Origin: an uncultured Aquimarina sp.
Lineage (GTDB): Bacteria > Bacteroidota > Bacteroidia > Flavobacteriales > Flavobacteriaceae
Direction of reading: 5' to 3'
Length of the DNA: 64,000 nt
Assembly: GCF_947496855.1 (NCBI RefSeq)
Contig: NZ_CANMED010000007.1
Coordinates: forward strand, 372,001 to 436,000
This document shows, piece after piece, positions 1-64,000 of the stretch. Position numbers and translations under genes: made by a program. The notes under the pieces are model-generated. The model did no database searches and was not told the origin of the DNA. It was given only the letters and a program-made list of their open reading frames with translations. Position 1 is the first letter of the stretch; each line of letters begins with the position of its first letter.

Positions 1-254
1 TATCTTAACATTTATAATTAAAAAAAAGCAATATCAAAATTAAAACAACACTTCTACTAGTATAAGCTTCAAACGTTTTGACGTTTTTACAATCAATAAT
101 TTGTCATAAAAAGACTTAATTATTTAACATTAGCTTTTATTTTAACAGCATTATGCAGACTTTAGTCCTTATAAAATAAATATAAATTTATTGTAAGTTT
201 TGGTTGTTACCATACGACCAACAATAAATGTCTGTAACTAAAAAATGACACAGC
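1..254. other. AT-rich upstream region of the arsenosugar operon
   Basis: No gene is visible in this stretch. It is very AT-rich and must contain the promoter of the operon that starts at 255. I could not find an exact TAnnTTTG element; the closest is TAAGTTTTG near 195-203, with one T too many. An ATG at 245 opens only a five-codon frame, so it is not the operon start. No ArsR-type operator was recognised. Confidence 0.5.
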
Positions 255-590
255 ATGTCTAAAACATATTATGATCCCGCGGATCTTAGAAAATTTGGAA
301 AAATAACAGAGTGGAGCGAAGAACTAGGAACTAAATTCTTTGATTACTATGGAAAAGTTTTTGAAGAAGGTGCACTTACTGCCCGTGAAAAGTCTTTAAT
401 TGCATTAGCAGTCTCTCATGTAGTTAAATGTCCTTATTGTATTGATGCTTATACCAAAGATGGCCTTCAGAAAGGAATTACGAAAGAAGAAATGATGGAA
501 GCAGTGCATACTGGTGCTGCAATAGAAAGTGGAGCCACATTAGTACACGGTGTACAAATGATGAATAAATATGAAAAACTTTCTATGTAA
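255..590 (+). CDS. AhpD/carboxymuconolactone decarboxylase-like protein of arsenosugar cluster
   Basis: This 111-residue protein has the fold signature of the AhpD/CMD family. The redox pair is C59-P-Y-C62, preceded by H55 and followed by D64, which is the usual peroxidase-like active site. It starts the operon with ArsS (58 bases downstream) and ArsM. A family of small peroxidase-like proteins is known to accompany the radical SAM enzyme ArsS, and this one fits in size, motif and position. Its exact role is not known; reduction of an arsenic intermediate or protection from peroxides is inference. It is cytoplasmic, with no signal peptide. Confidence 0.85.
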   Translation: MSKTYYDPADLRKFGKITEWSEELGTKFFDYYGKVFEEGALTAREKSLIALAVSHVVKCPYCIDAYTKDGLQKGITKEEMMEAVHTGAAIESGATLVHGVQMMNKYEKLSM

Positions 591-648
591 AAAGATTCTT
601 ATTTACACGTATAATATAAAAAGAAAATATCATTGCTAAAAATAATGT

Positions 649-1704
649 ATGGCTACTAAGTCACTGAAAAATAGAAATAACGAACTCGCTGATTCTCATA
701 GACAATTAGAGATTCTTAATAACGGAATTTTCGCAAATGGCGAGCTACCAAAATTTGCTGATAAAATTGCTGAAACTGGTCATAATCCGTTGCGCCCTAA
801 TAAACTAGAAATACTTCAGATTAATGTAGGCTATATGTGTAATCAGGTTTGCGAACATTGTCATGTAGACGCAGGTCCTGACCGAAAAGAAATTATGACT
901 AAAGAGACCATGAAACAGTGTCTGGAAGTCATTAAAAAAACTGAAGCTCATACATTAGATCTTACCGGTGGTGCTCCAGAAATGAACCCTAATTTTAGAT
1001 GGTTTGTAGAAGAAGCTAGCAAAGCCGGAATCAAAGATTTTATTGTACGAAGTAATCTGACTATTATTAGAGCAAATAAAAAGTACTATGATTTACCAGA
1101 TTTTTTCAAAAAACACAATGTACACGTAGTTTCCTCGATGCCACATTGGACTAGAGGTAAAACAGATAAACAGCGTGGAGATGGTGTCTTTGATAAATCT
1201 ATTAAAGCGCTTCAGGAACTTAATGAACGTGGATATGGCATGCCTGATAGTGATCTAAGATTAGATTTAGTTTATAACCCTTCTGGTGCTTTTTTACCAA
1301 GTGATCAAGCGTCTATGGAAAAAGATTTCAAAAAAGCTTTATTAGAAGATTTTGGAATTCACTTTCATAATTTGTTTGCAATTACTAATTTACCAGTCAG
1401 TAGATTTTTAGATTATTTGATTGCGTCAGAAAATTATGAAGATTATATGTATGCATTGGTAGAGGCATATAATCCATCTGCTGTATCCAGTGTAATGTGC
1501 ACTAATACTATTTCTATAAGCTGGGATGGGTGGTTATATGATTGTGATTTTAATCAAATGTTAGATCTTAAAGTCGCTAGTAAAGTAAAGCACATTAGTG
1601 AGTACAATGAAGAATTACTACAGAACAGAAATATTATTATTTCTCAACATTGTTATGGCTGCACAGCCGGTGCAGGAAGTAGTTGTCAAGGAACTGTAGC
1701 ATAA
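649..1704 (+). CDS. arsS: Arsenosugar biosynthesis radical SAM protein ArsS
   Basis: This is a 351-residue radical SAM enzyme. The [4Fe-4S] site is C64-x3-C68-x2-C71 in the motif CNQVCEHC, followed by the SAM-binding GGAPEMNP segment near 106-113. The C-terminal part has the Cys-rich signature ending in HCYGCTAGAGSSCQG, typical of the ArsS family. ArsS is known to transfer the 5'-deoxyadenosyl group of SAM to dimethylarsenite made by ArsM, giving the nucleoside precursor of arsenosugars. The family was first grouped with selenium-related proteins, but no in-frame TGA occurs here. Next gene starts 12 bases after the stop, so cotranscription is likely. Confidence 0.93.
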   Translation: MATKSLKNRNNELADSHRQLEILNNGIFANGELPKFADKIAETGHNPLRPNKLEILQINVGYMCNQVCEHCHVDAGPDRKEIMTKETMKQCLEVIKKTEAHTLDLTGGAPEMNPNFRWFVEEASKAGIKDFIVRSNLTIIRANKKYYDLPDFFKKHNVHVVSSMPHWTRGKTDKQRGDGVFDKSIKALQELNERGYGMPDSDLRLDLVYNPSGAFLPSDQASMEKDFKKALLEDFGIHFHNLFAITNLPVSRFLDYLIASENYEDYMYALVEAYNPSAVSSVMCTNTISISWDGWLYDCDFNQMLDLKVASKVKHISEYNEELLQNRNIIISQHCYGCTAGAGSSCQGTVA

Positions 1705-1716
1705 TATGATTAACAG

Positions 1717-2415
1717 ATGAATATTAAAACCGCCATATTAGTTTTTGCAAACTCCTCTAAGGAAGAGCTTCTGCATAAACCCATTATTGGTGGTGAAAAA
1801 CTATTCACAGAACTCACTAAAAAAACACTTTCTGTCGTTGAAAGCTCTGGGCTTCCTTTTTTTGTGTTTACAGAAAGAAAACAAAGTGGAAAGACCTTTG
1901 GGGAACGTTTCGTAAACGCAATTCAATCCATCTACGATCTTGGATATGAAAATGTAATTACTATCGGAAATGACACTCCTCATTTAAAGAAACATCATCT
2001 ATTAAAAAGTGCTGTACAACTAGAAAAAAATAAGTTTGTACTGGGACCATCAGCTGATGGTGGTTTTTACCTAATGGGATTACATAAATCTCAGTTTAAT
2101 TTTAATACATTTTTGCAACTTCCCTGGCAATCAAAACATTTAACTAAAAGCATATCTCTTTTAGTTACAACTGCAAGAATTGAAGTTGCACAACTTGAAG
2201 TCTTGTATGATATCGATACCATCAACGATCTAAAAATCATTTCTAAACTTAGTTTTACTTTTTCTGGAACTCTTAGATCAACTATATTTCGTCTTACACA
2301 TTCTCCAATAGAAATATCAATATATACTGATTCAATAAAAGACACCTATCGTCTCCAATCCTTTTATAATAAAGGTTCTCCTATTTTTTCGAATTCCAGT
2401 TTTTACACTACTTAG
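1717..2415 (+). CDS. DUF2064 (TIGR04282-like) glycosyl/nucleotidyltransferase, divergent copy
   Basis: This 232-residue protein aligns with the CofC/DUF2064 transferases that accompany arsenosugar genes. It keeps the central block with TIGNDTPHL (about residues 87-95) and the GPSADGGFYLMG block (about 109-120). It lacks the N-terminal RNPxxGKxKTRL nucleotide-binding motif that the second copy at 3065 has. The C-terminal third, after about residue 175, is unlike the second copy. It may have lost activity, changed substrate, or work as a partner of the second copy. It sits directly after arsS with a 12-base gap. Confidence 0.75.
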   Translation: MNIKTAILVFANSSKEELLHKPIIGGEKLFTELTKKTLSVVESSGLPFFVFTERKQSGKTFGERFVNAIQSIYDLGYENVITIGNDTPHLKKHHLLKSAVQLEKNKFVLGPSADGGFYLMGLHKSQFNFNTFLQLPWQSKHLTKSISLLVTTARIEVAQLEVLYDIDTINDLKIISKLSFTFSGTLRSTIFRLTHSPIEISIYTDSIKDTYRLQSFYNKGSPIFSNSSFYTT

Positions 2416-2567
2416 ATTCTAAGAACTATCTTTTTATCTACAGGAAAGTTTATAGAATTGACCTGAATACAGGCTTAAAAACTGATCTCTACAAATAGAT
2501 CTGTACTTTAACAATCAATTACATTAGATAGATTAGATCGCTATATTAACTAGACATGTTGTTTTAT

Positions 2568-3068
2568 ATGAGAAAAATAATCGTAGTACTATTATTAATT
2601 TTATTGCCTTTTTTGGCTACAAGTCAGGATTCACTTGATGAATTACTGGATCAGTATAATAATGAAAGTATACCTTATATCTCAGTTACAGAATTAAGTA
2701 CAATCGAAAGTGAAGTTATCTTACTGGATGCAAGAGAAGTAAATGAGTACAATACTAGTCACCTAAAAGGTGCAATCCATGTGGGATACGACCATTTTGA
2801 TATCGATACTGTATACAAACAAAACATAGATAAGAAATCTAAGATAATAGTATACTGCAGCTTAGGCATACGATCCGAAGACGTTTCAGAAATACTAAAA
2901 GAAGCCGGCTATAATAACATATACAACCTGTATGGAGGAATTTTTGAATGGAAAAATAAAGATCATAAAGTAGTTGATTCTGATGAGAATGAAACAGATA
3001 AAATACACGCATTTTCCAAGCAATGGGGAAAATGGTTACACAAAGGAAAAAAAATATACAAAAAGTGA
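2568..3068 (+). CDS. Secreted rhodanese-like domain protein
   Basis: The protein has an N-terminal signal peptide (MRKIIVVLLLILLPFLATS) and a single rhodanese domain. The active-site loop is VYCSLGIRSE, with the catalytic Cys expected to carry a persulfide; the domain also has the LLDAREVNEY motif. I chose the ATG at 2568, because the signal peptide begins there; an ATG four codons earlier (2556) is possible. Its stop overlaps the GTG start of the next gene (GTGA), so the two are probably translationally coupled. In an arsenosugar operon a periplasmic sulfurtransferase could supply sulfur for thio-arsenicals, but that is inference. Confidence 0.82.
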   Translation: MRKIIVVLLLILLPFLATSQDSLDELLDQYNNESIPYISVTELSTIESEVILLDAREVNEYNTSHLKGAIHVGYDHFDIDTVYKQNIDKKSKIIVYCSLGIRSEDVSEILKEAGYNNIYNLYGGIFEWKNKDHKVVDSDENETDKIHAFSKQWGKWLHKGKKIYKK

Positions 3069-3682
3069 AAAAAAAGAACCTTTTAATGATTTTCACCCGA
3101 AATCCTGAATTGGGTAAATGTAAAACTCGCTTAGCAGCAACCATAGGAGATCACGCTGCTCTGGAAGTTTACGAGCTATTGTTAGCTCATACGGTATCTA
3201 TTACCAAAAATCTTACAGTGGCAAAAGAAGTATACTATTCCACAAGAATTGGAGAGAACGACATCTGGAATTCCACTGTTTATGATAAAAAACAGCAAGA
3301 AGGAGAAGACCTTGGTGATCGTATGTATAATGCTTTCAAAAGTGGTTTTAAAGCAGGGTATACCAATATTATTATAATAGGGAGTGATATGTACGACCTA
3401 AGTCAATCCGATATACAGAACGCATTCAATGCGCTGAAAACAAATGATTATGTAATAGGTCCTGCGGAAGATGGAGGGTATTATTTACTAGGTATGAAAA
3501 CGCTGAATTCGAAAGTTTTTCAGAACAAATCCTGGGGAACAAATACAGTACTTCAAAATACATTAAACGATCTACAACAAACAACTATTAAACTATTAGA
3601 AGAACGTAATGATATAGATTATTATGAAGATATCAAGGACATTTCAGTTTTTCAACATTTATTAAGCTATCAAAATGACTAA
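3065..3682 (+). CDS. TIGR04282-type arsenosugar biosynthesis glycosyltransferase (DUF2064)
   Basis: This is a GT-A-like transferase of the DUF2064/CofC family. It has the full nucleotide-binding start (TRNPELGKCKTRLA), the IIGSDMYDLS block with the presumed metal-binding Asp, and the GPAEDGGYYLLG block. An upstream in-frame ATG at 3023 would give 14 extra Lys-rich residues lying inside the rhodanese gene; the GTG at 3065 overlaps the rhodanese stop as GTGA and puts the conserved motif at the usual distance from the N-terminus, so I prefer it. Family members are found with ArsS and ArsM and are thought to add the aglycone or sugar part, but no biochemical proof is known to me. Confidence 0.85.
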   Translation: MKKKNLLMIFTRNPELGKCKTRLAATIGDHAALEVYELLLAHTVSITKNLTVAKEVYYSTRIGENDIWNSTVYDKKQQEGEDLGDRMYNAFKSGFKAGYTNIIIIGSDMYDLSQSDIQNAFNALKTNDYVIGPAEDGGYYLLGMKTLNSKVFQNKSWGTNTVLQNTLNDLQQTTIKLLEERNDIDYYEDIKDISVFQHLLSYQND

Positions 3683-4487
3683 ATACATTAAAGAAACAAC
3701 AGAATACTTACAAGAAAAAGGGTTTGATAATCCAGAAATAGGTATCATCTTAGGAACAGGATTAGGACAGTTACTAGATGAAATAGAAATCATAAAAGAA
3801 GTAAGTTATAATCACATTCCCAATTTTCCTACAGCCACAGTAGAATTCCACAAAGGAAAATTAATCTACGGAAAGTTAGAAGGTAAAAAAGTAGTGGTAA
3901 TGCAAGGACGTTTTCATCTCTACGAAGGTTACTCTCTGCAAGATGTGACATATCCTGTTAGAATTATGCATCAATTAGGAATCAAAACACTTTTAGTTTC
4001 TAATGCATCCGGAGCGATTAATTTAGACTTTAAAAAAGGCGAATTAATGCTTATTGATGATCATATTAATCTTCAGGGAGGGTCTCCTCTAGCATTTAAA
4101 GGAGTAGAACAATTAGGAACTCGTTTTACAGATATGAGTGCGCCTTATGACCCTAAAATTAATGCAAAATTAGAATCAATAGCTAAGGAAAATAACATCA
4201 ACTTACATAAAGGTGTGTATGTTTCCGTAGTAGGACCTCAGCTTGAAACTCGTGCAGAATATCGTTATCTAAAAATTATTGGAGCTGATGCTGTAGGGAT
4301 GAGTACGGTTCCTGAAATTATTGTAGCAAATCATTTGGATCTTAGAGTTGCCGCAGTATCTGTTCTTACTGACGAATGTGATCCGGACAATCTACAACCT
4401 GTAAATATTGACGAGATTATCGCCATGGCCGGAAAAGCAGAACCAGAAATGATCCTTTTATTCAAAGAATTGATAAAGTCTCTCTAG
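3675..4487 (+). CDS. Purine nucleoside phosphorylase (trimeric type)
   Basis: The 270-residue product is a trimeric-type purine nucleoside phosphorylase. It has the phosphate-binding GTGLG near the N-terminus, MQGRFHLYEGY, the SNASGAIN block, VVGPQLETRAEYR and AVGMSTVPE. The reaction is phosphorolysis of a purine nucleoside to free base and ribose 1-phosphate. The start overlaps the end of the previous gene by eight bases. Inside this operon the natural substrate may be the adenosyl-arsenical made by ArsS, with release of adenine giving the arsenic-bearing ribose 1-phosphate for the glycosyltransferases. This is inference from position; ordinary purine salvage is the alternative. Confidence 0.9.
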   Translation: MTKYIKETTEYLQEKGFDNPEIGIILGTGLGQLLDEIEIIKEVSYNHIPNFPTATVEFHKGKLIYGKLEGKKVVVMQGRFHLYEGYSLQDVTYPVRIMHQLGIKTLLVSNASGAINLDFKKGELMLIDDHINLQGGSPLAFKGVEQLGTRFTDMSAPYDPKINAKLESIAKENNINLHKGVYVSVVGPQLETRAEYRYLKIIGADAVGMSTVPEIIVANHLDLRVAAVSVLTDECDPDNLQPVNIDEIIAMAGKAEPEMILLFKELIKSL

Positions 4488-4536
4488 ATATTAATAAATT
4501 AAGTAAGTATTCCTTCAAAATAAAGAAAATAAAAAT

Positions 4537-5505
4537 ATGAGCTATTTAGAAACCACGCATGATGTATACAAAGAAGCAGCATTAACTCCAGATGTAGGTT
4601 TATGTTGTACCACAAATCCTATTTGGGAACTACCTGGATTAAAAATCCCAAAGATCATGCAAGAAATGAATTATGGTTGTGGAAGTACGGTAAATGCTCG
4701 TGATTTAACCAATAATCCAAAAACACTTTATGTTGGTGTCGGTGGCGGAATGGAATTATTACAATTTTCATATTTCTCTCGTCAAAAAGGTGGGGTGATT
4801 GGTATTGATGTAGTTCAGGAAATGTTAGATGCTTCTCATAAAAACTTTAAAGAAGCAGAAGAACAAAATGAATGGTTCAAAAGTGAGTTTGTCGACCTAA
4901 GATTTGGTGATGCACTCAATCTTCCTGTAGAAGATAATAGCATTGATGTAGCCGCTCAAAATTGTTTGTTCAATATTTTTAAAGCAGAAGATCTAAAAAA
5001 AGCGATAGAAGAAATGTATCGGGTATTAAAACCACATGGGAGATTAGTGATGAGTGATCCTACTTGCGAACAACCTATGAACGACACACTCAGAAATGAT
5101 GAACGGTTAAGAGCTTTATGCCTAAGTGGTAGTTTACCAATTGCAGAATATGTAAAAGCATTAACCGATGTTGGTTTTGGAACCATAGAAATTAGAGCGC
5201 GTAAACCGTATCGTATTTTGGACCCTAAAAACTATGAAACTGATGAATTAATTTATATAGAATCTATTGAGGTGGCCGCAATCAAAGATCCTATGCCAGA
5301 AGACGGACCTTGTATTTTTACAGGTAAGGCTGCCATTTATTATGGTGATGAAGATTATTTTGACGATAAAAAAGGACACATATTACTAAAAAATCAGCCT
5401 ATTGCAATTTGTGATAAAACTGCTGGTGCTCTTACTGATTTAGGAAGAGATGATATTTTCATAAGTGAATCTACGTATCACTATGATGGTGGTGGATGTT
5501 GCTAA
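4537..5505 (+). CDS. arsM: Arsenosugar-type arsenite S-adenosylmethionine methyltransferase
   Basis: This is a 322-residue class I methyltransferase of the ArsM family. The SAM site is GVGGGMELL (about 66-74), and the conserved Cys residues that bind As(III) are visible as GLCCTTNP (C23, C24) and NYGCGS (C48). The protein ends in GGGCC, an additional Cys pair at the C-terminus. ArsM methylates arsenite to dimethylarsenite, the substrate of ArsS. It is the last gene of the operon, 49 bases after the phosphorylase, and is followed by a strong hairpin. Cytoplasmic. No arsR or arsenate reductase gene is nearby, so the operon is about biosynthesis rather than arsenate resistance. Confidence 0.92.
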   Translation: MSYLETTHDVYKEAALTPDVGLCCTTNPIWELPGLKIPKIMQEMNYGCGSTVNARDLTNNPKTLYVGVGGGMELLQFSYFSRQKGGVIGIDVVQEMLDASHKNFKEAEEQNEWFKSEFVDLRFGDALNLPVEDNSIDVAAQNCLFNIFKAEDLKKAIEEMYRVLKPHGRLVMSDPTCEQPMNDTLRNDERLRALCLSGSLPIAEYVKALTDVGFGTIEIRARKPYRILDPKNYETDELIYIESIEVAAIKDPMPEDGPCIFTGKAAIYYGDEDYFDDKKGHILLKNQPIAICDKTAGALTDLGRDDIFISESTYHYDGGGCC

Positions 5506-5520
5506 ACCTATGAATAAAAA

Positions 5521-5564
5521 ATATAGCTGCAAAGTAATTAATCTCTTTGCAGCTATATTTTTTT
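5521..5564. terminator. Bidirectional intrinsic terminator
   Basis: A perfect 14-bp stem (ATATAGCTGCAAAG and its reverse complement, 5521-5534 and 5545-5558) encloses a 10-base loop and is followed by a T-run. It lies between two convergent genes and overlaps the stop of the reverse-strand gene, so it can serve both. Confidence 0.9.
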
Positions 5565-6783
5565 AAAATAGTTTCTTAGCCATTGCTTTTTTGAATTCAT
5601 ACAATATCAAAAATATAGAACACCAAAGTGGGTTCATATTAGTTTTTAGTTCTTTTCCTTTAGAAAATCGGATAATTTGCCTAGCATAAAAACCGCCTTC
5701 AGCTGCATCCTCGAACTGTTTTAATCCAGTGCGGAATACCAAATTTTTAAGATGTGGTAATTCCCCTGCTAGAAATTTAGATATTTCCTCTCTATTTGTA
5801 ATAAAAGGACGAGCCATACCTATCAAATCAACCTCTCCATTTGTCAATACCTCTTTACAGAAATCATAAGACCTAAAACCACCGGTAATCATTAAAGGAA
5901 TTTTACTGACTGTTCTTATTTTCTTTGCAAAATCGATAAAATAAGCCTCTCTCTGTTTTGTACTTTTTTTAAGCTCAGAATCCTCTTTATTCATTATAAA
6001 AAATGCTAGTTTTTCATAAGTCCCCCCTGATATTTCAAGCAAATCAATCTTTTCCCTATCTAACATTTTCACAACTTCCAGTGATTCATTTTCGGTAAAA
6101 CCTCCTCTCTGAAAATCCGTAGAATTTAACTTAACCGATATCGGAAAATCTTTACCAACAGCTTTTCTAACATCTCTAATAATCATAAGTAATAAGCGGC
6201 TACGATTTTCAATACTACCTCCCCAATGATCTAGTCTCATATTCGTATTGGGTGATAAAAACTGGCTTAATAGATACCCATGAGCAGAATGAATTTGAAC
6301 TCCAGTAAAACCAGCTTCTTTAGCAAGCTTAGCAGCTGTAACAAAACGTTGGATCACATCTAGAATATCCTGTTCCGTCATTGCTTTAGGTTTGCCGAAA
6401 AGCCCTAATTTCCTTAATTGCACTTCCGAAGGTGCTAAGGGTCTATTCGTTCCAAATCTATTCGTTTGTCTTCCGGAATGAGAAATCTGAACCCATATAT
6501 GATTTCCATGTTTTTTACCAGCTTCAGCCCAGGACTTTAGTTTTGGTAACATCTTTTTATCATCAAAACATACATTACCTGCCGATTCAAGATGTTTTCG
6601 ATCCAGCACAACATTACCAGTGATTAATAAACCTGCTCCTGTTTTGGACCAATCTCTATATAATCGTTCATGCCCTTTAGTTGGTTCAAACTTATTATTA
6701 CTAATCCGCTCTGTCATAGCAGATTTAACTAATCTATTATCTAATATCGCACCACAAGGAAGTGTCAAAAATGTACTAATCAT
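5563..6783 (-). CDS. NADH:flavin oxidoreductase, Old Yellow Enzyme family
   Basis: This 406-residue protein is a TIM-barrel FMN oxidoreductase of the Old Yellow Enzyme family. Visible signatures are WVQISHSGRQ, IHSAHGYLLSQFLSP with the substrate-binding His pair region, HWGGSIENRSRLL, and a C-terminal FMN phosphate site (LMITGGFRS and GMARPFI). Such enzymes reduce the C=C bond of activated enones with NAD(P)H. The protein lacks the C-terminal Fe-S and FAD extension of 2,4-dienoyl-CoA reductase, so it is the short form. It is convergent with the arsenosugar operon and is probably not part of it. The start is the ATG at 6783; a flavobacterial -7-like box (TATTTTTG) lies at 6843-6836 on the same strand. 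Confidence 0.9.
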   Translation of the reverse strand: MISTFLTLPCGAILDNRLVKSAMTERISNNKFEPTKGHERLYRDWSKTGAGLLITGNVVLDRKHLESAGNVCFDDKKMLPKLKSWAEAGKKHGNHIWVQISHSGRQTNRFGTNRPLAPSEVQLRKLGLFGKPKAMTEQDILDVIQRFVTAAKLAKEAGFTGVQIHSAHGYLLSQFLSPNTNMRLDHWGGSIENRSRLLLMIIRDVRKAVGKDFPISVKLNSTDFQRGGFTENESLEVVKMLDREKIDLLEISGGTYEKLAFFIMNKEDSELKKSTKQREAYFIDFAKKIRTVSKIPLMITGGFRSYDFCKEVLTNGEVDLIGMARPFITNREEISKFLAGELPHLKNLVFRTGLKQFEDAAEGGFYARQIIRFSKGKELKTNMNPLWCSIFLILYEFKKAMAKKLF

Positions 6784-7016
6784 ATTAAAATAGTTCGATT
6801 ACAATGATACGGAATCAGAAACTAATCTGCAAAGTCAAAAATAGTAGCTAGAACTATATTTGTAAGGAGTGGTACAAACTTTGGACTAACAACCAGTGTT
6901 TAACGAATATTTAATAAAGTGTTCGTTATCTGAAAACAAAAAAATTAAAAGTTGAACGCACTTAGCCATTTGTAAAAAACAGATACATTTGGATATATTT
7001 TAAAGATTGTAAAAAA

Positions 7017-7730
7017 ATGAAGACCCCAAAAATAATTATATTAGTAGTATTAACATTTATCTCTTTTCAGACAAAAGCGCAACAAAAACTTGATCACGCT
7101 GTCTGGGATCAAATTTTGTTAATCAATGTTTCTGAAGACGGAAAAGTAGATTACAAAGGATTCATGAGAGACAGTTCTCAACTATATGAATATTTCACTT
7201 ACCTTTCTGATAATCCACCTACTGAAACTTGGAATAAAGAAGAAACACTAGCATACTGGATCAATGCTTACAATGCATATACTATAAAATTAATCATAGA
7301 TAATTATCCCTTAAAAAGTATCAAAGATATCAAAGACCCTTGGGATAGAAAGTTTTTCAAAATCAATGGTGTTTTGCATAGTTTAAATGAGTTAGAGCAC
7401 AAAATTCTTAGAAAACTTGGAGACCCTAGAATTCATTTTGCTATTAACTGCGCTTCATTCTCTTGTCCAATTGTATGGAATAGAGCATTTACTGCCAGAA
7501 ATGTAAATGATGCGTTAGAAACTCTAACCAGGAATTTTATAAATGACTCTAAAAGAAATACGATAACTGAAGAAGTAGTAGAGGTGTCTAAAATCTTCAG
7601 TTGGTTTAAAAAAGATTTTAAAGTAGATGGAGAAGACGCTAAGGCTTTTATTAATAAATATTCAGAAGTTAAAATTGATAAACAGAAAAAGAAAGGATAT
7701 AAAAAATACGATTGGAGTTTAAATGAGTAA
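7017..7730 (+). CDS. Secreted DUF547 domain protein
   Basis: The protein (237 residues) has a signal peptide of about 21 residues ending in TKAQ and one DUF547 domain. Family signatures are the LAYWINAYNAYTIKLI block, SLNELEHKILRKLGDPRIHFAINCAS, and the C-terminal ISKIFSWFKKDF. The strict Cys and His in that block suggest an enzyme of unknown reaction. A TAnnTTTG box (TACATTTG) stands at 6984-6991, about 25 bases before the ATG. It is followed after 27 bases by a TIGR04283-type glycosyltransferase; the two are often seen close to arsenosugar genes. A second, diverged DUF547 gene lies at 24577. Confidence 0.85.
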   Translation: MKTPKIIILVVLTFISFQTKAQQKLDHAVWDQILLINVSEDGKVDYKGFMRDSSQLYEYFTYLSDNPPTETWNKEETLAYWINAYNAYTIKLIIDNYPLKSIKDIKDPWDRKFFKINGVLHSLNELEHKILRKLGDPRIHFAINCASFSCPIVWNRAFTARNVNDALETLTRNFINDSKRNTITEEVVEVSKIFSWFKKDFKVDGEDAKAFINKYSEVKIDKQKKKGYKKYDWSLNE

Positions 7731-7757
7731 TTTTATATTCGCATAATACCCAAACCT

Positions 7758-8468
7758 TTGAAAATATCAATTATCATCCCTATTCTAAATGAAGCAGCTA
7801 CAATTTGTAAGCTGCTTTCCCATTTGATAAAAGCCGCAAATACGGAAGAGGCTATCGAAGAAATTATCATTGTAGATGGTGGAAGCGTGGATGAATCCAT
7901 AAAAACAGTACAAAACTTTTCGAACACACAAAGCACTACGATTAAAGTAGTTTCTTCAGAAAAAGGGCGTGCTAAGCAAATGAATGCTGGAGCTGCAAAA
8001 GCTTCTGGAGACATACTTTATTTCTTACATGCTGATTCTTTTCCTCCAAAGAACTATGACCGGTATATTCTAGAAGAAATTCATAAAGAAAATGAAGCAG
8101 GATGTTTCCGAATGAAATTTGATTCCAATCATTGGTGGCTTCGTTTTCTCGGATGGCTAACACAGTTCGAAAGTAAAAGATGTCGTGGCGGTGACCAAAG
8201 TCAATTTATTACTGCTTCATTATTCAAAGAAATAGATGGTTATGATGAAGCATATGTGGTATACGAAGACAATGATTTAGTTGACCGACTTTTTGCAATA
8301 AACAAATTTATCATCATCCCTAAATATGTTGTTACCTCTGCCAGACGGTATAGAGAAGTTGGTGTTTGGCGATTACAATATCATTTTCTAAACATCCATA
8401 TGAGAAGATGGCTGGGGGCTTCATCAGAAGATTTGTATCGATATTATAAAGAAAAAGTTGTTTCTTAA
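7758..8468 (+). CDS. TIGR04283-type family 2 glycosyltransferase (arsenosugar-associated)
   Basis: This 236-residue GT-A enzyme begins with the classic IIIPILNEA strand and carries the nucleotide-sugar site IIVDGGS and the DxD-like FLHADSF. The C-terminal SARRYREVGVWR motif is typical of the TIGR04283 group that co-occurs with ArsS and ArsM. The start is a TTG codon at 7758; no ATG exists near it, and the conserved first strand begins at once. It is probably cotranscribed with the DUF547 gene upstream. It may add the sugar or lipid part to the arsenic nucleoside, by inference from context only. Confidence 0.85.
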   Translation: MKISIIIPILNEAATICKLLSHLIKAANTEEAIEEIIIVDGGSVDESIKTVQNFSNTQSTTIKVVSSEKGRAKQMNAGAAKASGDILYFLHADSFPPKNYDRYILEEIHKENEAGCFRMKFDSNHWWLRFLGWLTQFESKRCRGGDQSQFITASLFKEIDGYDEAYVVYEDNDLVDRLFAINKFIIIPKYVVTSARRYREVGVWRLQYHFLNIHMRRWLGASSEDLYRYYKEKVVS

Positions 8469-8492
8469 ATCTTCTTCTATATCTTTAATGCA

Positions 8493-9608
8493 GTGGAAAC
8501 GTTAGAAATACTTTTAATAATATTACTATGTATTGGTGCCATACAAGGAATCATTTTCGGAATCATTTTATGGCAAAAAAAAGGGTTACACTACATCGCT
8601 AATCGATTTCTAGCTACCATACTATTCTTTTTCTCCTATCGTCTTATTGTAGAAACTTTAAACATTTTTGGACTCGGGAGATACGACTTCTGGTATCATA
8701 TATTATTAGAATACAATTGGATCTACGGAACGCTCATCTATTTTTTTATAAAAAGTTATGTCAATCCAAAATTCAGGTTAGTACCGAAAGATTGGATCCA
8801 TTTCTTACCTGTATTACTAGAATTTTCTTGGAGTTTTTTCATAAAAGCACAAAATTTTTATTGGGATGGCACTAGAGAGAGTCTCTCTTGGTTAGGATAT
8901 TGGGGATATGTCGTATGGATGCATTACCCTACAATGTTTATCATTTCTGGAGCATTAATTATTTTTTATAGCATCAAAGCCGAAAAAATACTTAGCAATA
9001 CCATTCAGGTAGAAGGGTATAAAATTCTTACAGAAAAAATTGAATGGATTAAACGAGTTGTATTAGTAATGAAGATATTCTCTATTATATATATTCTAGG
9101 AATATTGATCGATTTTTTCTTTTTCAATTTTGCTAGTAATTTTTTCTATGGACATCCTGTATTTATCGGAATGGCAATTATTACCTATTGGCTAGGTTTA
9201 GAAGGTTTTGCTCGAAGAAAAGAATCTGCTTTTAAAGAAATAGCAATAATCTCTGATAAGGAAAAAAAGCAATTGTTAAACATTAGTAAGGCTTTAGAAA
9301 TTAAAATGAAAGAAGAACAGCTCTTCAAAAACCCTGAGCTTACTTTAGCTTCGTTATCGAAACAACTTTCTGTAAAACCCTATTTGGTTACTAAATGCTT
9401 AAACACTATCTATCAGAAAAAATTTACTGATTATATAAACGAACTTCGTTTTGAAGAAGTAAAAAAATTGCTCAGTAATCCTAAAAATGATAATCTTACG
9501 CTTGTCGCATTGGCATATGATGCCGGTTTTAATTCTAAAGCTTCTTTTAATAGAACTGTAAAAAAAATTACAGGATACCCTCCTAGCGCTCTAAAATCAG
9601 GGTCATAA
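8493..9608 (+). CDS. Membrane-anchored AraC-family transcriptional regulator
   Basis: The N-terminal 240 or so residues contain about seven hydrophobic segments, and the C-terminal 100 residues form an AraC-type double helix-turn-helix (LASLSKQLSVKPYLVTKCLN, then VALAYDAGFNSKASFNRTVKKITGYPPS). This 7TM-AraC design is common in Flavobacteriia. The start is a GTG at 8493, 24 bases after the previous stop. The signal sensed is unknown. It may control the three secreted proteins that follow on the same strand, which are separated from it by 123 bases. Confidence 0.85.
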   Translation: METLEILLIILLCIGAIQGIIFGIILWQKKGLHYIANRFLATILFFFSYRLIVETLNIFGLGRYDFWYHILLEYNWIYGTLIYFFIKSYVNPKFRLVPKDWIHFLPVLLEFSWSFFIKAQNFYWDGTRESLSWLGYWGYVVWMHYPTMFIISGALIIFYSIKAEKILSNTIQVEGYKILTEKIEWIKRVVLVMKIFSIIYILGILIDFFFFNFASNFFYGHPVFIGMAIITYWLGLEGFARRKESAFKEIAIISDKEKKQLLNISKALEIKMKEEQLFKNPELTLASLSKQLSVKPYLVTKCLNTIYQKKFTDYINELRFEEVKKLLSNPKNDNLTLVALAYDAGFNSKASFNRTVKKITGYPPSALKSGS

Positions 9609-9731
9609 GGGTTTCAATTAAAAAATTGAGTCCTTGATTTTATCTGAAATTTGTCTCATTTAGCAAATTGCAACGATTCTTTTCTGCATTTTGTCAATAT
9701 TTGTTTCAAATAAATTCTAAAATCAGAAAAA

Positions 9732-10130
9732 ATGAAACACTTTACAATCTTAAAAAAAGTAATTCTACTTATTCTTTTTATTACTTCTTTTTCAAGCTTT
9801 TCTCAAGAAAACAATAAAGATTTGCAGCTATTAATTGGTGAATGGAAATTGGATATGAGCCCCCAAGATAAAACAGATAACAATTTTGCTATGATGCGCA
9901 TAGATAAGATAGATGTCAATTCGATACAAGGAACATTTTATCGAGAAGGAGTTCAAATAAAAAAAGGAAAAGTCAATACACAATTAGACGTTATTTATGT
10001 TGCTCTAATCTCTGGTGATAATAGCGGAAGTTATAACACAAGCTTTTATTACAAGAACGGAAAATTATACGGTTCTACTCATGCTATAGACAGAGGTTTT
10101 TTAGCAGTTTGGATTGCAGAAAAAAACTAA
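9732..10130 (+). CDS. Small secreted protein of unknown function
   Basis: The 132-residue product has a clear signal peptide (ending near SFSSFSQ) and a mature part of about 105 residues predicted from sequence pattern to be beta-rich, with a LLIGEWKLDMSP start that resembles lipocalin-like small domains. I do not recognise the family with certainty. It is the first of three secreted proteins (spacing 10 and 12 bases) downstream of the membrane AraC regulator, which suggests one transcript. Confidence 0.65.
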   Translation: MKHFTILKKVILLILFITSFSSFSQENNKDLQLLIGEWKLDMSPQDKTDNNFAMMRIDKIDVNSIQGTFYREGVQIKKGKVNTQLDVIYVALISGDNSGSYNTSFYYKNGKLYGSTHAIDRGFLAVWIAEKN

Positions 10131-10140
10131 ATAATAAGCC

Positions 10141-10629
10141 GTGAGAACAGTAATTTTACTATTAATAGCATTCTCCTTAAACTCATTGACTGCACAAATA
10201 CAATATGGAACTCCTATAAACGATCAATTACCCGAAAAATTAAAAAGCGTACGCAGAGCAATTGAAGTAAAAAACTTTCCCAAAACCATTGATCCTATTA
10301 AAATTGATAAACGATATTATTGGAAACACAATACTGCAATTCTGTGCAAAGAAAGTGAGATCAAAATTATTGAGTACGGAGCTTATCTTTTTTATAATGA
10401 TATCTGGAACCATAGAAAATCATATCCACTAAAAGAATTAAATAAAAACTTCGGGACTAAAAAAGAAGTTGTAAAACAATCTGAACCATATACTTGGTCA
10501 CAAAATTGGCGTACCGATAGTTCGCTTATTGGAGGATGGGCTATGTGGTACTTTATTGGTGTTACAGAAGATGGAGAAACTATCTGTGGATATGAAAAAA
10601 TAGAAACCACTGATAAACTTTTAAACTAA
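10141..10629 (+). CDS. Secreted protein of unknown function
   Basis: This 162-residue protein starts with a GTG codon and has a signal peptide (MRTVILLLIAFSLNSLTAQ). The mature part has many aromatic residues (KRYYWKHNTA, SQNWRTDSS, GGWAMWYFIG) and two Cys. No known domain was recognised. It sits 10 bases after the previous gene and 12 before the YceI gene, so it is likely in the same operon. Confidence 0.65.
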   Translation: MRTVILLLIAFSLNSLTAQIQYGTPINDQLPEKLKSVRRAIEVKNFPKTIDPIKIDKRYYWKHNTAILCKESEIKIIEYGAYLFYNDIWNHRKSYPLKELNKNFGTKKEVVKQSEPYTWSQNWRTDSSLIGGWAMWYFIGVTEDGETICGYEKIETTDKLLN

Positions 10630-10641
10630 AAAATACCCGAA

Positions 10642-11214
10642 ATGAAATCATTGCAAATAATTCTAATTATACTTTGTCTACAACTAGGAGTTCAAAAAAC
10701 ATATGCTCAGAATTTCAAATTAGACTCACAAAAATCGACACTCTTTTGGACAGGCAAAGCCGCATTTAGTTCTTATTCATTAAAAGGAACTGTAGCACCT
10801 AAAAAAGGTACTCTCTTTATAATCGATAAGGCAATTGCGACTTTAAATATTATAATCGATATGAAAAGTTTAGATCACGAAAACAGTGACCTCAAAAATC
10901 ATCTAAAAAATGAAGACTTTTTTGAAGTAAAAAAATACCCAGAAGCTACTTTCTTTCTAGATAATATCACAAACATTGAAGATGGTAAAGCAATTTTAAG
11001 AGGAAAATTAACTATAAAAGAAAAAACCAATACAGAAGATATTCCTGTAAAAATAGAACAAACTGAATCCAGAGTCATTCTTAAATTCAATTATACTATC
11101 GACAGAACCAAATATGGAGTTAACCATAATTCACCTAGTATTTTTAAACGTATGAAAGAAAATGCAATTGCGGATGAATTTATATTGGAAGGCACATTGA
11201 TATTTGTAAAGTAA
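10642..11214 (+). CDS. YceI family periplasmic protein
   Basis: The product (190 residues) has a signal peptide of about 22 residues and a YceI-like lipocalin fold. It begins with FKLDSQKSTLFWTGKA, and has the family block SLDHENSDLKNHLKNEDFF and KYPEATFFL. YceI proteins are periplasmic or secreted barrels that bind isoprenoid or other lipid ligands. It is the last gene of the group starting at 9732. The ligand cannot be told from sequence. Confidence 0.88.
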   Translation: MKSLQIILIILCLQLGVQKTYAQNFKLDSQKSTLFWTGKAAFSSYSLKGTVAPKKGTLFIIDKAIATLNIIIDMKSLDHENSDLKNHLKNEDFFEVKKYPEATFFLDNITNIEDGKAILRGKLTIKEKTNTEDIPVKIEQTESRVILKFNYTIDRTKYGVNHNSPSIFKRMKENAIADEFILEGTLIFVK

Positions 11215-11420
11215 AACATAGTTGACTAAAAAATCATTGTTTTTAACAAATCCGTTATTTACTATCGCTTACTTTTTTGGTTTCGTGTATCACGAAAGTA
11301 GTACATGAAGCATTTTATAAATATTCCTAAACATAAACAAGGTATTAATGGATGTTCTCTCTTCTGTGATTCTTAAAAAGTATTCGATAGGTAGATTTCT
11401 AGAAAAAAGTGATTCCTATT

Positions 11421-12887
11421 TTACAACTCGCTCTTACTTACTTTTCCTGAAACATTAATAATTGTTCTCACTTTTCTCCAGAGATTCCGAGACACTATTG
11501 CGTTTTCGTCAATCTCTCCTAGAAGATGCTCCAAATTTAATTTTTTGACTCTATCTTGATGTTGTATGCTTAGCATGCCATCATCTGATAATATTGACAT
11601 ATCCCATTTTTTGAAAGTGCGATAAGGTTTCGATCCACTCCACATAGTGATCACATCCGTATGTCTTTCATCTTCTTTTATTTTATCGTATAACGGTAAA
11701 ACTTCCTTTTTAGGTCCTTCAATTAATTGAAAAAACACATTTTTATAATAAATCAGACTTCCTGTAATATTATTTTTTTTATTGTTTATTCTTGAAGCAT
11801 CTAGTATTTGTTGTACATCCGATTCATTTAATTTCTCACTTGCTATCGATCGATAACTTACTTCATACATTAAAGTATTCTTGTAGAACGAATCTTTATA
11901 TTTACTAGGAAGAATTCCGAACCTTTTATAAAACAAATTTGAAAAATGACTTCTACTAGAATAACCAACCATATAGCATATTTCAGAAACACTCTTGTTC
12001 GTTTTATAGATAAGTTCTTTTGCAACTTCCATTCTAACATTGCCTACATATTCATTAACAGAATAACTATATAAAAATCGAACGCCGGCTTGGAGTTTTC
12101 TTGGAGAAAAACCTAAATATTTACTAAGAACTGAAATTGTCAATTTATCGTCGATATTATCTCTTATGTAATCACCTAGTTCTGTAATTTTTGATAATTC
12201 TGATTTTGTGAGCTTGGGCTGAAAATTATCAGTTTGATGATCTAAATCGTGTGCTTCAATTTGTGCAGCAAGTAAATTTGTTATGGCGCCCTCTGTTAAA
12301 AGTCGGCCTACTAAATCAATTCTTGTATTCTTTACAATAATTTCTGCAAATGTACCGGTATGTGCATCAATATCCCCAAAATAGCGATATGGCCGTTCAC
12401 CTGAAATTTGTGAAAATATTTCTTTTAGGTTTTGTTCCAGTCTCTTCCTCGTGTTGTGGCTAGAGCCCTTCAATAATGACGGTGTTAGAATTAAATAACA
12501 GCTTTCAAATTTGACACCACTACTCATCTTAAATTCAGAACTAGTACCAGGTTCGCTAATAAGTATGAAATTTTGCCCTTGTCTTATTTTATGATACTCT
12601 GTCTCGTGAGCGAATTTCTGCATCTGAAATCCCGAAACATGATACCCAAAATAATAAGGTCTATCTGACGAAAACTTTAAATCGATAACTAGTTCAGAAT
12701 TAAATGTAATATTATAAACCCAGGCAGTAAGACCAGGAAAAAGCTCATATAAGGATATACTACCTTCTCCATGTTTATTATTCAAAATAAGAGTGGCCGC
12801 CCCGAGACTCTCTTCTAAATTAGCATCAAAATAAACAGCAAACTGTTGTAACATCTCCAGCGGGCTTTTCTCTTCTAATCCTAACAT
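11421..12887 (-). CDS. AraC-type regulator fused to a BLUF blue-light sensor domain
   Basis: This 488-residue protein has three parts: an N-terminal region of about 220 residues that resembles the sensor/cupin part of AraC proteins, an AraC-type double helix-turn-helix (about 235-335), and a BLUF domain (about 340-435). The BLUF assignment rests on the flavin-site residues and their spacing: Y345 in VSYRS, N369 in RINNKKNNITG, Q387 in VFFQLIEG, W428 and M430 in FKKWDM. The gaps Tyr-Asn 24, Asn-Gln 18 and Gln-Trp 41 equal those of AppA (Y21, N45, Q63, W104). It should bind FAD and respond to blue light, controlling transcription directly. A good promoter (12931-12959) precedes it. It stands alone; targets are unknown. 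Confidence 0.9.
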   Translation of the reverse strand: MLGLEEKSPLEMLQQFAVYFDANLEESLGAATLILNNKHGEGSISLYELFPGLTAWVYNITFNSELVIDLKFSSDRPYYFGYHVSGFQMQKFAHETEYHKIRQGQNFILISEPGTSSEFKMSSGVKFESCYLILTPSLLKGSSHNTRKRLEQNLKEIFSQISGERPYRYFGDIDAHTGTFAEIIVKNTRIDLVGRLLTEGAITNLLAAQIEAHDLDHQTDNFQPKLTKSELSKITELGDYIRDNIDDKLTISVLSKYLGFSPRKLQAGVRFLYSYSVNEYVGNVRMEVAKELIYKTNKSVSEICYMVGYSSRSHFSNLFYKRFGILPSKYKDSFYKNTLMYEVSYRSIASEKLNESDVQQILDASRINNKKNNITGSLIYYKNVFFQLIEGPKKEVLPLYDKIKEDERHTDVITMWSGSKPYRTFKKWDMSILSDDGMLSIQHQDRVKKLNLEHLLGEIDENAIVSRNLWRKVRTIINVSGKVSKSEL

Positions 12888-12930
12888 ATAACTTTAAAAT
12901 TTAAATATTATGTTTTTTTAAATTCACTTA

Positions 12931-12959
12931 CAAAATTAAGGAAAATTACAGATACTCAA
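12931..12959 (-). promoter_or_regulatory. Bacteroidota-type promoter of the AraC-BLUF gene
   Basis: On the reverse strand, TTG (12959-12957), an 18-base spacer and TAATTTTG (12938-12931) match the Bacteroidota housekeeping promoter (TTG / TAnnTTTG). The expected transcript would start about 40 bases before the ATG at 12887. Confidence 0.65.
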
Positions 12960-13108
12960 AAAATTAAGCTAATTCTTCATTTTAATAGTTATACCAAAGC
13001 TCTAAGCATACTCAATAGTAAAATAAACTTTTGTATAAGTCAATGAATATGTAATGATAGATTTTAAAACAAAACATAGGCTATCGGGTTATAACATTCT
13101 TATTAAGG

Positions 13109-13939
13109 TTACTGTTCTAATAGTGCCAACATATCAAGATTTTTAAGCTGCTTTTTTTCGATAGATAAAGCTTTATCGTTACCTTCTTTAAGGTAGCAAT
13201 AGCATTTGATAAAATGCACTAACTCTACTAGTTCTGTTGTGTAATCTATAGGAGTTTTCTGATTTAGTTTTTTAAGAACGCTTTTACTTTTGCCAGCGAT
13301 AGCTTTATTGAGTAACTTATATAATTGAACCTTGTGTAAAAGATCCTCATTTTTGCTTTTTTTCAGAATCACCTTGAATTGTTGATTACTTTGTTTTATG
13401 AATACACTTCTAATCGAAGCATTGGACAGACTCATAGCAAGGTTTTGATAAGCCACCCCGAGCTTAAGATGCGCCACACTACTTTTTCGATTTCGAATCA
13501 TGGGAATCATCGCAGTGTATACGTTTTTTAGATCAGCATTAGGGATTTTTTTAAACCAGTTTATATACTCATCTGTATGTCTGTATCCTGTTTTTCTATC
13601 GATGACCGCTTTATTAGGATCCATTATTAAAACCGTAGGAAGCGATTTTACCGAAAAGTATTTAGCGAGCTCTCTTTTTCTATCAAAATCTACTTTTACA
13701 AATACGAAATTATCTTTTACAGAATTAATGGCTGTTGTTTGCCAAAGCTTGTCATCCATTCTTTTGCAGGGACCACACCAACTGGCCCAAAAATCAACTA
13801 CCATCCACTTTTTTTGCTCTATGGCAATCGCACGACCCAGCTCAAAGTCATGAATCCATTGTACCTTGGCTATTGTCGTTGTGGTGTGTAATAGCATTAC
13901 GAATAAGACACTATACTTTAATTGCTTTATGTTTTTCAT
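13109..13939 (-). CDS. Secreted thioredoxin-fold protein
   Basis: The protein (276 residues) has a signal peptide of about 24 residues and a thioredoxin domain with the active site WASWCGPCKRM (C55, C58) and the cis-Pro segment SVKSLPTVLIM. After about residue 140 there is an alpha-helical C-terminal region of unknown family, possibly TPR-like. It is expected to act in the periplasm as a disulfide reductase or isomerase. It follows the immunity operon on the same strand, but a hairpin at 14004-14033 separates them. Confidence 0.85.
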   Translation of the reverse strand: MKNIKQLKYSVLFVMLLHTTTTIAKVQWIHDFELGRAIAIEQKKWMVVDFWASWCGPCKRMDDKLWQTTAINSVKDNFVFVKVDFDRKRELAKYFSVKSLPTVLIMDPNKAVIDRKTGYRHTDEYINWFKKIPNADLKNVYTAMIPMIRNRKSSVAHLKLGVAYQNLAMSLSNASIRSVFIKQSNQQFKVILKKSKNEDLLHKVQLYKLLNKAIAGKSKSVLKKLNQKTPIDYTTELVELVHFIKCYCYLKEGNDKALSIEKKQLKNLDMLALLEQ

Positions 13940-14003
13940 TATGTTTCAAAACTTTTTAAAAAATTTGGTTTTTATTTTGTTTATGGCAGTTCTCTTATAC
14001 ACC

Positions 14004-14033
14004 AACCAAGCTCAAGATAGCGTGAGCTTGGTT
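14004..14033 (-). terminator. Hairpin after the immunity gene cluster
   Basis: A perfect 11-bp inverted repeat (AACCAAGCTCA / TGAGCTTGGTT, 8-base loop) lies between the stop at 14061 and the start of the thioredoxin-like gene. It has no clear T-run on either strand, so it may be a weak or factor-dependent terminator. Confidence 0.45.
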
Positions 14034-14060
14034 GTATGTACTTAGTGCTATCTTTGATCA

Positions 14061-14603
14061 CTATATCAAACCCCGAATAACCAAAACTTCTTTATCGAGC
14101 ACTTCTTCTATCTGTTTTATAAAGACGTCTTTGAATTTAGGCCAGTTATAAAAAATAAAACCAAGTTCGCCAAATCCCCATTTGGGTTGAAAATCATATT
14201 CAATAATTGAGGTGTGTTCCTTGCAATTTTCACATTGGATTGTTCCGTCACCTCCATTAAACCAATCCTGAAGAGCATCAGTCCAGTTGGTTGCAATCGT
14301 ATTAAAATTACATTTTGGGCAATTCACCTGTTCAAGGCCATTACCTCCATTATCAAAAACTGTTCTTCTGCCCACTATGACTTCGAGCCCATCAATAGAC
14401 TTTATATCACAATTACTATTGTCTTGTACTATATCTCTATAATTCATCCCAACTTTGTATCCAGATCTACCAAATATAGTACCAGACACCTCTTTTTCTA
14501 TGATCTTATGTTGTTGTAAATAGGAGATTAACTTGTTGGCTAACTCCTTTGATTGATGGCTTTTTACATTCAATGGGACAATAGTTTTATAAAAATCACT
14601 CAT
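14061..14603 (-). CDS. Zinc-ribbon-containing protein, possible immunity protein
   Basis: This 180-residue protein has two CxxC pairs (C95-P-K-C98 and C124-E-N-C127) about 26 residues apart, which would form one zinc ribbon within a larger domain. The C-terminal third is rich in aromatic residues. There is no signal peptide. Similar small Zn-ribbon proteins occur next to polymorphic toxin genes, and this gene lies in the block downstream of the toxin lipoprotein at 16602. An immunity role is inference; the family was not recognised with certainty. Confidence 0.6.
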   Translation of the reverse strand: MSDFYKTIVPLNVKSHQSKELANKLISYLQQHKIIEKEVSGTIFGRSGYKVGMNYRDIVQDNSNCDIKSIDGLEVIVGRRTVFDNGGNGLEQVNCPKCNFNTIATNWTDALQDWFNGGDGTIQCENCKEHTSIIEYDFQPKWGFGELGFIFYNWPKFKDVFIKQIEEVLDKEVLVIRGLI

Positions 14604-14627
14604 TAAATATTGAATTAAAATGGTTTT

Positions 14628-15335
14628 TTAAAATACTATTTCTGATAAAGTAATAATATTTGAATCTTTATTACCAGTGAAATTTTCATGTTTAATTGAA
14701 ATTTCTAAGGGAAATACATCTAGCATCATTCTATCATAATTAAAAAACGTATGCATAGGAAGATCTAATTCTTTTGTTACATATAATTCATGAATTGTTT
14801 TCCCAAAAGGAGAAAAATCTTCTTTATTATCTAGAGCTTCTATTTCTATTATCATTTTATAACAACTAATCCCTTTTATTAATTTTGTGTCATTTGGATA
14901 TTCAGTTATAGTGTGTTTTGCGTTTGAAAATTTAAGGTTTCGAGTTATATAGAACGTTTTTCTGTCTTTACCAACCATATGTTTCGTACTATCTTTTTTG
15001 AATTTAACATGATAGTCCCCTATTTGTTTTCCTTTTACAGTCTTATATTTCCATATGGTGTCATTCTTTATCTCGATAAATGTTTTATATGAGTTAGGCT
15101 TCCTTAATGCGGTTTTCGTAATTGATAACAGTTCTCTAAAAAGATCTTCCTGTTCCTTTGAAAAAACCATAGTAGTGTCCTTTTTTCTAAATTTTTTTAA
15201 TGAATCACTTACCTTATTAATTGTGGATTCACTAGTAGTCGAATTATGCTGAAACACCATTCTTTTTGGACTTCTGTATTGTGCTGATACGCAAAGTGTT
15301 TGCATTAATAAAGTTATAAGTACTATTTTTTTCAT
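14628..15335 (-). CDS. Secreted GLPGLI-like protein
   Basis: The product has a signal peptide (MKKIVLITLLMQTLCVSAQ) and a beta-rich body. The stretch PNDTKLIKGISCYKMIIE, followed by a segment with HELYVTKELDLPM, resembles the GLPGLI family of secreted Bacteroidota proteins. I set the start at the ATG at 15335, where the signal peptide begins; an ATG 12 codons upstream (15371) is possible but adds a charged tail ahead of the signal. Function unknown. It lies within the cluster of small genes behind the toxin lipoprotein, between two putative immunity genes. Confidence 0.65.
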   Translation of the reverse strand: MKKIVLITLLMQTLCVSAQYRSPKRMVFQHNSTTSESTINKVSDSLKKFRKKDTTMVFSKEQEDLFRELLSITKTALRKPNSYKTFIEIKNDTIWKYKTVKGKQIGDYHVKFKKDSTKHMVGKDRKTFYITRNLKFSNAKHTITEYPNDTKLIKGISCYKMIIEIEALDNKEDFSPFGKTIHELYVTKELDLPMHTFFNYDRMMLDVFPLEISIKHENFTGNKDSNIITLSEIVF

Positions 15336-15399
15336 TTTTAAATTATTAATAAAAGCCACACCTTTTTTCAATATAAGTGTGGCTTTATTCTAGAATTTG

Positions 15400-15741
15400 T
15401 TATTCAATTTCACCATCCTCAGCAAACTGACTAAAACGAGCAATCCATCCATTTTCTATTATTGGCTCTGCTTTAAGCATTTCACTAATCTCTGCTAGAT
15501 TAACCTGTTTATCATCCTCTTCATAAATTAGTTTAAATTCTTCATGTTCTTCAAAGATTTTCAGAAAATCAAACAGTAAACTTTCAATAGAATTTTTTAC
15601 TATTGAATTAGTCTTATCTTTTAATTGTCCTGATTCTAGGTTTTTATTGATGTTTTTTTGTAATAATCTGTAATTGAATTCAAAAACATCATCAATAAGA
15701 GTTTTGCCAAACTTATCCAGTATTTCTTTGTTGGATTTCAT
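15400..15741 (-). CDS. Small acidic protein, probable immunity protein
   Basis: This 113-residue protein is rich in Glu, Asp and Lys, lacks a signal peptide and looks all-helical for its first two thirds, ending in an extended IIENGWIARFSQFAEDGEIE. No family was recognised. It follows the gene at 15748 by only six bases, so the pair is cotranscribed. Its size, acidity and place downstream of a polymorphic toxin are the usual marks of a toxin-neutralising immunity protein. Confidence 0.55.
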   Translation of the reverse strand: MKSNKEILDKFGKTLIDDVFEFNYRLLQKNINKNLESGQLKDKTNSIVKNSIESLLFDFLKIFEEHEEFKLIYEEDDKQVNLAEISEMLKAEPIIENGWIARFSQFAEDGEIE

Positions 15742-15747
15742 AACTAA

Positions 15748-16158
15748 TTACTTATTCAAACTATTCATTTTTTCCCATATATCATAAGTCTCATGAAAAG
15801 ATTCCTTCATAAAATTGGGGTCTTCTAAATAGTCTTTTGGCCTATCTATTAGTAAGACTTCATTCCATTTTCCGAACTCAGGATTTGGAACGCTCAAGCC
15901 ATCAATAACATTAGTAAGATCAAAAAAAGCAGAATCTAATCCGTCATTTAAAAGTTTCTCAATAATAGAGCAAGCTAATGAAGAGTTTTTAATTTTATCC
16001 AGAAACTCTTTTTCTTCTTTTGATATACTGGAATACACTAAGTCACCTACATCAGAATCTTTAAAATTTTTTAAAACAGAAGAAACAGTTTTATGTATTA
16101 TCTCGTGTATTTGTAGTAAAAAAATTTGCTTGGTCTCTTCTGATAATTCGTAATTCAT
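15748..16158 (-). CDS. Small acidic protein, probable immunity protein
   Basis: The 136-residue product is acidic, mainly helical in pattern and has no signal peptide. It contains LSVPNPEFGKWNEVLLIDRP, after which a short amphipathic helix ends the protein. The family was not recognised. It lies 84 bases after the DUF2019 gene and 6 bases before the next small gene. By position it is probably an immunity protein for a relative of the toxin domain encoded at 16602, or for a toxin domain lost from this locus. Confidence 0.55.
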   Translation of the reverse strand: MNYELSEETKQIFLLQIHEIIHKTVSSVLKNFKDSDVGDLVYSSISKEEKEFLDKIKNSSLACSIIEKLLNDGLDSAFFDLTNVIDGLSVPNPEFGKWNEVLLIDRPKDYLEDPNFMKESFHETYDIWEKMNSLNK

Positions 16159-16242
16159 ATATCAATTTTTGATAACTAATTTTGTTTTTGAAGAATATAT
16201 AGACCGTACTGAAATTACGATCTATATATTTATTATAAAAAA

Positions 16243-16581
16243 TTATTGGTTTTTTCTCCATTCCTTTAGAATCATCTCCGCGCTAAAAGAAGAATCAGGG
16301 ATATTAGAAGTAACTATTTTTTCTAAAACTGTTACGGACCTATCTTCGTATATAGGTAATAAAAACTTCGCAATCCAAACTAAAATTTTATCATTATCGG
16401 AATCCAATAAATCTTTTAATGTTTCAAGACCATAGTTTTTTTCTATAAAATCTTTTGTTAACAAGATTTTCTTAGCATACTTGTTGACGATTTTATAATC
16501 TTTATCACTTGAAGCTTTTGAATATAGCTCGATATACTCAATAATTGTTTCTTTTGCTTCTTTAACATTTTTAAAATCCAT
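16243..16581 (-). CDS. DUF2019-like immunity protein
   Basis: This 112-residue protein is helical, with LLDSDNDKILVWIAKFLLP and a C-terminal SFSAEMILKEWRKNQ, the pattern of DUF2019, a HEAT-like family often encoded next to polymorphic toxins. It starts 20 bases after the toxin gene stop, the usual position of the cognate immunity gene. It most likely binds and blocks the HHIVEQ nuclease-like domain of the toxin. Cytoplasmic. The match to DUF2019 is from memory of the family pattern. Confidence 0.7.
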   Translation of the reverse strand: MDFKNVKEAKETIIEYIELYSKASSDKDYKIVNKYAKKILLTKDFIEKNYGLETLKDLLDSDNDKILVWIAKFLLPIYEDRSVTVLEKIVTSNIPDSSFSAEMILKEWRKNQ

Positions 16582-16601
16582 AGTGGTAAATCTAACTAAA
16601 T

Positions 16602-18641
16602 TTAATCAATAATACCTGTTATCCCATCCCATCCTAATTCTCTTAAAATTCTTATCCCAAAATCATATTGCTCTTGAAAACTTTGTGTACTTAGCCATTC
16701 TCTTACTGTTTTTCCGTTAGTAAATGGTGTTATACTATTATAATACCCTGTAACTCTTCTATGAAGTTCTCCTGCACCATTAGGAATATCAATAATATTC
16801 TTCGTATTATGAATATTTGTTTTACCAAACTTTTGTTGATTTAATCTTTTATACCCATTTTGTTCTACGATATGATGCAAAGCGTTACCAGAAGATGCAT
16901 TGCCTTCTATAGCCTTAAACTTATTAAATGATTTATATCCCCTCCCTCCGGCTAAAGTCGTCTCCGCAATTTCTTTTAATTTAGCCAAATATGTTTTCAT
17001 AGCGGCAGCTGTTATTCTTGTCCCTCCATTAACAGCTAAAAATGCACCGCCACCACGAGATGGCGATATAATAGTAGCAACATCCAAAATATCGAAACCT
17101 AAGCCTACTAAATCAACTCCTAAACCTGCATCCCATTCAATTACTAATTGATTTCCATCATATCGTACAATAAACATTTCTCCTAAGGTTTCATCATCAA
17201 TATCACGATGAAAGTCAATTTCTTTGTATTCAAGGACCTGTCTTACAAATCTGCCTTCTCTCTCATTACTTACCCACCACTCATAACTTCTAAGTATACT
17301 GCTATAAAAAGCATCGCTAAGTCCTTGAATTAATTCGCCTCCATAAGAAAAAATGACTTCAAAATCATCTGTCGGATCACAAGGAGGACTTGGACAAGTC
17401 CCAGTAGGCCCTGTAGATATGGTTTGAGCATTAGAACTTATGTAAGGAGAAAAATCAAAGACGGTATTGTTTTCTAATGATTGAATTATACCATTGGCAA
17501 TCTCTCTTTCTAGAACATTCTCTGAGGTTTTAGCTTTTATTAATTCTGTAAAAAAAGTAAAAGATAATGCAGCGTTACCATTTTCTATTAACAACCTAAA
17601 TATAGAAACTGTCTGCGCATTAGTTAAATCATTAGCTACACTAGCATCTAATATTGAATTCCCCAGTGCTAAAACTGCTGGGTCAACTATTCCTGTTAGA
17701 AAGTCCTTATTACTACTTATCAAACTACGGATATCCTGAGTTAGTTCATAATTCTCCTCTGAGGAAAAAATCCAAGCAGATTCTGCAAGACCAATAGGTC
17801 TGCCTAATACGTTAGCAAGATTATCTATAAAACGACCGTCATAGATAATTGAATTGGAGAGCTGGTTGTCACCAAGACTACCATCGCCTCCATTACCACT
17901 ACCCCCTAATCCGTTATTATTGTTATAATTAGAACCAGGACCATTATTTGAATTATTACAACTCATACAATTATTCCAAGGAAGACCTCCTGTACTGTCT
18001 AATATAGATTCGCAGTGGGTATAATCATACGCTACATCAGGACACATTGCTTCGTATGGTCTATGGCAATCATCAGAATTACTTGGCCTAAAAGTTACTG
18101 TAGAACAATCATGATGTGTTTTAGCTAATTCGTTAACTTGAGCTCCTTCTTCGAGCGTAGTAACATTAAGTATTTCTCCTTCTAGATTAGATAATGTGAT
18201 GATACCAGAGTATTTGGCAAAATCAAAATGATCATAAAAACTCTTATCAAATTCATACGTAAGGATATAAGTATATAGTTTTCCGTCTCGTATAGAAGCG
18301 TGTAGATTACTAAATGACTGATACCTGTTCTTATCTTTTATATTAAACGTATACGTCTCAGAACCCTGCTCGTGTATAATAGCTTTTATACTTTCTAAGT
18401 CTAATTCTCCGGTATAGCTGGTATTACTTTTGCCAGCAAGTTTAATTTCTAGTCCGTTTTTGGTTTTATTTTGTAGAAACCCTACAACATTCGGGATTTC
18501 ACTTTTATCTACATCGATCGATGTATTCGTGGGTAGTTGTTGCGATGTTGAGACAGTTTCTGCTAATTCCTCATTTTCACAACTGTTTAATAGTAGTATT
18601 CCAATGACTATTAAACAAAAGTTTACAATACTTTTTTTCAT
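16602..18641 (-). CDS. Polymorphic toxin lipoprotein with C-terminal HHIVEQ nuclease-like domain
   Basis: The product (about 679 residues) is a surface lipoprotein with a toxin-like C-terminus. From the ATG at 18641 it has a lipoprotein signal (LLLNSC, C21); an ATG nine codons upstream is less likely. A Cys-rich part and an Asn/Gly-rich linker follow near 190-260, then a helical region, and the last 90 residues form the toxin domain: LHHIVEQN, FGKTNIHNTKNIIDIP, a further LHRRVTGYY and TVREWLSTQSFQEQYDFG. This block is the same type as C-terminal domains of Rhs-like toxins, of the HNH/ENDO VII-like nuclease group. The DUF2019 gene follows 20 bases downstream. Lipid anchoring rather than Rhs or WapA repeats is the odd part. 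Confidence 0.8.
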   Translation of the reverse strand: MKKSIVNFCLIVIGILLLNSCENEELAETVSTSQQLPTNTSIDVDKSEIPNVVGFLQNKTKNGLEIKLAGKSNTSYTGELDLESIKAIIHEQGSETYTFNIKDKNRYQSFSNLHASIRDGKLYTYILTYEFDKSFYDHFDFAKYSGIITLSNLEGEILNVTTLEEGAQVNELAKTHHDCSTVTFRPSNSDDCHRPYEAMCPDVAYDYTHCESILDSTGGLPWNNCMSCNNSNNGPGSNYNNNNGLGGSGNGGDGSLGDNQLSNSIIYDGRFIDNLANVLGRPIGLAESAWIFSSEENYELTQDIRSLISSNKDFLTGIVDPAVLALGNSILDASVANDLTNAQTVSIFRLLIENGNAALSFTFFTELIKAKTSENVLEREIANGIIQSLENNTVFDFSPYISSNAQTISTGPTGTCPSPPCDPTDDFEVIFSYGGELIQGLSDAFYSSILRSYEWWVSNEREGRFVRQVLEYKEIDFHRDIDDETLGEMFIVRYDGNQLVIEWDAGLGVDLVGLGFDILDVATIISPSRGGGAFLAVNGGTRITAAAMKTYLAKLKEIAETTLAGGRGYKSFNKFKAIEGNASSGNALHHIVEQNGYKRLNQQKFGKTNIHNTKNIIDIPNGAGELHRRVTGYYNSITPFTNGKTVREWLSTQSFQEQYDFGIRILRELGWDGITGIID

Positions 18642-19146
18642 CTGTTTATTTTTAATTAAAAATTCCATCCCTTACTAAGGAAATAACTCATTTTTTTTAT
18701 CGGGGTCAAAAATAAGTGAACTCCCTTAACATTATTTACAGAAATCTGTAAAACCACTTATTTTTTTAACTCCAATATTCTTATTTTATCATTTCTTCTA
18801 TTTGTGGGGCTCACTCCCATTCTGCATCCCCTTTTAGCCCTCAAAAAGATAATTCGAAGAATTAAAATACTGCTTCGAAGAAGTATATCAACGAATATTT
18901 TGATATCGGCAAAGCTTGTAAGGACTATCATAAAGGCTATTGGTCCTGTTTTCAGGGCTGTTTGCCCCAATTTCGGGGGTTCTGATCCAAAAAATGATAG
19001 TTCGAAGCACCTTTTTAATTCTTCGGAAGACCTCAGTAACGCTTCGAAGAACCTATGAAATAGCTAGAAGGTGTAATATAAGGGTTCTATAGTATTCGAG
19101 AGGCCTTAGAAAATCTTCTTTACTCCTATGCACCCATAGAAAATTA
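18642..19146. other. Intergenic region with TTCGAAG repeats
   Basis: No convincing gene lies here. A -7-like box for the toxin gene (TATTTTTG on the reverse strand) is at 18714-18707. Short open frames on both strands (18758-18970 reverse and 18804-19058 forward) have no codon pattern or start context that supports them. The middle is less AT-rich than the surroundings and holds repeated TTCGAAG words. Confidence 0.6.
18853..19049. repeat. Cluster of palindromic TTCGAAG words
   Basis: TTCGAAG occurs at 18853, 18874, 19001 and 19043, and a variant TTCGGAAG at 19022. Four exact copies of a seven-base word in 200 bases is far above chance in AT-rich DNA. The spacing is 21 bases within each outer pair (18853/18874, 19022/19043). 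The core TTCGAA is self-complementary. The function is unknown; it could be a remnant of a mobile or recombination element or a protein-binding array. Confidence 0.55.
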
Positions 19147-19629
19147 CTATTCTGTGTCTACATCTTTATTGATAGTAGTGGATCTTTGAAACAAAACTTT
19201 CATATCATTATACACTGTTTTTGCCCCAGGTTCATTTTCTCCGGCTAAGTAACGCATCATACGATAAAAGCTTAAGGCATTAGAATAATTATCATGATCC
19301 AGTAGCGTTTTGGTGTCTATCAATTGTTGCCCCAGATTTTCTAGTTTTTGTACTCGGCTTTCTACCTGTGTACGTGCCAGGTAATCTTTATCAAACTCTT
19401 CTTTATCTAAAAATTTAGGTACCCAATCTGGATGTTGTTCCATATAATTTTTGGATTTATCTACTATCAGTTTGTTTTGGTTAGCAATACGCCCGTATTG
19501 AGTACGTTGCTCTGCGGTGAGGTTTACGGTCTTGCCGTTTAAGATTTGTTTGATGCCATCTAGGTGTTGGTCTAGTTGTGTTAATTCTTCTTCTGTAAAG
19601 CTTATACTTATTAGATTCTCTAATGCCAT
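19147..19629 (-). CDS. Conserved hypothetical protein (160 aa)
   Basis: This 160-residue, mostly helical, hydrophilic protein has no signal peptide and no recognised enzymatic motif. It starts MALENLISISFTEEEL and ends in charged residues. Its base composition is visibly less AT-rich than neighbouring genes, and it is isolated between repeat-rich regions, which points to an accessory gene. I recall similar proteins from other Bacteroidota but no function. The downstream TTCGAAG repeats may belong with it. Confidence 0.65.
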   Translation of the reverse strand: MALENLISISFTEEELTQLDQHLDGIKQILNGKTVNLTAEQRTQYGRIANQNKLIVDKSKNYMEQHPDWVPKFLDKEEFDKDYLARTQVESRVQKLENLGQQLIDTKTLLDHDNYSNALSFYRMMRYLAGENEPGAKTVYNDMKVLFQRSTTINKDVDTE

Positions 19630-19966
19630 ACTTCTAATTTTTTATGATTACTATTCTTATATGTGTTTGACTCTCTGGAGAGCCACTATAATAATGTGTA
19701 CGGAAGTATGGAATTGTTACCTTAGATTTCAAAGTTTTTTTAATAATCTGTTATTATTACTGCTAGTGATACCTCTCCGTCTTATGGGAAAACTAAAGGA
19801 AACTATCCGTTAAACAAATTCTTGAACCAAATAGAAGAATATTTAGAGAGATCATAACTAACACAAAAAAGCAGTAAATTCCCGTTTTTACGTTAGAAAT
19901 TTCATAGACATACACCTTAAGTGCCTGTAAATTTTTGGAGGAAATATGATTCTTAAAACTTTAATT
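19630..19966. other. Gene-free region before the leader-peptide pseudogene
   Basis: No gene could be supported. A forward frame 19517-19813 is mainly the antisense of the 160-residue gene. The stretch probably holds the promoters of the reverse gene at 19629 and of the broken peptide gene at 19967. Confidence 0.5.
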
Positions 19967-20173
19967 ATGTTAAAAAGCATTTTAAATCTAAAAGACGCTC
20001 AGACTCTTAGTAAATAAGAACAAAGATCTGTAAATGGTGGTAGTAACAAAGCTAGTTGTCCTATCTACACTCCGAGAGAATGTCAATCGTGCGGCGGGTA
20101 TTCATTACCTAATGGATGTTGTTTAGGTACACAAGCAACTCATCTTTGTCTTACCGGAGGAGGTATTGAATAA
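19967..20173 (+). pseudogene. Double-glycine leader, Cys-rich peptide precursor broken by one TAA
   Basis: Read through one in-frame TAA (20015-20017), the frame gives a 68-position peptide precursor. The leader is MLKSILNLKDAQTLSK, then the stop, then EQRSVNGG, which is the usual leader pattern of Bacteroidota secreted peptides cut after Gly-Gly. The 43-residue core after GG has six Cys, including CQSC and a CC pair, and ends in TGGGIE before a normal TAA. No start codon after the stop would restore a useful product. The gene is too short for normal gene calling. The stop is TAA, so selenocysteine is excluded; a sequencing error or a recent loss are the two explanations. No peptidase or exporter gene is next to it. 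Confidence 0.8.
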
Positions 20174-20266
20174 TTATTTAATAAACAGTATAAATAAAGG
20201 TTGTTTTTATAATCTCTATTTATACTTAAAAACCCGTTGTTCATTTTGATTTTTTTATTCAAAATT

Positions 20267-20386
20267 CGTCGATTCGAGTGCTTCGACTAAAAGAAGAAGT
20301 GTATCGAGAATAGGATTTTAGATAAAAAAAGCTATTCTCGATACAATTTTCCTCCATCTTATTTTGGAAAATTACTCGAATTGACG
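20267..20386. repeat. Palindromic intergenic repeat element
   Basis: Two arms face each other: CGTCGATTCGAGTG (20267-20280) pairs with TACTCGAATTGACG (20373-20386) at 12 of 14 positions, and GTATCGAGAATAG (20301-20313) pairs perfectly with CTATTCTCGATAC (20332-20344). Together they make a nested hairpin of about 120 bases, followed by a T-run. The arrangement looks like a REP/BIME-type element and may also end transcription between the peptide gene and the convergent gene at 20427. Confidence 0.7.
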
Positions 20387-20426
20387 CTTTTTTTTTAACA
20401 TTTCCTTCAAAATGCACAATAAGTAC

Positions 20427-21689
20427 TTAAAAATATTGTCCAATCCCAAATACAAATCCATTTGTTGAGTCTTCCGTAATTCCATACCCATAATCTATTC
20501 TGAATATTGCATTAAAAATACGCTTATGCATAAAACGTAATCCTACACCTGGATATATTCTAAAGTTCTGTGTATCGCCAAAATCACCAAAATCACCCCC
20601 TGGATTCCGCCAGCTACCACCATCCACAAAAACATTACTCTGTAACACAAACCAATCTTTATCGTACAATGTATGTCTGTACTCTGTGTTTAGCACGATT
20701 ACTCCTGTCCCTCTATCGATCGTGTTTCCAACTCCCCTAATATTCAGATTATTGTCTACTGCAAAAGGTGCGAAGGGTGAATCATCATTGGTCGCTAATC
20801 CAAGACGCAATCGAGATGCCCAATTACCTTTTTTTCCTATTCTGTGATAATATAAAAAATCATTCCAGCCAATTAAAAAATCAGGCAAAACATTTTCGGT
20901 ACTGATTACATATTGAAAATTAGCTACGCTCCTAAATCCAGAGACATATTGAAACTCATAATCAAGATTGGTATACTCGTAGATTAACTTGTACAATAAT
21001 TTATTAACATCAAAGTCCAACGGTACGTCAGGACCAGTCGCTCCTCGTTTATAGCTATAATCTTCATTAAAATAATTTACTCCTAACTCTACTCGATGCT
21101 GAAAATTAAACTCATACAATCCCAATAATTCATAAGATGTGTTATTGTATTTATAATCCGCAGTACCCGTATCTAAAAAAACAGGTTCCTGAGTGGTGAG
21201 ATTTTGATAATTAAAAGCTAATCCAATTTTACTACTGAATAAATATGGAGCTCGCAGGTTAACCCCAAAAGAACTATATATATCATCCTGATAAAAGCCT
21301 CCGAACGTAATATTCTGACCAAAGAGATTAAATTCATATAAACCAACTCTAAAGGCAAACTCATCATCATTGGTCGTATACACATTCGCACTAGGAATGA
21401 TAGTAAAATTTTCTTCTATTGTATAAAAAACATTATACTCTCCTTCTTTTTGTGCTTCGAAAACCTGATAATACGCATGAGCCACTGATGGCAATCTTTT
21501 AATTCTTTTGATATCCTCTTCAATCGCAATTGAATCCAGAGTTGCTCCTGCTTTTACTTTTGCAATTTTTTTGATGAATGATGCCTTAGTTTTTTTATTT
21601 CCTTGTACTTTGAGATCAACAATTTTTAATTCTTGTCCATAGTTGATAAAACAAAAAAATAGCGTGGTTAATAAAATAAGCCTTTTCAT
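20427..21689 (-). CDS. Omp85-family outer-membrane protein with a POTRA domain
   Basis: The protein has a signal peptide (MKRLILLTTLFFCFINYGQ), one POTRA-like domain (about 20-95, with LKVQGNKKTKASFIKKIAKVKAG) and a C-terminal beta-barrel of about 300 residues ending in GYGITEDSTNGFVFGIGQYF, the usual aromatic barrel end. It resembles short Omp85 proteins (BamA/TamA/FhaC relatives) rather than BamA itself, which has five POTRA domains. I set the start at the ATG at 21689; an ATG nine codons upstream lies inside the previous gene. It follows a small lipoprotein gene by four bases, so the two may work together in the outer membrane. Confidence 0.82.
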   Translation of the reverse strand: MKRLILLTTLFFCFINYGQELKIVDLKVQGNKKTKASFIKKIAKVKAGATLDSIAIEEDIKRIKRLPSVAHAYYQVFEAQKEGEYNVFYTIEENFTIIPSANVYTTNDDEFAFRVGLYEFNLFGQNITFGGFYQDDIYSSFGVNLRAPYLFSSKIGLAFNYQNLTTQEPVFLDTGTADYKYNNTSYELLGLYEFNFQHRVELGVNYFNEDYSYKRGATGPDVPLDFDVNKLLYKLIYEYTNLDYEFQYVSGFRSVANFQYVISTENVLPDFLIGWNDFLYYHRIGKKGNWASRLRLGLATNDDSPFAPFAVDNNLNIRGVGNTIDRGTGVIVLNTEYRHTLYDKDWFVLQSNVFVDGGSWRNPGGDFGDFGDTQNFRIYPGVGLRFMHKRIFNAIFRIDYGYGITEDSTNGFVFGIGQYF

Positions 21690-21693
21690 ACAT

Positions 21694-22431
21694 CTAAGGT
21701 GTAAAGTTCTTTTCAATAAATAGATTCACCCAATTGTCTTCGCTAACTCCCATTAGTGTGAAGTCGTATGAATTGATTGGATTTAATTGTGGTGGAGTTC
21801 CTTGTGTGATATTTAAAATTACATTATCTGTTTTATAATACTGAAATTGTTTTTGAAAAGTATATGTTCCTGACAGTAATTCATTTTTATCATCAGAAAC
21901 TACTTGAAAGTATATCTTGTTATCATCAAAAAAACCATCATTCCAACTAAAGGATGGCATAGCTTCCATATCTTTAGTAATACTTACTTCATTACTAAAC
22001 TCGGTAGGCTTAGTCATATGCTTTAATCTAATTGGATTAGATAAGTGTAGTTTGCTTTCTTCAAAAAAAGTAATGATTACCCATTTTTCCTCTGAAATAA
22101 TTCGTGTAAATTTTTTAAGGTATCCATTAAAAATATTCGACGGTTCTATGTTTACACGAAAATAGTTTTGGTAGTTATCCTTATCTACATCAATTCCAGA
22201 AGTCTCATAATATCGTATATCTGTGACACCTGGTCTTGGGTATAAGTAGGCAATAACTGTATTTTGGTTAGATTTAGATCCTGATGCACAAGCTATTACA
22301 TTATCAATTTCTATTTCATTAGTAACTACCAGTGAAGCTAAAGATTTATCTAATTCTATAGTATTTTCATCATTATTACACGCATATAAAGTGCAACATA
22401 ACATAAGTACTATATAATTAGTTTTAGTCAT
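21694..22431 (-). CDS. Hypothetical lipoprotein
   Basis: This 245-residue protein has a lipoprotein signal (LCCTLYAC, C18) followed by NNDE, and a beta-rich body with no recognised domain. Its start overlaps the end of the GH113-like gene by eight bases, and the Omp85-like gene follows within five bases, so three genes (23422 to 20427) form one operon. It is likely anchored in the outer membrane. Confidence 0.7.
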   Translation of the reverse strand: MTKTNYIVLMLCCTLYACNNDENTIELDKSLASLVVTNEIEIDNVIACASGSKSNQNTVIAYLYPRPGVTDIRYYETSGIDVDKDNYQNYFRVNIEPSNIFNGYLKKFTRIISEEKWVIITFFEESKLHLSNPIRLKHMTKPTEFSNEVSITKDMEAMPSFSWNDGFFDDNKIYFQVVSDDKNELLSGTYTFQKQFQYYKTDNVILNITQGTPPQLNPINSYDFTLMGVSEDNWVNLFIEKNFTP

Positions 22432-23422
22432 CTCTATATAATGATTGTATTAACTTTTCTGCCGGCTTATTTTGTATAGTAAATCTATTATTATCTTCAC
22501 CTCCTACCTCATCATGATTATGATACCATTTCCAAAGAAATCCTCCAGCAAACCAAGGTTCATTCCAAAACTCTTCGTGTAAGGCTGACAATGCATTACT
22601 CTGAGCCTCTAGATTAACATTACCATTCGTTCTATTAGAATCCCAAGGCTCTTTTCCTGTATAATGAATACTTCTATATCCATATTCTGTAAACAATACT
22701 GGTTTTCCAACCGTTCCTTGTAATGCAACTACCTTATTTTTATGATTCTGCCAACTTTTTTTCATCTCATCGACAGTTGGCGTTTTACTATTAGAAACCG
22801 GAAAATAAGCATCGACTCCTATGTAATCTAATTGATCCCAAAAAGGAGCTTTTGCAAACTGATCCCAATTCTCTGCATAGGTTAATTTTCCTTTATATAC
22901 AGATCTTATATTTTGTATTAACTGATCCCAATATTCTGATCTTTTCTGAACAAAAGTGTGTAATTCTGTTCCTATACATAAAATCGGAACTTCCATCTCC
23001 TGAGCTAACTTAGCATACAACATAATAAAATCCTCATACGATTTTTCAAAAGTATTCCAATCTTCTTCCGAGTCCATAGATATATTACCAGTAAACTCTC
23101 CTCGCCAAACCCAAATCTGAGGTTTTAGCATTACCTTAATTCCTTTTCGGTTCAACAATTCAATGGTACGTTTTGCGCCATCTGCTTTTTCACCCCACCA
23201 TTGTCTTTCTGTATTAAAAATAACAGAGGGTTCTTTTAGGTTTTTAACAAAACCAAAAGGCATTACCGCCGCCCAATTTGCATTAACTCGAACTACAGGA
23301 TCGATATTAGTCTCATTAATTTCTTTTGGAGAGGCAACAAAACTAATTCCATTAATTTTAGATTCTTGACCAGAACAACCACAACAAAATAAGCTAATCA
23401 GCAGTATAAAAAAACGTTTCAT
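22424..23422 (-). CDS. GH113-like glycoside hydrolase
   Basis: The 332-residue product is a (beta/alpha)8 hydrolase similar to GH113 beta-mannanases. The presumed acid/base is E153 in CIGTELHTF and the nucleophile E246 in LFTEYGYRS, at the ends of strands 4 and 7 as in clan GH-A. Other family blocks are KVMLKPQIWVWRGEF, IGVDAYFP and GGFLWKWYH. The N-terminus is a secretion or lipoprotein signal with several Cys near 13-16. The enzyme is expected outside the cell or on the surface, perhaps on mannan-type polysaccharides. It is the first gene of the operon with the lipoprotein and Omp85-like gene. Confidence 0.8.
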   Translation of the reverse strand: MKRFFILLISLFCCGCSGQESKINGISFVASPKEINETNIDPVVRVNANWAAVMPFGFVKNLKEPSVIFNTERQWWGEKADGAKRTIELLNRKGIKVMLKPQIWVWRGEFTGNISMDSEEDWNTFEKSYEDFIMLYAKLAQEMEVPILCIGTELHTFVQKRSEYWDQLIQNIRSVYKGKLTYAENWDQFAKAPFWDQLDYIGVDAYFPVSNSKTPTVDEMKKSWQNHKNKVVALQGTVGKPVLFTEYGYRSIHYTGKEPWDSNRTNGNVNLEAQSNALSALHEEFWNEPWFAGGFLWKWYHNHDEVGGEDNNRFTIQNKPAEKLIQSLYRDD

Positions 23423-23468
23423 GATTATTTTTTATACCGCTGAAAATACAATTTATATTTTATAGTGC

Positions 23469-23537
23469 TTAAAATATCGCTCTTAAACCTAAGCTAAATG
23501 TTTGTCCTAATCCTTGGAAATTATCTCCTCTGGTTAG
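23469..23537 (-). pseudogene. Remnant of a second transporter-like barrel gene (C-terminal end)
   Basis: On the reverse strand this gives LTRGDNFQGLGQTFSLGLRAIF followed by a stop, which matches the end of the neighbouring gene at 23585 (ARGNDSGLGESYNIGLRYVL and stop) at many positions. An in-frame stop sits just upstream. It is the decayed last twenty or so codons of a tandem paralogue. Confidence 0.7.
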
Positions 23538-23584
23538 TTAAAATGTTATATATAGTTAACCTCAATCCAGAGAATGTTTGTTTT

Positions 23585-24505
23585 CTATAATACATACCTT
23601 AAACCTATATTGTATGACTCTCCAAGACCAGAATCATTTCCTCTTGCAAAATAACTCCATAATGCTTCAATATTAAGCGATTTTGTAAGCTGATATTTTG
23701 CTCCTGCTCCTACTGCAGTTAGATCTTGCTCAAAATCATTATTTAAATCAATAAGTTGAAAATGTTGAACAAATACTTGCGCTGTAAACTTAGAGCTCGG
23801 AAAATAACTTAAGAAAACTCCAGGAGTAAGACGGAAGCTGTCATTGGCAAAACTACCTTCCGATCTGCCATCGCTATTAAACTCAAGGTCCTTACCAAAA
23901 TTATATTCAGTATTTAGATCAAAGAAAAGCTGCCACTTATTACTATTCCCTAAAGCAAGGTCATAAAAGAATCTGTTTTGAAAAACAAACCCATCTTGAT
24001 CAAAGAAAACACCATCATCAAACTCACTTTTTATTGTTGGAATCACCAAGCTACTTTGTACAGAAAAATTACTCAGACTTTTAAAAGGGACAAATTTTAC
24101 ACTTGGAGCGATACTGGTAATACCACTTCTTGCTGATCCACTTTCTCCATCAAAACTGAAGACATCAAAAGCACCACGGTCTCCTATTGTATTTGATCTA
24201 AATTCAATAATCGCACCTACAGTTATTCTTCTATTTTCTGAAATTCCATAGAAAACATCTAATGTCGAAGTAAAGAAGTTTTCTCTATCTGCAGAAGATA
24301 CATCTCCGTTGGCGTTTGCAATACGAGTTTGTGTATAAAGATTATTAAACCATTTAACATCTACTTGTCCTTTTCCAATCAATTTTGAAGGAGTAAGATT
24401 TTGTATTACAGAACCATTATCCTCTGCATCATCATCTTGCGCAAATCCAAAGCTTACGGTTAGTAATAAAAAAAGTGCGGTTATTATATTCTTAGTCGAT
24501 CTCAT
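23585..24505 (-). CDS. Outer-membrane beta-barrel protein (MetA-like transporter type)
   Basis: The product (306 residues) has a signal peptide ending near SFGFAQ and a beta-barrel-like body ending in YNIGLRYVL. The pattern is of the 'putative MetA-pathway of phenol degradation' barrel group, often called transporter. Substrate is unknown. It is preceded on the same strand by the DUF547 gene (72-base gap). The fragment at 23469 shows that a paralogue once followed it. Confidence 0.72.
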   Translation of the reverse strand: MRSTKNIITALFLLLTVSFGFAQDDDAEDNGSVIQNLTPSKLIGKGQVDVKWFNNLYTQTRIANANGDVSSADRENFFTSTLDVFYGISENRRITVGAIIEFRSNTIGDRGAFDVFSFDGESGSARSGITSIAPSVKFVPFKSLSNFSVQSSLVIPTIKSEFDDGVFFDQDGFVFQNRFFYDLALGNSNKWQLFFDLNTEYNFGKDLEFNSDGRSEGSFANDSFRLTPGVFLSYFPSSKFTAQVFVQHFQLIDLNNDFEQDLTAVGAGAKYQLTKSLNIEALWSYFARGNDSGLGESYNIGLRYVL

Positions 24506-24576
24506 GATTTAAATATGTTTATTATTAGATTAAGTGTTTATTGGATTACTTGTTATCCTTATTTATAGGTTTATTA

Positions 24577-25287
24577 TTATTTTGCTACGTTTAAACTCCA
24601 ATTATATGGGTAATAGGATACTTTTGCATTCGTCGGAATTTTTTCCTTTCTAAACTGATTTACATAGTCTATTTCTGAACCATTTTGGGTAAAATCGCCT
24701 TTGTACCATTCGAATATCTTAGAAAGCTGCACTTTTTTTCCTTTAACTTTTATGAAATTAGGGTTATTTAATGCAATCGTTGTCTGACGTTGTAGTTGTT
24801 TTTCTAATAATGAAGGAGTGTAAGCTTCAGAAATTATCGGAGGACATCCTAATCCAGCACACACTAACGCGAAATGAAAACGAGCTTCAGTTGGAAAGTT
24901 TTTACGTAATATTTTATTTTCTAGATCATTCAAGGTCGTTGTCTTACCGCCTAAAGTATATTTAATTTTATCAAAAAAACCTTTAATATTTAGCGGTGAT
25001 TTTGTCGGGTAATTACTTACAATACCTTTAATAACAGCTAAATTGTATCCATTGATAAAAAATGCTTGAAACGTTTCGGCATCACTTTTAGAAACACTCG
25101 CACCAGCAGCTATATCTAATAATTCATTTAATGTAGTTGGGTCATTTTTGATGGCCTTATAATCAACTTTTCCTTTAGTTACATGCTTTTTGAAAAAAGC
25201 ATCTGACTTGGTGAAAAAATCGGCTGTGTTTTGTGCAGAACCAATAGTGACCGTAAGAAAAGTCAATAAGAAAATTATTTTTTTCAT
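24577..25287 (-). CDS. Secreted DUF547 domain protein, second copy
   Basis: This 236-residue protein has a signal peptide ending in GSAQ and a DUF547 domain with FQAFFINGYNLAVIKGIV, TLNDLENKILRKNFPTEARFHFALVCAG and LSKIFEWYKGDF. It is a diverged paralogue of the gene at 7017: the NCAS segment is replaced by VCAG, though the Cys is kept. The domain's reaction is not known. It is followed by the barrel gene at 24505 and may form an operon with it. Confidence 0.85.
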   Translation of the reverse strand: MKKIIFLLTFLTVTIGSAQNTADFFTKSDAFFKKHVTKGKVDYKAIKNDPTTLNELLDIAAGASVSKSDAETFQAFFINGYNLAVIKGIVSNYPTKSPLNIKGFFDKIKYTLGGKTTTLNDLENKILRKNFPTEARFHFALVCAGLGCPPIISEAYTPSLLEKQLQRQTTIALNNPNFIKVKGKKVQLSKIFEWYKGDFTQNGSEIDYVNQFRKEKIPTNAKVSYYPYNWSLNVAK

Positions 25288-25610
25288 GAGTTAATGTTTT
25301 TATAAACTTCATTCAATGAAGCTGTTTTTTATATGAGTTAATGTCATTTAAGTTTACCTTGGCAACTGGCATTGAGTCGAAGGGTTCATATGCTACTTAC
25401 ATTTTTTCTTTAATTTATTTAAAGACATACATATTCAATCTTAAAGCAGAAAGTCACGTTCGAATTGCTTATAAAAACTTACATAAACTCGGCTTTTTAG
25501 ATTAATTCTAAATTATTAATACTCTTTAAGTTCTTATATTTATGAACGACTGACAGATGGAAGCTTTATTTTTTTTAGCTAAAAATCGAATTCAACTAAC
25601 ACAAATCTTT
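25288..25610. other. Divergent promoter region, DUF547 and FAD protein genes
   Basis: No gene seen. A TATATTTA box near 25537-25544 is close to, but not exactly, the -7 consensus for the forward gene. A short GAGTCGAAGG fragment at 25384-25394 recalls common flavobacterial intergenic repeats, too short to call. Confidence 0.4.
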
Positions 25611-26912
25611 ATGGAACATATTGTAATTATCGGCAATGGAATTTCTGGTGTTACTGCTGCAAGGCATATCAGGAAAATGTCCGATAAAAAAATCACTGTT
25701 GTCTCTGCTGAGACGGATTATTTCTTTTCTCGTACTGCTTTAATGTATGTCTATATGGGGCATATGAAATTTGAACACACACAACCTTATGAAAATTGGT
25801 TTTGGGAAAAAAACCGAATTGAATTAAAAAAGGGATTTGTTTCTAAAGTAGACCACCAAAAAAGTCAATTAATTTTCGATAGTGGAGAAAACCTACAATA
25901 TGACAAACTTATTATCGCCACAGGCTCCAAACCAAACAAGTTCGGATGGCCAGGCCAGGATCTGGATGGTGTAATGGGAATGTATCACAAACAAGATCTT
26001 GAAAATCTTGAAAAATACGCTCCTACGAATAAGGTTTGTAAAAGAGCCGTAATTGTTGGAGGAGGATTAATAGGTATAGAATTGGCAGAAATGTTACGTT
26101 CTAGAGATATTCCTGTTACTTTTTTAGTTAGAGAAGATAGTTTCTGGAATGGGGTTTTGCCAGCTGGTGAATCAGCAATGATTAATAGACATATCAAGAA
26201 TCATCATATTGACCTTCGTTTAGGAATGAATCTCAAAGAAATTATAGCTGATGAAAATGGAAAAGTAAAAGCAGTAGTAATTCCTGAAACAGGTGAGGTT
26301 ATTGAGTGTGATGTTGTTGGTCTTACGGCGGGAGTATCACCTAATGTAGATTTCTTAAAAGAATCTGGAATAGAACTAGGAAGAGGTATTAAAGTAAATC
26401 GTTTTCTAGAAACAAATATTCCTAATATTTATGCGATTGGCGATTGTGCGGAGCAACATGAAGCTATAGGAAATAGAAGACCTATTGAAGCCGTTTGGTA
26501 TACCGGTAGAATGATGGGTGAAACGGTTGCACAAACGATTTGCGGAAATAAACTAGAATATAAACCTGGGCATTGGTTTAACAGTGCGAAATTTTTGGAT
26601 ATTGAGTATCAGACCTATGGATGGGTGTTTGGTAAACCCAAAGAATATGAGGAACAATTTCATTGGATACATAAAGATGACACAAAGTGTGTTACCATTT
26701 CTTATCATAAAGAAACCCGAGAATTTCTTGGTATAAATACGTTTGGTATACGAATGCGTCATGAAGTATTTGATAAATGGCTAACAGAGAAAAAAGATGT
26801 GGATTATGTTATAGAACATCTATTAGAAGCCAATTTTGATCCAGAGTTTTTTAAACATTTCGAAAAAGATATTTTAAATGCTTTTCAAAAGCAACAAACA
26901 ATAAACGCATAA
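25611..26912 (+). CDS. FAD-dependent pyridine nucleotide-disulfide-type oxidoreductase
   Basis: The protein has the two Rossmann signatures: the N-terminal IVIIGNGISGVTAA for FAD and the internal VIVGGGLIGIELAE for NAD(P)H, with the FAD site NIYAIGDCAE in the C-terminal half. It belongs with NirB/rubredoxin-reductase-like flavoproteins and lacks a redox-active CxxxxC. I prefer the ATG at 25611, because the Rossmann strand begins there; an ATG 18 codons upstream is less likely. The next gene, a membrane ferredoxin protein, starts three bases after the stop. The two probably form an electron-transfer pair from NAD(P)H to the membrane protein, by inference. Confidence 0.85.
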   Translation: MEHIVIIGNGISGVTAARHIRKMSDKKITVVSAETDYFFSRTALMYVYMGHMKFEHTQPYENWFWEKNRIELKKGFVSKVDHQKSQLIFDSGENLQYDKLIIATGSKPNKFGWPGQDLDGVMGMYHKQDLENLEKYAPTNKVCKRAVIVGGGLIGIELAEMLRSRDIPVTFLVREDSFWNGVLPAGESAMINRHIKNHHIDLRLGMNLKEIIADENGKVKAVVIPETGEVIECDVVGLTAGVSPNVDFLKESGIELGRGIKVNRFLETNIPNIYAIGDCAEQHEAIGNRRPIEAVWYTGRMMGETVAQTICGNKLEYKPGHWFNSAKFLDIEYQTYGWVFGKPKEYEEQFHWIHKDDTKCVTISYHKETREFLGINTFGIRMRHEVFDKWLTEKKDVDYVIEHLLEANFDPEFFKHFEKDILNAFQKQQTINA

Positions 26913-26915
26913 ATC

Positions 26916-28553
26916 ATGGCAGTAGAAAGAAATATGGCATTAACAGGACAACCTCCTAAAAGCCTCAACACAATTCAAAAAATTGGTGTCCTTATTGGAA
27001 TGTCAGGACTCCTTGTTTTATTATTAGCAGCCTTTAATTTAAACTTACCTAACAAAGGGTTATGGCTTACAATGTCTTTATCAGCCTTAATAATAGGTAT
27101 TATCATTTTTTCAAAAGGATCTTATGACAAAAAATTAGAAGGAATAAAAAATGATGGAGTCTGGTTTAAATCTATGTCATCAAGAGGAGTGCTTGCCTGG
27201 ATGGCAGGAGTTGCTCTCACAGGCTTTTATATCGTTTTATACTTTTTTGCTGAATTATTAGGATTAGGACAAGGAGTAGACGGAACCAATACTGGATTAG
27301 TTGGATTATTTGATCCTTTAAGTCGTTTACTAAGTGGTAATCCTGCTAGCCAATGGTTTGTATATGGAACACTATATACTGTAGCCATCGTTGGTTTTGG
27401 GATAAAGTTTTTGATGAAATACAAACACAATCGCTACGAGCAATTACGTACTATGAGCGTTATGTTTTTTCAGACTGCTTTTGCTTTTGTAATACCAGAA
27501 TTAATGGCTCGTTTAAATTCGGACACTTTTTCTTTGCCTTATAATGATCTAAAGAATATGTGGCCTCTTAACTATTATGCATTTGAACAATGGCGGGTAG
27601 ATCAATTCATTAATGCGCAAAATATTGGACTATTCTTTTTAATCCTTGCAGTATTAATGGTATTTGTAATTTCTCCGTGGTTAACTTATAAGTACGGAAA
27701 AAGATGGTATTGCTCTTGGGTTTGTGGTTGCGGAGGATTAGCTGAGACTGCAGGAGATTCTTTCCGCCAGTTGTCTGACAAGAGTCTGAAAGCGTGGAAA
27801 TTCGAACGTTGGATGATTAATGGCGTATTAGTTTTTTCTGTAGTGATGACAGTAGCAACTATTTCTACTTATCTAGGATATGATGCTACTAAATACTGGT
27901 TTACCAAAAACACATTTCTAATTAGTGTTGGATCATTTTTAACAATTGTTTTTGCTGGGATTTCCTACTTCAAAAGGGATCAACTAAACAATAGTGCTTT
28001 TAAAGGAGCTATAGGTGCATTTATACTAACTATTGGTTTTCTTGTGCTTATTGCTTTTGTAGATCTTAATCAGATTAAAATTAATGCCTCATATTTTTCT
28101 TTTGGTCTAAATACTAAAGAATATGCATTTGATAGTGCACTAAGAACTTTCTATGGTTTTGGTGTTGGTTCCATTTTCTCTGGTGTTATCGGAACTGGAT
28201 TCTATCCTATTCTTGGGAACCGTATATGGTGTCGTATGGGTTGCCCAATGGCAGGAATTATGGGAATACAACAAAAATTATTTTCTAAATTTAGAATTAC
28301 TACTAATGGAGGTCAATGTATTTCTTGTGGTAATTGTTCTACATATTGTGAACAAGGTATCGATGTGCGTGCTTATGCTCAAAAAGGTGAAAACATTGTA
28401 AGATCCAGTTGTGTAGGTTGCGGAATTTGTTCTGCTGTATGCCCTAGAGGTGTATTAAAACTAGAAAACGATGGTTTAGATGGAAGAATCAATTCTAATG
28501 AAATTTTATTAGGGAATGATGTAGATCTAATGGATTTTGTAAATAACAAATAA
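26916..28553 (+). CDS. Membrane 4Fe-4S protein (NapH/CcoG-like)
   Basis: The 545-residue product has about eight membrane segments and four Cys-rich sites: CSWVCGCGG near 267, CRMGCPMAG near 439, and two ferredoxin clusters at the end, CISCGNCSTYCEQ and CVGCGICSAVCPRG. The design is that of NapH/MauN/CcoG-type polyferredoxins that move electrons at the inner membrane. With the flavoprotein gene three bases upstream it likely forms a two-subunit NAD(P)H-linked redox unit. Physiological partner unknown. A good terminator follows. Confidence 0.85.
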   Translation: MAVERNMALTGQPPKSLNTIQKIGVLIGMSGLLVLLLAAFNLNLPNKGLWLTMSLSALIIGIIIFSKGSYDKKLEGIKNDGVWFKSMSSRGVLAWMAGVALTGFYIVLYFFAELLGLGQGVDGTNTGLVGLFDPLSRLLSGNPASQWFVYGTLYTVAIVGFGIKFLMKYKHNRYEQLRTMSVMFFQTAFAFVIPELMARLNSDTFSLPYNDLKNMWPLNYYAFEQWRVDQFINAQNIGLFFLILAVLMVFVISPWLTYKYGKRWYCSWVCGCGGLAETAGDSFRQLSDKSLKAWKFERWMINGVLVFSVVMTVATISTYLGYDATKYWFTKNTFLISVGSFLTIVFAGISYFKRDQLNNSAFKGAIGAFILTIGFLVLIAFVDLNQIKINASYFSFGLNTKEYAFDSALRTFYGFGVGSIFSGVIGTGFYPILGNRIWCRMGCPMAGIMGIQQKLFSKFRITTNGGQCISCGNCSTYCEQGIDVRAYAQKGENIVRSSCVGCGICSAVCPRGVLKLENDGLDGRINSNEILLGNDVDLMDFVNNK

Positions 28554-28572
28554 ACTCAATAGCTTCAATATA

Positions 28573-28606
28573 TAAAAAAACAGCCTATAAATAGGCTGTT
28601 TTTTTA
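28573..28606 (+). terminator. Intrinsic terminator
   Basis: AAACAGCCTAT and ATAGGCTGTTT pair around a two-base loop (or with a slightly larger loop) and a T-run follows. It also carries an A-run on the other side, so it may serve the convergent histidine kinase gene. Confidence 0.85.
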
Positions 28607-28632
28607 TACATTAAGGTGAGGTTGTAAAATAA

Positions 28633-29916
28633 TTACGCACTCATCGTGTGTGGAAAATACAGGTTAATTGTCGTTCCTTTATTATACTCGCTTTCTATTT
28701 CCAAAACTCCGTTTTGCTTTTCCACTAGTTTCTTAGCGATACTTAAACCAAAACCAGTACCTCTTTCATTTTCTGTTCCTGTTGTAGAATTATTCTTTTC
28801 TGTAGTAAAAAGATCATAAAGACTTTCGTTACGTATTCCTATTCCTTTATCCTCTATTGCAATTCTTACTTGTCCTCCAATTTTTTCGGATTTTACAATG
28901 ATATCAGATCCACGATGAGAAAACTTTATGGCATTTGCTATTAAATTTCTCATAACGGTCTCCATCATTGCAGGATTTATAGTAACTTTAAGATCTTTTG
29001 GTAATTCATTTATTAAACTAATTTCTTTATTTTTCGTTTTCAAATTAGAAAATGCAAAAACCTTATCAACAATAACAGAAATCTTCTTGGTTTCCAGCAA
29101 AACCTGTGATTGCTTTTTATAGATATTACCCCATTCTAATAAATCTTCTAACAAATTATTGCCTTTGTCAGCAGCCTCTTTTATCATATTCCTTATCTGA
29201 TCTCGTTCCTCAACATTATCTACTTCATCTACCATATCGATAAGAGATCTAAGTTGATAGAAAGGCGTTCTAAGATCATGTCCAATAATTCTAAAGAGAT
29301 CATCTTTTGATTGATTCATTTCTTTAAGCTCTTCATTTTTGATACTTATCAATCTATTTGCCTCTTTGACCTTTCTAGATAGCTGTACTAATAAACGCTG
29401 ACAAAAATATGCCATTAGACCGCCTCCACTCACAATCACAAAGTAAAATGCCAATTTCTCTATCGGAAATTTAGGGTAATAAAACGTGCATAATGTGATG
29501 AAAATAAAATTAATCGTAAGTAAAAAGATGATATGCCTAAAATGTACCAGCATTCCCACAGCAAAAAATAATAGAGATACGATTACTTCTACTTTTAAAA
29601 AGAATGATTCAAATTTGAAATTAGGATCTAATACTCCATAAAAAAGAGAGGACATCATTCCTAAGACAATGGTATATACGGCCAGCGTAAGTAATCTAGA
29701 CTTTCTGATCAAACCGCCTTTCTGTAGTAGTAAACTAATAGCAACTATTGCAAAAGTGATAACTGCTCTTTTAAAATAAATACTTAGCCCTCCTTCATTG
29801 TACTCTACAATACCATCTAATATTATTCCTGGTAATGCAATAAACATTACGGTAAACAACACTTTGTCAAATTGAAAGAATTTCGGTAATTTTCGGGATG
29901 TGTTACTAATATTCAT
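28633..29916 (-). CDS. Membrane sensor histidine kinase
   Basis: The product (427 residues) has six membrane segments in the first 185 residues, a coiled linker, and a HisKA/HATPase_c kinase core. The phospho-acceptor is H213 in IIGHDLRTPF. ATP-binding boxes are NLIANAIKFS (N box), EDKGIGI (G1) and GTGFGLSIAKKLV (G2). No extracytoplasmic or PAS sensor domain is present, so the signal is likely sensed in or at the membrane. No response regulator is adjacent, so it is an orphan. Confidence 0.9.
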   Translation of the reverse strand: MNISNTSRKLPKFFQFDKVLFTVMFIALPGIILDGIVEYNEGGLSIYFKRAVITFAIVAISLLLQKGGLIRKSRLLTLAVYTIVLGMMSSLFYGVLDPNFKFESFFLKVEVIVSLLFFAVGMLVHFRHIIFLLTINFIFITLCTFYYPKFPIEKLAFYFVIVSGGGLMAYFCQRLLVQLSRKVKEANRLISIKNEELKEMNQSKDDLFRIIGHDLRTPFYQLRSLIDMVDEVDNVEERDQIRNMIKEAADKGNNLLEDLLEWGNIYKKQSQVLLETKKISVIVDKVFAFSNLKTKNKEISLINELPKDLKVTINPAMMETVMRNLIANAIKFSHRGSDIIVKSEKIGGQVRIAIEDKGIGIRNESLYDLFTTEKNNSTTGTENERGTGFGLSIAKKLVEKQNGVLEIESEYNKGTTINLYFPHTMSA

Positions 29917-30157
29917 ATAAATATCAATTTATTTAGCCCCGTTAAACTTTATGTAGAAATAAAAATTAAATTCCAATAACATCGTTAAAGTTAACAAAAA
30001 AATCGATAAAAAGCACTTTATTATTATTTTTTTATTAAAAAAGTAAGAACATAGATACACCAATTTACAATTAGACGATCATTAAAGTTGTGTTTTTTTA
30101 TTAATTTTTGTTGGTATTTCATAAGGGTATCGTCTAAGTGCGTATAGTAATACATAG

Positions 30158-30655
30158 ATGATACACAAATTTTTCATATTATTAGTGGCATATTCTTTTT
30201 TTGGTAACCAAATAGTGGTCCAAAAAAAATACCAAAAAGAATATTACAGTGATGGTTCTATAAAAGCTGAAGGTTGGAAGATGGATAATCAAAAGATAGA
30301 TTATTGGTACACCTATCATCCCAATGGAAATGTAATGGAGCAAGGACATTATAGAAATAATAAGAAAAAAGGATATTGGTATTTTTATTCCTTAGAAAAT
30401 AAACTCATTAAAGAAGGGCATTTTACAAACGATAAAGCAGAGAAATGGTGGATTATTTACGATATTGCCGCTAGTAATCAGAAAGATCGAATTACTAGAA
30501 AGTATCAATATCGAAATAATAAAAAAAACGGGTACTGTCTATTATATAAAAATAACAAACTTTTTAAAGCAGAGAAATACGTTGATGATCAAAAAACCGG
30601 AGAATGGACAGATATTTTCAGTTTCAAAAAAGACAATCCCAATGCTTCCCTGTAA
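30158..30655 (+). CDS. Secreted MORN-repeat protein
   Basis: This 165-residue protein has a signal peptide and several MORN-like repeats (YYSDGSIKAEGW, YHPNGNVMEQGHYRNNKKKGYW, ENKLIKEGHFTND), a pattern also seen in YwqK-type proteins of Bacteroidota. Its stop codon touches the ATG of the next gene, so it is the first gene of the glycosyltransferase operon that runs to 35459. Role unknown; MORN repeats bind proteins or membranes. Confidence 0.75.
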   Translation: MIHKFFILLVAYSFFGNQIVVQKKYQKEYYSDGSIKAEGWKMDNQKIDYWYTYHPNGNVMEQGHYRNNKKKGYWYFYSLENKLIKEGHFTNDKAEKWWIIYDIAASNQKDRITRKYQYRNNKKNGYCLLYKNNKLFKAEKYVDDQKTGEWTDIFSFKKDNPNASL

Positions 30656-31348
30656 ATGAATCCCTTGATCAAAGTTATCATACCTGCCTACAATGAAGAA
30701 GGCTCTATAGGTCACGTAATTAAAGAAATACCTAAGAGTGTTTCTGAGATAATTGTAGTGAGTAATAATTCTACCGACAATACAGAAACTGTTGCAAAAC
30801 AAGCTGGTGCTGTTGTATTAAGAGAAGAAAGAATGGGGTATGGGTATGCCTGTCTCAAGGGATTAGAGTATGTTGCTTCGCAAAAAACTATTCCAGAAAT
30901 TATTGTATTTCTAGATGGTGATTACAGTGATTATCCCGAAGAATTGACAAAGATTGTTGCTCCCATTATAAACCAAGATATAGATATGGTCATTGGAGCA
31001 AGAGATAAAAAATTAAGAGAATCAGGTTCTATGACTGTTCCTCAAATTTTTGGAAATTGGCTTGCTACCAGTTTAATGAATTTATTTTTTGGTGCAAAAT
31101 TCACAGATCTTGGACCTTTTAGAGCAATTAAATATGATAAGCTTATGGAGCTAGAAATGCAAGACAAAACTTATGGATGGACTGTAGAGATGCAACTAAA
31201 GGCCATAAAAAAACGTTTTACATATATAGAAGTTCCTGTTCGCTATAAAAAGAGAATAGGTGTCTCAAAAGTTTCAGGAACCATAAAAGGTGCTATCTTT
31301 GCAGGCGTTAAGATTTTAAGTTGGATTTTTAAATATAGCTTTGCGTAA
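30656..31348 (+). CDS. Family 2 glycosyltransferase (dolichol-phosphate-mannose synthase-like)
   Basis: The 230-residue product is a GT-A enzyme similar to DPM1-type polyprenyl-phosphate mannosyl/glucosyltransferases. It has VIIPAYNEEGSIG, the nucleotide-sugar site IIVVSNNSTDNT, and the DxD motif FLDGDYSDYPEEL. There are no membrane segments, only a hydrophobic C-terminus. Its stop overlaps the start of the next gene (TAATG). It probably charges a polyprenol carrier with a hexose for the GT-C enzyme encoded at 32820, by inference. Confidence 0.85.
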   Translation: MNPLIKVIIPAYNEEGSIGHVIKEIPKSVSEIIVVSNNSTDNTETVAKQAGAVVLREERMGYGYACLKGLEYVASQKTIPEIIVFLDGDYSDYPEELTKIVAPIINQDIDMVIGARDKKLRESGSMTVPQIFGNWLATSLMNLFFGAKFTDLGPFRAIKYDKLMELEMQDKTYGWTVEMQLKAIKKRFTYIEVPVRYKKRIGVSKVSGTIKGAIFAGVKILSWIFKYSFA

Positions 31349-32820
31349 TGGATATTGCTATCATTGTTATTTATACAGTAGCTTTACTAATAATTTTCTT
31401 GTACAGTTTGGCACAGTTGAATTTACTTTTCAACTACCTTAAGTCTCGCAAAATAAACGATAACTCTCCTACTTTTGATCTTTCTAAAGAAGAAGAAACT
31501 CCTTACGTTACGATTCAGTTACCAGTTTATAATGAACTCTATGTTATGGAGCGTTTACTGGATAATATTGCCCTATTAGAGTATCCTAAAGACAAATTAG
31601 AAATACAAGTATTAGATGATTCTACAGATGAATCTGTGCAAACCACTATAACTCATATCCAGAAACTACAAAAAACAGGTTTAGATATTCAACATATATG
31701 TCGTGAGGACAGAACTGGATTTAAAGCAGGAGCCTTAAAAGAAGGACTGAAAATTGCTAAAGGTGAATTTATAGCAATTTTTGATGCTGATTTTCTACCA
31801 GGTGAAAAATGGTTGCTTCAGACAATTCCTTATTTCAAAAAAGAAAATATTGGTGTTGTTCAGACACGCTGGGGACACATCAATAGAGATTATTCTATGT
31901 TAACTAAAATTCAAGCTTTTGCACTGGATTTTCACTTTACAATGGAACAAGTTGGTCGTAATTACAAAGATCACTTTATTAATTTTAATGGTACAGCGGG
32001 TGTATGGAGAAAGAAATGTATTGAAGATGCTGGAAACTGGCAAGGAGATACATTGACAGAAGATTTAGATTTAAGCTACAGAGCACAGCTCAAAAAATGG
32101 AAATTTAAATACCTTGAAGAAGTAGAGACTCCTGCAGAATTACCAGTTGTTATAAGTGCTGCCCGTTCACAACAATTTAGATGGAACAAAGGTGCTGCAG
32201 AAAATTTCCAAAAACTGTATTGGAAAATGTTGAAAGACAAAACGGTACCGTTTAAAACCAAATTCCATAGTTTCTTTCATTTACTAAATAGTAGTATGTT
32301 TTTATTAGTACTACTAGTTGCAATATTAAGTGTTCCAGTGATGTACATAAAGAATAGCAACCCAATGTTTAGTTGGTACTTTAATGTGATTGCCTTTTTT
32401 GCGTTAAGTACTGTCATATTTTTCTTTTGCTACTGGCACACCTTTAAGAAAATTCATAATGGTGGATTTTGGAATTTTATAGAATATATAAAGATGTTTT
32501 TCACATTCTTTTCGATAGCTATGGGGTTCTCTGTACATAATTCAATGGCGGTTTTAGAAGGTCATTTCGGAAAGAAAAGTGAATTTGTAAGAACACCAAA
32601 ATTTAATATAAATACACTTAAGGATTCCTGGAAAGGAAATAAGTATGTCAATAAAAATATTTCTGGAAACACAATTATAGAAGCATTGCTTATGTGTTAT
32701 TTTGGATTTGCTCTTTACAGCGCCTTTAAACTTCAAGATTTTGGATTATTTTTATTCCATATTATGCTGTTTCTTGGGTTCGGGTTTGTATTCTTTAAAT
32801 CTGTTACTTCTAAAATGTAA
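31348..32820 (+). CDS. Processive membrane family 2 glycosyltransferase (cellulose synthase-like)
   Basis: This 490-residue protein has an N-terminal membrane helix, a GT-A domain and about four C-terminal helices. The D,D,D,QxxRW signature is complete: VLDDSTDES, FDADFLPG, LTEDLDLSYR and QQFRWNKG. Such enzymes make glucan or glucosyl-lipid. It is related to the ceramide/glucomannan-type synthases of this family. It overlaps both neighbours by one base (TAATG), so the operon is translationally coupled. Confidence 0.88.
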   Translation: MDIAIIVIYTVALLIIFLYSLAQLNLLFNYLKSRKINDNSPTFDLSKEEETPYVTIQLPVYNELYVMERLLDNIALLEYPKDKLEIQVLDDSTDESVQTTITHIQKLQKTGLDIQHICREDRTGFKAGALKEGLKIAKGEFIAIFDADFLPGEKWLLQTIPYFKKENIGVVQTRWGHINRDYSMLTKIQAFALDFHFTMEQVGRNYKDHFINFNGTAGVWRKKCIEDAGNWQGDTLTEDLDLSYRAQLKKWKFKYLEEVETPAELPVVISAARSQQFRWNKGAAENFQKLYWKMLKDKTVPFKTKFHSFFHLLNSSMFLLVLLVAILSVPVMYIKNSNPMFSWYFNVIAFFALSTVIFFFCYWHTFKKIHNGGFWNFIEYIKMFFTFFSIAMGFSVHNSMAVLEGHFGKKSEFVRTPKFNINTLKDSWKGNKYVNKNISGNTIIEALLMCYFGFALYSAFKLQDFGLFLFHIMLFLGFGFVFFKSVTSKM

Positions 32821-34199
32821 TGATAGGACTATGGAAATACAATAAATTTTCCATCATCTTCACCCTGATTTGTGCTTTATTTTATTGGAGTTTTGCATAT
32901 CAATTAGAACGAATAGATTTTATAAAAATGTTTGGTTTATGGACCGGATTATTCTTTCTTTCTTATAAAATTATTAAAACCAATCCTAATAACATTAAAT
33001 TACTCGCCGGTATTGCTTTGGGATTTAGAATCGTATTTCTATTAGCCATACCTAATCTATCTCAAGATTTTTATCGATTTATCTGGGATGGTCGCATGTT
33101 ACTGGAAGGATTTAATCCATATCTATCATTACCAAAAACATGGATTGCACAAGGCAGTGCTCCAATTGCTCAAGCACAAGAATTATATGAAGGCATGGGG
33201 ACACTTAATGGTAGTCATTATACCAATTATCCTCCAATCAGTCAATTTTGTTACTTAATCGCCGGAATTTTTGCTGGAAAAAGTATTCTAGGTTCGGTAG
33301 TAGTTATGCGATTACTGATTATTTTAGCAGATGTCGGTGCATTTTTCTTTGGAAGAAAATTATTAAAAATACTTCAGATACCGGAAAACAGAATATTTTG
33401 GTATATCCTGAATCCTTTTGTAATTCTCGAACTCACTGGAAACCTTCATTTTGAATCAGTTATGATATTTTTCATTATCTGGTCATTATATTTACTACAA
33501 AAAGGTTATTGGTATTGGGCGGCTATTGCACTAGCCCTTTCTGTTTCAGTTAAACTAATTCCATTATTATTTTTACCGCTATTTTTTCAGAAGTTCATAA
33601 TAAACTCGGACAATCTAAACCTAACATATAGGTTCTTAAAACTTATTGGATTTTATTGTATCGTTATTATAACCACTGTACTTCTTTTTGCTCCTTTCTT
33701 ATCTTTAGAATTTATCTCCAATTTCGGCGAAACTATTGGTCTTTGGTTTCAAAATTTTGAATTCAATGCTAGTATTTATTATATCATTCGTTGGGTAGGT
33801 TACCAAACTATTGGCTGGAATATTATTGGCACGGTTGGTAAGATTTTACCGTTAATTGTGATTGGGATCCTTCTACTACTCACTTTTTTAAGGAAAAACA
33901 AAAATACTAATCAGCTAATTACAGTAATGATGATAGGTATTTGCAGCTATTATTTCTTGTCAACTACAGTACATCCCTGGTATCTAGCGGTTCCTTTAGC
34001 GCTTTGTATTTTTACAAAATATAAGTTCCCTATATGGTGGTCTTTTGTTATTATATTTAGCTACACAGCATATATACACCCTGATTTTAAAGAAAATTTA
34101 TGGTTTGTTGCTCTAGAATATAGTATTGTATTTGGTATTTTTATTTTCGAAGTGTTTAAAAACACAAAAATAGTTTCATTAAAATCTATTTATAATTGA
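32820..34199 (+). CDS. Polytopic GT-C-like mannosyltransferase
   Basis: The 459-residue product has about eleven or twelve membrane segments and the large-loop motif DFYRFIWDGRMLLEGFNPY, which is a hallmark of polyprenol-phosphate-sugar-dependent GT-C proteins. It likely takes its sugar from the polyprenol donor made by the GT2 enzyme two genes upstream, and works at the outer face of the inner membrane. The acceptor is unknown. The stop overlaps the TTG start of the next gene (TTGA). Confidence 0.8.
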   Translation: MIGLWKYNKFSIIFTLICALFYWSFAYQLERIDFIKMFGLWTGLFFLSYKIIKTNPNNIKLLAGIALGFRIVFLLAIPNLSQDFYRFIWDGRMLLEGFNPYLSLPKTWIAQGSAPIAQAQELYEGMGTLNGSHYTNYPPISQFCYLIAGIFAGKSILGSVVVMRLLIILADVGAFFFGRKLLKILQIPENRIFWYILNPFVILELTGNLHFESVMIFFIIWSLYLLQKGYWYWAAIALALSVSVKLIPLLFLPLFFQKFIINSDNLNLTYRFLKLIGFYCIVIITTVLLFAPFLSLEFISNFGETIGLWFQNFEFNASIYYIIRWVGYQTIGWNIIGTVGKILPLIVIGILLLLTFLRKNKNTNQLITVMMIGICSYYFLSTTVHPWYLAVPLALCIFTKYKFPIWWSFVIIFSYTAYIHPDFKENLWFVALEYSIVFGIFIFEVFKNTKIVSLKSIYN

Positions 34200-34624
34200 G
34201 ATTTACATTACATAGTACAATATACTATCTATTTATAGTGCCATTTATAAGTGGTTTTTTATTTTCTCAAGATACTTCTTCTGTTGCAATAGAGTCTTTG
34301 CAAAACGATTGGGATCTATGTAAGTATATGACCACTAAACATTACTGTGAATCGAATTCGAATAGATTGTACTGTAATTATCAAATTAAGTTTATTAAAA
34401 ATCAATTCATCTTACTTGAAGATTCAGAAAAAATTGATAGCGGAGATTTTGAAATTCAACATCATTATGACAATGTTTTCTCGATTAATTTCAACTCTAC
34501 ATTTAATAATGAAATTTTGAAATTATTAGGGTCTGAAAATATCAAGCTCTTTAACGAAAAGGAAAAAGGCTTTATACTTTATTTAGAGTCTTCAGCAAAT
34601 TTATTTGTACTAAAAAAAACATAA
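34196..34624 (+). CDS. Small secreted protein of unknown function
   Basis: The 142-residue product has a signal peptide (ending near GFLFSQ) and a Cys-containing, beta-rich mature part (WDLCKYMTTKHYCES, NRLYCNYQ). No family recognised. The TTG start at 34196 overlaps the upstream stop in a TTGA arrangement, which supports both the start and translational coupling. It belongs to the glycosyltransferase operon. Confidence 0.65.
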   Translation: MRFTLHSTIYYLFIVPFISGFLFSQDTSSVAIESLQNDWDLCKYMTTKHYCESNSNRLYCNYQIKFIKNQFILLEDSEKIDSGDFEIQHHYDNVFSINFNSTFNNEILKLLGSENIKLFNEKEKGFILYLESSANLFVLKKT

Positions 34625-34631
34625 CAACATT

Positions 34632-35459
34632 TTGAAAATTAATTTCAGAAAAATAGGAAGAAGATTATTACGATTTATAGTATTCATTATTATTTTGATT
34701 CTTTGCGGATATATATTTCTATATGTAAAACAAGAACGTTTCTTTTTTAACCCTAAAATATTACCCAAGGATTATACATATTCTTTTGATCAGTCTTTTG
34801 AAGAAATCAATATTGCTGTAGAGAATGATGTGAATTTAAATGCTTTATTATTTAAAACTGATTCGATTAGTAAAGGCATAATCCTATACTTTCATGGCAA
34901 TGCAGGGGCAATTCATGAATGGGGAGAACGAGCATATTTATATACAGAAAATAGCTTTGATGTCTTATTCGTAGATTACAGAGGATATGGTAAAAGTGAT
35001 AGCTTTTACGAGGAAGAATCTGAACTGTATAATGATGCCCAAAAAATATATGATTATGTGCTTACTCGTTATGAAGAAAAAGAAGTAATTGTATTAGGGT
35101 ATTCAATAGGAACAGGTTTTGCATCGTATACTGCAGCAAAGAATAACCCTAAACTTCTTATTTTAGAAGCTCCTTATTATGCTTGGAACGAATTCATAGC
35201 CAATATAGCTCCTGTTCCACAAGCATTGATTAATTACGAAATTCCATCCTATAAATTCTTAGGAGAGGTTCAATCCCCTATTCGGGTTTTTCACGGTGCT
35301 AAAGATTTTCTGATCAAACCAGAAGATCATTCTAAACGATTAAAAAAGTTATATCCCGATAAAATCGAACTTACACTCATCAAAGGTGCTGGGCATAATG
35401 GTATTTATCTTTCTAAACAATATTACGATGAGTTAAAAGAATTGCTAGATAGGTATTAA
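34632..35459 (+). CDS. Membrane-anchored alpha/beta hydrolase
   Basis: This 275-residue protein has one N-terminal membrane helix (about 12-33) and an alpha/beta hydrolase domain. The oxyanion loop is YFHGNAG (near 86-92), the nucleophile is S158 in LGYSIGTG, and the acid and base are Asp in GAKDFLI and His in GAGHNGIY. The start is a TTG at 34632. It is like the YfhR/BEM46 group. As the last gene of the operon it may edit an acylated glycolipid, but the substrate is not known. Confidence 0.85.
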   Translation: MKINFRKIGRRLLRFIVFIIILILCGYIFLYVKQERFFFNPKILPKDYTYSFDQSFEEINIAVENDVNLNALLFKTDSISKGIILYFHGNAGAIHEWGERAYLYTENSFDVLFVDYRGYGKSDSFYEEESELYNDAQKIYDYVLTRYEEKEVIVLGYSIGTGFASYTAAKNNPKLLILEAPYYAWNEFIANIAPVPQALINYEIPSYKFLGEVQSPIRVFHGAKDFLIKPEDHSKRLKKLYPDKIELTLIKGAGHNGIYLSKQYYDELKELLDRY

Positions 35460-35460
35460 A

Positions 35461-35497
35461 AAAAATGAGCAAGATTATTAGTCTTGCTCATTTTTTT
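35461..35497. terminator. Bidirectional intrinsic terminator
   Basis: AAAAATGAGCAAGA and TCTTGCTCATTTTT form a 14-bp stem around a six- or seven-base loop, with a T-run on the forward strand and an A-run that serves the convergent gene. Confidence 0.88.
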
Positions 35498-35518
35498 ACC
35501 TTTTTATTAATCTTACAG

Positions 35519-36358
35519 TTACATCATTCTCAAATTAATAACTTCTTGTTCGGTAAGTATACGCCAATGACCCCTAGGAAGATCTTTCTTAGTTAATCCT
35601 GCAAAAATAACTCTATCTAGTTTCACAACACCGTATTTTAGGTGTTCAAAAAGTTTTGTTACTATTCCATTTTTAGAAGACATCAATTGAATTCCAATTT
35701 CACTTTTAGCAGCTCCTTCTATATAAGAAATCTCATCTACTTGAATAAAACCTTCTTCTAATTTGATCCCTTTTTCTATTTTTTGAAAATCTTCGAACTT
35801 AAGATTACGATCTAATTCTACATGAAATATTTTACGAACTCCTGTTTTATGATGAGTCAGTTTCTTTTCTAAATCCACATCATTTGTAAACAGTAATAAT
35901 CCCGTCGTATTACGTTCTAATCTACCAACTGGTTTTAATCTGTTTTTAGAAGCATTGGCTACTAAATCCATTACTGTTCTAGTTTTCTCTGGGCTAGTAG
36001 AGGTTACAAAACCTTTGGGTTTATTAAGCAATACATATTCTTTTTTCTCCGGAGTTATCAGTCGTCCATCAAATTTAACCTCATCAGTTAGCTTTACTTT
36101 ATAACCCATTTCGGTAATTGGTTTACCATTTACCCAAACACTACCTGTTTTGATATAGAGATCTGCATCTCTTCTGGAGCAAACACCAGAATTAGCCACA
36201 AATTTATTTAATCGAATTTCATCAGAATCAGAAATCTTCTTTGGTGAGTTATTTGCTTTTTTCACAGGAGCATTACCTCTAGTATATGATTTCTTTTTAG
36301 GATTCCCTCCTTGTCTTCCACTTCCTTTTCCGCTATTGGAATTGTCTCCACGACTCAT
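35519..36358 (-). CDS. rRNA/tRNA pseudouridine synthase, RluB/RsuA family
   Basis: The 279-residue protein has a Lys/Gly-rich basic N-terminus (1-45), an S4 RNA-binding domain (about 48-95, RLNKFVANSGVCSRRDAD) and a RsuA/RluB catalytic domain. Where the family has GRLD with the catalytic Asp, this protein has GRLERNTTGLLLFTND, so E148 replaces it. The codon is clearly GAA. The next motif, LLLFTND, is intact. It may be active with Glu, or work only in RNA binding. In other flavobacteria the gene sits beside mevalonate and UbiA genes; here a nitrilase and a small secreted protein gene intervene. Confidence 0.85.
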   Translation of the reverse strand: MSRGDNSNSGKGSGRQGGNPKKKSYTRGNAPVKKANNSPKKISDSDEIRLNKFVANSGVCSRRDADLYIKTGSVWVNGKPITEMGYKVKLTDEVKFDGRLITPEKKEYVLLNKPKGFVTSTSPEKTRTVMDLVANASKNRLKPVGRLERNTTGLLLFTNDVDLEKKLTHHKTGVRKIFHVELDRNLKFEDFQKIEKGIKLEEGFIQVDEISYIEGAAKSEIGIQLMSSKNGIVTKLFEHLKYGVVKLDRVIFAGLTKKDLPRGHWRILTEQEVINLRMM

Positions 36359-36406
36359 ATCTTACATTTTTTGCAAAGATAGCTGTTTAGTTGTTAGAAA
36401 TAACAA

Positions 36407-37363
36407 CTATTCTTCATCAAACCTAACAGTACTTTGACGTTCTCTACTCACACTCAATTGTGTAACATCAGGTCTAGAATAGTGTCCAACTGGATCAAAA
36501 TTCTGACGTTCTTGTAACACACGATTAAAATCTAAGGTTTCCATTAACAATCCTTCCTTATTAAGAACAGGTTCTAGAATCCATTCTCCATCGGGCCCTG
36601 CAATACAAGAACCTCCATTACCCAAAACATCCGGAGATTTTTTTAAAATTCCGTCTAAATGCGGTGTAGTTGCAGGAAAATCTTCTTTACTCATTAAACT
36701 CGAAACAGAAATCACATAGGATCTAGATTCTCTAGCTATAAAACGAGTAATATCTTTGGTATTATAATCACTTCCTGGCCAAACGGCAACATGCAGATTC
36801 TCTCCTTGCCCATATAAAGCTGCTCTTGGTAATGGCATCCAGTTCTCCCAGCAATTTAAACCTCCCACAGTAAATGCTTTGAGAGAATGTACCCGAAGTC
36901 CATTTCCATCTCCAGGTGCCCAAGTCAATCGTTCTTCATATGTGGGTTGTAATTTACGATGTACTGATTTAATTTCTCCATCTTCATTTATATATACCAA
37001 CGAAGCATATAAACTATGACCTCCTCTATCTAATGGTCGTTCTATAATACCTAAATAAACCGCTATTTCGTGTTCTTTTGCTAAACTACAAATTGTATCC
37101 AGATCACCTTTTTCTATTACTACGGCATTCTGAGCATAGTGCGCATGAATTTCTTTCTGAATTGTGTTATCAAATTGTGCTCCGTCGGTTAGTGAAACCC
37201 AGAACGGATAACCTGGTAACAATGTCTCTCCAAAAACGATAAGCTCTGCTTTTTTTAAGGCAGCTTCGACAATTGAATTTTTTATTTTTTCTATAGTGGC
37301 TTTTTTATCTAACCATATTGGTGATATCTGTGCCAATGCAACAGTAAGTAATTGATTCTTCAT
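36407..37363 (-). CDS. Nitrilase-family carbon-nitrogen hydrolase
   Basis: The 318-residue product has the complete nitrilase catalytic triad: E46 (FGETLLPGYP), K137 (HRKLQPTYEER) and C171 (GGLNCWENWMPL). The LNCWEN context is that of true nitrilases or cyanide-degrading enzymes and not of amidases. It converts a nitrile to an acid and ammonia. There is no signal peptide. It is 48 bases upstream of the pseudouridine synthase and may be a separate unit. Confidence 0.9.
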   Translation of the reverse strand: MKNQLLTVALAQISPIWLDKKATIEKIKNSIVEAALKKAELIVFGETLLPGYPFWVSLTDGAQFDNTIQKEIHAHYAQNAVVIEKGDLDTICSLAKEHEIAVYLGIIERPLDRGGHSLYASLVYINEDGEIKSVHRKLQPTYEERLTWAPGDGNGLRVHSLKAFTVGGLNCWENWMPLPRAALYGQGENLHVAVWPGSDYNTKDITRFIARESRSYVISVSSLMSKEDFPATTPHLDGILKKSPDVLGNGGSCIAGPDGEWILEPVLNKEGLLMETLDFNRVLQERQNFDPVGHYSRPDVTQLSVSRERQSTVRFDEE

Positions 37364-37814
37364 TAAGAATGTCTAGTTTTATCTTTTTGTATTCAAGCAT
37401 GCCGTTAAGGTTTACAAATTTTAAGGATTTAGTTAACGAATAATTAACATTCAAAAAATTGATTTTCAATTACTTAAATTCAAATATCAGCGATACGGCT
37501 AAACCCCAAGATAACGTTAAGTTAACATTAAAGGAGTCGCTAAAATTTAATTATTCGCATTTCAACAATATTAAGATTTGAGAATTTAACAGCAAAAAAA
37601 ATAATCTGCCTTCATACTCCCAAAGTAAACTTATAAAAAGTATATATTATTCAAAGTTCAATTTATGTTAAAACGTTCACTTTTTTACATAATGGTAAAC
37701 TTAGGAACACATTCTAATAAAATTCAAACAAAAAAAAATCTACCTGCCACATCTACATTTGTAGTATAAAATTTAAACAAACAATATTTTATAACTCAAA
37801 TTAAAACATTAAAA
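37364..37814. other. Long AT-rich divergent promoter region
   Basis: No gene seen in 451 bases between the nitrilase gene (reverse) and the small secreted protein gene (forward). GTTAAC-type palindromes recur (37433, 37521) within a block rich in TTAAC. A TACATTTG box at 37754-37761 is a good -7 element for the forward gene. The rest looks like simple AT-rich DNA. Confidence 0.5.
37754..37761 (+). promoter_or_regulatory. -7 promoter element TACATTTG
   Basis: Exact match to TAnnTTTG, 53 bases before the ATG at 37815. No TTG is found at the expected distance upstream, so only the -7 half is supported. Confidence 0.45.
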
Positions 37815-38159
37815 ATGAAAAAGTTAATTGTATTATTAGTAGTAGTTCTAGCATCAACTCAAATTTTTGCAAATGACAAAAACACAAAAGAAACAAACAA
37901 ACAAAAACTAAGAAGTGAAATAGCTCTTTTATTAGAAAAGCCGCAGATCAAATTAGATCGTAATGAAATTAACGCTAGTATAGAGTTTGTATTAAATATT
38001 AAAGGTGAAATTGTAATCCTAAACGTTGATTCAGAAAAAGAAGCAGTAGTAGATTATGTAAAAAATAGATTAAACTACAAAAAAGTAGATTCTGATATCA
38101 CAAGAACAGGAAATGAAATATTCACGTTAAGATTAAAGGTATTGAATCCTGATTCTTAA
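37815..38159 (+). CDS. Small secreted protein, TonB-C-terminal-like
   Basis: This 114-residue protein has a signal peptide (ending IFA) and a mature part of about 90 residues (SIEFVLNIKGEIVILNVDSE, VKNRLNYKKV) which follows the pattern of the small TonB C-terminal-like fold seen in many flavobacterial secreted proteins. Function unknown. It stands alone, with a hairpin at 38181-38215. Confidence 0.65.
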   Translation: MKKLIVLLVVVLASTQIFANDKNTKETNKQKLRSEIALLLEKPQIKLDRNEINASIEFVLNIKGEIVILNVDSEKEAVVDYVKNRLNYKKVDSDITRTGNEIFTLRLKVLNPDS

Positions 38160-38180
38160 ACTTACATTCAAAAACATATA

Positions 38181-38215
38181 AAAGCAGCTACATTGGTAAA
38201 ATGTAGTTGCTTTTT
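38181..38215. terminator. Intrinsic terminator
   Basis: AAAGCAGCTACATT and AATGTAGTTGCTTT pair (one G-T) around a short loop and a T-run follows. It lies between convergent genes and probably serves both. Confidence 0.8.
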
Positions 38216-38221
38216 GATTTT

Positions 38222-39130
38222 CTACCAAAATATCTTATCCAAAATCATATGAACATCAATTAATACGATACTAAACACACCAGACACAATAATCAGCTTA
38301 AGAGTGTTATGCAACCAAACATAATGTGTTCTCTCGTATGATTTCCATAAAGCAATCAGAAATAAAAATAACAGTCCTAAGCATATATAGAAATAGAGGT
38401 GCATAAAACCTATTTCATACCTTGTTAATAACAGATAAATAGGAAAGCAAGAAGCAAGTACGAGTAAACTAATTAATCTTTTAGAAGTCCTCTCTCCATA
38501 TAGAATAGGTATGGTTTTATAATTTTGAGCCACATCACCTCTAAGATTTCCCAGATCTTTAACCATTTCTCTCATCACCAACATTAAGAATAAAAAAGTT
38601 GCATGAACAAAAACAACTTCGTCAAAATTCTTATAGTAGATAAATACAGCAAAAAAAGGTGTTATAGATAATGTTGAAGCAACAAAATTTCCTAAAAAAG
38701 GCATTTTTTTAAGTTTATGGGAATAAAACCATATCCCAAAAATATATAAGGAGAAAAACATAACTGCCCTAAATGAAACATAACTAGCAAGTATTACTGA
38801 AAGAAAGTTTAGCACAAAGTACCCAGTTAATTTAGTGCGCTGACTTACTAAACGATCCAGCATAGTTTTCTGAGGCCTATTTATGAGGTCCTTTTCTCGG
38901 TCGTAAAAATTATTAATAATATATCCAGCTGCAATTACTCCTGCAGACGCTAAAACAATTACAAACAAATTAGTATCAAAAAGAACATTTCTTAACGGTA
39001 TATGAGGAGCTAGAATGAATACAGAAGTAAGGTATTGTGCTAAGACAATCACGAGAATATTATACCCCCTAACAATAGAAAAAAGACTCAATAACTTTAG
39101 AAGAATGAGTTTATTTTTTCTGGAAAGCAT
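38222..39130 (-). CDS. UbiA-family prenyltransferase (geranylgeranylglycerol-phosphate geranylgeranyltransferase-like)
   Basis: The 302-residue protein has about eight membrane helices and the two prenyl-diphosphate Asp motifs: NNFYDREKDLINRPQK (N/D-rich first site) and KDLGNLRGD (second site). It is like the UbiA enzymes annotated as geranylgeranylglycerol-phosphate geranylgeranyltransferase in Flavobacteriia. It follows the mevalonate kinase gene by 15 bases, in the usual flavobacterial order. The true acceptor in Bacteroidota is uncertain. Confidence 0.85.
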   Translation of the reverse strand: MLSRKNKLILLKLLSLFSIVRGYNILVIVLAQYLTSVFILAPHIPLRNVLFDTNLFVIVLASAGVIAAGYIINNFYDREKDLINRPQKTMLDRLVSQRTKLTGYFVLNFLSVILASYVSFRAVMFFSLYIFGIWFYSHKLKKMPFLGNFVASTLSITPFFAVFIYYKNFDEVVFVHATFLFLMLVMREMVKDLGNLRGDVAQNYKTIPILYGERTSKRLISLLVLASCFPIYLLLTRYEIGFMHLYFYICLGLLFLFLIALWKSYERTHYVWLHNTLKLIIVSGVFSIVLIDVHMILDKIFW

Positions 39131-39145
39131 TCTGATATGTTCTTA

Positions 39146-40081
39146 TTAAAAGTTGTAAACCACTTCTAATTTATAATCTTTAAGAGCAGATTGAGCTTTA
39201 TCTAAGTCTTGAGTAAATCCTAGAATATAACCTCCACCACCAGAACCACATAACTTAAGATAATAATCGTTAGTTTCTATTCCATTTTTCCACAATGCAT
39301 GGAATTGTTTAGGAATCATAGGTTTAAAATTATCTAAAACAACATTAGATAATTGTTTGATGTTTGAGAATAATGATTTTATATCTCCTTGAAGAAAATC
39401 ATCAACACATGCATCCGTATGCTTTACGAACTGATTTTTAAGCATTGTACGAAAGCCTTCTTGTTTCATGTTTTCCATAAAGATACTAACCATAGGAGCA
39501 GTTTCTCCAACGATTCCACTGTCTAATAAAAACACAGCTCCCTTTTTATTGTCCACACTTTGCGAAGGAATTCCTGCCGGTTCTATATTATCTTTAGAAT
39601 TGATAAGGATCGGAAGACTCAAATAACTATTTAAAGGGTCTAAACCTGAGCTACTACCATGGAAAAATGATTCCATTAGCCCAAAAATCTCCTTAAGTTT
39701 CAGTAGTTTATCGCGTGTTAGGTTTTCTAAAACCGTAATTTTATTATCCGCATATTTATCATAAATCGCAGCCACCAATGCTCCGCTACTTCCTACTCCA
39801 TATCCTTGAGGAATACTACTATCGAAATACATTCCAGATTCAACGTCTTCTTTCAATCTTTGTAAATCGAATTTAACAACACCTTTATTCTGAATTTTAT
39901 CCAAGTAATTTGTAAACTCGCTTAAACTTTTGTTGGATTTAACGGCTTGTTCATCTGGATTTTCAGATACTTTGAGAGCACCTTTAAAGAAATTATAGGG
40001 AATAGAAAGACCTTTAGAATCTTTAATTATTCCGTATTCGCCGAACAAAAGTATTTTCGAGTAAAATAGTGGTCCCTTCAT
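39146..40081 (-). CDS. Mevalonate kinase (GHMP family)
   Basis: The product is a GHMP kinase with the ATP-binding GYGVGSSGALVAA loop, an N-terminal FYSKILLFGEYGIIKDSKG block that is typical of mevalonate kinase, and the C-terminal LCGSGGGGYILGF glycine-rich motif. The reaction is mevalonate + ATP to 5-phosphomevalonate. The ATG at 40081 is preferred, as an upstream ATG (40117) adds 12 basic residues. It is 12 bases from mvaD, or 48 from the preferred start, and lies in the same operon. Cytoplasmic. Confidence 0.85.
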   Translation of the reverse strand: MKGPLFYSKILLFGEYGIIKDSKGLSIPYNFFKGALKVSENPDEQAVKSNKSLSEFTNYLDKIQNKGVVKFDLQRLKEDVESGMYFDSSIPQGYGVGSSGALVAAIYDKYADNKITVLENLTRDKLLKLKEIFGLMESFFHGSSSGLDPLNSYLSLPILINSKDNIEPAGIPSQSVDNKKGAVFLLDSGIVGETAPMVSIFMENMKQEGFRTMLKNQFVKHTDACVDDFLQGDIKSLFSNIKQLSNVVLDNFKPMIPKQFHALWKNGIETNDYYLKLCGSGGGGYILGFTQDLDKAQSALKDYKLEVVYNF

Positions 40082-40128
40082 TAGTTTGTTATTCTTATAT
40101 CCAATTTGTCTAACCATTTAGGATAAAG

Positions 40129-41214
40129 TTACAACAATTTAGCACCTAATCCTATTTTGTCGCAAATATACTGCCCTTTCTGACAATATACAACTAACTC
40201 ACTCTTAATGAAATCCATCACTCCGTCTTTCTCAGAATCCGGATATAATATATGTACATTTGCACCAGCATCTAGTGTAAAACAGATCTTAGATCCAGTT
40301 TCCTTTCTATACTCCCAGATTTTATTAATTACGGACAATGTATTTGGTTTCATTAAAATGAAATAAGGTAGCGAAGTCATCATCATTGCATGTAGCGTCA
40401 ATGCTTCACTTTCTACAACTTCAATAAACTCGTCTAAATCTCCTGACGTCAAAATATCTTTTAGTCTAATGATATTTTTATTCGCCTGTATAAATCGTTC
40501 TGATGAAAAAGGATGACCATGCATTAAATCATGACCAACAGAACTGCTTACTTGCTTCTCTCCTTTATCTACAAGAAGAATAGTATCCTGATAATTAGTA
40601 AAATTTGGATGAACATCATATGGAAATTTAATTGCATAAGCATCACTGCTTTCTGCAACCTCTTTGTGTTTTCCCCATACAGTTATAGGTCCTTCTATAC
40701 TTCTACTAGCGCTTCCTGATCCTAATCTAGACAAAAAAGAGGTTTTTTGTATATATTCTTCATCAGTCATCGCCGGATTTATTTGTTTATCTAATTGCAT
40801 TAAACAATATGCTAAAGCACTCATACCGCTTGCAGAAGATGCAATACCACTGCTATGTGGAAAAGTATTACTTGTATCTATAACAAACTTATAATGCTTC
40901 AGAAAAGGAACATATTCTATAATTCTTTGGAAAAAACTTTGGATTTTTGGCTTGAAATCTGGTTTTGGCTCACCTTCAAAAAACAATTCAAACTGAAAAT
41001 CTTCAGAAGTATTTTCTAACTTTTCATACTGCAATGTTGTCTCTGTTTTACAAATATCTAAGGTAAAACTTATCGAAGGGTTTTCCGGTAATTGTACTGG
41101 TCGCTTTCCCCAATATTTAACTAAAGCTATATTACTCGGTGATGAACAAGAAATAGATCCTCTATCAAGTTTTACTGAAGATATTTTAGAGACAAATTGG
41201 CTATAATCACCCAT
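40129..41214 (-). CDS. mvaD: Diphosphomevalonate decarboxylase
   Basis: The 361-residue GHMP enzyme has the mevalonate diphosphate decarboxylase start, SPSNIALVKYWGKR, and the SGIASSASGMSALA phosphate loop. It also has SRLGSGSASRSI and the late FTLDAGANVHILYP block. It converts mevalonate 5-diphosphate to isopentenyl diphosphate, the last step of the mevalonate path. First gene of the mvaD-mevalonate kinase-ubiA operon. A TAnnTTTG box lies at 41240-41233. Confidence 0.93.
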   Translation of the reverse strand: MGDYSQFVSKISSVKLDRGSISCSSPSNIALVKYWGKRPVQLPENPSISFTLDICKTETTLQYEKLENTSEDFQFELFFEGEPKPDFKPKIQSFFQRIIEYVPFLKHYKFVIDTSNTFPHSSGIASSASGMSALAYCLMQLDKQINPAMTDEEYIQKTSFLSRLGSGSASRSIEGPITVWGKHKEVAESSDAYAIKFPYDVHPNFTNYQDTILLVDKGEKQVSSSVGHDLMHGHPFSSERFIQANKNIIRLKDILTSGDLDEFIEVVESEALTLHAMMMTSLPYFILMKPNTLSVINKIWEYRKETGSKICFTLDAGANVHILYPDSEKDGVMDFIKSELVVYCQKGQYICDKIGLGAKLL

Positions 41215-41232
41215 AATGCAAAATTATTTTGG

Positions 41233-41240
41233 CAAAGATA
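41233..41240 (-). promoter_or_regulatory. -7 promoter element TATCTTTG for mvaD
   Basis: Exact TAnnTTTG on the reverse strand, 19 bases before the mvaD ATG. No clear TTG upstream at the expected spacing. The leader would be short. Confidence 0.4.
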
Positions 41241-41312
41241 AGCTGTTAAGTGGTTTTAAAAGTAAGCTAGTAAAAATAAATTGCTATTTTAGTATTTAAC
41301 TAACTAATCCTA

Positions 41313-41786
41313 ATGAAAAAAAAGTTACTACGAATAGCTGTTGCCTTATTATTATGCCTACTAATAGGTTTTTTAGGCAATATTGCTACTCAAACATCCA
41401 TTAGTACTTGGTATGTAACTTTAGAAAAACCATCTTTTACTCCGCCTAATTGGCTATTTGCCCCTGTATGGACAGTCCTCTATATTATGATGGGAATAGC
41501 AGCAGGAATTGTTTGGAGTAAAGGTTTTTATCATAAATGGGTAAAAACTGCGTTATATCATTTTGGGTTTCAACTTTTACTCAATGCTGCGTGGTCCATT
41601 TTTTTCTTTGGAATGCGTAATCCATTGATTGCGCTTGTGGATATACTTGCCCTGTTTATCCTATTATTGTTTACAATCAAGTGGTTCAAAGTTGTAAACT
41701 CAACAGCCGCTTACCTACTTATCCCTTACTTGATTTGGGTTGCTTTTGCAACTGCATTAAATTTTAGTATATGGCAACTTAACTAA
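41313..41786 (+). CDS. tspO: TspO/MBR family membrane protein
   Basis: This 157-residue protein has five membrane helices and the conserved TspO blocks WYVTLEKPSFTPPNWLFAPVW and LIALVD. TspO binds porphyrins, and in eukaryotes cholesterol; in bacteria it is tied to stress and light response. It is divergent from mvaD and 26 bases upstream of a TetR-type regulator gene, with which it may be cotranscribed. In other flavobacteria it can sit inside the mevalonate operon. Confidence 0.9.
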   Translation: MKKKLLRIAVALLLCLLIGFLGNIATQTSISTWYVTLEKPSFTPPNWLFAPVWTVLYIMMGIAAGIVWSKGFYHKWVKTALYHFGFQLLLNAAWSIFFFGMRNPLIALVDILALFILLLFTIKWFKVVNSTAAYLLIPYLIWVAFATALNFSIWQLN

Positions 41787-41812
41787 ACCAAGAATGAAGG
41801 AATAAAATTTTT

Positions 41813-42370
41813 ATGAACAAAAAGTCAATCGTCTTACAGACAACTTTAGAATTAATTACAAAACAAGGAATACAGGCTACTTCTCTTTCGCAAATTATTA
41901 AAGAATCTGGTGTTGCTAATGGAACCGTATATCATCATTTCAAGAATAAAGAAGAAATTATAACAGAACTTTATTTAATGCTTACTCAAGATTTTGGGAC
42001 TGTTGTTATGCGTAACATCCCTGAAGATGATATTAAAAAGCAGTTTTCAATTATGTGGCTTAATTTATTTCATTATTTCGTGAATAACCCTCTTGCTTTT
42101 GTGTTTTCTGAACAAATAGCCCGATCACCAGAAATTCCTCAATCCTTAAAGGATAAGGCTAGACAATATTATGGTGAAATCGAGAATTATTTCAAAACAG
42201 GTATTCGCCAAAAAGTATTTAAATCATATAATTCCATGGTCATGGAAGAATTATTTTTTGGTAATGTGGTATCTATTGTAAAAATTCACGAAAACGAAAA
42301 AGTAAAACTGCTAGATAAACACATCAATCAAGCTATAGAAATATCCTGGAAGGGATTCTTAAAAGATTAA
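41813..42370 (+). CDS. TetR/AcrR family transcriptional regulator
   Basis: The 185-residue product has the N-terminal TetR helix-turn-helix (QTTLELITKQGIQATSLSQI, SGVANGTVYHHFKNKEE) and a helical ligand-binding part. It follows tspO by 26 bases. The ligand is unknown. It may control itself and tspO. Confidence 0.9.
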   Translation: MNKKSIVLQTTLELITKQGIQATSLSQIIKESGVANGTVYHHFKNKEEIITELYLMLTQDFGTVVMRNIPEDDIKKQFSIMWLNLFHYFVNNPLAFVFSEQIARSPEIPQSLKDKARQYYGEIENYFKTGIRQKVFKSYNSMVMEELFFGNVVSIVKIHENEKVKLLDKHINQAIEISWKGFLKD

Positions 42371-42396
42371 TATTCGTTGATCTTTAAAATTGAATG

Positions 42397-42434
42397 AATA
42401 TATCCTGTCGAATAATTATTTGACAGGATATATT
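42397..42434. terminator. Hairpin between convergent genes
   Basis: A perfect 13-bp stem (AATATATCCTGTC and its complement) with a 12-base loop lies just after the TetR stop. There is no T-run directly after the stem, but a long A-run further on gives U-rich RNA on the reverse strand. Probable terminator. Confidence 0.6.
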
Positions 42435-42472
42435 GAGTTATAGTTTAAAAAAAAAAAAATCTGGTTGGTGAT

Positions 42473-43255
42473 TTAGTTAAATACCACATTAACACACGAA
42501 TCTTTATACAAATTCTTGACGGCTGCTTGTATCGCTAGTTTTGGATCTTTTGTCTTACCCACAGGTTTTCCTTTATAATACACCCCTCCATTTCCTTTCC
42601 AAGAAAACTCTTCGCTATGAGATTTTATAAGCCTAACTCCATCTTTCCTTGTAATCTGAAAAGATTCTAATTTCTGATCATATTCTAATCCTGCTGGAAA
42701 ATACACCTCAGTAACAAACTTAGTATCTCCATTCCCATACATATAACAAACACATTCTCCGATATCTTTTGCTTCAGAAACTCTTACCATATTGTTTTGC
42801 ACAATCCGCCATCTTTCATCAATCTGAATTCCTACCATATCCATTAACATGGTCCCTTTTTCTGCTAGTTTTTTATTAATGAATGATTCAAAACCAACAA
42901 CAGCCGAGATGATTCCTGCATTATCTTTTTGATTCTGAAAAACAATTTTATCTAAGGTGAGTCTAAAACTATAATTATCATCATTGATAATATCATCTAA
43001 TTGTGAAGAAACATTTTTCTTATCATAGTTTTTCCTAACTAAAGCACCTGATAAATTAACATAAACGGTATTACCGCTATATTTTTCATCAAATAGATAC
43101 AAAACATCATTTTTTTTAGCGCCTCTTTGTAGATCGTTAATCTTATTAATATAATCCATCAATAGCTTTTTTATCGGCTCTTCAACGCTGGCCTGAGCAA
43201 CAAAGGTGCTATTGCAAATAAAAATAATAATAAATGCTAGTGTAATTTTTTTCAT
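42473..43255 (-). CDS. Secreted protein of unknown function
   Basis: The 260-residue protein has a signal peptide (ending in VAQA) and a mostly polar body with a CVCYMYG pair near the middle and a late Cys. No family recognised; the central region (VVGFESFINK, VGIQIDERWRIVQNNMVRV) recalls SnoaL/NTF2-like folds that hold a small ligand. Cell location is periplasmic or outer. Confidence 0.65.
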   Translation of the reverse strand: MKKITLAFIIIFICNSTFVAQASVEEPIKKLLMDYINKINDLQRGAKKNDVLYLFDEKYSGNTVYVNLSGALVRKNYDKKNVSSQLDDIINDDNYSFRLTLDKIVFQNQKDNAGIISAVVGFESFINKKLAEKGTMLMDMVGIQIDERWRIVQNNMVRVSEAKDIGECVCYMYGNGDTKFVTEVYFPAGLEYDQKLESFQITRKDGVRLIKSHSEEFSWKGNGGVYYKGKPVGKTKDPKLAIQAAVKNLYKDSCVNVVFN

Positions 43256-43329
43256 AGTTAGTAAGGTAATGGTTAAACCTTTTTAAGATACAAAAATTTA
43301 CACAGATTTCCGAGAAGTATTAAAACAAC

Positions 43330-43887
43330 TTAATTTTTTAAAAAACTTAATTCCAACAACTTATTCAAAGTCCTAAGGTTTCTAGTCGTTGTTTGGCACT
43401 TTAATTTTTTTTCAAAAAAAATATTATTCAGTTTTGTTTTTCCATAACCATTAGCGACAAATAAGTAAATTACATTTTTAGTAATTATAAATTCTTCAGG
43501 ATCAAAAGATGCTTTAGAAAGTTCTTTTACTGCAAAAGAATCAGGCCGACTACATAGAAGCATGAAGTACATTTTTTTATCATCAATCTGACCACTATCC
43601 AGTCTTTTTCTATAAGGGTTTTTCTGAAGAATTTCATTCAGAGTATCATAAGTAATTATTAATATAGGGACATCAAAATCAAATCGTTTCTTGATAGCTG
43701 TTTGAATTTTAGCCTGTAAAACATCTATATTACTCGAAGTATCTCTAAAAACAACATTTCCACTTTGTATATATGTTACAACATCGCTAAATCCTAACTT
43801 TTCCAGCATCTCTTTAAGGTCAGCCATTTTAATCTTTTTATGACCACCCACATTGATTCCACGAAGTAAAGCGATATATACATTCAT
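43330..43887 (-). CDS. DUF1697 family protein
   Basis: This 185-residue cytoplasmic protein starts with YIALLRGINVGGHKKIKMADL and has YIQSGNVVF, both family marks of DUF1697. The function of the family is not established. It follows the BaiN-like gene directly; the stop of that gene abuts its ATG. Confidence 0.9.
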   Translation of the reverse strand: MNVYIALLRGINVGGHKKIKMADLKEMLEKLGFSDVVTYIQSGNVVFRDTSSNIDVLQAKIQTAIKKRFDFDVPILIITYDTLNEILQKNPYRKRLDSGQIDDKKMYFMLLCSRPDSFAVKELSKASFDPEEFIITKNVIYLFVANGYGKTKLNNIFFEKKLKCQTTTRNLRTLNKLLELSFLKN

Positions 43888-45099
43888 TTATTTTGATGTA
43901 ATAGCCTGAGCAGCAATATAACCACCTGTCCAAGCATTCTGAAAATTAAACCCTCCTGTTATGGCATCTATGTTTAACACCTCTCCTGCAAAATATAAAT
44001 TCTTATGTTTCTTACTTTCAAAAGTTTTAAAATTTATCTCTTTAAGATCAATTCCTCCTGCTGTAACGAATTCTTCCTTAAATGTGCTCTTGCCGTTTAC
44101 CCTAAAAACACCTTTGGTCAGTTCTTCTGAAAGCTTGTTGAGTTGTGATTTATTAGTATCTGCCCATCGAGTTGTACTCTCCATACCAGAAGCAGCTACT
44201 AAACTTTGCCAAAGTCTTTTAGGTAGTTCAAACTGGGCATATTTAGACACTTGTTGTTTTGAATTTTTATTTTTTAATACTTTGAGCATATTCAATGCTT
44301 CTTCTTGGGAATACCCATGTATCCAATTAACAATTATCTCAAAATTATATTGATATGAATTTAACTCTATTGCTCCCCAAGCAGAAAGTTTAAGAATCGC
44401 TGGACCACTCATCCCCCAATGCGTAATAAGCAATGGGCCATCACTAGATAATTTGGAATTCTTTACTTGAACGGAAGCATTGGTTGCTATTCCTGGTAAA
44501 CCTTTAATTCTATTATCTTTTATATTAAAGGTAAATAAGGATGGAACTGCATCGATGGTTTGATGATCCAAGGAATTAAGTTTTGTCCAAATTTTAGGAT
44601 TACTACCTGTCGCGATCATCAGTTTTACTGTTTCAAAATCCCCGTGACTAGTGATTAGTTTCCAAATCTCTTTTTCTTTAAAAAAATCTTTAACCGAATG
44701 ATTCGTCAGAACCTCAATACTTAACCGTTTGGTTTCTGACAAAAAACAATCAATAATCGTCTGTGACGAATCAGAAACAGGAAAGATTCTTCCATCCTCT
44801 TCTATTTTCAATTCCACCCCACGATGATCAAACCACTCCATAGTATCCCCTGTCATAAAAGTATGAAAAGGTCCTTTTAGTTCTTTCTCTCCTCTTGGGT
44901 AATTCTTACTTAAATCATCAGGAATAAACTCTGCATGTGTTACATTGCATCGGCCTCCTCCAGAGATCCGGACTTTAGATAGCACTTCTTTTCCTCTCTC
45001 GAGAATAGCTATTTTCAGACTTGGATCTTTTTCTGCTACATTAATCGCAGTAAAAAATCCAGCTGCTCCACCGCCAATTATTAAGAGATCATACTGCAT
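43888..45099 (-). CDS. BaiN/HI0933-like NAD(P)/FAD-dependent oxidoreductase
   Basis: The 403-residue product has the FAD Rossmann site LLIIGGGAAGFFTA, the family block KVRISGGGRCNVTHAE, and a C-terminal GEVLNIDAITGGFNFQNAWTGGY. These are marks of the HI0933/YhiN/BaiN flavoproteins of uncertain reaction. Its first base overlaps the stop of the GDPD gene by one base, so they are cotranscribed (45776 to 43330). Confidence 0.92.
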   Translation of the reverse strand: MQYDLLIIGGGAAGFFTAINVAEKDPSLKIAILERGKEVLSKVRISGGGRCNVTHAEFIPDDLSKNYPRGEKELKGPFHTFMTGDTMEWFDHRGVELKIEEDGRIFPVSDSSQTIIDCFLSETKRLSIEVLTNHSVKDFFKEKEIWKLITSHGDFETVKLMIATGSNPKIWTKLNSLDHQTIDAVPSLFTFNIKDNRIKGLPGIATNASVQVKNSKLSSDGPLLITHWGMSGPAILKLSAWGAIELNSYQYNFEIIVNWIHGYSQEEALNMLKVLKNKNSKQQVSKYAQFELPKRLWQSLVAASGMESTTRWADTNKSQLNKLSEELTKGVFRVNGKSTFKEEFVTAGGIDLKEINFKTFESKKHKNLYFAGEVLNIDAITGGFNFQNAWTGGYIAAQAITSK

Positions 45100-45776
45100 T
45101 AAGCAAAATTAGGGAAATCTGTAATGATACCATCAACCTTCCAGGTTTTTGATGATTCTATCTTGGACAGATCATTTACAGTCCAGGTATACACCTCATA
45201 ACCTTTATCCTTAGCCAAAATAACTTCTTCTTTTTGCAAAGAATAGATGGGTGGATGTACAGAAAATGCTTCTAACGTTTCCGATACATTTAATATGGAA
45301 GGGATATTTTTTTCAGTTAGCACTCCTAATTTAAATGTAGAAGTGCTAGATTTTATTTGAAATAACTGAGAGTGATCAAAACTAGATAAGATAAAATGAT
45401 CATAATCCCATTTCGAATCTTTGATTTGTTTTTCTAAAAGCTCTACAACAGGAATAGCCGTTCCTACTCCTTTTAACTCTATGTTAAGAGTACATTTAGC
45501 ATTCACAAAATTTAATACTTCGTCGAGAGTAGGAATCTTATATTCTTCTCTAGTTCTATATTTTTTTAATTCTTGTAAAGTAAATTCTGAAACTTTTCCT
45601 GTACCATTGGTTGTTCTTTGCAATGTTTCATCGTGGATAACTACAAGTTCCCCTGATTTACATTTATGAACGTCGATTTCTACTCCGTTTACATTACACT
45701 TCAAAGCCTCGGCTATAGACTCTAATGTATTTTCGGCAACCAATCCAGCTGCTCCACGATGTCCAAATATCTTCAT
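45099..45776 (-). CDS. Glycerophosphodiester phosphodiesterase
   Basis: This 225-residue TIM-barrel enzyme has the GDPD signature: HRGAAGLVAENTLESI at the start and EIDVHKCKSGELVVIHDE, with the metal-binding Glu/Asp/His set. It hydrolyses glycerophosphodiesters to glycerol 3-phosphate and an alcohol. There is no signal peptide, so it should act in the cytoplasm. First gene of the three-gene operon. Confidence 0.92.
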   Translation of the reverse strand: MKIFGHRGAAGLVAENTLESIAEALKCNVNGVEIDVHKCKSGELVVIHDETLQRTTNGTGKVSEFTLQELKKYRTREEYKIPTLDEVLNFVNAKCTLNIELKGVGTAIPVVELLEKQIKDSKWDYDHFILSSFDHSQLFQIKSSTSTFKLGVLTEKNIPSILNVSETLEAFSVHPPIYSLQKEEVILAKDKGYEVYTWTVNDLSKIESSKTWKVDGIITDFPNFA

Positions 45777-45809
45777 CTGCTTAAATATTTTTAATCACTT
45801 ATAAATTAA

Positions 45810-46373
45810 TTAAAAAGCATATCCTATCGTAAATGATAGTATTGGCAACACAATATTATCTGTACGAGTTTGACCATAACCTATACCGCCTTCAAAACCT
45901 ATATGGAGCCAATCGAAATATGTTCTCTGTATTCCATACGCTAACCCAATTACTGACAGGTCACTTTCATCTCTAAAAAGATCTTCTTCATTACCTTCTA
46001 GGTTCTCAAGAAAACCCTTTGTAAAATAATAAGTCCCTTTTAATGCTATAAAATTACCACTGTTTTTGGAAATGTTTTTACCTTTTTCTTCTCTTTGTTT
46101 CAGGTTATAATAGTATCGGTACTGACCATCAATTATTGGAAGAATCGCAAAGTTAGTCTCTAAATTTCCATTAAAATCCTCGCTAGATCCAATACCCCAT
46201 AAAAAACCCGCATTTAATAATAAGGTAGAGTTTTTAGTAATCCCAAATTCAACTTCTGCTCCTGGAGCTAAAAAATTTATTCGAAATTGGACAGATTCTA
46301 CCTTTGTCATATCCTGAGCAAAAGAGGAACACACAAATAGATTACACACTAAAATAAAAATTACTTTTTTCAT
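45810..46373 (-). CDS. Outer-membrane beta-barrel protein (small)
   Basis: The protein has a signal peptide ending FAQ and a body of about 165 residues with alternating strands ending in PILSFTIGYAF, a typical barrel end. The ATG at 46373 is chosen; an ATG eight codons upstream adds an unlikely tail. No substrate known. It sits alone between the GDPD and acyl-CoA dehydrogenase genes, separated from the latter by a hairpin. Confidence 0.7.
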   Translation of the reverse strand: MKKVIFILVCNLFVCSSFAQDMTKVESVQFRINFLAPGAEVEFGITKNSTLLLNAGFLWGIGSSEDFNGNLETNFAILPIIDGQYRYYYNLKQREEKGKNISKNSGNFIALKGTYYFTKGFLENLEGNEEDLFRDESDLSVIGLAYGIQRTYFDWLHIGFEGGIGYGQTRTDNIVLPILSFTIGYAF

Positions 46374-46404
46374 TGATTTGATTTTTTGCAGCGGCAAATA
46401 TCCA

Positions 46405-46434
46405 TAAAAAACGCCTTAGAAAAACTAAAGCGTC
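46405..46434 (-). terminator. Intrinsic terminator of the acyl-CoA dehydrogenase gene
   Basis: On the reverse strand ACGCTTTAG and CTAAGGCGT pair (one G-T) around five T, and a T-run follows, so it ends transcription from the gene at 46455-47633. Confidence 0.75.
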
Positions 46435-46454
46435 ATTATTTTAATAACTAAGTA

Positions 46455-47633
46455 TTATTTGAAAGCTGAAATCCCAGTAATATCCATTCCTGTAATCAAT
46501 AGATGAATATCATGAGTTCCTTCATAAGTAATTACACTTTCCAGATTCATCATATGCCTCATAATACTATACTCTCCTGTAATTCCCATTCCACCAAGAA
46601 TTTGTCTAGCTTCTCTAGCAATTTTTATCGCCATATCTACATTATTACGTTTTGCCATAGAGATCTGAGCAGTAGTAGCCTTTCCTTCTTCTCTTAAAAC
46701 TCCCAATCTCCAAGCAAGCAATTGTGCTTTAGTTATTTCGGTAATCATTTCTGCAAGCTTTTTTTGTTGAAGTTGCGTTCCTCCAATAGGTTTATCGAAC
46801 TGAATTCGTTCTTTAGAGTAACGTAACGCTGTATCATAACAATCCATTGCCGCTCCAATAGCACCCCAAGCGATTCCAAAACGAGCAGAATCCAAGCACC
46901 CTAAAGGAGCTCCCAATCCGCTTTTTCCTGGCAATAGGTTTTCTTTAGGCACTTTTACATTATCAAAAATAAGCTCTCCTGTTGCTGAAGCACGAAGTGA
47001 CCATTTATTATGAGTTTCTGGAGTAGAGAAACCTTCCATACCCCGTTCTACAACAAGTCCGTGGATTCTTCCCTCTTCATTTTTTGCCCAAACCACTGCT
47101 ATATCGGCAAAAGGAGCATTGGATATCCATAACTTAGCTCCGTTAAGCAAATAATGATCACCCTTATCTTTAAAATTAGTAGTCATGCCGCCAGGGTTCG
47201 ATCCATGATCAGGTTCAGTAAGCCCAAAACATCCCATAAATTCTCCTGATGCTAGCTTAGGAAGATACTTATTTCGTTGTTCTTCGCTACCGTATTTCCA
47301 AATAGGATACATCACCAAAGAAGATTGTACTGAAGCCGTAGAACGAACTCCCGAATCGCCTCTTTCTATTTCCTGCATAATCAATCCGTAGCTAATCTGG
47401 TCCAATCCCGCTCCTCCATACTTCTCTGGAATATAAGGACCAAATGCTCCTATTTCTGCTAATCCGTTAATAATTTGATTTGGAAACTCTGCACGCTGAG
47501 CATATTCTTCGATGATAGGAGATACATCTCGTTTTACCCAACTACGAGCAGCATCGCGAACTAACTTATGCTCATCTGTTAAGAGTTCATCTAAATTATA
47601 ATAATCTGGTGCTTCAAAAAGATCGGGCTTCAT
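46455..47633 (-). CDS. Acyl-CoA dehydrogenase, glutaryl-CoA dehydrogenase type
   Basis: The 392-residue flavoenzyme has the family marks CFGLTEPDHGSNPGGM, KLWISNAPFAD, and TYEGTHDIHLLI with the catalytic Glu near 369. The EGTHDI block, together with the LQQKKLAEM segment, matches glutaryl-CoA dehydrogenases (lysine and tryptophan breakdown) better than short-chain acyl-CoA dehydrogenases. Substrate specificity is inference. It has its own promoter and terminator. Confidence 0.88.
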   Translation of the reverse strand: MKPDLFEAPDYYNLDELLTDEHKLVRDAARSWVKRDVSPIIEEYAQRAEFPNQIINGLAEIGAFGPYIPEKYGGAGLDQISYGLIMQEIERGDSGVRSTASVQSSLVMYPIWKYGSEEQRNKYLPKLASGEFMGCFGLTEPDHGSNPGGMTTNFKDKGDHYLLNGAKLWISNAPFADIAVVWAKNEEGRIHGLVVERGMEGFSTPETHNKWSLRASATGELIFDNVKVPKENLLPGKSGLGAPLGCLDSARFGIAWGAIGAAMDCYDTALRYSKERIQFDKPIGGTQLQQKKLAEMITEITKAQLLAWRLGVLREEGKATTAQISMAKRNNVDMAIKIAREARQILGGMGITGEYSIMRHMMNLESVITYEGTHDIHLLITGMDITGISAFK

Positions 47634-47652
47634 TATATTTCTTATTTAAGTT

Positions 47653-47802
47653 TTATACTATTTTCAAAATTATGGCCATTAAACCACTAACAAATGTAAT
47701 TAATGAAAAAAGAGCAACCAATTTTTTTTGACTTGTTAAAATATAATACAAAACACTAAGGATATCTAATACAATAAAATTTATAATAGCAAAACCACTC
47801 AT
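47653..47802 (-). CDS. Possible small two-helix membrane protein
   Basis: A 49-codon frame begins with ATG at 47802 and encodes a hydrophobic peptide (MSGFAIINFIVLDILSVLYY, then a short KK turn, then LVALFSLITFVSGLMAIIL). It would cross the membrane twice. The turn has TSQKK and the protein ends in KIV. Its 3' end overlaps the predicted promoter of the acyl-CoA dehydrogenase gene. No homology can be judged; it is a candidate, not a firm gene. Confidence 0.45.
   Translation of the reverse strand: MSGFAIINFIVLDILSVLYYILTSQKKLVALFSLITFVSGLMAIILKIV
47665..47693 (-). promoter_or_regulatory. Bacteroidota-type promoter of the acyl-CoA dehydrogenase gene
   Basis: On the reverse strand TTG (47693-47691), 18 bases and TAATTTTG (47672-47665) fit the consensus. 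The start codon at 47633 is about 32 bases further on. Confidence 0.65.
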
Positions 47803-48024
47803 AACAGAAGTACGTCGGTTTTAAATTTTTAAGAATTTGTGGATAAATTCCGCATTTGTAAACTGATTTCTACACATTTTAGATACTCTTAACATTATTA
47901 ATATTTTATTTAAAAAACTGATAATTAGATAATTATCTCATAAATTGTCATTAAAAATCATATGGCACAATTATTCCTCTATACTAAGCAACGAAATAAA
48001 GAATAATTAAAACCTAAGAACAAA
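47803..48024. other. Promoter region of the PepSY-like gene
   Basis: No gene visible. AT-rich stretch with no exact TAnnTTTG element. It separates the small membrane frame (reverse) from the forward gene at 48025. Confidence 0.4.
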
Positions 48025-48336
48025 ATGAAAAATTTATTTGTATTACCAGTAGTAGCTTTTGGACTTTTATTAGGAACGCAAAGTATCAATGCAGAAGAAA
48101 CGTCTTCTGACGAAACTATAGAGATTACTGCTCAGGAAAAATATATCGAATTAGCTGTTGAAAACTTACCACAACCTGTACTTGACGCTGTGGCAAAAGA
48201 CTTTGCAGGGGCAACTATAAGTAAAGCTGCCGCTAAGGAAGATGCTTCTGAGTTTAAGTTAGAACTTACTAAAGAAGATGGAGAAGCAGTAGAAGTACAT
48301 TGTGACGCTGAAGGAAATTGGGTTGCAAAAGACTAA
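48025..48336 (+). CDS. Small secreted PepSY-like protein
   Basis: The 103-residue product has a signal peptide (ending NAEE) and one PepSY/BLIP-like repeat: QPVLDAVAKDFAGATISKAA followed by FKLELTKEDGEAVEVHCDAEGNWVAKD. Proteins of this kind are common in Bacteroidota envelopes and of unknown role. It stands alone and ends with a strong terminator. Confidence 0.75.
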   Translation: MKNLFVLPVVAFGLLLGTQSINAEETSSDETIEITAQEKYIELAVENLPQPVLDAVAKDFAGATISKAAAKEDASEFKLELTKEDGEAVEVHCDAEGNWVAKD

Positions 48337-48410
48337 TTACTGCAAAAATCTTAAGAGTGTTGATTTATAGAAATATAAATTAAACTTCGTAGAGTGATTG
48401 AATTTGGAGA

Positions 48411-48440
48411 AAAGGAGCATTATTATAATGCTCCTTTTTT
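48411..48440 (+). terminator. Intrinsic terminator
   Basis: AAAGGAGCATT and AATGCTCCTTT form an 11-bp stem with a five-base loop and a T-run, directly after the PepSY-like gene. It can also end the convergent gene trmN6. Confidence 0.88.
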
Positions 48441-48457
48441 TATTTACTTCTCTTCTA

Positions 48458-49171
48458 TTACATTTTAAGGTAAAAATCTCTAGTCAATTCTATATACTCT
48501 TTAGTATATTCATGCCTTGTTTTTTCTATAATCAGTTCCTCTGATTCGAAATCCAATTTATCAAATCCGAATAACATCATACTTCTTTTAATCTCAGAAG
48601 AAGTATTTCCTTTAACCCTTGTAATTTTTCGAGGATATAACCCTACACTTTTCGCTATATCTATAGCATTATCTTCTTCTTTATAAGGAAGTATGATAGC
48701 AAATTTTCCGTTTTCTGACAATAAATGAGATACACCTATAAATAGATGTTGAAATGGTAGGGCGTCTTCAAATCTAGCCGTATCTCGACTTACATTAGTT
48801 GTTTTATAATCATCTGTGTAAAACGGAGGGTTACTAATTAGTAAGTCATATTCATCATCTATCTCCTGAAAAAATTCCTGAAAAGAAGCGTGGTAGCAAA
48901 ACAATCTATCTCCCCAATCCGAGGCTTCAAAATTTTCTACTGCTTGCTCATACGCATCATCATCAATTTCTATAGCATCTATGGTTTCAACATAAGATCG
49001 TTGAGCCATCATTAATGCGATAACTCCAGTTCCTGCACCTATATCTAAAATCGAATTTATCTCATTAGATATTGGAACCCAAGAACCCAGCAAAACCCCA
49101 TCGGTACCTATCTTCATAGCACAACGGTCCTGATGTATCGTAAATTGCTTAAACTGGAATGGTTTAGACAT
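48458..49171 (-). CDS. trmN6: tRNA1(Val) (adenine-37-N6)-methyltransferase-like protein (TrmN6)
   Basis: This 237-residue class I methyltransferase starts FQFKQFTIHQDRCAMKIGTDGVLLGSW, has the SAM motif LDIGAGTGVIALMMAQ and the catalytic N6-adenine motif NPPFYTD. That combination identifies the TrmN6/YfiC family, which methylates A37 of tRNA1(Val). It lies three bases after rimM and in the same operon, consistent with a translation-linked role. Confidence 0.9.
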   Translation of the reverse strand: MSKPFQFKQFTIHQDRCAMKIGTDGVLLGSWVPISNEINSILDIGAGTGVIALMMAQRSYVETIDAIEIDDDAYEQAVENFEASDWGDRLFCYHASFQEFFQEIDDEYDLLISNPPFYTDDYKTTNVSRDTARFEDALPFQHLFIGVSHLLSENGKFAIILPYKEEDNAIDIAKSVGLYPRKITRVKGNTSSEIKRSMMLFGFDKLDFESEELIIEKTRHEYTKEYIELTRDFYLKM

Positions 49172-49174
49172 CTA

Positions 49175-49699
49175 TTATAAGTAGAGATCGATCAATCCCT
49201 CTGGAGTATTTACAAAAACTGTATTAGTCTCTCTATCGACCTTATCTATAAATTCATCATTCATTGGTATTAGAATCTCAATACCATCCCGATCAATCTC
49301 GAAAAGTGCCTGACTTGTGGTATCGTTGATATGCTTAATAACGCCTACCTCTCCAAAAGTACTGTCTATAATTTTAAAACCTATAACTTCGTGAAAATAG
49401 AATTTATCTCCATCAAGTTTAGGTAAAAGATCGATAGGCAGATATATTTCTGCTTTCATCAGATCATCTGCATCTTCTTCTGAATCTACATCTTCAAATT
49501 TCACACGAAGCAAATCACTTTTATGAAGTGAACTTTTTTCAATAAAAAATGGAACCAGGTTTTTATTATAATTAATAAAAACCGATTCCATTTTTACATA
49601 ACTTTCGGGCTCGTCAGTATCAAGCTTTATCAACAATTCGCCTTTAAAACTAAATTTGCTTACGATTTTGCCTAGATAGAAGCAATCTTCTTTCTTCAT
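49175..49699 (-). CDS. rimM: Ribosome maturation factor RimM
   Basis: The 174-residue product has the N-terminal RimM barrel (YLGKIVSKFSFKGELLIKLDTD) and a C-terminal PRC-type barrel (YFHEVIGFKIID, TSQALFEIDRDGIEILIP). RimM assists 16S rRNA processing and assembly of the 30S head. It follows rpsP by 14 bases, the conserved order, and precedes trmN6. Confidence 0.95.
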   Translation of the reverse strand: MKKEDCFYLGKIVSKFSFKGELLIKLDTDEPESYVKMESVFINYNKNLVPFFIEKSSLHKSDLLRVKFEDVDSEEDADDLMKAEIYLPIDLLPKLDGDKFYFHEVIGFKIIDSTFGEVGVIKHINDTTSQALFEIDRDGIEILIPMNDEFIDKVDRETNTVFVNTPEGLIDLYL

Positions 49700-49713
49700 C
49701 GTTAGTAATGCAA

Positions 49714-50247
49714 CTATTCTTCCTCGTTGCTAGTTTCTTCATTTGCTTCCGCTTCTGTAGCGTTAGCAGCAGCTTCTTCTGCTTTAGCAGTTGCTTCTGC
49801 TTCTGCAGCATCAGCTTCACGCTTAGCATTCACTTCTTTTTCTGCAGCAAGTGCTTTTGCTTTAGCATCAGACTCTGCTTTAGCTAAAGAATCTTTCTTA
49901 GCACCAACAGTTCCTTCTTTTTCTTCAACCCAAGCTTTGAATTTTTCTTCAGCTTGTTCTTCAGTCAAAGCACCTTTTCTAACTCCACCAGCAAGGTGGT
50001 TTTTCAGCATTGCTCCTTTATAAGAAAGAATAGCTCTAGCCGTGTCAGTAGGTTGTGCTCCATTTTGTAACCATTGCACAGCTCCATCAACATCTAAGTC
50101 AACAGTCGCTGGATTGGTATTCGGATTGTAGGTACCTAATTTTTCCAAATATCTACCATCTCTTTTTGATCTAGCATCTGCTGCTACGATCCAGTAAAAA
50201 GGCTTTCCTTTTTTACCGTGTCTCTGTAATCTTATTTTAACAGACAT
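49714..50247 (-). CDS. rpsP: 30S ribosomal protein S16 with long C-terminal extension
   Basis: The first 80 or so residues are a normal S16 ([36 protein letters not shown]). The protein then continues to 177 residues, where bacterial S16 usually ends near 80-90. The extra tail has a short conserved part and then a low-complexity helix of Ala, Glu and Lys (about 125-177) ending in EEE. Extended S16 proteins are common in Flavobacteriia. First gene of the rpsP-rimM-trmN6 operon. A TACATTTG box lies at 50302-50295. Confidence 0.95.
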
Positions 50248-50294
50248 AATTAATTAATTTTTGGGTGCTCGACCCCGTTTATAATTTAAGTGCG

Positions 50295-50302
50295 CAAATG
50301 TA
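50295..50302 (-). promoter_or_regulatory. -7 promoter element TACATTTG for rpsP
   Basis: Exact TAnnTTTG on the reverse strand, 48 bases upstream of the rpsP ATG. The matching TTG is not clear. Confidence 0.45.
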
Positions 50303-50503
50303 ATCATTTTTAGAAAATTAGCACTAAAAATAGTTTGTCTTTATTAAGTAACTCAAAGAATCAATTCTATTTCTTGTAAGTTTCAAAAACACAAACAAGT
50401 ATAAAATACCTACTTAATACATTCTGAAACTCTATTTTTATGTATTTCACCGATGATTATTTGTATTTAATCGTTAAAAAATGAAATTTTTATTCAACAA
50501 AAA

Positions 50504-50534
50504 TTGTTTTCTTGAGATTTTAGCCATATGTTTG
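50504..50534 (+). promoter_or_regulatory. Bacteroidota-type promoter of the DUF6252-like lipoprotein gene
   Basis: TTG (50504-50506), 20 bases, then TATGTTTG (50527-50534), which matches both consensus parts. The ATG at 50591 follows 56 bases later. Confidence 0.65.
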
Positions 50535-50590
50535 TCTCGAATATTTAACTATGGTTTTTCCGTAATTAAATTTCTAAAGCCCCCAAGCGT

Positions 50591-51478
50591 ATGATTAAAA
50601 AAATTACCCCACTACTAGCAGTAATCTGCTTAATTTTTAATTCTTGCACAAACGATGTAGAATTTAACACACCAGGATTACAAGCTACAATCGACGGAAA
50701 ATTATTTAGACCTGACATCAGAAAAGCAATTATTCATGATGATGGCACATTAGTAATTGTTGGAAACACTGGCACGGAATCAATAAATTTCACCACCTCT
50801 TCTACTAATATTGGAACCTATAGGCTAGAACAGCAAGCCATTAACAAAGTTAGTTTTGAAGAAGATGATGTGAAATTCATCTCAGAAGATGGAGTAAGCA
50901 ACGGACAGATAGTGATTACAGAAATTTACAACAATCGAGTTTCTGGTAATTTCTATTTTGAAGACTTAAAAGGTAGCAACGGAAAATCTATGAGCTTCAA
51001 GAATGGATGGTTTTATAGATTACCTATAGAGAACTTTGTTCCTGAACCCGAAGAAGAAGAGGAAGAAGAAGAAATTATTATAAATATTGAAGAGGAAGAA
51101 GAAGATCCTGAAATAAATCCTTGTCTTCTTAATGCATCTCTAACTGCTATGATAAACGGTAACGAAATGATCACAGATGATCACGATGCAATTCCATTCG
51201 GAGTAAATAACCCTTCTATTTTTATCAAAGCAAGTAATGAGGATGAAGAAATAGAGATTGTTTTTCCAATAAATGTTGCCGTAGGAACACATTCTTTGAC
51301 AGGATCTGGAAATTATAGTGCTACTTACAGCTTATACAATGATAAATCATCAGCAATCAGAGGAACACTTACGATAACATCACATGACACTGACTCTAAA
51401 TGTATCAGTGGTAGTTTTGAATTTACCACAGCAACTGGAATAATTGTCTCAGAAGGATTATTTGATTACGGATATTAA
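50591..51478 (+). CDS. DUF6252-like lipoprotein with acidic linker
   Basis: The 295-residue protein has a lipoprotein signal (LIFNSC, C19) and two similar beta-rich domains: the first begins LQATIDGKLFRPD, the second LTAMINGNEMITDD. Between them is an acidic run (about 152-172) of almost only Glu, encoded by GAA and GAG. The domain pattern is that of DUF6252 proteins of flavobacteria, whose role is unknown. It should be outer-membrane anchored. Confidence 0.72.
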   Translation: MIKKITPLLAVICLIFNSCTNDVEFNTPGLQATIDGKLFRPDIRKAIIHDDGTLVIVGNTGTESINFTTSSTNIGTYRLEQQAINKVSFEEDDVKFISEDGVSNGQIVITEIYNNRVSGNFYFEDLKGSNGKSMSFKNGWFYRLPIENFVPEPEEEEEEEEIIINIEEEEEDPEINPCLLNASLTAMINGNEMITDDHDAIPFGVNNPSIFIKASNEDEEIEIVFPINVAVGTHSLTGSGNYSATYSLYNDKSSAIRGTLTITSHDTDSKCISGSFEFTTATGIIVSEGLFDYGY

Positions 51479-51500
51479 CCACAACTCAACTATAGTTCGA

Positions 51501-51540
51501 AAAGCGTTCACTAATATGATTGGTGAACGCTTTTTTTTTC
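51501..51540 (+). terminator. Intrinsic terminator
   Basis: AAAGCGTTCAC and GTGAACGCTTT form an 11-bp stem around an 11-base loop and a run of nine T follows, 22 bases after the lipoprotein gene. Confidence 0.9.
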
Positions 51541-51608
51541 AAAAAAGCCGAATACCTGATCGTTGATAAATTAGAATAACTTTTAATCAATGAACTTATC
51601 ATTTTAGT

Positions 51609-51616
51609 TATTTTTG
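51609..51616 (+). promoter_or_regulatory. -7 promoter element TATTTTTG for dnaE
   Basis: An exact TAnnTTTG box that overlaps the TTG codon at 51614. A promoter here means translation must begin further down, which supports the ATG at 51665 as the dnaE start. Confidence 0.5.
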
Positions 51617-51664
51617 AAAATCACTTCCACTGGAAGATTAAACTTTCTCGAAACTGATCTTTTT

Positions 51665-54600
51665 ATGTATTTAATTTTTGATACCGAAACAACAGGTTTA
51701 CCTAAACGTTGGGATGCTCCAATAAGCGACACTGATAACTGGCCAAGATGTATCCAAATTGCATGGCAGTTACACGATGAAATGGGGAATTGTATAGAGC
51801 ATGAAGATTATTTAGTAAAACCTGAAGGGTTTAACATTCCTTATGACGCAGAAAAAATTCATGGAATTTCTACTGCATTAGCAGAACAGGATGGTATTAC
51901 ATTAGCAGAAGTTTTAGAGAAATTCAATATTGCACTTTCCAAAACCAAATTCGTTGTAGGTCAGAACGTAGGGTTTGATGTAAACATTATGGGGTCTGAG
52001 TTTTACAGACTTGGTGTTGAAAACCAGTTACAAGAGCTTCCTGTATTAGATACTTGTACGGAAACTACTGCTAGTTTATGTCAGATTCCTGGAGGTCGAG
52101 GAGGGAAATTTAAACTACCTACATTAACCGAACTGCACGAATACCTTTTTGGAGCAGCATTTGGTGAAGCACATAATGCCACTGCAGATGTAGAAGCTAC
52201 TACTCGATGTTTTTTGGAATTGATCCGCAAACAAGTTTTCACAAAGGAAGAACTAGACGTTCAATCGGATTATTTTCAAAACTTTAAAGAAATAAATCCA
52301 GCACCTATACAATTAATAGGTTTAAAACACATAAACCTTAAAAAGGCCTCACAAAAAATCCAAGAGGCACTAGATCAAAAAGGTAGCTCTGATATTTCTC
52401 AGCAAGAGATCAAAAAAAACATTGCAGCTCTTGATGCGGTTAACTTTGTACATCTCCACAATCATACTCAATTCTCGGTTTTACAATCCACTACGAGTAT
52501 TCCTGATTTAGTAAAAGAAACAGCTAAACATAAAATGACGGCGGTTGCAATGACCGATCATGCAAATATGATGGGCGCTTTTCATTTCGTATCTGCGGTC
52601 ACCAATCATAACAAAAGTGTAAAAGTAGCTAACAAAGAAGCTTTAGAAAATGGAGAAGAACCTACAGGAGTAGAAATAAAACCAATTGTTGGTTGCGAAT
52701 TTTTTGTTTGTGAAAATCATAAAGATAAATCCAGAAAAGATAACGGGTATCAAATCGTACTACTCGCTAAAAACAAAAATGGCTATCATAATCTAGCAAA
52801 AATGTCTTCTATCGGTTTTGTTGATGGGTTCTATTATCTGCCTAGAATTGATAAGGAGGTCATTAAACAATACAAAGAAGACATCATAGTACTTACTGGA
52901 AATCTTTATGGAGAAGTTCCTAGCAAGGTATTAAATATAGGAGAAAAACAAGCCGAAGAAGCATTGCTATGGTGGCACCAAGAGTTTGGTGATGATCTGT
53001 ATATAGAAATCATGCGCCACAATCAGGAAGATGAAAATCGTGTAAATCAGGTCTTAATTGATTTCTCTAAAAAACATAATATAAAAACCATTGCTTCTAA
53101 TAACACGTATTATTGCGAGAAAGAAGATGCCAATGCACACGATATTCTTTTATGTGTAAAAGATGGAGAAAAACAAGCTACACCAATAGGTCGTGGTAGA
53201 GGGTATCGCTATGGCTTACCTAATCAAGAATATTATTTTAAGTCTTCTGATGAGATGAAAAATCTATTCAAAGATCTTCCAGAAGCGATTATTAATATAC
53301 AGGAGGTTACTGATAAGATAGAACCTTTTGTACTTGCCAGAGATGTATTATTACCAGCCTTTGACATTCCTGAAGAATTTCAATCCGAAGAAGATAAAGC
53401 TGATAACGGTAAAAGGGGGGAGAATGCATACCTAAGACACATCACTTATGAAGGTGCAAAAATAAGGTATAAAGAAATTACTCCCGCTATTGATGAGCGA
53501 CTTGATTTTGAATTAAAAGTAATCGAAAAAACTGGATATCCAGGATATTTCTTAATTGTAGAAGATTTTATTCGTGCAGCAAGAGCTATGGATGTTTCAG
53601 TTGGACCTGGTCGTGGATCAGCAGCAGGATCGGCAGTTGCCTATTGTTTATGGATTACCAATCTAGACCCTATCAAATACGATTTACTTTTTGAGAGATT
53701 CTTAAATCCTGATCGTGTAAGTATGCCCGATATTGATATTGACTTTGATGACGAAGGCCGAAGTCGTGTAATGGATTATGTAATCGAAAAATATGGATCA
53801 AATCAGGTTGCGCAGATAATTACTTATGGTACTATGGCAGCTAAATCTTCTATACGAGATACTGCTCGTGTATTAGATCTTCCGCTCGGGGATGCGGACC
53901 GAATTGCTAAATTGATTCCTAATATGTCTAAACTCGGAAAGATTTTTGGAGTAGACGAAGCAACACTGAAGAAAAAATTTAGAAGTGATGAATTAGAAAA
54001 AGTAAATGAATTACTAAATATTGCTGAAGGAAGTGACCTTGAAGCAGAAACACTGAATCAGGCAAGAATACTAGAAGGTTCTGTAAGAAATACTGGGATT
54101 CACGCCTGTGGTGTGATCATTACACCAGATGATATTACCAAATTCGTTCCCGTTGCTTTAGCCAAGGATTCGGATATGTACTGTACACAGTTTGACAACT
54201 CTGTTGTAGAAGATGCGGGACTATTAAAAATGGATTTTCTAGGATTAAAGACATTAACTTTAATCAAAGACACCGTAAAAATTGTAAAAGCTAAACATGA
54301 TGTAGATCTTGATCCAGAGAACTTTCCTTTGGATGACGAAGAAACTTATGCACTTTTCCAGCGAGGAGAAACTGTTGGTGTGTTCCAATATGAATCTCCC
54401 GGGATGCAAAAATACATGAAGGAATTAAAACCCACTGTTTTTGCAGATCTTATAGCAATGAATGCATTGTATCGCCCAGGTCCTTTAGAATATATCCCTA
54501 GTTTTATTAACCGAAAACACGGTACTGAAGAAATTATTTATGACCTGGAAGCTTGTGAAGAATATCTAAAGGAGACCTATGGGATCACGGTATATCAGGA

Positions 54601-56050
54601 GCAAGTAATGTTACTATCGCAAAAACTTGCAGATTTTACTAAAGGTGAAGCAGATGTTCTTCGTAAAGCGATGGGTAAAAAGCAAAAAGCAGTTTTGGAC
54701 AAAATGAAGCCAAAATTTATTTCGCAAGCTTCTGCCAAAGGTCATGCCGAAGAGAGTCTAGAAAAGATATGGAAAGATTGGGAAGCCTTTGCTGCCTATG
54801 CTTTTAACAAATCTCACTCTACTTGTTATGCATGGATTGCCTATCAGACTGCTTATCTAAAAGCTCATTATCCAGCGGAATATATGGCGGCAGTACTGTC
54901 TAATAATATGAATGACATCAAACAGGTTACTTTCTTTATGGAAGAATGTAAGCGGATGAAATTAGATGTATTAGGACCTGATGTTAATGAATCTTATCGT
55001 AAATTTTCTGTGAACCAAGATGGTGCGGTGCGATTTGGCATGGGCGCGATCAAAGGCGTTGGAACGGGAGCGGTTGCAACTATTGTAGAAAACAGAAAAG
55101 AAGATGGACCCTATAAATCCATTTTTGATATGGCAAAACGTATTGACTTACGTGCCGCAAATAAAAAGGCTTTTGAAAGCTTAGCACTAGCTGGAGGTTT
55201 TGATTCCTTTGCCGAAACACATAGAGGCCAATATTTTCATCAGGACGGAGACGGAATAACATTTCTTGAAAAAGCCACGAAATATGGTTCTAAGTATCAG
55301 GAAAACGAAAATTCTTCTCAGGTAAGTTTGTTTGGAGAAGCCAGTGATGTTCAGATTCCTGAGCCTGTCGTTCCTCCATGTGAAGAATGGGGAACCATGG
55401 AAAAATTAGCTAGAGAAAAAGAAGTAGTAGGTATCTATCTTTCTGGACATCCATTAGATGATTTTAAATATGAAATGAAATATTTCTGTAATGGTACGCT
55501 TTCAGTTTTTTCTGATTTGGAAAACAACCTTAATAGAGAAGTATCCTTTGGAGGAGTTATAACGGGGGTTGAACATAGAACTTCTAAAAACGGTAAAGGA
55601 TGGGCTATTTTTAGTATCGAAGATTATACAACAGCTCATGAGTTTAGAATTTTTGGTGAAGATTACCTAAAACATAGGCCTTTCTTAGTACAAAGTACAT
55701 TTGTATACACCAAAGCGTTTATAAAAGAAGGCTGGGTAAATCGAGATACTGGTAAAAAAGGCGATCCAAGAATACAGTTCAATAGTTTTCAACTACTGCA
55801 CGATGTGATGGAAACCTATGCTAGAAAGTTAACAATACAATTGGACATCAACGACCTATCCGACAAAAGAATTGATGGCCTTAAAGAATTATTAACAGAG
55901 CATTCCGGAAATCACACCTTAAACTTTGTAATATTTGAAATGGCTGAAAAATTAAAATTACATATGCCTAGCAGAAAACAAAAAGTAAATATTTCTCCAG
56001 AATTATTGATCGCCTTGGAAAACGATTCTGTGTATTATAAACTGAATTAA
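51665..56050 (+). CDS. dnaE: DNA polymerase III subunit alpha with fused 3'-5' exonuclease
   Basis: The product is about 1461 residues. It begins with a DnaQ-like DEDDh exonuclease (about 1-190): YLIFDTETTG, GQNVGFDVN and AHNATADVEAT. A DnaE polymerase follows, with a PHP domain (from about 262, VHLHNHTQFSVL), the GPGRGSAAGS block (about 645), the catalytic PDIDIDFDD (about 688) and C-terminal helix-hairpin-helix and OB-fold parts. It is the replicative polymerase. I chose the ATG at 51665 because the exonuclease fold starts there; a TTG at 51614 would add 17 residues and overlaps a promoter box. Fusion of the proofreading domain to DnaE is known in flavobacteria. Confidence 0.95.
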   Translation: MYLIFDTETTGLPKRWDAPISDTDNWPRCIQIAWQLHDEMGNCIEHEDYLVKPEGFNIPYDAEKIHGISTALAEQDGITLAEVLEKFNIALSKTKFVVGQNVGFDVNIMGSEFYRLGVENQLQELPVLDTCTETTASLCQIPGGRGGKFKLPTLTELHEYLFGAAFGEAHNATADVEATTRCFLELIRKQVFTKEELDVQSDYFQNFKEINPAPIQLIGLKHINLKKASQKIQEALDQKGSSDISQQEIKKNIAALDAVNFVHLHNHTQFSVLQSTTSIPDLVKETAKHKMTAVAMTDHANMMGAFHFVSAVTNHNKSVKVANKEALENGEEPTGVEIKPIVGCEFFVCENHKDKSRKDNGYQIVLLAKNKNGYHNLAKMSSIGFVDGFYYLPRIDKEVIKQYKEDIIVLTGNLYGEVPSKVLNIGEKQAEEALLWWHQEFGDDLYIEIMRHNQEDENRVNQVLIDFSKKHNIKTIASNNTYYCEKEDANAHDILLCVKDGEKQATPIGRGRGYRYGLPNQEYYFKSSDEMKNLFKDLPEAIINIQEVTDKIEPFVLARDVLLPAFDIPEEFQSEEDKADNGKRGENAYLRHITYEGAKIRYKEITPAIDERLDFELKVIEKTGYPGYFLIVEDFIRAARAMDVSVGPGRGSAAGSAVAYCLWITNLDPIKYDLLFERFLNPDRVSMPDIDIDFDDEGRSRVMDYVIEKYGSNQVAQIITYGTMAAKSSIRDTARVLDLPLGDADRIAKLIPNMSKLGKIFGVDEATLKKKFRSDELEKVNELLNIAEGSDLEAETLNQARILEGSVRNTGIHACGVIITPDDITKFVPVALAKDSDMYCTQFDNSVVEDAGLLKMDFLGLKTLTLIKDTVKIVKAKHDVDLDPENFPLDDEETYALFQRGETVGVFQYESPGMQKYMKELKPTVFADLIAMNALYRPGPLEYIPSFINRKHGTEEIIYDLEACEEYLKETYGITVYQEQVMLLSQKLADFTKGEADVLRKAMGKKQKAVLDKMKPKFISQASAKGHAEESLEKIWKDWEAFAAYAFNKSHSTCYAWIAYQTAYLKAHYPAEYMAAVLSNNMNDIKQVTFFMEECKRMKLDVLGPDVNESYRKFSVNQDGAVRFGMGAIKGVGTGAVATIVENRKEDGPYKSIFDMAKRIDLRAANKKAFESLALAGGFDSFAETHRGQYFHQDGDGITFLEKATKYGSKYQENENSSQVSLFGEASDVQIPEPVVPPCEEWGTMEKLAREKEVVGIYLSGHPLDDFKYEMKYFCNGTLSVFSDLENNLNREVSFGGVITGVEHRTSKNGKGWAIFSIEDYTTAHEFRIFGEDYLKHRPFLVQSTFVYTKAFIKEGWVNRDTGKKGDPRIQFNSFQLLHDVMETYARKLTIQLDINDLSDKRIDGLKELLTEHSGNHTLNFVIFEMAEKLKLHMPSRKQKVNISPELLIALENDSVYYKLN

Positions 56051-56473
56051 AATTTTAAATTAATTTCTACAGCAAAATTAAACATTACTAGATTTTCTAT
56101 ATAGACATATACTCTTCAGTTTACTCCTATAAAAAAACAAAAATATCTACTTTACATGTTAGTTGCCTAACACATGTGAAATTTTCACACGTTCTTAAAA
56201 AGTGAGAAAATATAATAATTATTTGTTAAAAACATAATTATTGAAAATCATTTTCTTTTCCCTAAAATAACGCAAATACTTAAATATCAATTAATTAAAA
56301 AACGAATCGAATTAATTTAAAAAAATATCCTTTTATTTCAAGATTCCTCTTTGTAAGTACAAAATATTGATATCGTCTCAACTTGTGTATCAAATCTTAA
56401 AACCTTTGATGCTTCGAAAATGATTGGCCAATTGTTTTTATTTTTTTAGAATATAAACCTTAAAACTCACAAA
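56051..56473. other. AT-rich intergenic region with a palindromic operator-like site
   Basis: No gene seen in 423 bases. A TGTGAAATTTTCACA palindrome lies at 56175-56189. The remainder is AT-rich, with no exact TAnnTTTG before the forward gene at 56474. Confidence 0.5.
56175..56189. promoter_or_regulatory. Palindrome TGTGAAATTTTCACA
   Basis: A perfect inverted repeat (TGTGA/TCACA arms) of the CRP/FNR operator type, with five instead of six central bases. It may bind a Crp-Fnr regulator controlling the 458-residue lipoprotein gene. Confidence 0.4.
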
Positions 56474-57850
56474 ATGAAAAATTTCAAATTATCGCTCTTA
56501 GGCGTATTCGCAGCTTTCTTTTTTATGGCCTGTAGTAATGATGATACTATAATCCAAGAAGATCAACTAATAATAAATGAAACAGCAGATGATGAATTAG
56601 AATTAGAAGCTAAATCAAGAGGCTTAATCCAATCATTAAAAGCTTTAAAAGAAGCTAAAGTATTATTAAATAGTATAAAACAAGACGGAGGGGTTCCTTT
56701 TAATGTATTTAATCCAGCACTTCGTTTTACATCTTCTCAAAATGTTTTTTTACCTAGTGTGTTAGGTATTGATTTCAGGATAGACAGGTCTGTCGTACCA
56801 GCGGGGCCTACAGCTAGATTTCCTATGTTTCAGGGCTGGGAGACCTTACCTGATGGGAGTTTAAGAAAAGGATATTATGTTATAACAGAAGCATCCGATA
56901 AATTTATGGCTAAAAAATTAGGGGTTATTTTTGCTCCTAGAATGGCGGCATCAGTAGGATCAGGAGGAGAACAAAAAGGGCGTTTCAATCGCAGAGGAAG
57001 ACTTGTTTTTGAAGGGTCTGTAGATTTTTCACCAAAAAGATCTCTAGTAGCAGGTGGAGCTGATGGTTTATTATTTGGTTTCCCTCCAGCAGAAGCTAAT
57101 CCTGGTGCTATAGCAGATTCTAAATGGTCGTCTTATGTTGTACTTCCTAGTGGAGTTGTAATTAATGCTCAACCGGTAGCAAATAGTACTGGTATTCACG
57201 ATAGAATTCCTAACCCAAACGGAAACAGTATTAATGATCAAGATGATTTAAACAATCCTAACTTGGCTATTAATCAAGCATCCGTTGTAATGCAACTTTT
57301 GGATGGATGGCAAGATGGAAAACCATACTACTTTCATATAGTTACTGATACTTCTGACCCAGGACCAGCGACTATAGAATTAGGAGTTTTTGCTCCAAGA
57401 TTAGCTAACTTGCCAACATTTGGATTATTCCCTGGAGGATCTATGTTGCCTTTTAGCCCAACAGCAAATGGTAGAACTACAGACACGGACGGTTTTGGTG
57501 TACAAGGTTTAAACACTGCTTCTTTAAGTGATCGACAAGTACAAGATCCAACTAACACATTTCCAATTGATCCTAGAGACACAAGATACGCACCAATGTG
57601 GGATGCACATATTACTGAATTTACAGTTCCTGAAAATGAGCGCCCAATCTTAAGAAGTTTTGACCAAGTAAATGAACTTTTAGCAGATGGCACTTTAATT
57701 CCTTTTAGAGGAAATGGAAATCCAAGCCCTCTTGCAAATTCATTATCTGATTTATTAACTGCAACTGGAGCAATCATTAACTGCCCTGTAATTACACAAC
57801 CAAACGCAAGTGTAATTGGAACTCAGATTGGATTACCTCGTAACAATTAA
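56474..57850 (+). CDS. Lipoprotein of unknown function (458 aa)
   Basis: The protein has a lipoprotein signal (AAFFFMAC, C20) followed by SNDD, and a large body without membrane segments. The blocks KKLGVIFAPRMA, YVVLPSGVVINAQPVANSTGIHDRI and VVMQLLDGWQDGKPYYFHIVTD recall a secreted family of uncertain function (DUF7482-like, from memory). It should be on the cell surface or in the outer membrane. It ends before a strong terminator. An ordinary gene with its own regulation. Confidence 0.7.
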   Translation: MKNFKLSLLGVFAAFFFMACSNDDTIIQEDQLIINETADDELELEAKSRGLIQSLKALKEAKVLLNSIKQDGGVPFNVFNPALRFTSSQNVFLPSVLGIDFRIDRSVVPAGPTARFPMFQGWETLPDGSLRKGYYVITEASDKFMAKKLGVIFAPRMAASVGSGGEQKGRFNRRGRLVFEGSVDFSPKRSLVAGGADGLLFGFPPAEANPGAIADSKWSSYVVLPSGVVINAQPVANSTGIHDRIPNPNGNSINDQDDLNNPNLAINQASVVMQLLDGWQDGKPYYFHIVTDTSDPGPATIELGVFAPRLANLPTFGLFPGGSMLPFSPTANGRTTDTDGFGVQGLNTASLSDRQVQDPTNTFPIDPRDTRYAPMWDAHITEFTVPENERPILRSFDQVNELLADGTLIPFRGNGNPSPLANSLSDLLTATGAIINCPVITQPNASVIGTQIGLPRNN

Positions 57851-57872
57851 TAGCAACTTTTTTAAAACCTGT

Positions 57873-57912
57873 AAAAGCTCAGTAATCTATAGGTACTGAG
57901 CTTTTCTTTTTA
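57873..57912 (+). terminator. Intrinsic terminator
   Basis: AAAAGCTCAGTA and TACTGAGCTTTT form a perfect 12-bp stem with a nine-base loop, followed by a T-rich run. Confidence 0.9.
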
Positions 57913-58051
57913 CATAGAAAATTATCAATCATAGAATTTAAGCCAAATAAGCCCTCCTATTCCGAAAGCTATTCGTTATTACTTTCATTTTCAGAAATAT
58001 TTTAGAAAGATTCTATAATTCTTCAATTTTTTTAATTAAAATTAAATATAT

Positions 58052-58099
58052 AAAAAGCCGGCATCAAGTTGTTGAATCACAACTTTAGACACCGACTTT
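58052..58099 (-). terminator. Intrinsic terminator of the cytolysin-like gene
   Basis: On the reverse strand AAGTCGGTGTC..AAGTTGT pairs with ACAACTT..GATGCCGGCTT (some G-T pairs), giving a long two-part stem followed by TTTTTATATA. Confidence 0.8.
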
Positions 58100-58121
58100 A
58101 CAAAAGGATAATACTTTCTTT

Positions 58122-59669
58122 TTATTGACATGTTCTTACTTTTACTTCCAAGTAATCTCGATAAGATTCAAAACAATCTTCATAATTATGGACATAACCC
58201 CCAATATTATCGGTCCATTTGTTTTCATAACCGGTACCTGCTTTCGCTCGGTCGATATAATAAAAAATATCGTAAGCGCCAGCTGGTGGAGTAATTGTAG
58301 TATTCTCCCCATCTACTTTGTTTTCTTTCCAAACAATATCATCATAAGACACGTTAGCACCTTCTTTTAGCTTATACTCTATTCCTATTCTAAAATTATC
58401 AACTACTGTGTTCTTAAATATTATTCGATTATGTTCACGCTTTGCGGTAGTACAATTTAAGGCTACATAATCCGTAGTATATCCCATTTTTGCCAAACTA
58501 TTATCTTTTAAAAATCGTATTGTATACGCTATAGGAACTCCTGGATTGTTTCTACTATATACTGCATTTTCTCCTTTAATAATAGATTGTAAATCTCCAA
58601 AATTCTGGGCAGAAACTGCTTCAGAAGCTACTGCAGCATTCCCTCCTATAGTTACCGTGGTAATATTAGATTCATTCAATATTTCTTGATACTTAGCTTC
58701 TACATCTCCAGATGCGTTTGTAACTCCGCTCGCATAATTAAATGCTCCTGTTAACTCTGATTCTGTAGCCTCGGCAGTGGTTTCCATTCTAAACATAATA
58801 ATCCTACCATAATTTACTGAATGCACATATGCTGGTGGCGTACTAGAATTAAATGCAGCTTCTATTCTTGATAAGGGCACATCAGCTCCAAAAACAACTG
58901 CCGGATTATCGGGTGTATCCATCGTTATTGTATAAAAAACCTGTTTAAACACCATGATAGCTACTCTTCTAGTAGATGTAGTTTCATAATTAAATTGCGC
59001 AGACACATCCCCGGTTGCCCACTCCGTATTCATTCCTACTTCTAAACTCATTTGTTTAGAACTATAAGATGTGCTTGCAGAATATGAAGAATTAGACGCA
59101 TTTACATATCCGTCTGGATATGCATCTGCATTCCACGATTCTAAGGCTTCATCAATTTTGGATTGTACATTAGAGTTTCTAGGATCCTCAACTCTAATAT
59201 TTCCAGCTTCACCAATACCGGGCAAGTCTAACCGGATTGTCATAGGTGCTCTACCCAAGGTAAATGCTTCAGGAAGGCCATCTCTCATAGATTCATTCCC
59301 AATCACCAATGCTCCAGGCCAAACAATTCCATTGGTAGGGCGAAGAATGGCAACATCTTCGAAATTAGCTTTCAAATTGTAATTTACTCTAACGCAGGTT
59401 GTATTAACACCTTCACCATACGATGTATCTGTAGAACTATCTCCGGCAGTTTTTAATAATGCTTCTCCTCCTGTATCTTCTACACCCAATAACTGATTAG
59501 CATCATACTCAAGATTATTAATAAAATCATTAATAGTATTCGCTTCGGGATTAGTAGGTTCTCCTGGAATAGGATCTTCATCCTTACTACAAGAACCACA
59601 TGCTATTAATGTACTTATTATACAAATTAAAATAAATGCTTGGGGCATTTTTAAAATTGATGTTTTCAT
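58122..59669 (-). CDS. Cholesterol-dependent cytolysin-family lipoprotein (CDC-like)
   Basis: This 515-residue protein has a lipoprotein signal (TLIAC, C24) and a body of the thiol-activated cytolysin family. Visible family blocks are WPGALVIGNESMRDGLPEAF (118-137), TIRLDLPG (144-151), TPPAYVHSVNYGRIIMFRM (277-295) and VPIAYTIRFLKDNSLAKM (378-395). In the cytolysins these lie in domains 1-3, the pore-forming part. The last 110 residues should be domain 4, but the undecapeptide (ECTGLAWEWWR in known toxins) is absent and the region has three Cys (406, 499, 514). CDC-like proteins of Bacteroidota are known; this one would be lipid-anchored. Pore formation is inference. Confidence 0.88.
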   Translation of the reverse strand: MKTSILKMPQAFILICIISTLIACGSCSKDEDPIPGEPTNPEANTINDFINNLEYDANQLLGVEDTGGEALLKTAGDSSTDTSYGEGVNTTCVRVNYNLKANFEDVAILRPTNGIVWPGALVIGNESMRDGLPEAFTLGRAPMTIRLDLPGIGEAGNIRVEDPRNSNVQSKIDEALESWNADAYPDGYVNASNSSYSASTSYSSKQMSLEVGMNTEWATGDVSAQFNYETTSTRRVAIMVFKQVFYTITMDTPDNPAVVFGADVPLSRIEAAFNSSTPPAYVHSVNYGRIIMFRMETTAEATESELTGAFNYASGVTNASGDVEAKYQEILNESNITTVTIGGNAAVASEAVSAQNFGDLQSIIKGENAVYSRNNPGVPIAYTIRFLKDNSLAKMGYTTDYVALNCTTAKREHNRIIFKNTVVDNFRIGIEYKLKEGANVSYDDIVWKENKVDGENTTITPPAGAYDIFYYIDRAKAGTGYENKWTDNIGGYVHNYEDCFESYRDYLEVKVRTCQ

Positions 59670-59980
59670 GATTTATGTTTTTTCGATTCAACGAGTCAAA
59701 ACTATCTGAAAAGTCTCCCCGTACCTAATTTTTGGTATGGACAAAGTATGGACAGCTATTAAAAATCAATGAGTTACATGAATTCATTGTCTTTTGTTTT
59801 ATTGTAAGTCCATGTTGTACATTTCTTAGTGTTTTCAATGATTTACAGGATTCTAAGCAGGAGAAAAATTCATTACAAAAAGAGGTTTTCTTATAAAAAA
59901 GCTTATTTGTAAAATGAACAAACTCTTATAATTATAGTATTTATTACCTAACTTAGATGGAAACTAAATGATCATCTTTT
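59670..59980. promoter_or_regulatory. Divergent control region of the cytolysin-like gene and the TPR regulator
   Basis: No gene. A TAGTTTTG box on the reverse strand (59704-59697) is a -7 candidate for the cytolysin-like gene. Just upstream of it are two copies of GTATGGACA at 59735-59743 and 59746-59754, eleven bases apart. No clear forward promoter was found. Confidence 0.5.
59735..59754. repeat. Direct repeat GTATGGACA with 11-bp period
   Basis: Two exact nine-base copies are spaced one helical turn apart, 31 bases upstream of the reverse-strand -7 box. This is the usual geometry of an activator site binding one face of the DNA. Confidence 0.5.
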
Positions 59981-61858
59981 ATGAAGTTTTCTGCTTTTAT
60001 TCTACTCATATTTCTTTTTAGTATTCAAAACATATACAGCCAAAATCAAAAGGTGATCGATAGTATGGTAAGAGTCTATGACTCTCTTCCTGACAATTAT
60101 GAAAAAATAATGACATCAGCCAGATTATATTATGCAGAAGTATATACCAACCCTCAAAAAGGAGAAAAGCACGCAAGAAATTCAATTCGGATATCTCAAA
60201 AAATTGATTACACATCAGGAGTGACTGTAGGCCATTTTCATATAGGCGTATATTTTTATCTGGTTCGCGAATTAGATTCTGCAAAGTTTTATTATAACAA
60301 AACATTAGATCTTGCCCAAGCATCACAAGACCGAGTTATGATCTCGAAGGCGTATTCTGAATTAGCACAGATTGCACAGGATGAAGGAAGTTTTGAAAAG
60401 GCACTACAATTAAGGAATTTTGGCAACCAAGAATTTAAAGAAGCTAACGATTATCTAAATTATGGAATTGGAATTGGCAGTAAAGCAATGATTTACAACG
60501 ATAAAGGTGATTTCAAAAAAGCTGTAGAACAAAGTTTATTGGCCTTAAGAATTTTAGACACCATAGATAGAGAACCTTATCGGAAAGCTGACATCAATTC
60601 TCAGATTGGAAATATTGAAGCTCGACGCAATAATCTACACCAGGCTATAAAATATTACAATAATGCTTTAAATATATACATAGAAACAAATGACAACATC
60701 TATATAAGCAATACATATGTTAAAATAGGCGAGTCCTACCAAAGTCTTAAAAATTATAAAGAGGCAAAAAAAAATATCAACTTAGGATTGGATATAGCTA
60801 AAAAATACAACATCAAAGACAATATAATGAATGCATTATCCGGACTTGGAGAAATTTATGCTGAAGAAAAAAAATATGAAAAAGCAGTGGAATATCTAAA
60901 CAAAAGCCTAGAAATGAGTACTGAAAATGATTTTTTGAATCATATTTCTATTCTTAATACTATGGGATATGTGCTAACCAAAAAAGGAGAAGAAAAAAAA
61001 GCACTGCAATACTTGCAGACATCTATTCGAAAAGCAGATTCTTTGGGAGCTATCTATCAATTAAAAAATGCTTTTCAGCAAAGAGCCGCCACGTTTGAAT
61101 CTTTAAAAGAGTATCAAAAATCCTTATCAGATACAAAAGAGTTTAATCGAATCGCGGATAGCCTCGATAATGTTACCAAATCAAAACAGATTGAAGAACT
61201 GAAAATTATATATGAAACTGAAAAAAAAGAAGCTGCAATTGCTTTACAAAAAGAAGAAATAAAAAACCTAAACCAACAAGTAGAAATAAGCAACCTTCGA
61301 AAAACGCTATATGCCGGAGGAATGATCTCTTTTATAGCTGTCTCTGGATTATTATTCTTTGGATTTAAACAACGCATCAAAAAGAACAAAATAGAGCGCG
61401 AAAAACAAGAAGAAATATATAAACAAGAAATCGAGTTCAAAAAGAAAGAGTTGACTTCGCAAACGCTGCATTTAGTACAAAAGAATAGTTTTATTCAGGA
61501 ATTAAAAGAAAACCTCGAACGCATTAAAAATTCTCCAGAACTTTTTAAAGTAGAATTCAGACGTTTAGTATTATTACTAAAAAAGGAAAGTGCAGAAGAT
61601 AAAGATTGGGAAGTGTTTAAGTCTTACTTTGCCGATGTACATAACAACTTCGATAATAAACTAAAGTCAATCTATTATGAGATTTCAGAAAAAGAAATAC
61701 GATTAGCCTCTTTCTTACGAATGAACCTTACTACTAAAGAAATAGCAACCATGCTGAATGTTTTACCGGATAGCGTATTAAAATCAAAATATCGTTTAAA
61801 AAAGAAACTGAATTTAGATAAAGAAACGGATCTATATCAATTCTTGAACACCTTATAA
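59981..61858 (+). CDS. TPR transmembrane regulator with C-terminal LuxR-like helix-turn-helix
   Basis: The 625-residue product has a signal peptide, about six TPR repeats (to about residue 400), a coiled segment, one membrane helix (TLYAGGMISFIAVSGLLFFGF, near 445), another coiled segment, and a C-terminal helix-turn-helix (about 560-620: EKEIRLASFLRMNLTTKEIATML). The TPR part should face the periplasm and the HTH the cytoplasm, so it could transmit an envelope signal to DNA. This kind of protein is common in Flavobacteriia. It is divergent from the cytolysin-like gene and 50 bases upstream of the multiheme cytochrome gene. Confidence 0.85.
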   Translation: MKFSAFILLIFLFSIQNIYSQNQKVIDSMVRVYDSLPDNYEKIMTSARLYYAEVYTNPQKGEKHARNSIRISQKIDYTSGVTVGHFHIGVYFYLVRELDSAKFYYNKTLDLAQASQDRVMISKAYSELAQIAQDEGSFEKALQLRNFGNQEFKEANDYLNYGIGIGSKAMIYNDKGDFKKAVEQSLLALRILDTIDREPYRKADINSQIGNIEARRNNLHQAIKYYNNALNIYIETNDNIYISNTYVKIGESYQSLKNYKEAKKNINLGLDIAKKYNIKDNIMNALSGLGEIYAEEKKYEKAVEYLNKSLEMSTENDFLNHISILNTMGYVLTKKGEEKKALQYLQTSIRKADSLGAIYQLKNAFQQRAATFESLKEYQKSLSDTKEFNRIADSLDNVTKSKQIEELKIIYETEKKEAAIALQKEEIKNLNQQVEISNLRKTLYAGGMISFIAVSGLLFFGFKQRIKKNKIEREKQEEIYKQEIEFKKKELTSQTLHLVQKNSFIQELKENLERIKNSPELFKVEFRRLVLLLKKESAEDKDWEVFKSYFADVHNNFDNKLKSIYYEISEKEIRLASFLRMNLTTKEIATMLNVLPDSVLKSKYRLKKKLNLDKETDLYQFLNTL

Positions 61859-61907
61859 ATTTATCAGACACTAAATAACCCTATCTTGTATGAGATTCTA
61901 AAATTTT

Positions 61908-63125
61908 ATGAAAAAGCGTGTTTTATATATAATTAGTATTGTTATTATTCTTATTGGTATCATAAGTTATTTTACTTTACATCGAAAAGAATCAAGCTAT
62001 ACAAACGAATATATAGAGATTACTCCGATTGCTACTCACATTAATGGAATGGACTTTATAGATTCTGCTACTTGCATAGAATGTCATGCTCAAATAGTGA
62101 AAGATCATTATAAAACAGCGCATTTTAATTCTTTCCAACCAGCAAATAAACAGACTATTAAGAGTAGTTTCGAAAAAGATAAAAACACCTTAAACCTTGG
62201 TGACAAGGTTACTTTTAACTTTACAGAAAAAGACTCTGGTTTCTATCAAGAACCCATATTTAATAATCAAAACACCCCTTTTTACTCCGCTAAAATGGAT
62301 ATTGTAGTAGGTTCTGGTACAAAAGGGCAATCTTATTTAATGTGGAACAACAATAATTTGCTCCAATTACAAGCTTCTTATTTCACTCCTACCAATAGCT
62401 GGATCAATAGTCCAGGTGCTCCAGATCAATTAGCACCCGCAAGACCCGTATTAGAGCGTTGTCTAGAATGTCATACTACATACGCACAGAATATTTCTGG
62501 AAGCAAAAACGGCAGCAAATTTCATAAAAAAAACTTAGTATATGGTATTGATTGTCAACGTTGTCACGGCCCAGTGAAAAAACACATAGTACATCATAAA
62601 CAAAACCCAAATGATAAAATTGCTAAACATATTATAAAATATAGTTCTTTATCACGCCAACAAAGACTAGATGCTTGCGCACTTTGCCATTCTGGTTTAA
62701 GAACAGAAACTACAGAACGTGCATTTTCTTTTGCAATTGGAGATACGCTAAAAAAATTTTCATCCCCCGATTACGATGAATCTAGTTTAGAAGATCTTGA
62801 TGTACACGGCAATCAATACGGCTTACTAAAAGCTAGTAAATGTTTTACAAATAGTAATTCTCTTAACTGCACTACTTGTCATAATCCTCACAAAAAAGAA
62901 AGAGGAAATATTTCTTCATTTAATCAAAAATGTATGGATTGCCATACAACAATATCAAAACCTATCAATTGCTCTGGTAACAAAGAGGAAATTAAAAAAA
63001 CGAGAAATAATTGCATCCAATGCCACATGCCCTTAGTAAAAAGCAAAACGATGAAAATACAAATCCCTGATGGGGATGAAGTTTCCGTTGATGTAAGAAC
63101 ACACCTAATAGGAATCTATAAGTAG
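61908..63125 (+). CDS. Seven-heme c-type cytochrome
   Basis: The 405-residue protein has one N-terminal membrane or signal helix (5-23) and seven CxxCH sites beginning at C56, C185, C216, C257, C321, C342 and C369. The pattern, with a long gap between heme 1 and 2, fits cytochrome c554/NrfA-like multiheme proteins that carry electrons or reduce nitrogen or sulfur compounds in the periplasm. No catalytic CxxCK site was seen. It follows the TPR regulator by 49 bases and may be under its control. Substrate unknown. Confidence 0.9.
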   Translation: MKKRVLYIISIVIILIGIISYFTLHRKESSYTNEYIEITPIATHINGMDFIDSATCIECHAQIVKDHYKTAHFNSFQPANKQTIKSSFEKDKNTLNLGDKVTFNFTEKDSGFYQEPIFNNQNTPFYSAKMDIVVGSGTKGQSYLMWNNNNLLQLQASYFTPTNSWINSPGAPDQLAPARPVLERCLECHTTYAQNISGSKNGSKFHKKNLVYGIDCQRCHGPVKKHIVHHKQNPNDKIAKHIIKYSSLSRQQRLDACALCHSGLRTETTERAFSFAIGDTLKKFSSPDYDESSLEDLDVHGNQYGLLKASKCFTNSNSLNCTTCHNPHKKERGNISSFNQKCMDCHTTISKPINCSGNKEEIKKTRNNCIQCHMPLVKSKTMKIQIPDGDEVSVDVRTHLIGIYK

Positions 63126-63145
63126 AAGGATGAATTAAAGAATAT

Positions 63146-63505
63146 TTAATCAAAAAAACTAAGTGCCCAGTCCTCAGCTTCATTAAGCTCTTTAAAAAAA
63201 GTAAAGGCTTCGTTCCACAATGGTTGCTCTTGCATGGCTCTCTTTATTTCTTCAGGATTTTCAGAAACAATGGCAAAACCAATCATATTTTTTAATATCC
63301 GTCCACTGTAAACATTTAGGTCTATATCATGAGGATATTTTCTATGAGTAATAAATATGAAATTCTTTCCTTTATAAATTGCTTCAAGATGATCCGTAAT
63401 TTCTCCTGCCGTTTCCATTGTAATGGAAGAAGCTACTTTCATTACTAAAATAGCATGAGTTTCTTTAAAAATAAGATTACAATATGACAGTTCGATCTCT
63501 TTCAT
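63146..63505 (-). CDS. SpoIIAA/STAS-like protein
   Basis: The 119-residue soluble protein has an alternating strand-helix pattern (FKETHAILVMKVASSITMETAG, IYKGKNFIFITHRK) typical of the SpoIIAA-like STAS fold. No clear phosphorylatable Ser motif was identified. It is convergent with the cytochrome gene, 20 bases away. Function unknown. Confidence 0.65.
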   Translation of the reverse strand: MKEIELSYCNLIFKETHAILVMKVASSITMETAGEITDHLEAIYKGKNFIFITHRKYPHDIDLNVYSGRILKNMIGFAIVSENPEEIKRAMQEQPLWNEAFTFFKELNEAEDWALSFFD

Positions 63506-63617
63506 TCTGTTTATTACAGATGTAAATATAATCTTATTTTTTTTTCCTAAGTTGAATTAATCCTATCCCAATTCTACCATAAACAGTAAATAAAATTATT
63601 AATCCATTAAAGAATTA

Positions 63618-63649
63618 TTGTTAGCCGGAATAATTTAATATTATATTTG
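63618..63649 (+). promoter_or_regulatory. Promoter candidate upstream of trxA
   Basis: TTG (63618-63620), 21 bases and TATATTTG (63642-63649) fit the consensus with a slightly long spacer. A second -7 box, TAATTTTG, stands at 63721-63728, nearer to the gene but without a matching TTG. Confidence 0.55.
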
Positions 63650-63768
63650 GTATCAGGAAATTCAATAACCCCATAGCCAAAACAAATATTATCACTGTAA
63701 GCTTTGGGAGAATTATTGACTAATTTTGTGAGATTAAAACTGAATAAGAATTTAAACAATAAATAATT

Positions 63769-64000
63769 ATGGCATTAGAAATAACAGATGCTACTTTTGA
63801 TGAAGTGGTACTTAAAAGCGATAAACCTGTATTAGTTGATTTTTGGGCAGCATGGTGTGGTCCTTGTAGAATGGTAGGTCCAATCATTGAGCAAATCAGT
63901 GAAGAATATGACGGGAAAGCAGTTGTAGGTAAAGTTGATGTGGATGCTAACCAAGAATTCGCTGCTAAATATGGTGTAAGAAACATCCCAACTGTTCTAG
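63769..64000 (+). CDS. trxA: Thioredoxin (5' part, runs off the window)
   Basis: The first 77 codons are present. The active site is FWAAWCGPCRM and the conserved DVDANQEFAAKYGVRNIPTV block with the cis-Pro follows. The window ends in the codon after PTVL, so about 28 residues are missing. This is the cytoplasmic thioredoxin that reduces disulfides in ribonucleotide reductase and other proteins. The start ATG at 63769 is the only reasonable one. Confidence 0.95.
   Translation, partial: MALEITDATFDEVVLKSDKPVLVDFWAAWCGPCRMVGPIIEQISEEYDGKAVVGKVDVDANQEFAAKYGVRNIPTVL

Follow-up and report, generated by a model that had tools for sequence, protein, structure and literature searches.

A gene that joins an AraC-type DNA-binding part and an apparently complete BLUF blue-light sensor domain in a single protein chain was found in the window, the 64,000-nucleotide stretch of an Aquimarina sp. 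contig analyzed here, and it probably switches genes in response to light. Its open reading frame coincides exactly with the interval named in the first-pass annotation, which had not given the strand (minus; Table 1). The protein was described there as a simple photoreceptor-regulator. This is too narrow, because the N-terminal residues form an AraC-type cupin-like sensor/dimerisation domain and two inputs are therefore likely. We consider the protein likely to be a one-component, dual-input transcription factor, with a putative ligand, presumed control by blue light and putative targets. This reading is supported by BLUF and helix-turn-helix (HTH) matches far above their cut-offs, by a match to AppA in register and by flavin sites kept in 23 of 26 fused proteins. 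Also in its favor are the constant joint length, purifying selection, trees in which the fused proteins fall on one side of a branch, and short BLUF genes beside sister AraC genes. Against it count the altered sites of some members, the weak support for a single origin, the 35 of 38 sampled stand-alone BLUF loci with no family AraC nearby, an operator search that found no motif, and window neighbors that give no hint of light targets.

Domain architecture of the fused protein

The AraC half is recognized by two Pfam profiles, HTH_18 (residues 254-331, 71.7 bits) and HTH_AraC (residues 294-328, 35.8 bits), and the best AraC DNA-binding-domain structure by sequence is 3oio (E 1.2e-8). The double HTH of about 100 residues is that of the AraC/XylS family, and the cupin-type N-terminal sensor/dimerisation domain is that of its ligand-binding branch. 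No Pfam match was found for this N-domain. The Pfam BLUF profile search, which had been proposed as a check, placed PF04940 at residues 340-430 (E 1.2e-27) with 96.2 bits against a cut-off of 25. The best solved-structure match by sequence for the BLUF part is the Beggiatoa-type photoactivated cyclase 5m27 (E 2.1e-11). Photosensor and DNA-binding domain thus lie in one chain, as in photoresponsive one-component transcription factors.

The predicted model of the 488-residue protein has a mean pLDDT of 80.5. The AppA BLUF structure 1yrx superposes on it with 0.9 Å across 97 residues, model 339-435 corresponding to chain 15-111; since both ranges hold 97 residues and 97 are aligned, there is no gap and the offset is 324. 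Residues Y345, N369, Q387, W428 and M430, whose numbers are correct in the translation, fall on AppA 21, 45, 63, 104 and 106, the key residues of AppA, so that the Tyr, Asn and Gln of the flavin site are in register (21, 45 and 63). The spacings of 24, 18 and 41 residues claimed to equal those of AppA are borne out by this gapless match. The protein is predicted to bind FAD and to undergo a blue-light photocycle. The placement of an AraC double HTH directly before a BLUF domain in one protein also holds, given the Pfam matches, the AppA-like fold and conservation across the family.

The joint between HTH and BLUF is constant in length. P327 and Y345 are 18 residues apart in 24 of 25 relatives and 19 in the remaining one, and the sequence between them is poorly conserved. 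Among the 25 aligned fused proteins, the link between N-domain and HTH takes five lengths (33-37), as does the W428-W470 distance (39-48). A fixed joint length together with a varying sequence suggests that HTH and BLUF may be rigidly coupled. The C-terminal cap is also present in PixD, BlsA and BlrB, whose structure matches extend to residues 479-485, with low model confidence around residues 430-460. W470 of the cap is kept in 24 of 26 fused proteins, and a W is found there in 32 of the 48 non-AraC BLUF proteins.

Table 1. Features of the AraC-BLUF gene in window coordinates
Feature	Position	Strand	Remarks
AraC-BLUF coding sequence	11421..12887	minus	488 aa + stop, ATG start
Upstream intergenic region, presumed promoter	12888..13108	minus	gap between listed ORFs
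Cupin-like AraC sensor/dimerisation domain	12204..12887	minus	residues 1-228
AraC-type double helix-turn-helix	11886..12188	minus	residues 234-334
Short HTH-BLUF joint	11871..11885	minus	residues 335-339
BLUF domain	11592..11870	minus	residues 340-432, with Y345, N369, Q387, W428, M430
C-terminal cap	11442..11591	minus	residues 433-482

Distribution, conservation and origin

The comparison set comprised 26 fused AraC-BLUF proteins (24 loci in 17 genomes), 15 unfused AraC proteins sharing their N-domain, and 48 BLUF proteins that lack it. A chance architecture is excluded because the 26 proteins share the same domain order. Matches running from N-domain to BLUF were found in 9 of 52 genus genomes, own genome included (up to 30 candidates scored in each). 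One genus genome has four AraC-BLUF genes and another, G301, has five (L071, L076, L078, L079 and L080). A BLUF match occurs in 115 of 299 genomes of the family, and it lies inside a frame of 481-510 codons in at least 8 of the 299. Among 296 genomes of the order only the own genome (G000) and G154 gave such genes (at most 9 candidates scored per genome), and among 395 of the phylum only these two and G681, from a different family of the same class (at most 6 candidates scored per genome). Six peptide patterns, a weak probe, were used to scan genome contigs and hit 9 loci in the HTH region only, with no AraC-BLUF. Among 733 plasmid records matched, none had a place covering at least 80%.

The full set (Y, N, Q, W, plus either M or L) is present in 23 of 26 fused proteins; by site, Y is retained in 26, N in 25, Q in 25 and W in 24. 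Three proteins depart from it: the second copy at L048 has K for N and C for W, L080 has F for W, and L081 has H for Q and A for M. Light sensing is therefore not retained by every member of the family. L048 carries a tandem AraC-BLUF pair (7902-9350 and 9549-11000, plus strand), and its second copy, having lost the equivalents of N369 and W428, is perhaps a light-blind partner. The spacings 24/18/41 are invariant in 25 of 25 aligned fused proteins; this alignment, also used for joint lengths, leaves out L081. G304 holds a 98% orthologue with 33 synonymous and 11 non-synonymous codon differences. The rates are dN 0.0099 and dS 0.122 by NG86, or dN 0.0107 and dS 0.108 by YN00, giving dN/dS of about 0.08-0.10. 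As judged from these codons, the nearest orthologue pair is under strong purifying selection.

The AraC-half tree, built on 26 fused and 15 unfused proteins, requires a single change between fused and unfused (branch support 72/59), and so does the BLUF-half tree of 26 fused and 47 stand-alone proteins (branch support 16/64); in both, the 26 fused proteins fall on one side of a branch. The simplest reading, which these trees weakly support, would be one fusion event followed by duplication and loss.

Other BLUF proteins were noted in the comparison set. One of the 48 without N-domain is a BLUF-cyclase from a genome of the same family (L053:8354-9382, minus), which joins BLUF to a class III adenylate/guanylate cyclase domain as in photoactivated cyclases. 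The own genome has three tandem short BLUF genes (L054:5492-6954, in G000:C2), flanked by genes for a sigma-70 factor and a ribulose-phosphate 3-epimerase. With their G177 relatives they form a long branch (5.07) in the BLUF-half tree. W and M are missing at their usual places in 5 of the 48 stand-alone BLUFs, and the three L054 copies are among these.

Genomic context of the fused genes and their AraC relatives

A thioredoxin-like gene (13109-13939, minus) lies upstream of the AraC-BLUF gene and a YceI-like gene (10642-11214, plus) faces it. Both are kept in G304. We rejected conserved neighbors as targets, since the flanking genes of the window are kept only at the locus of this 98% orthologue; no general synteny was found among the fused genes, and the thioredoxin-like and YceI genes give no pointer to light targets. 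In one subclade (L073, L074 and L075) the AraC-BLUF gene is near a coproporphyrinogen oxidase gene (Pfam on L073 only), a proximity absent for the window gene. Operator motifs were sought by comparing 157 intergenic stretches of the island with 149 others for enriched 8-mers and spaced dyads, and nothing convincing was found (4,946 words tested, the best at a binomial log-probability of about -10.5; orthologous stretches are not independent). The upstream regions of 11 fused genes, when read, gave no trustworthy shared motif.

Two other regions of the window were noted. A second AraC-type regulator (8493-9608, plus) lies about 1.8 kb from the AraC-BLUF gene, with HTH_18 at 288-368 and an N-terminal half that is long and hydrophobic by eye. 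At 15400-18668 (minus) there is a predicted lipoprotein-like ORF of 688 residues with a His-rich C-terminal end and zero Pfam matches, followed by three small ORFs (112, 136 and 113 residues). Judged by eye, this region resembles a polymorphic toxin with immunity genes.

Short BLUF genes are sometimes found beside unfused AraC genes of the family, as is a phytochrome module in six relatives (see below), but most of these AraC genes have neither neighbor. At L080 an unfused AraC gene is followed 4 bp later by a short BLUF gene in another frame, and short BLUF genes lie 183 bp (L084) and 234 bp (L137) upstream of a family AraC. Of the stand-alone BLUF loci, 38 were taken by rank: a family AraC lies no more than about 4.5 kb away in 3 of them (L086, L094 and L110) and in none of the other 35; L106, chosen for its nearby AraC, is not counted.

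The family AraC genes are clustered in many genus genomes. In six relatives (G303, G305, G310, G319, G320 and G334; loci L084, L129, L130, L133, L134 and L137) the cluster is accompanied by a phytochrome kinase, a heme oxygenase and response regulators, with domains assigned by Pfam on G320 representatives. Recurrent neighbors in this island are genes for a Dps-like ferritin, topoisomerase IB, MscS, YtxH and SRAP, and also phospholipase-D, DUF2383, S30AE, DJ-1/PfpI and nitroreductase genes. In 46 genomes, 6 of 14 phytochrome matches are no more than 6 kb from a family AraC, against 0.16 expected at random. This contrast is not readable as a probability because the six genomes share one ancestral island, and the count uses no AraC match that covers HTH or BLUF alone. 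In the own genome the AraC cluster is present (L082 and L083), with the AraC-BLUF gene on another contig. No phytochrome was found in the own genome, where one control was detected, and this counts against the island reading for this strain. A fused gene stands beside island genes in G330 (L069) only. The rhodopsin search of the own genome gave zero matches and zero control detections. We tentatively propose that the cupin-AraC regulators of this bacterial family form a set dedicated to light and stress, a reading that we hold to be possible and rather doubtful.

Proposed mechanism, alternatives and significance

The cupin-like N-domain would dimerise the protein and probably sense a small ligand, and the AraC double HTH would bind DNA. 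The C-terminal BLUF domain would bind FAD, with blue light rearranging the Tyr-Gln-flavin hydrogen bonds. This photochemistry may alter the surface of BLUF or the cap, and the signal would travel through the short joint of fixed length, the cap helices or both to the second HTH, a route proposed because the joint is short and constant. DNA binding or activation would then be altered by light, in addition to being controlled by a ligand through the N-domain. We infer the steps between flavin and transcription, as well as the direction of the effect, the ligand and the targets.

It is rather unlikely that a photoactive BLUF domain mainly recruits or releases partner proteins instead of switching its own HTH. 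Reported cases of BLUF action through partner proteins are PixD-PixE and BlsA-Fur, and short BLUF proteins with a cap usually work in this manner; the fused unit is a whole short BLUF protein with its cap. Another family AraC, a possible partner, lies within 1.4 kb in 7 of 24 fused loci (L047, L048, L050, L072, L078, L080 and L105), and single-domain response regulators adjoin L051 and L052. However, the joint is of fixed length, which tethering alone would not require.

We regard as improbable a structural, redox or temperature-sensing role of BLUF in which light is not the cellular signal. BLUF proteins that can integrate temperature have been described, BlsA (PMC5955987) and YcgF (PMC4844311), and the flavin sites are altered in some members, but the photochemical residues are kept in 23 of 26 proteins and the nearest pair is under strong purifying selection. 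Finally, the patchy distribution (9 of 52 genus and at least 8 of 299 family genomes) might point to an inert by-product, to gene decay or to an assembly artefact, but this is hardly credible against a family of 26 intact proteins in 17 genomes with the same joint and a dN/dS of about 0.08-0.10.

The dual-input transcription factor that we favor has the cupin-like N-domain and double HTH of AraC, BgaR, CuxR, ToxT and Rns; for the N-domain, CuxR is the closest fold. In contrast to AraC/XylS regulators, the chain continues beyond the HTH into a light sensor. Differently from AppA, PixD/Slr1694 and BlsA, BLUF is here C-terminal to its effector, a DNA-binding domain of the same chain; photoactivated cyclases and BlrP1 carry BLUF at the N-terminus. 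EL222 (LOV-HTH) also unites a light sensor and an HTH in one chain, but the sensor is LOV. The synthetic BLADE (VVD-AraC) uses the AraC DNA-binding domain (PMC9614035) and has an N-terminal LOV sensor in place of the ligand domain, whereas in AraC-BLUF the sensor is C-terminal and the ligand-type domain is kept.

MerR modules had been listed by the first-pass annotation among BLUF fusions, which does not agree with the two sources consulted: in a survey, 64% of BLUF proteins are short and 34% carry EAL (PMC4844311), and the MerR-type repressor of E. coli is a separate protein antagonised by BLUF-EAL (PMC3509220). In that BluF (YcgF)/BluR (YcgE) system a BLUF signal reaches a transcription factor, as proposed here, but through two proteins and a MerR-type repressor instead of one chain. 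In PMC9020721 the AraC is a neighboring gene. Searches of open-access papers turned up no description of AraC-BLUF, so "undescribed" is provisional; fusions of this kind have very likely been annotated automatically.

If the protein is light-controlled, a single chain would couple BLUF photochemistry directly to a DNA-binding domain, and its sensor sits on the other side of the effector compared with BLUF enzymes of known structure. It would offer a clean test of how BLUF signals exit the domain. It would also be a natural parallel to the engineered LOV-AraC switch and give access to the light responses of bacteria for which the literature searched says little about light-regulated transcription. 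If the light-and-stress set also exists, blue light would enter through fused BLUF or adjacent short BLUF proteins, and red light through the phytochrome kinase, heme oxygenase and response regulators. The island under control would be that of the Dps-like ferritin, topoisomerase IB, MscS, YtxH, DJ-1, the S30AE hibernation factor and SRAP. AraC-BLUF would then be the dual-input one-component arm of this set, and it would be the first BLUF transcription factor to carry a DNA-binding domain itself.
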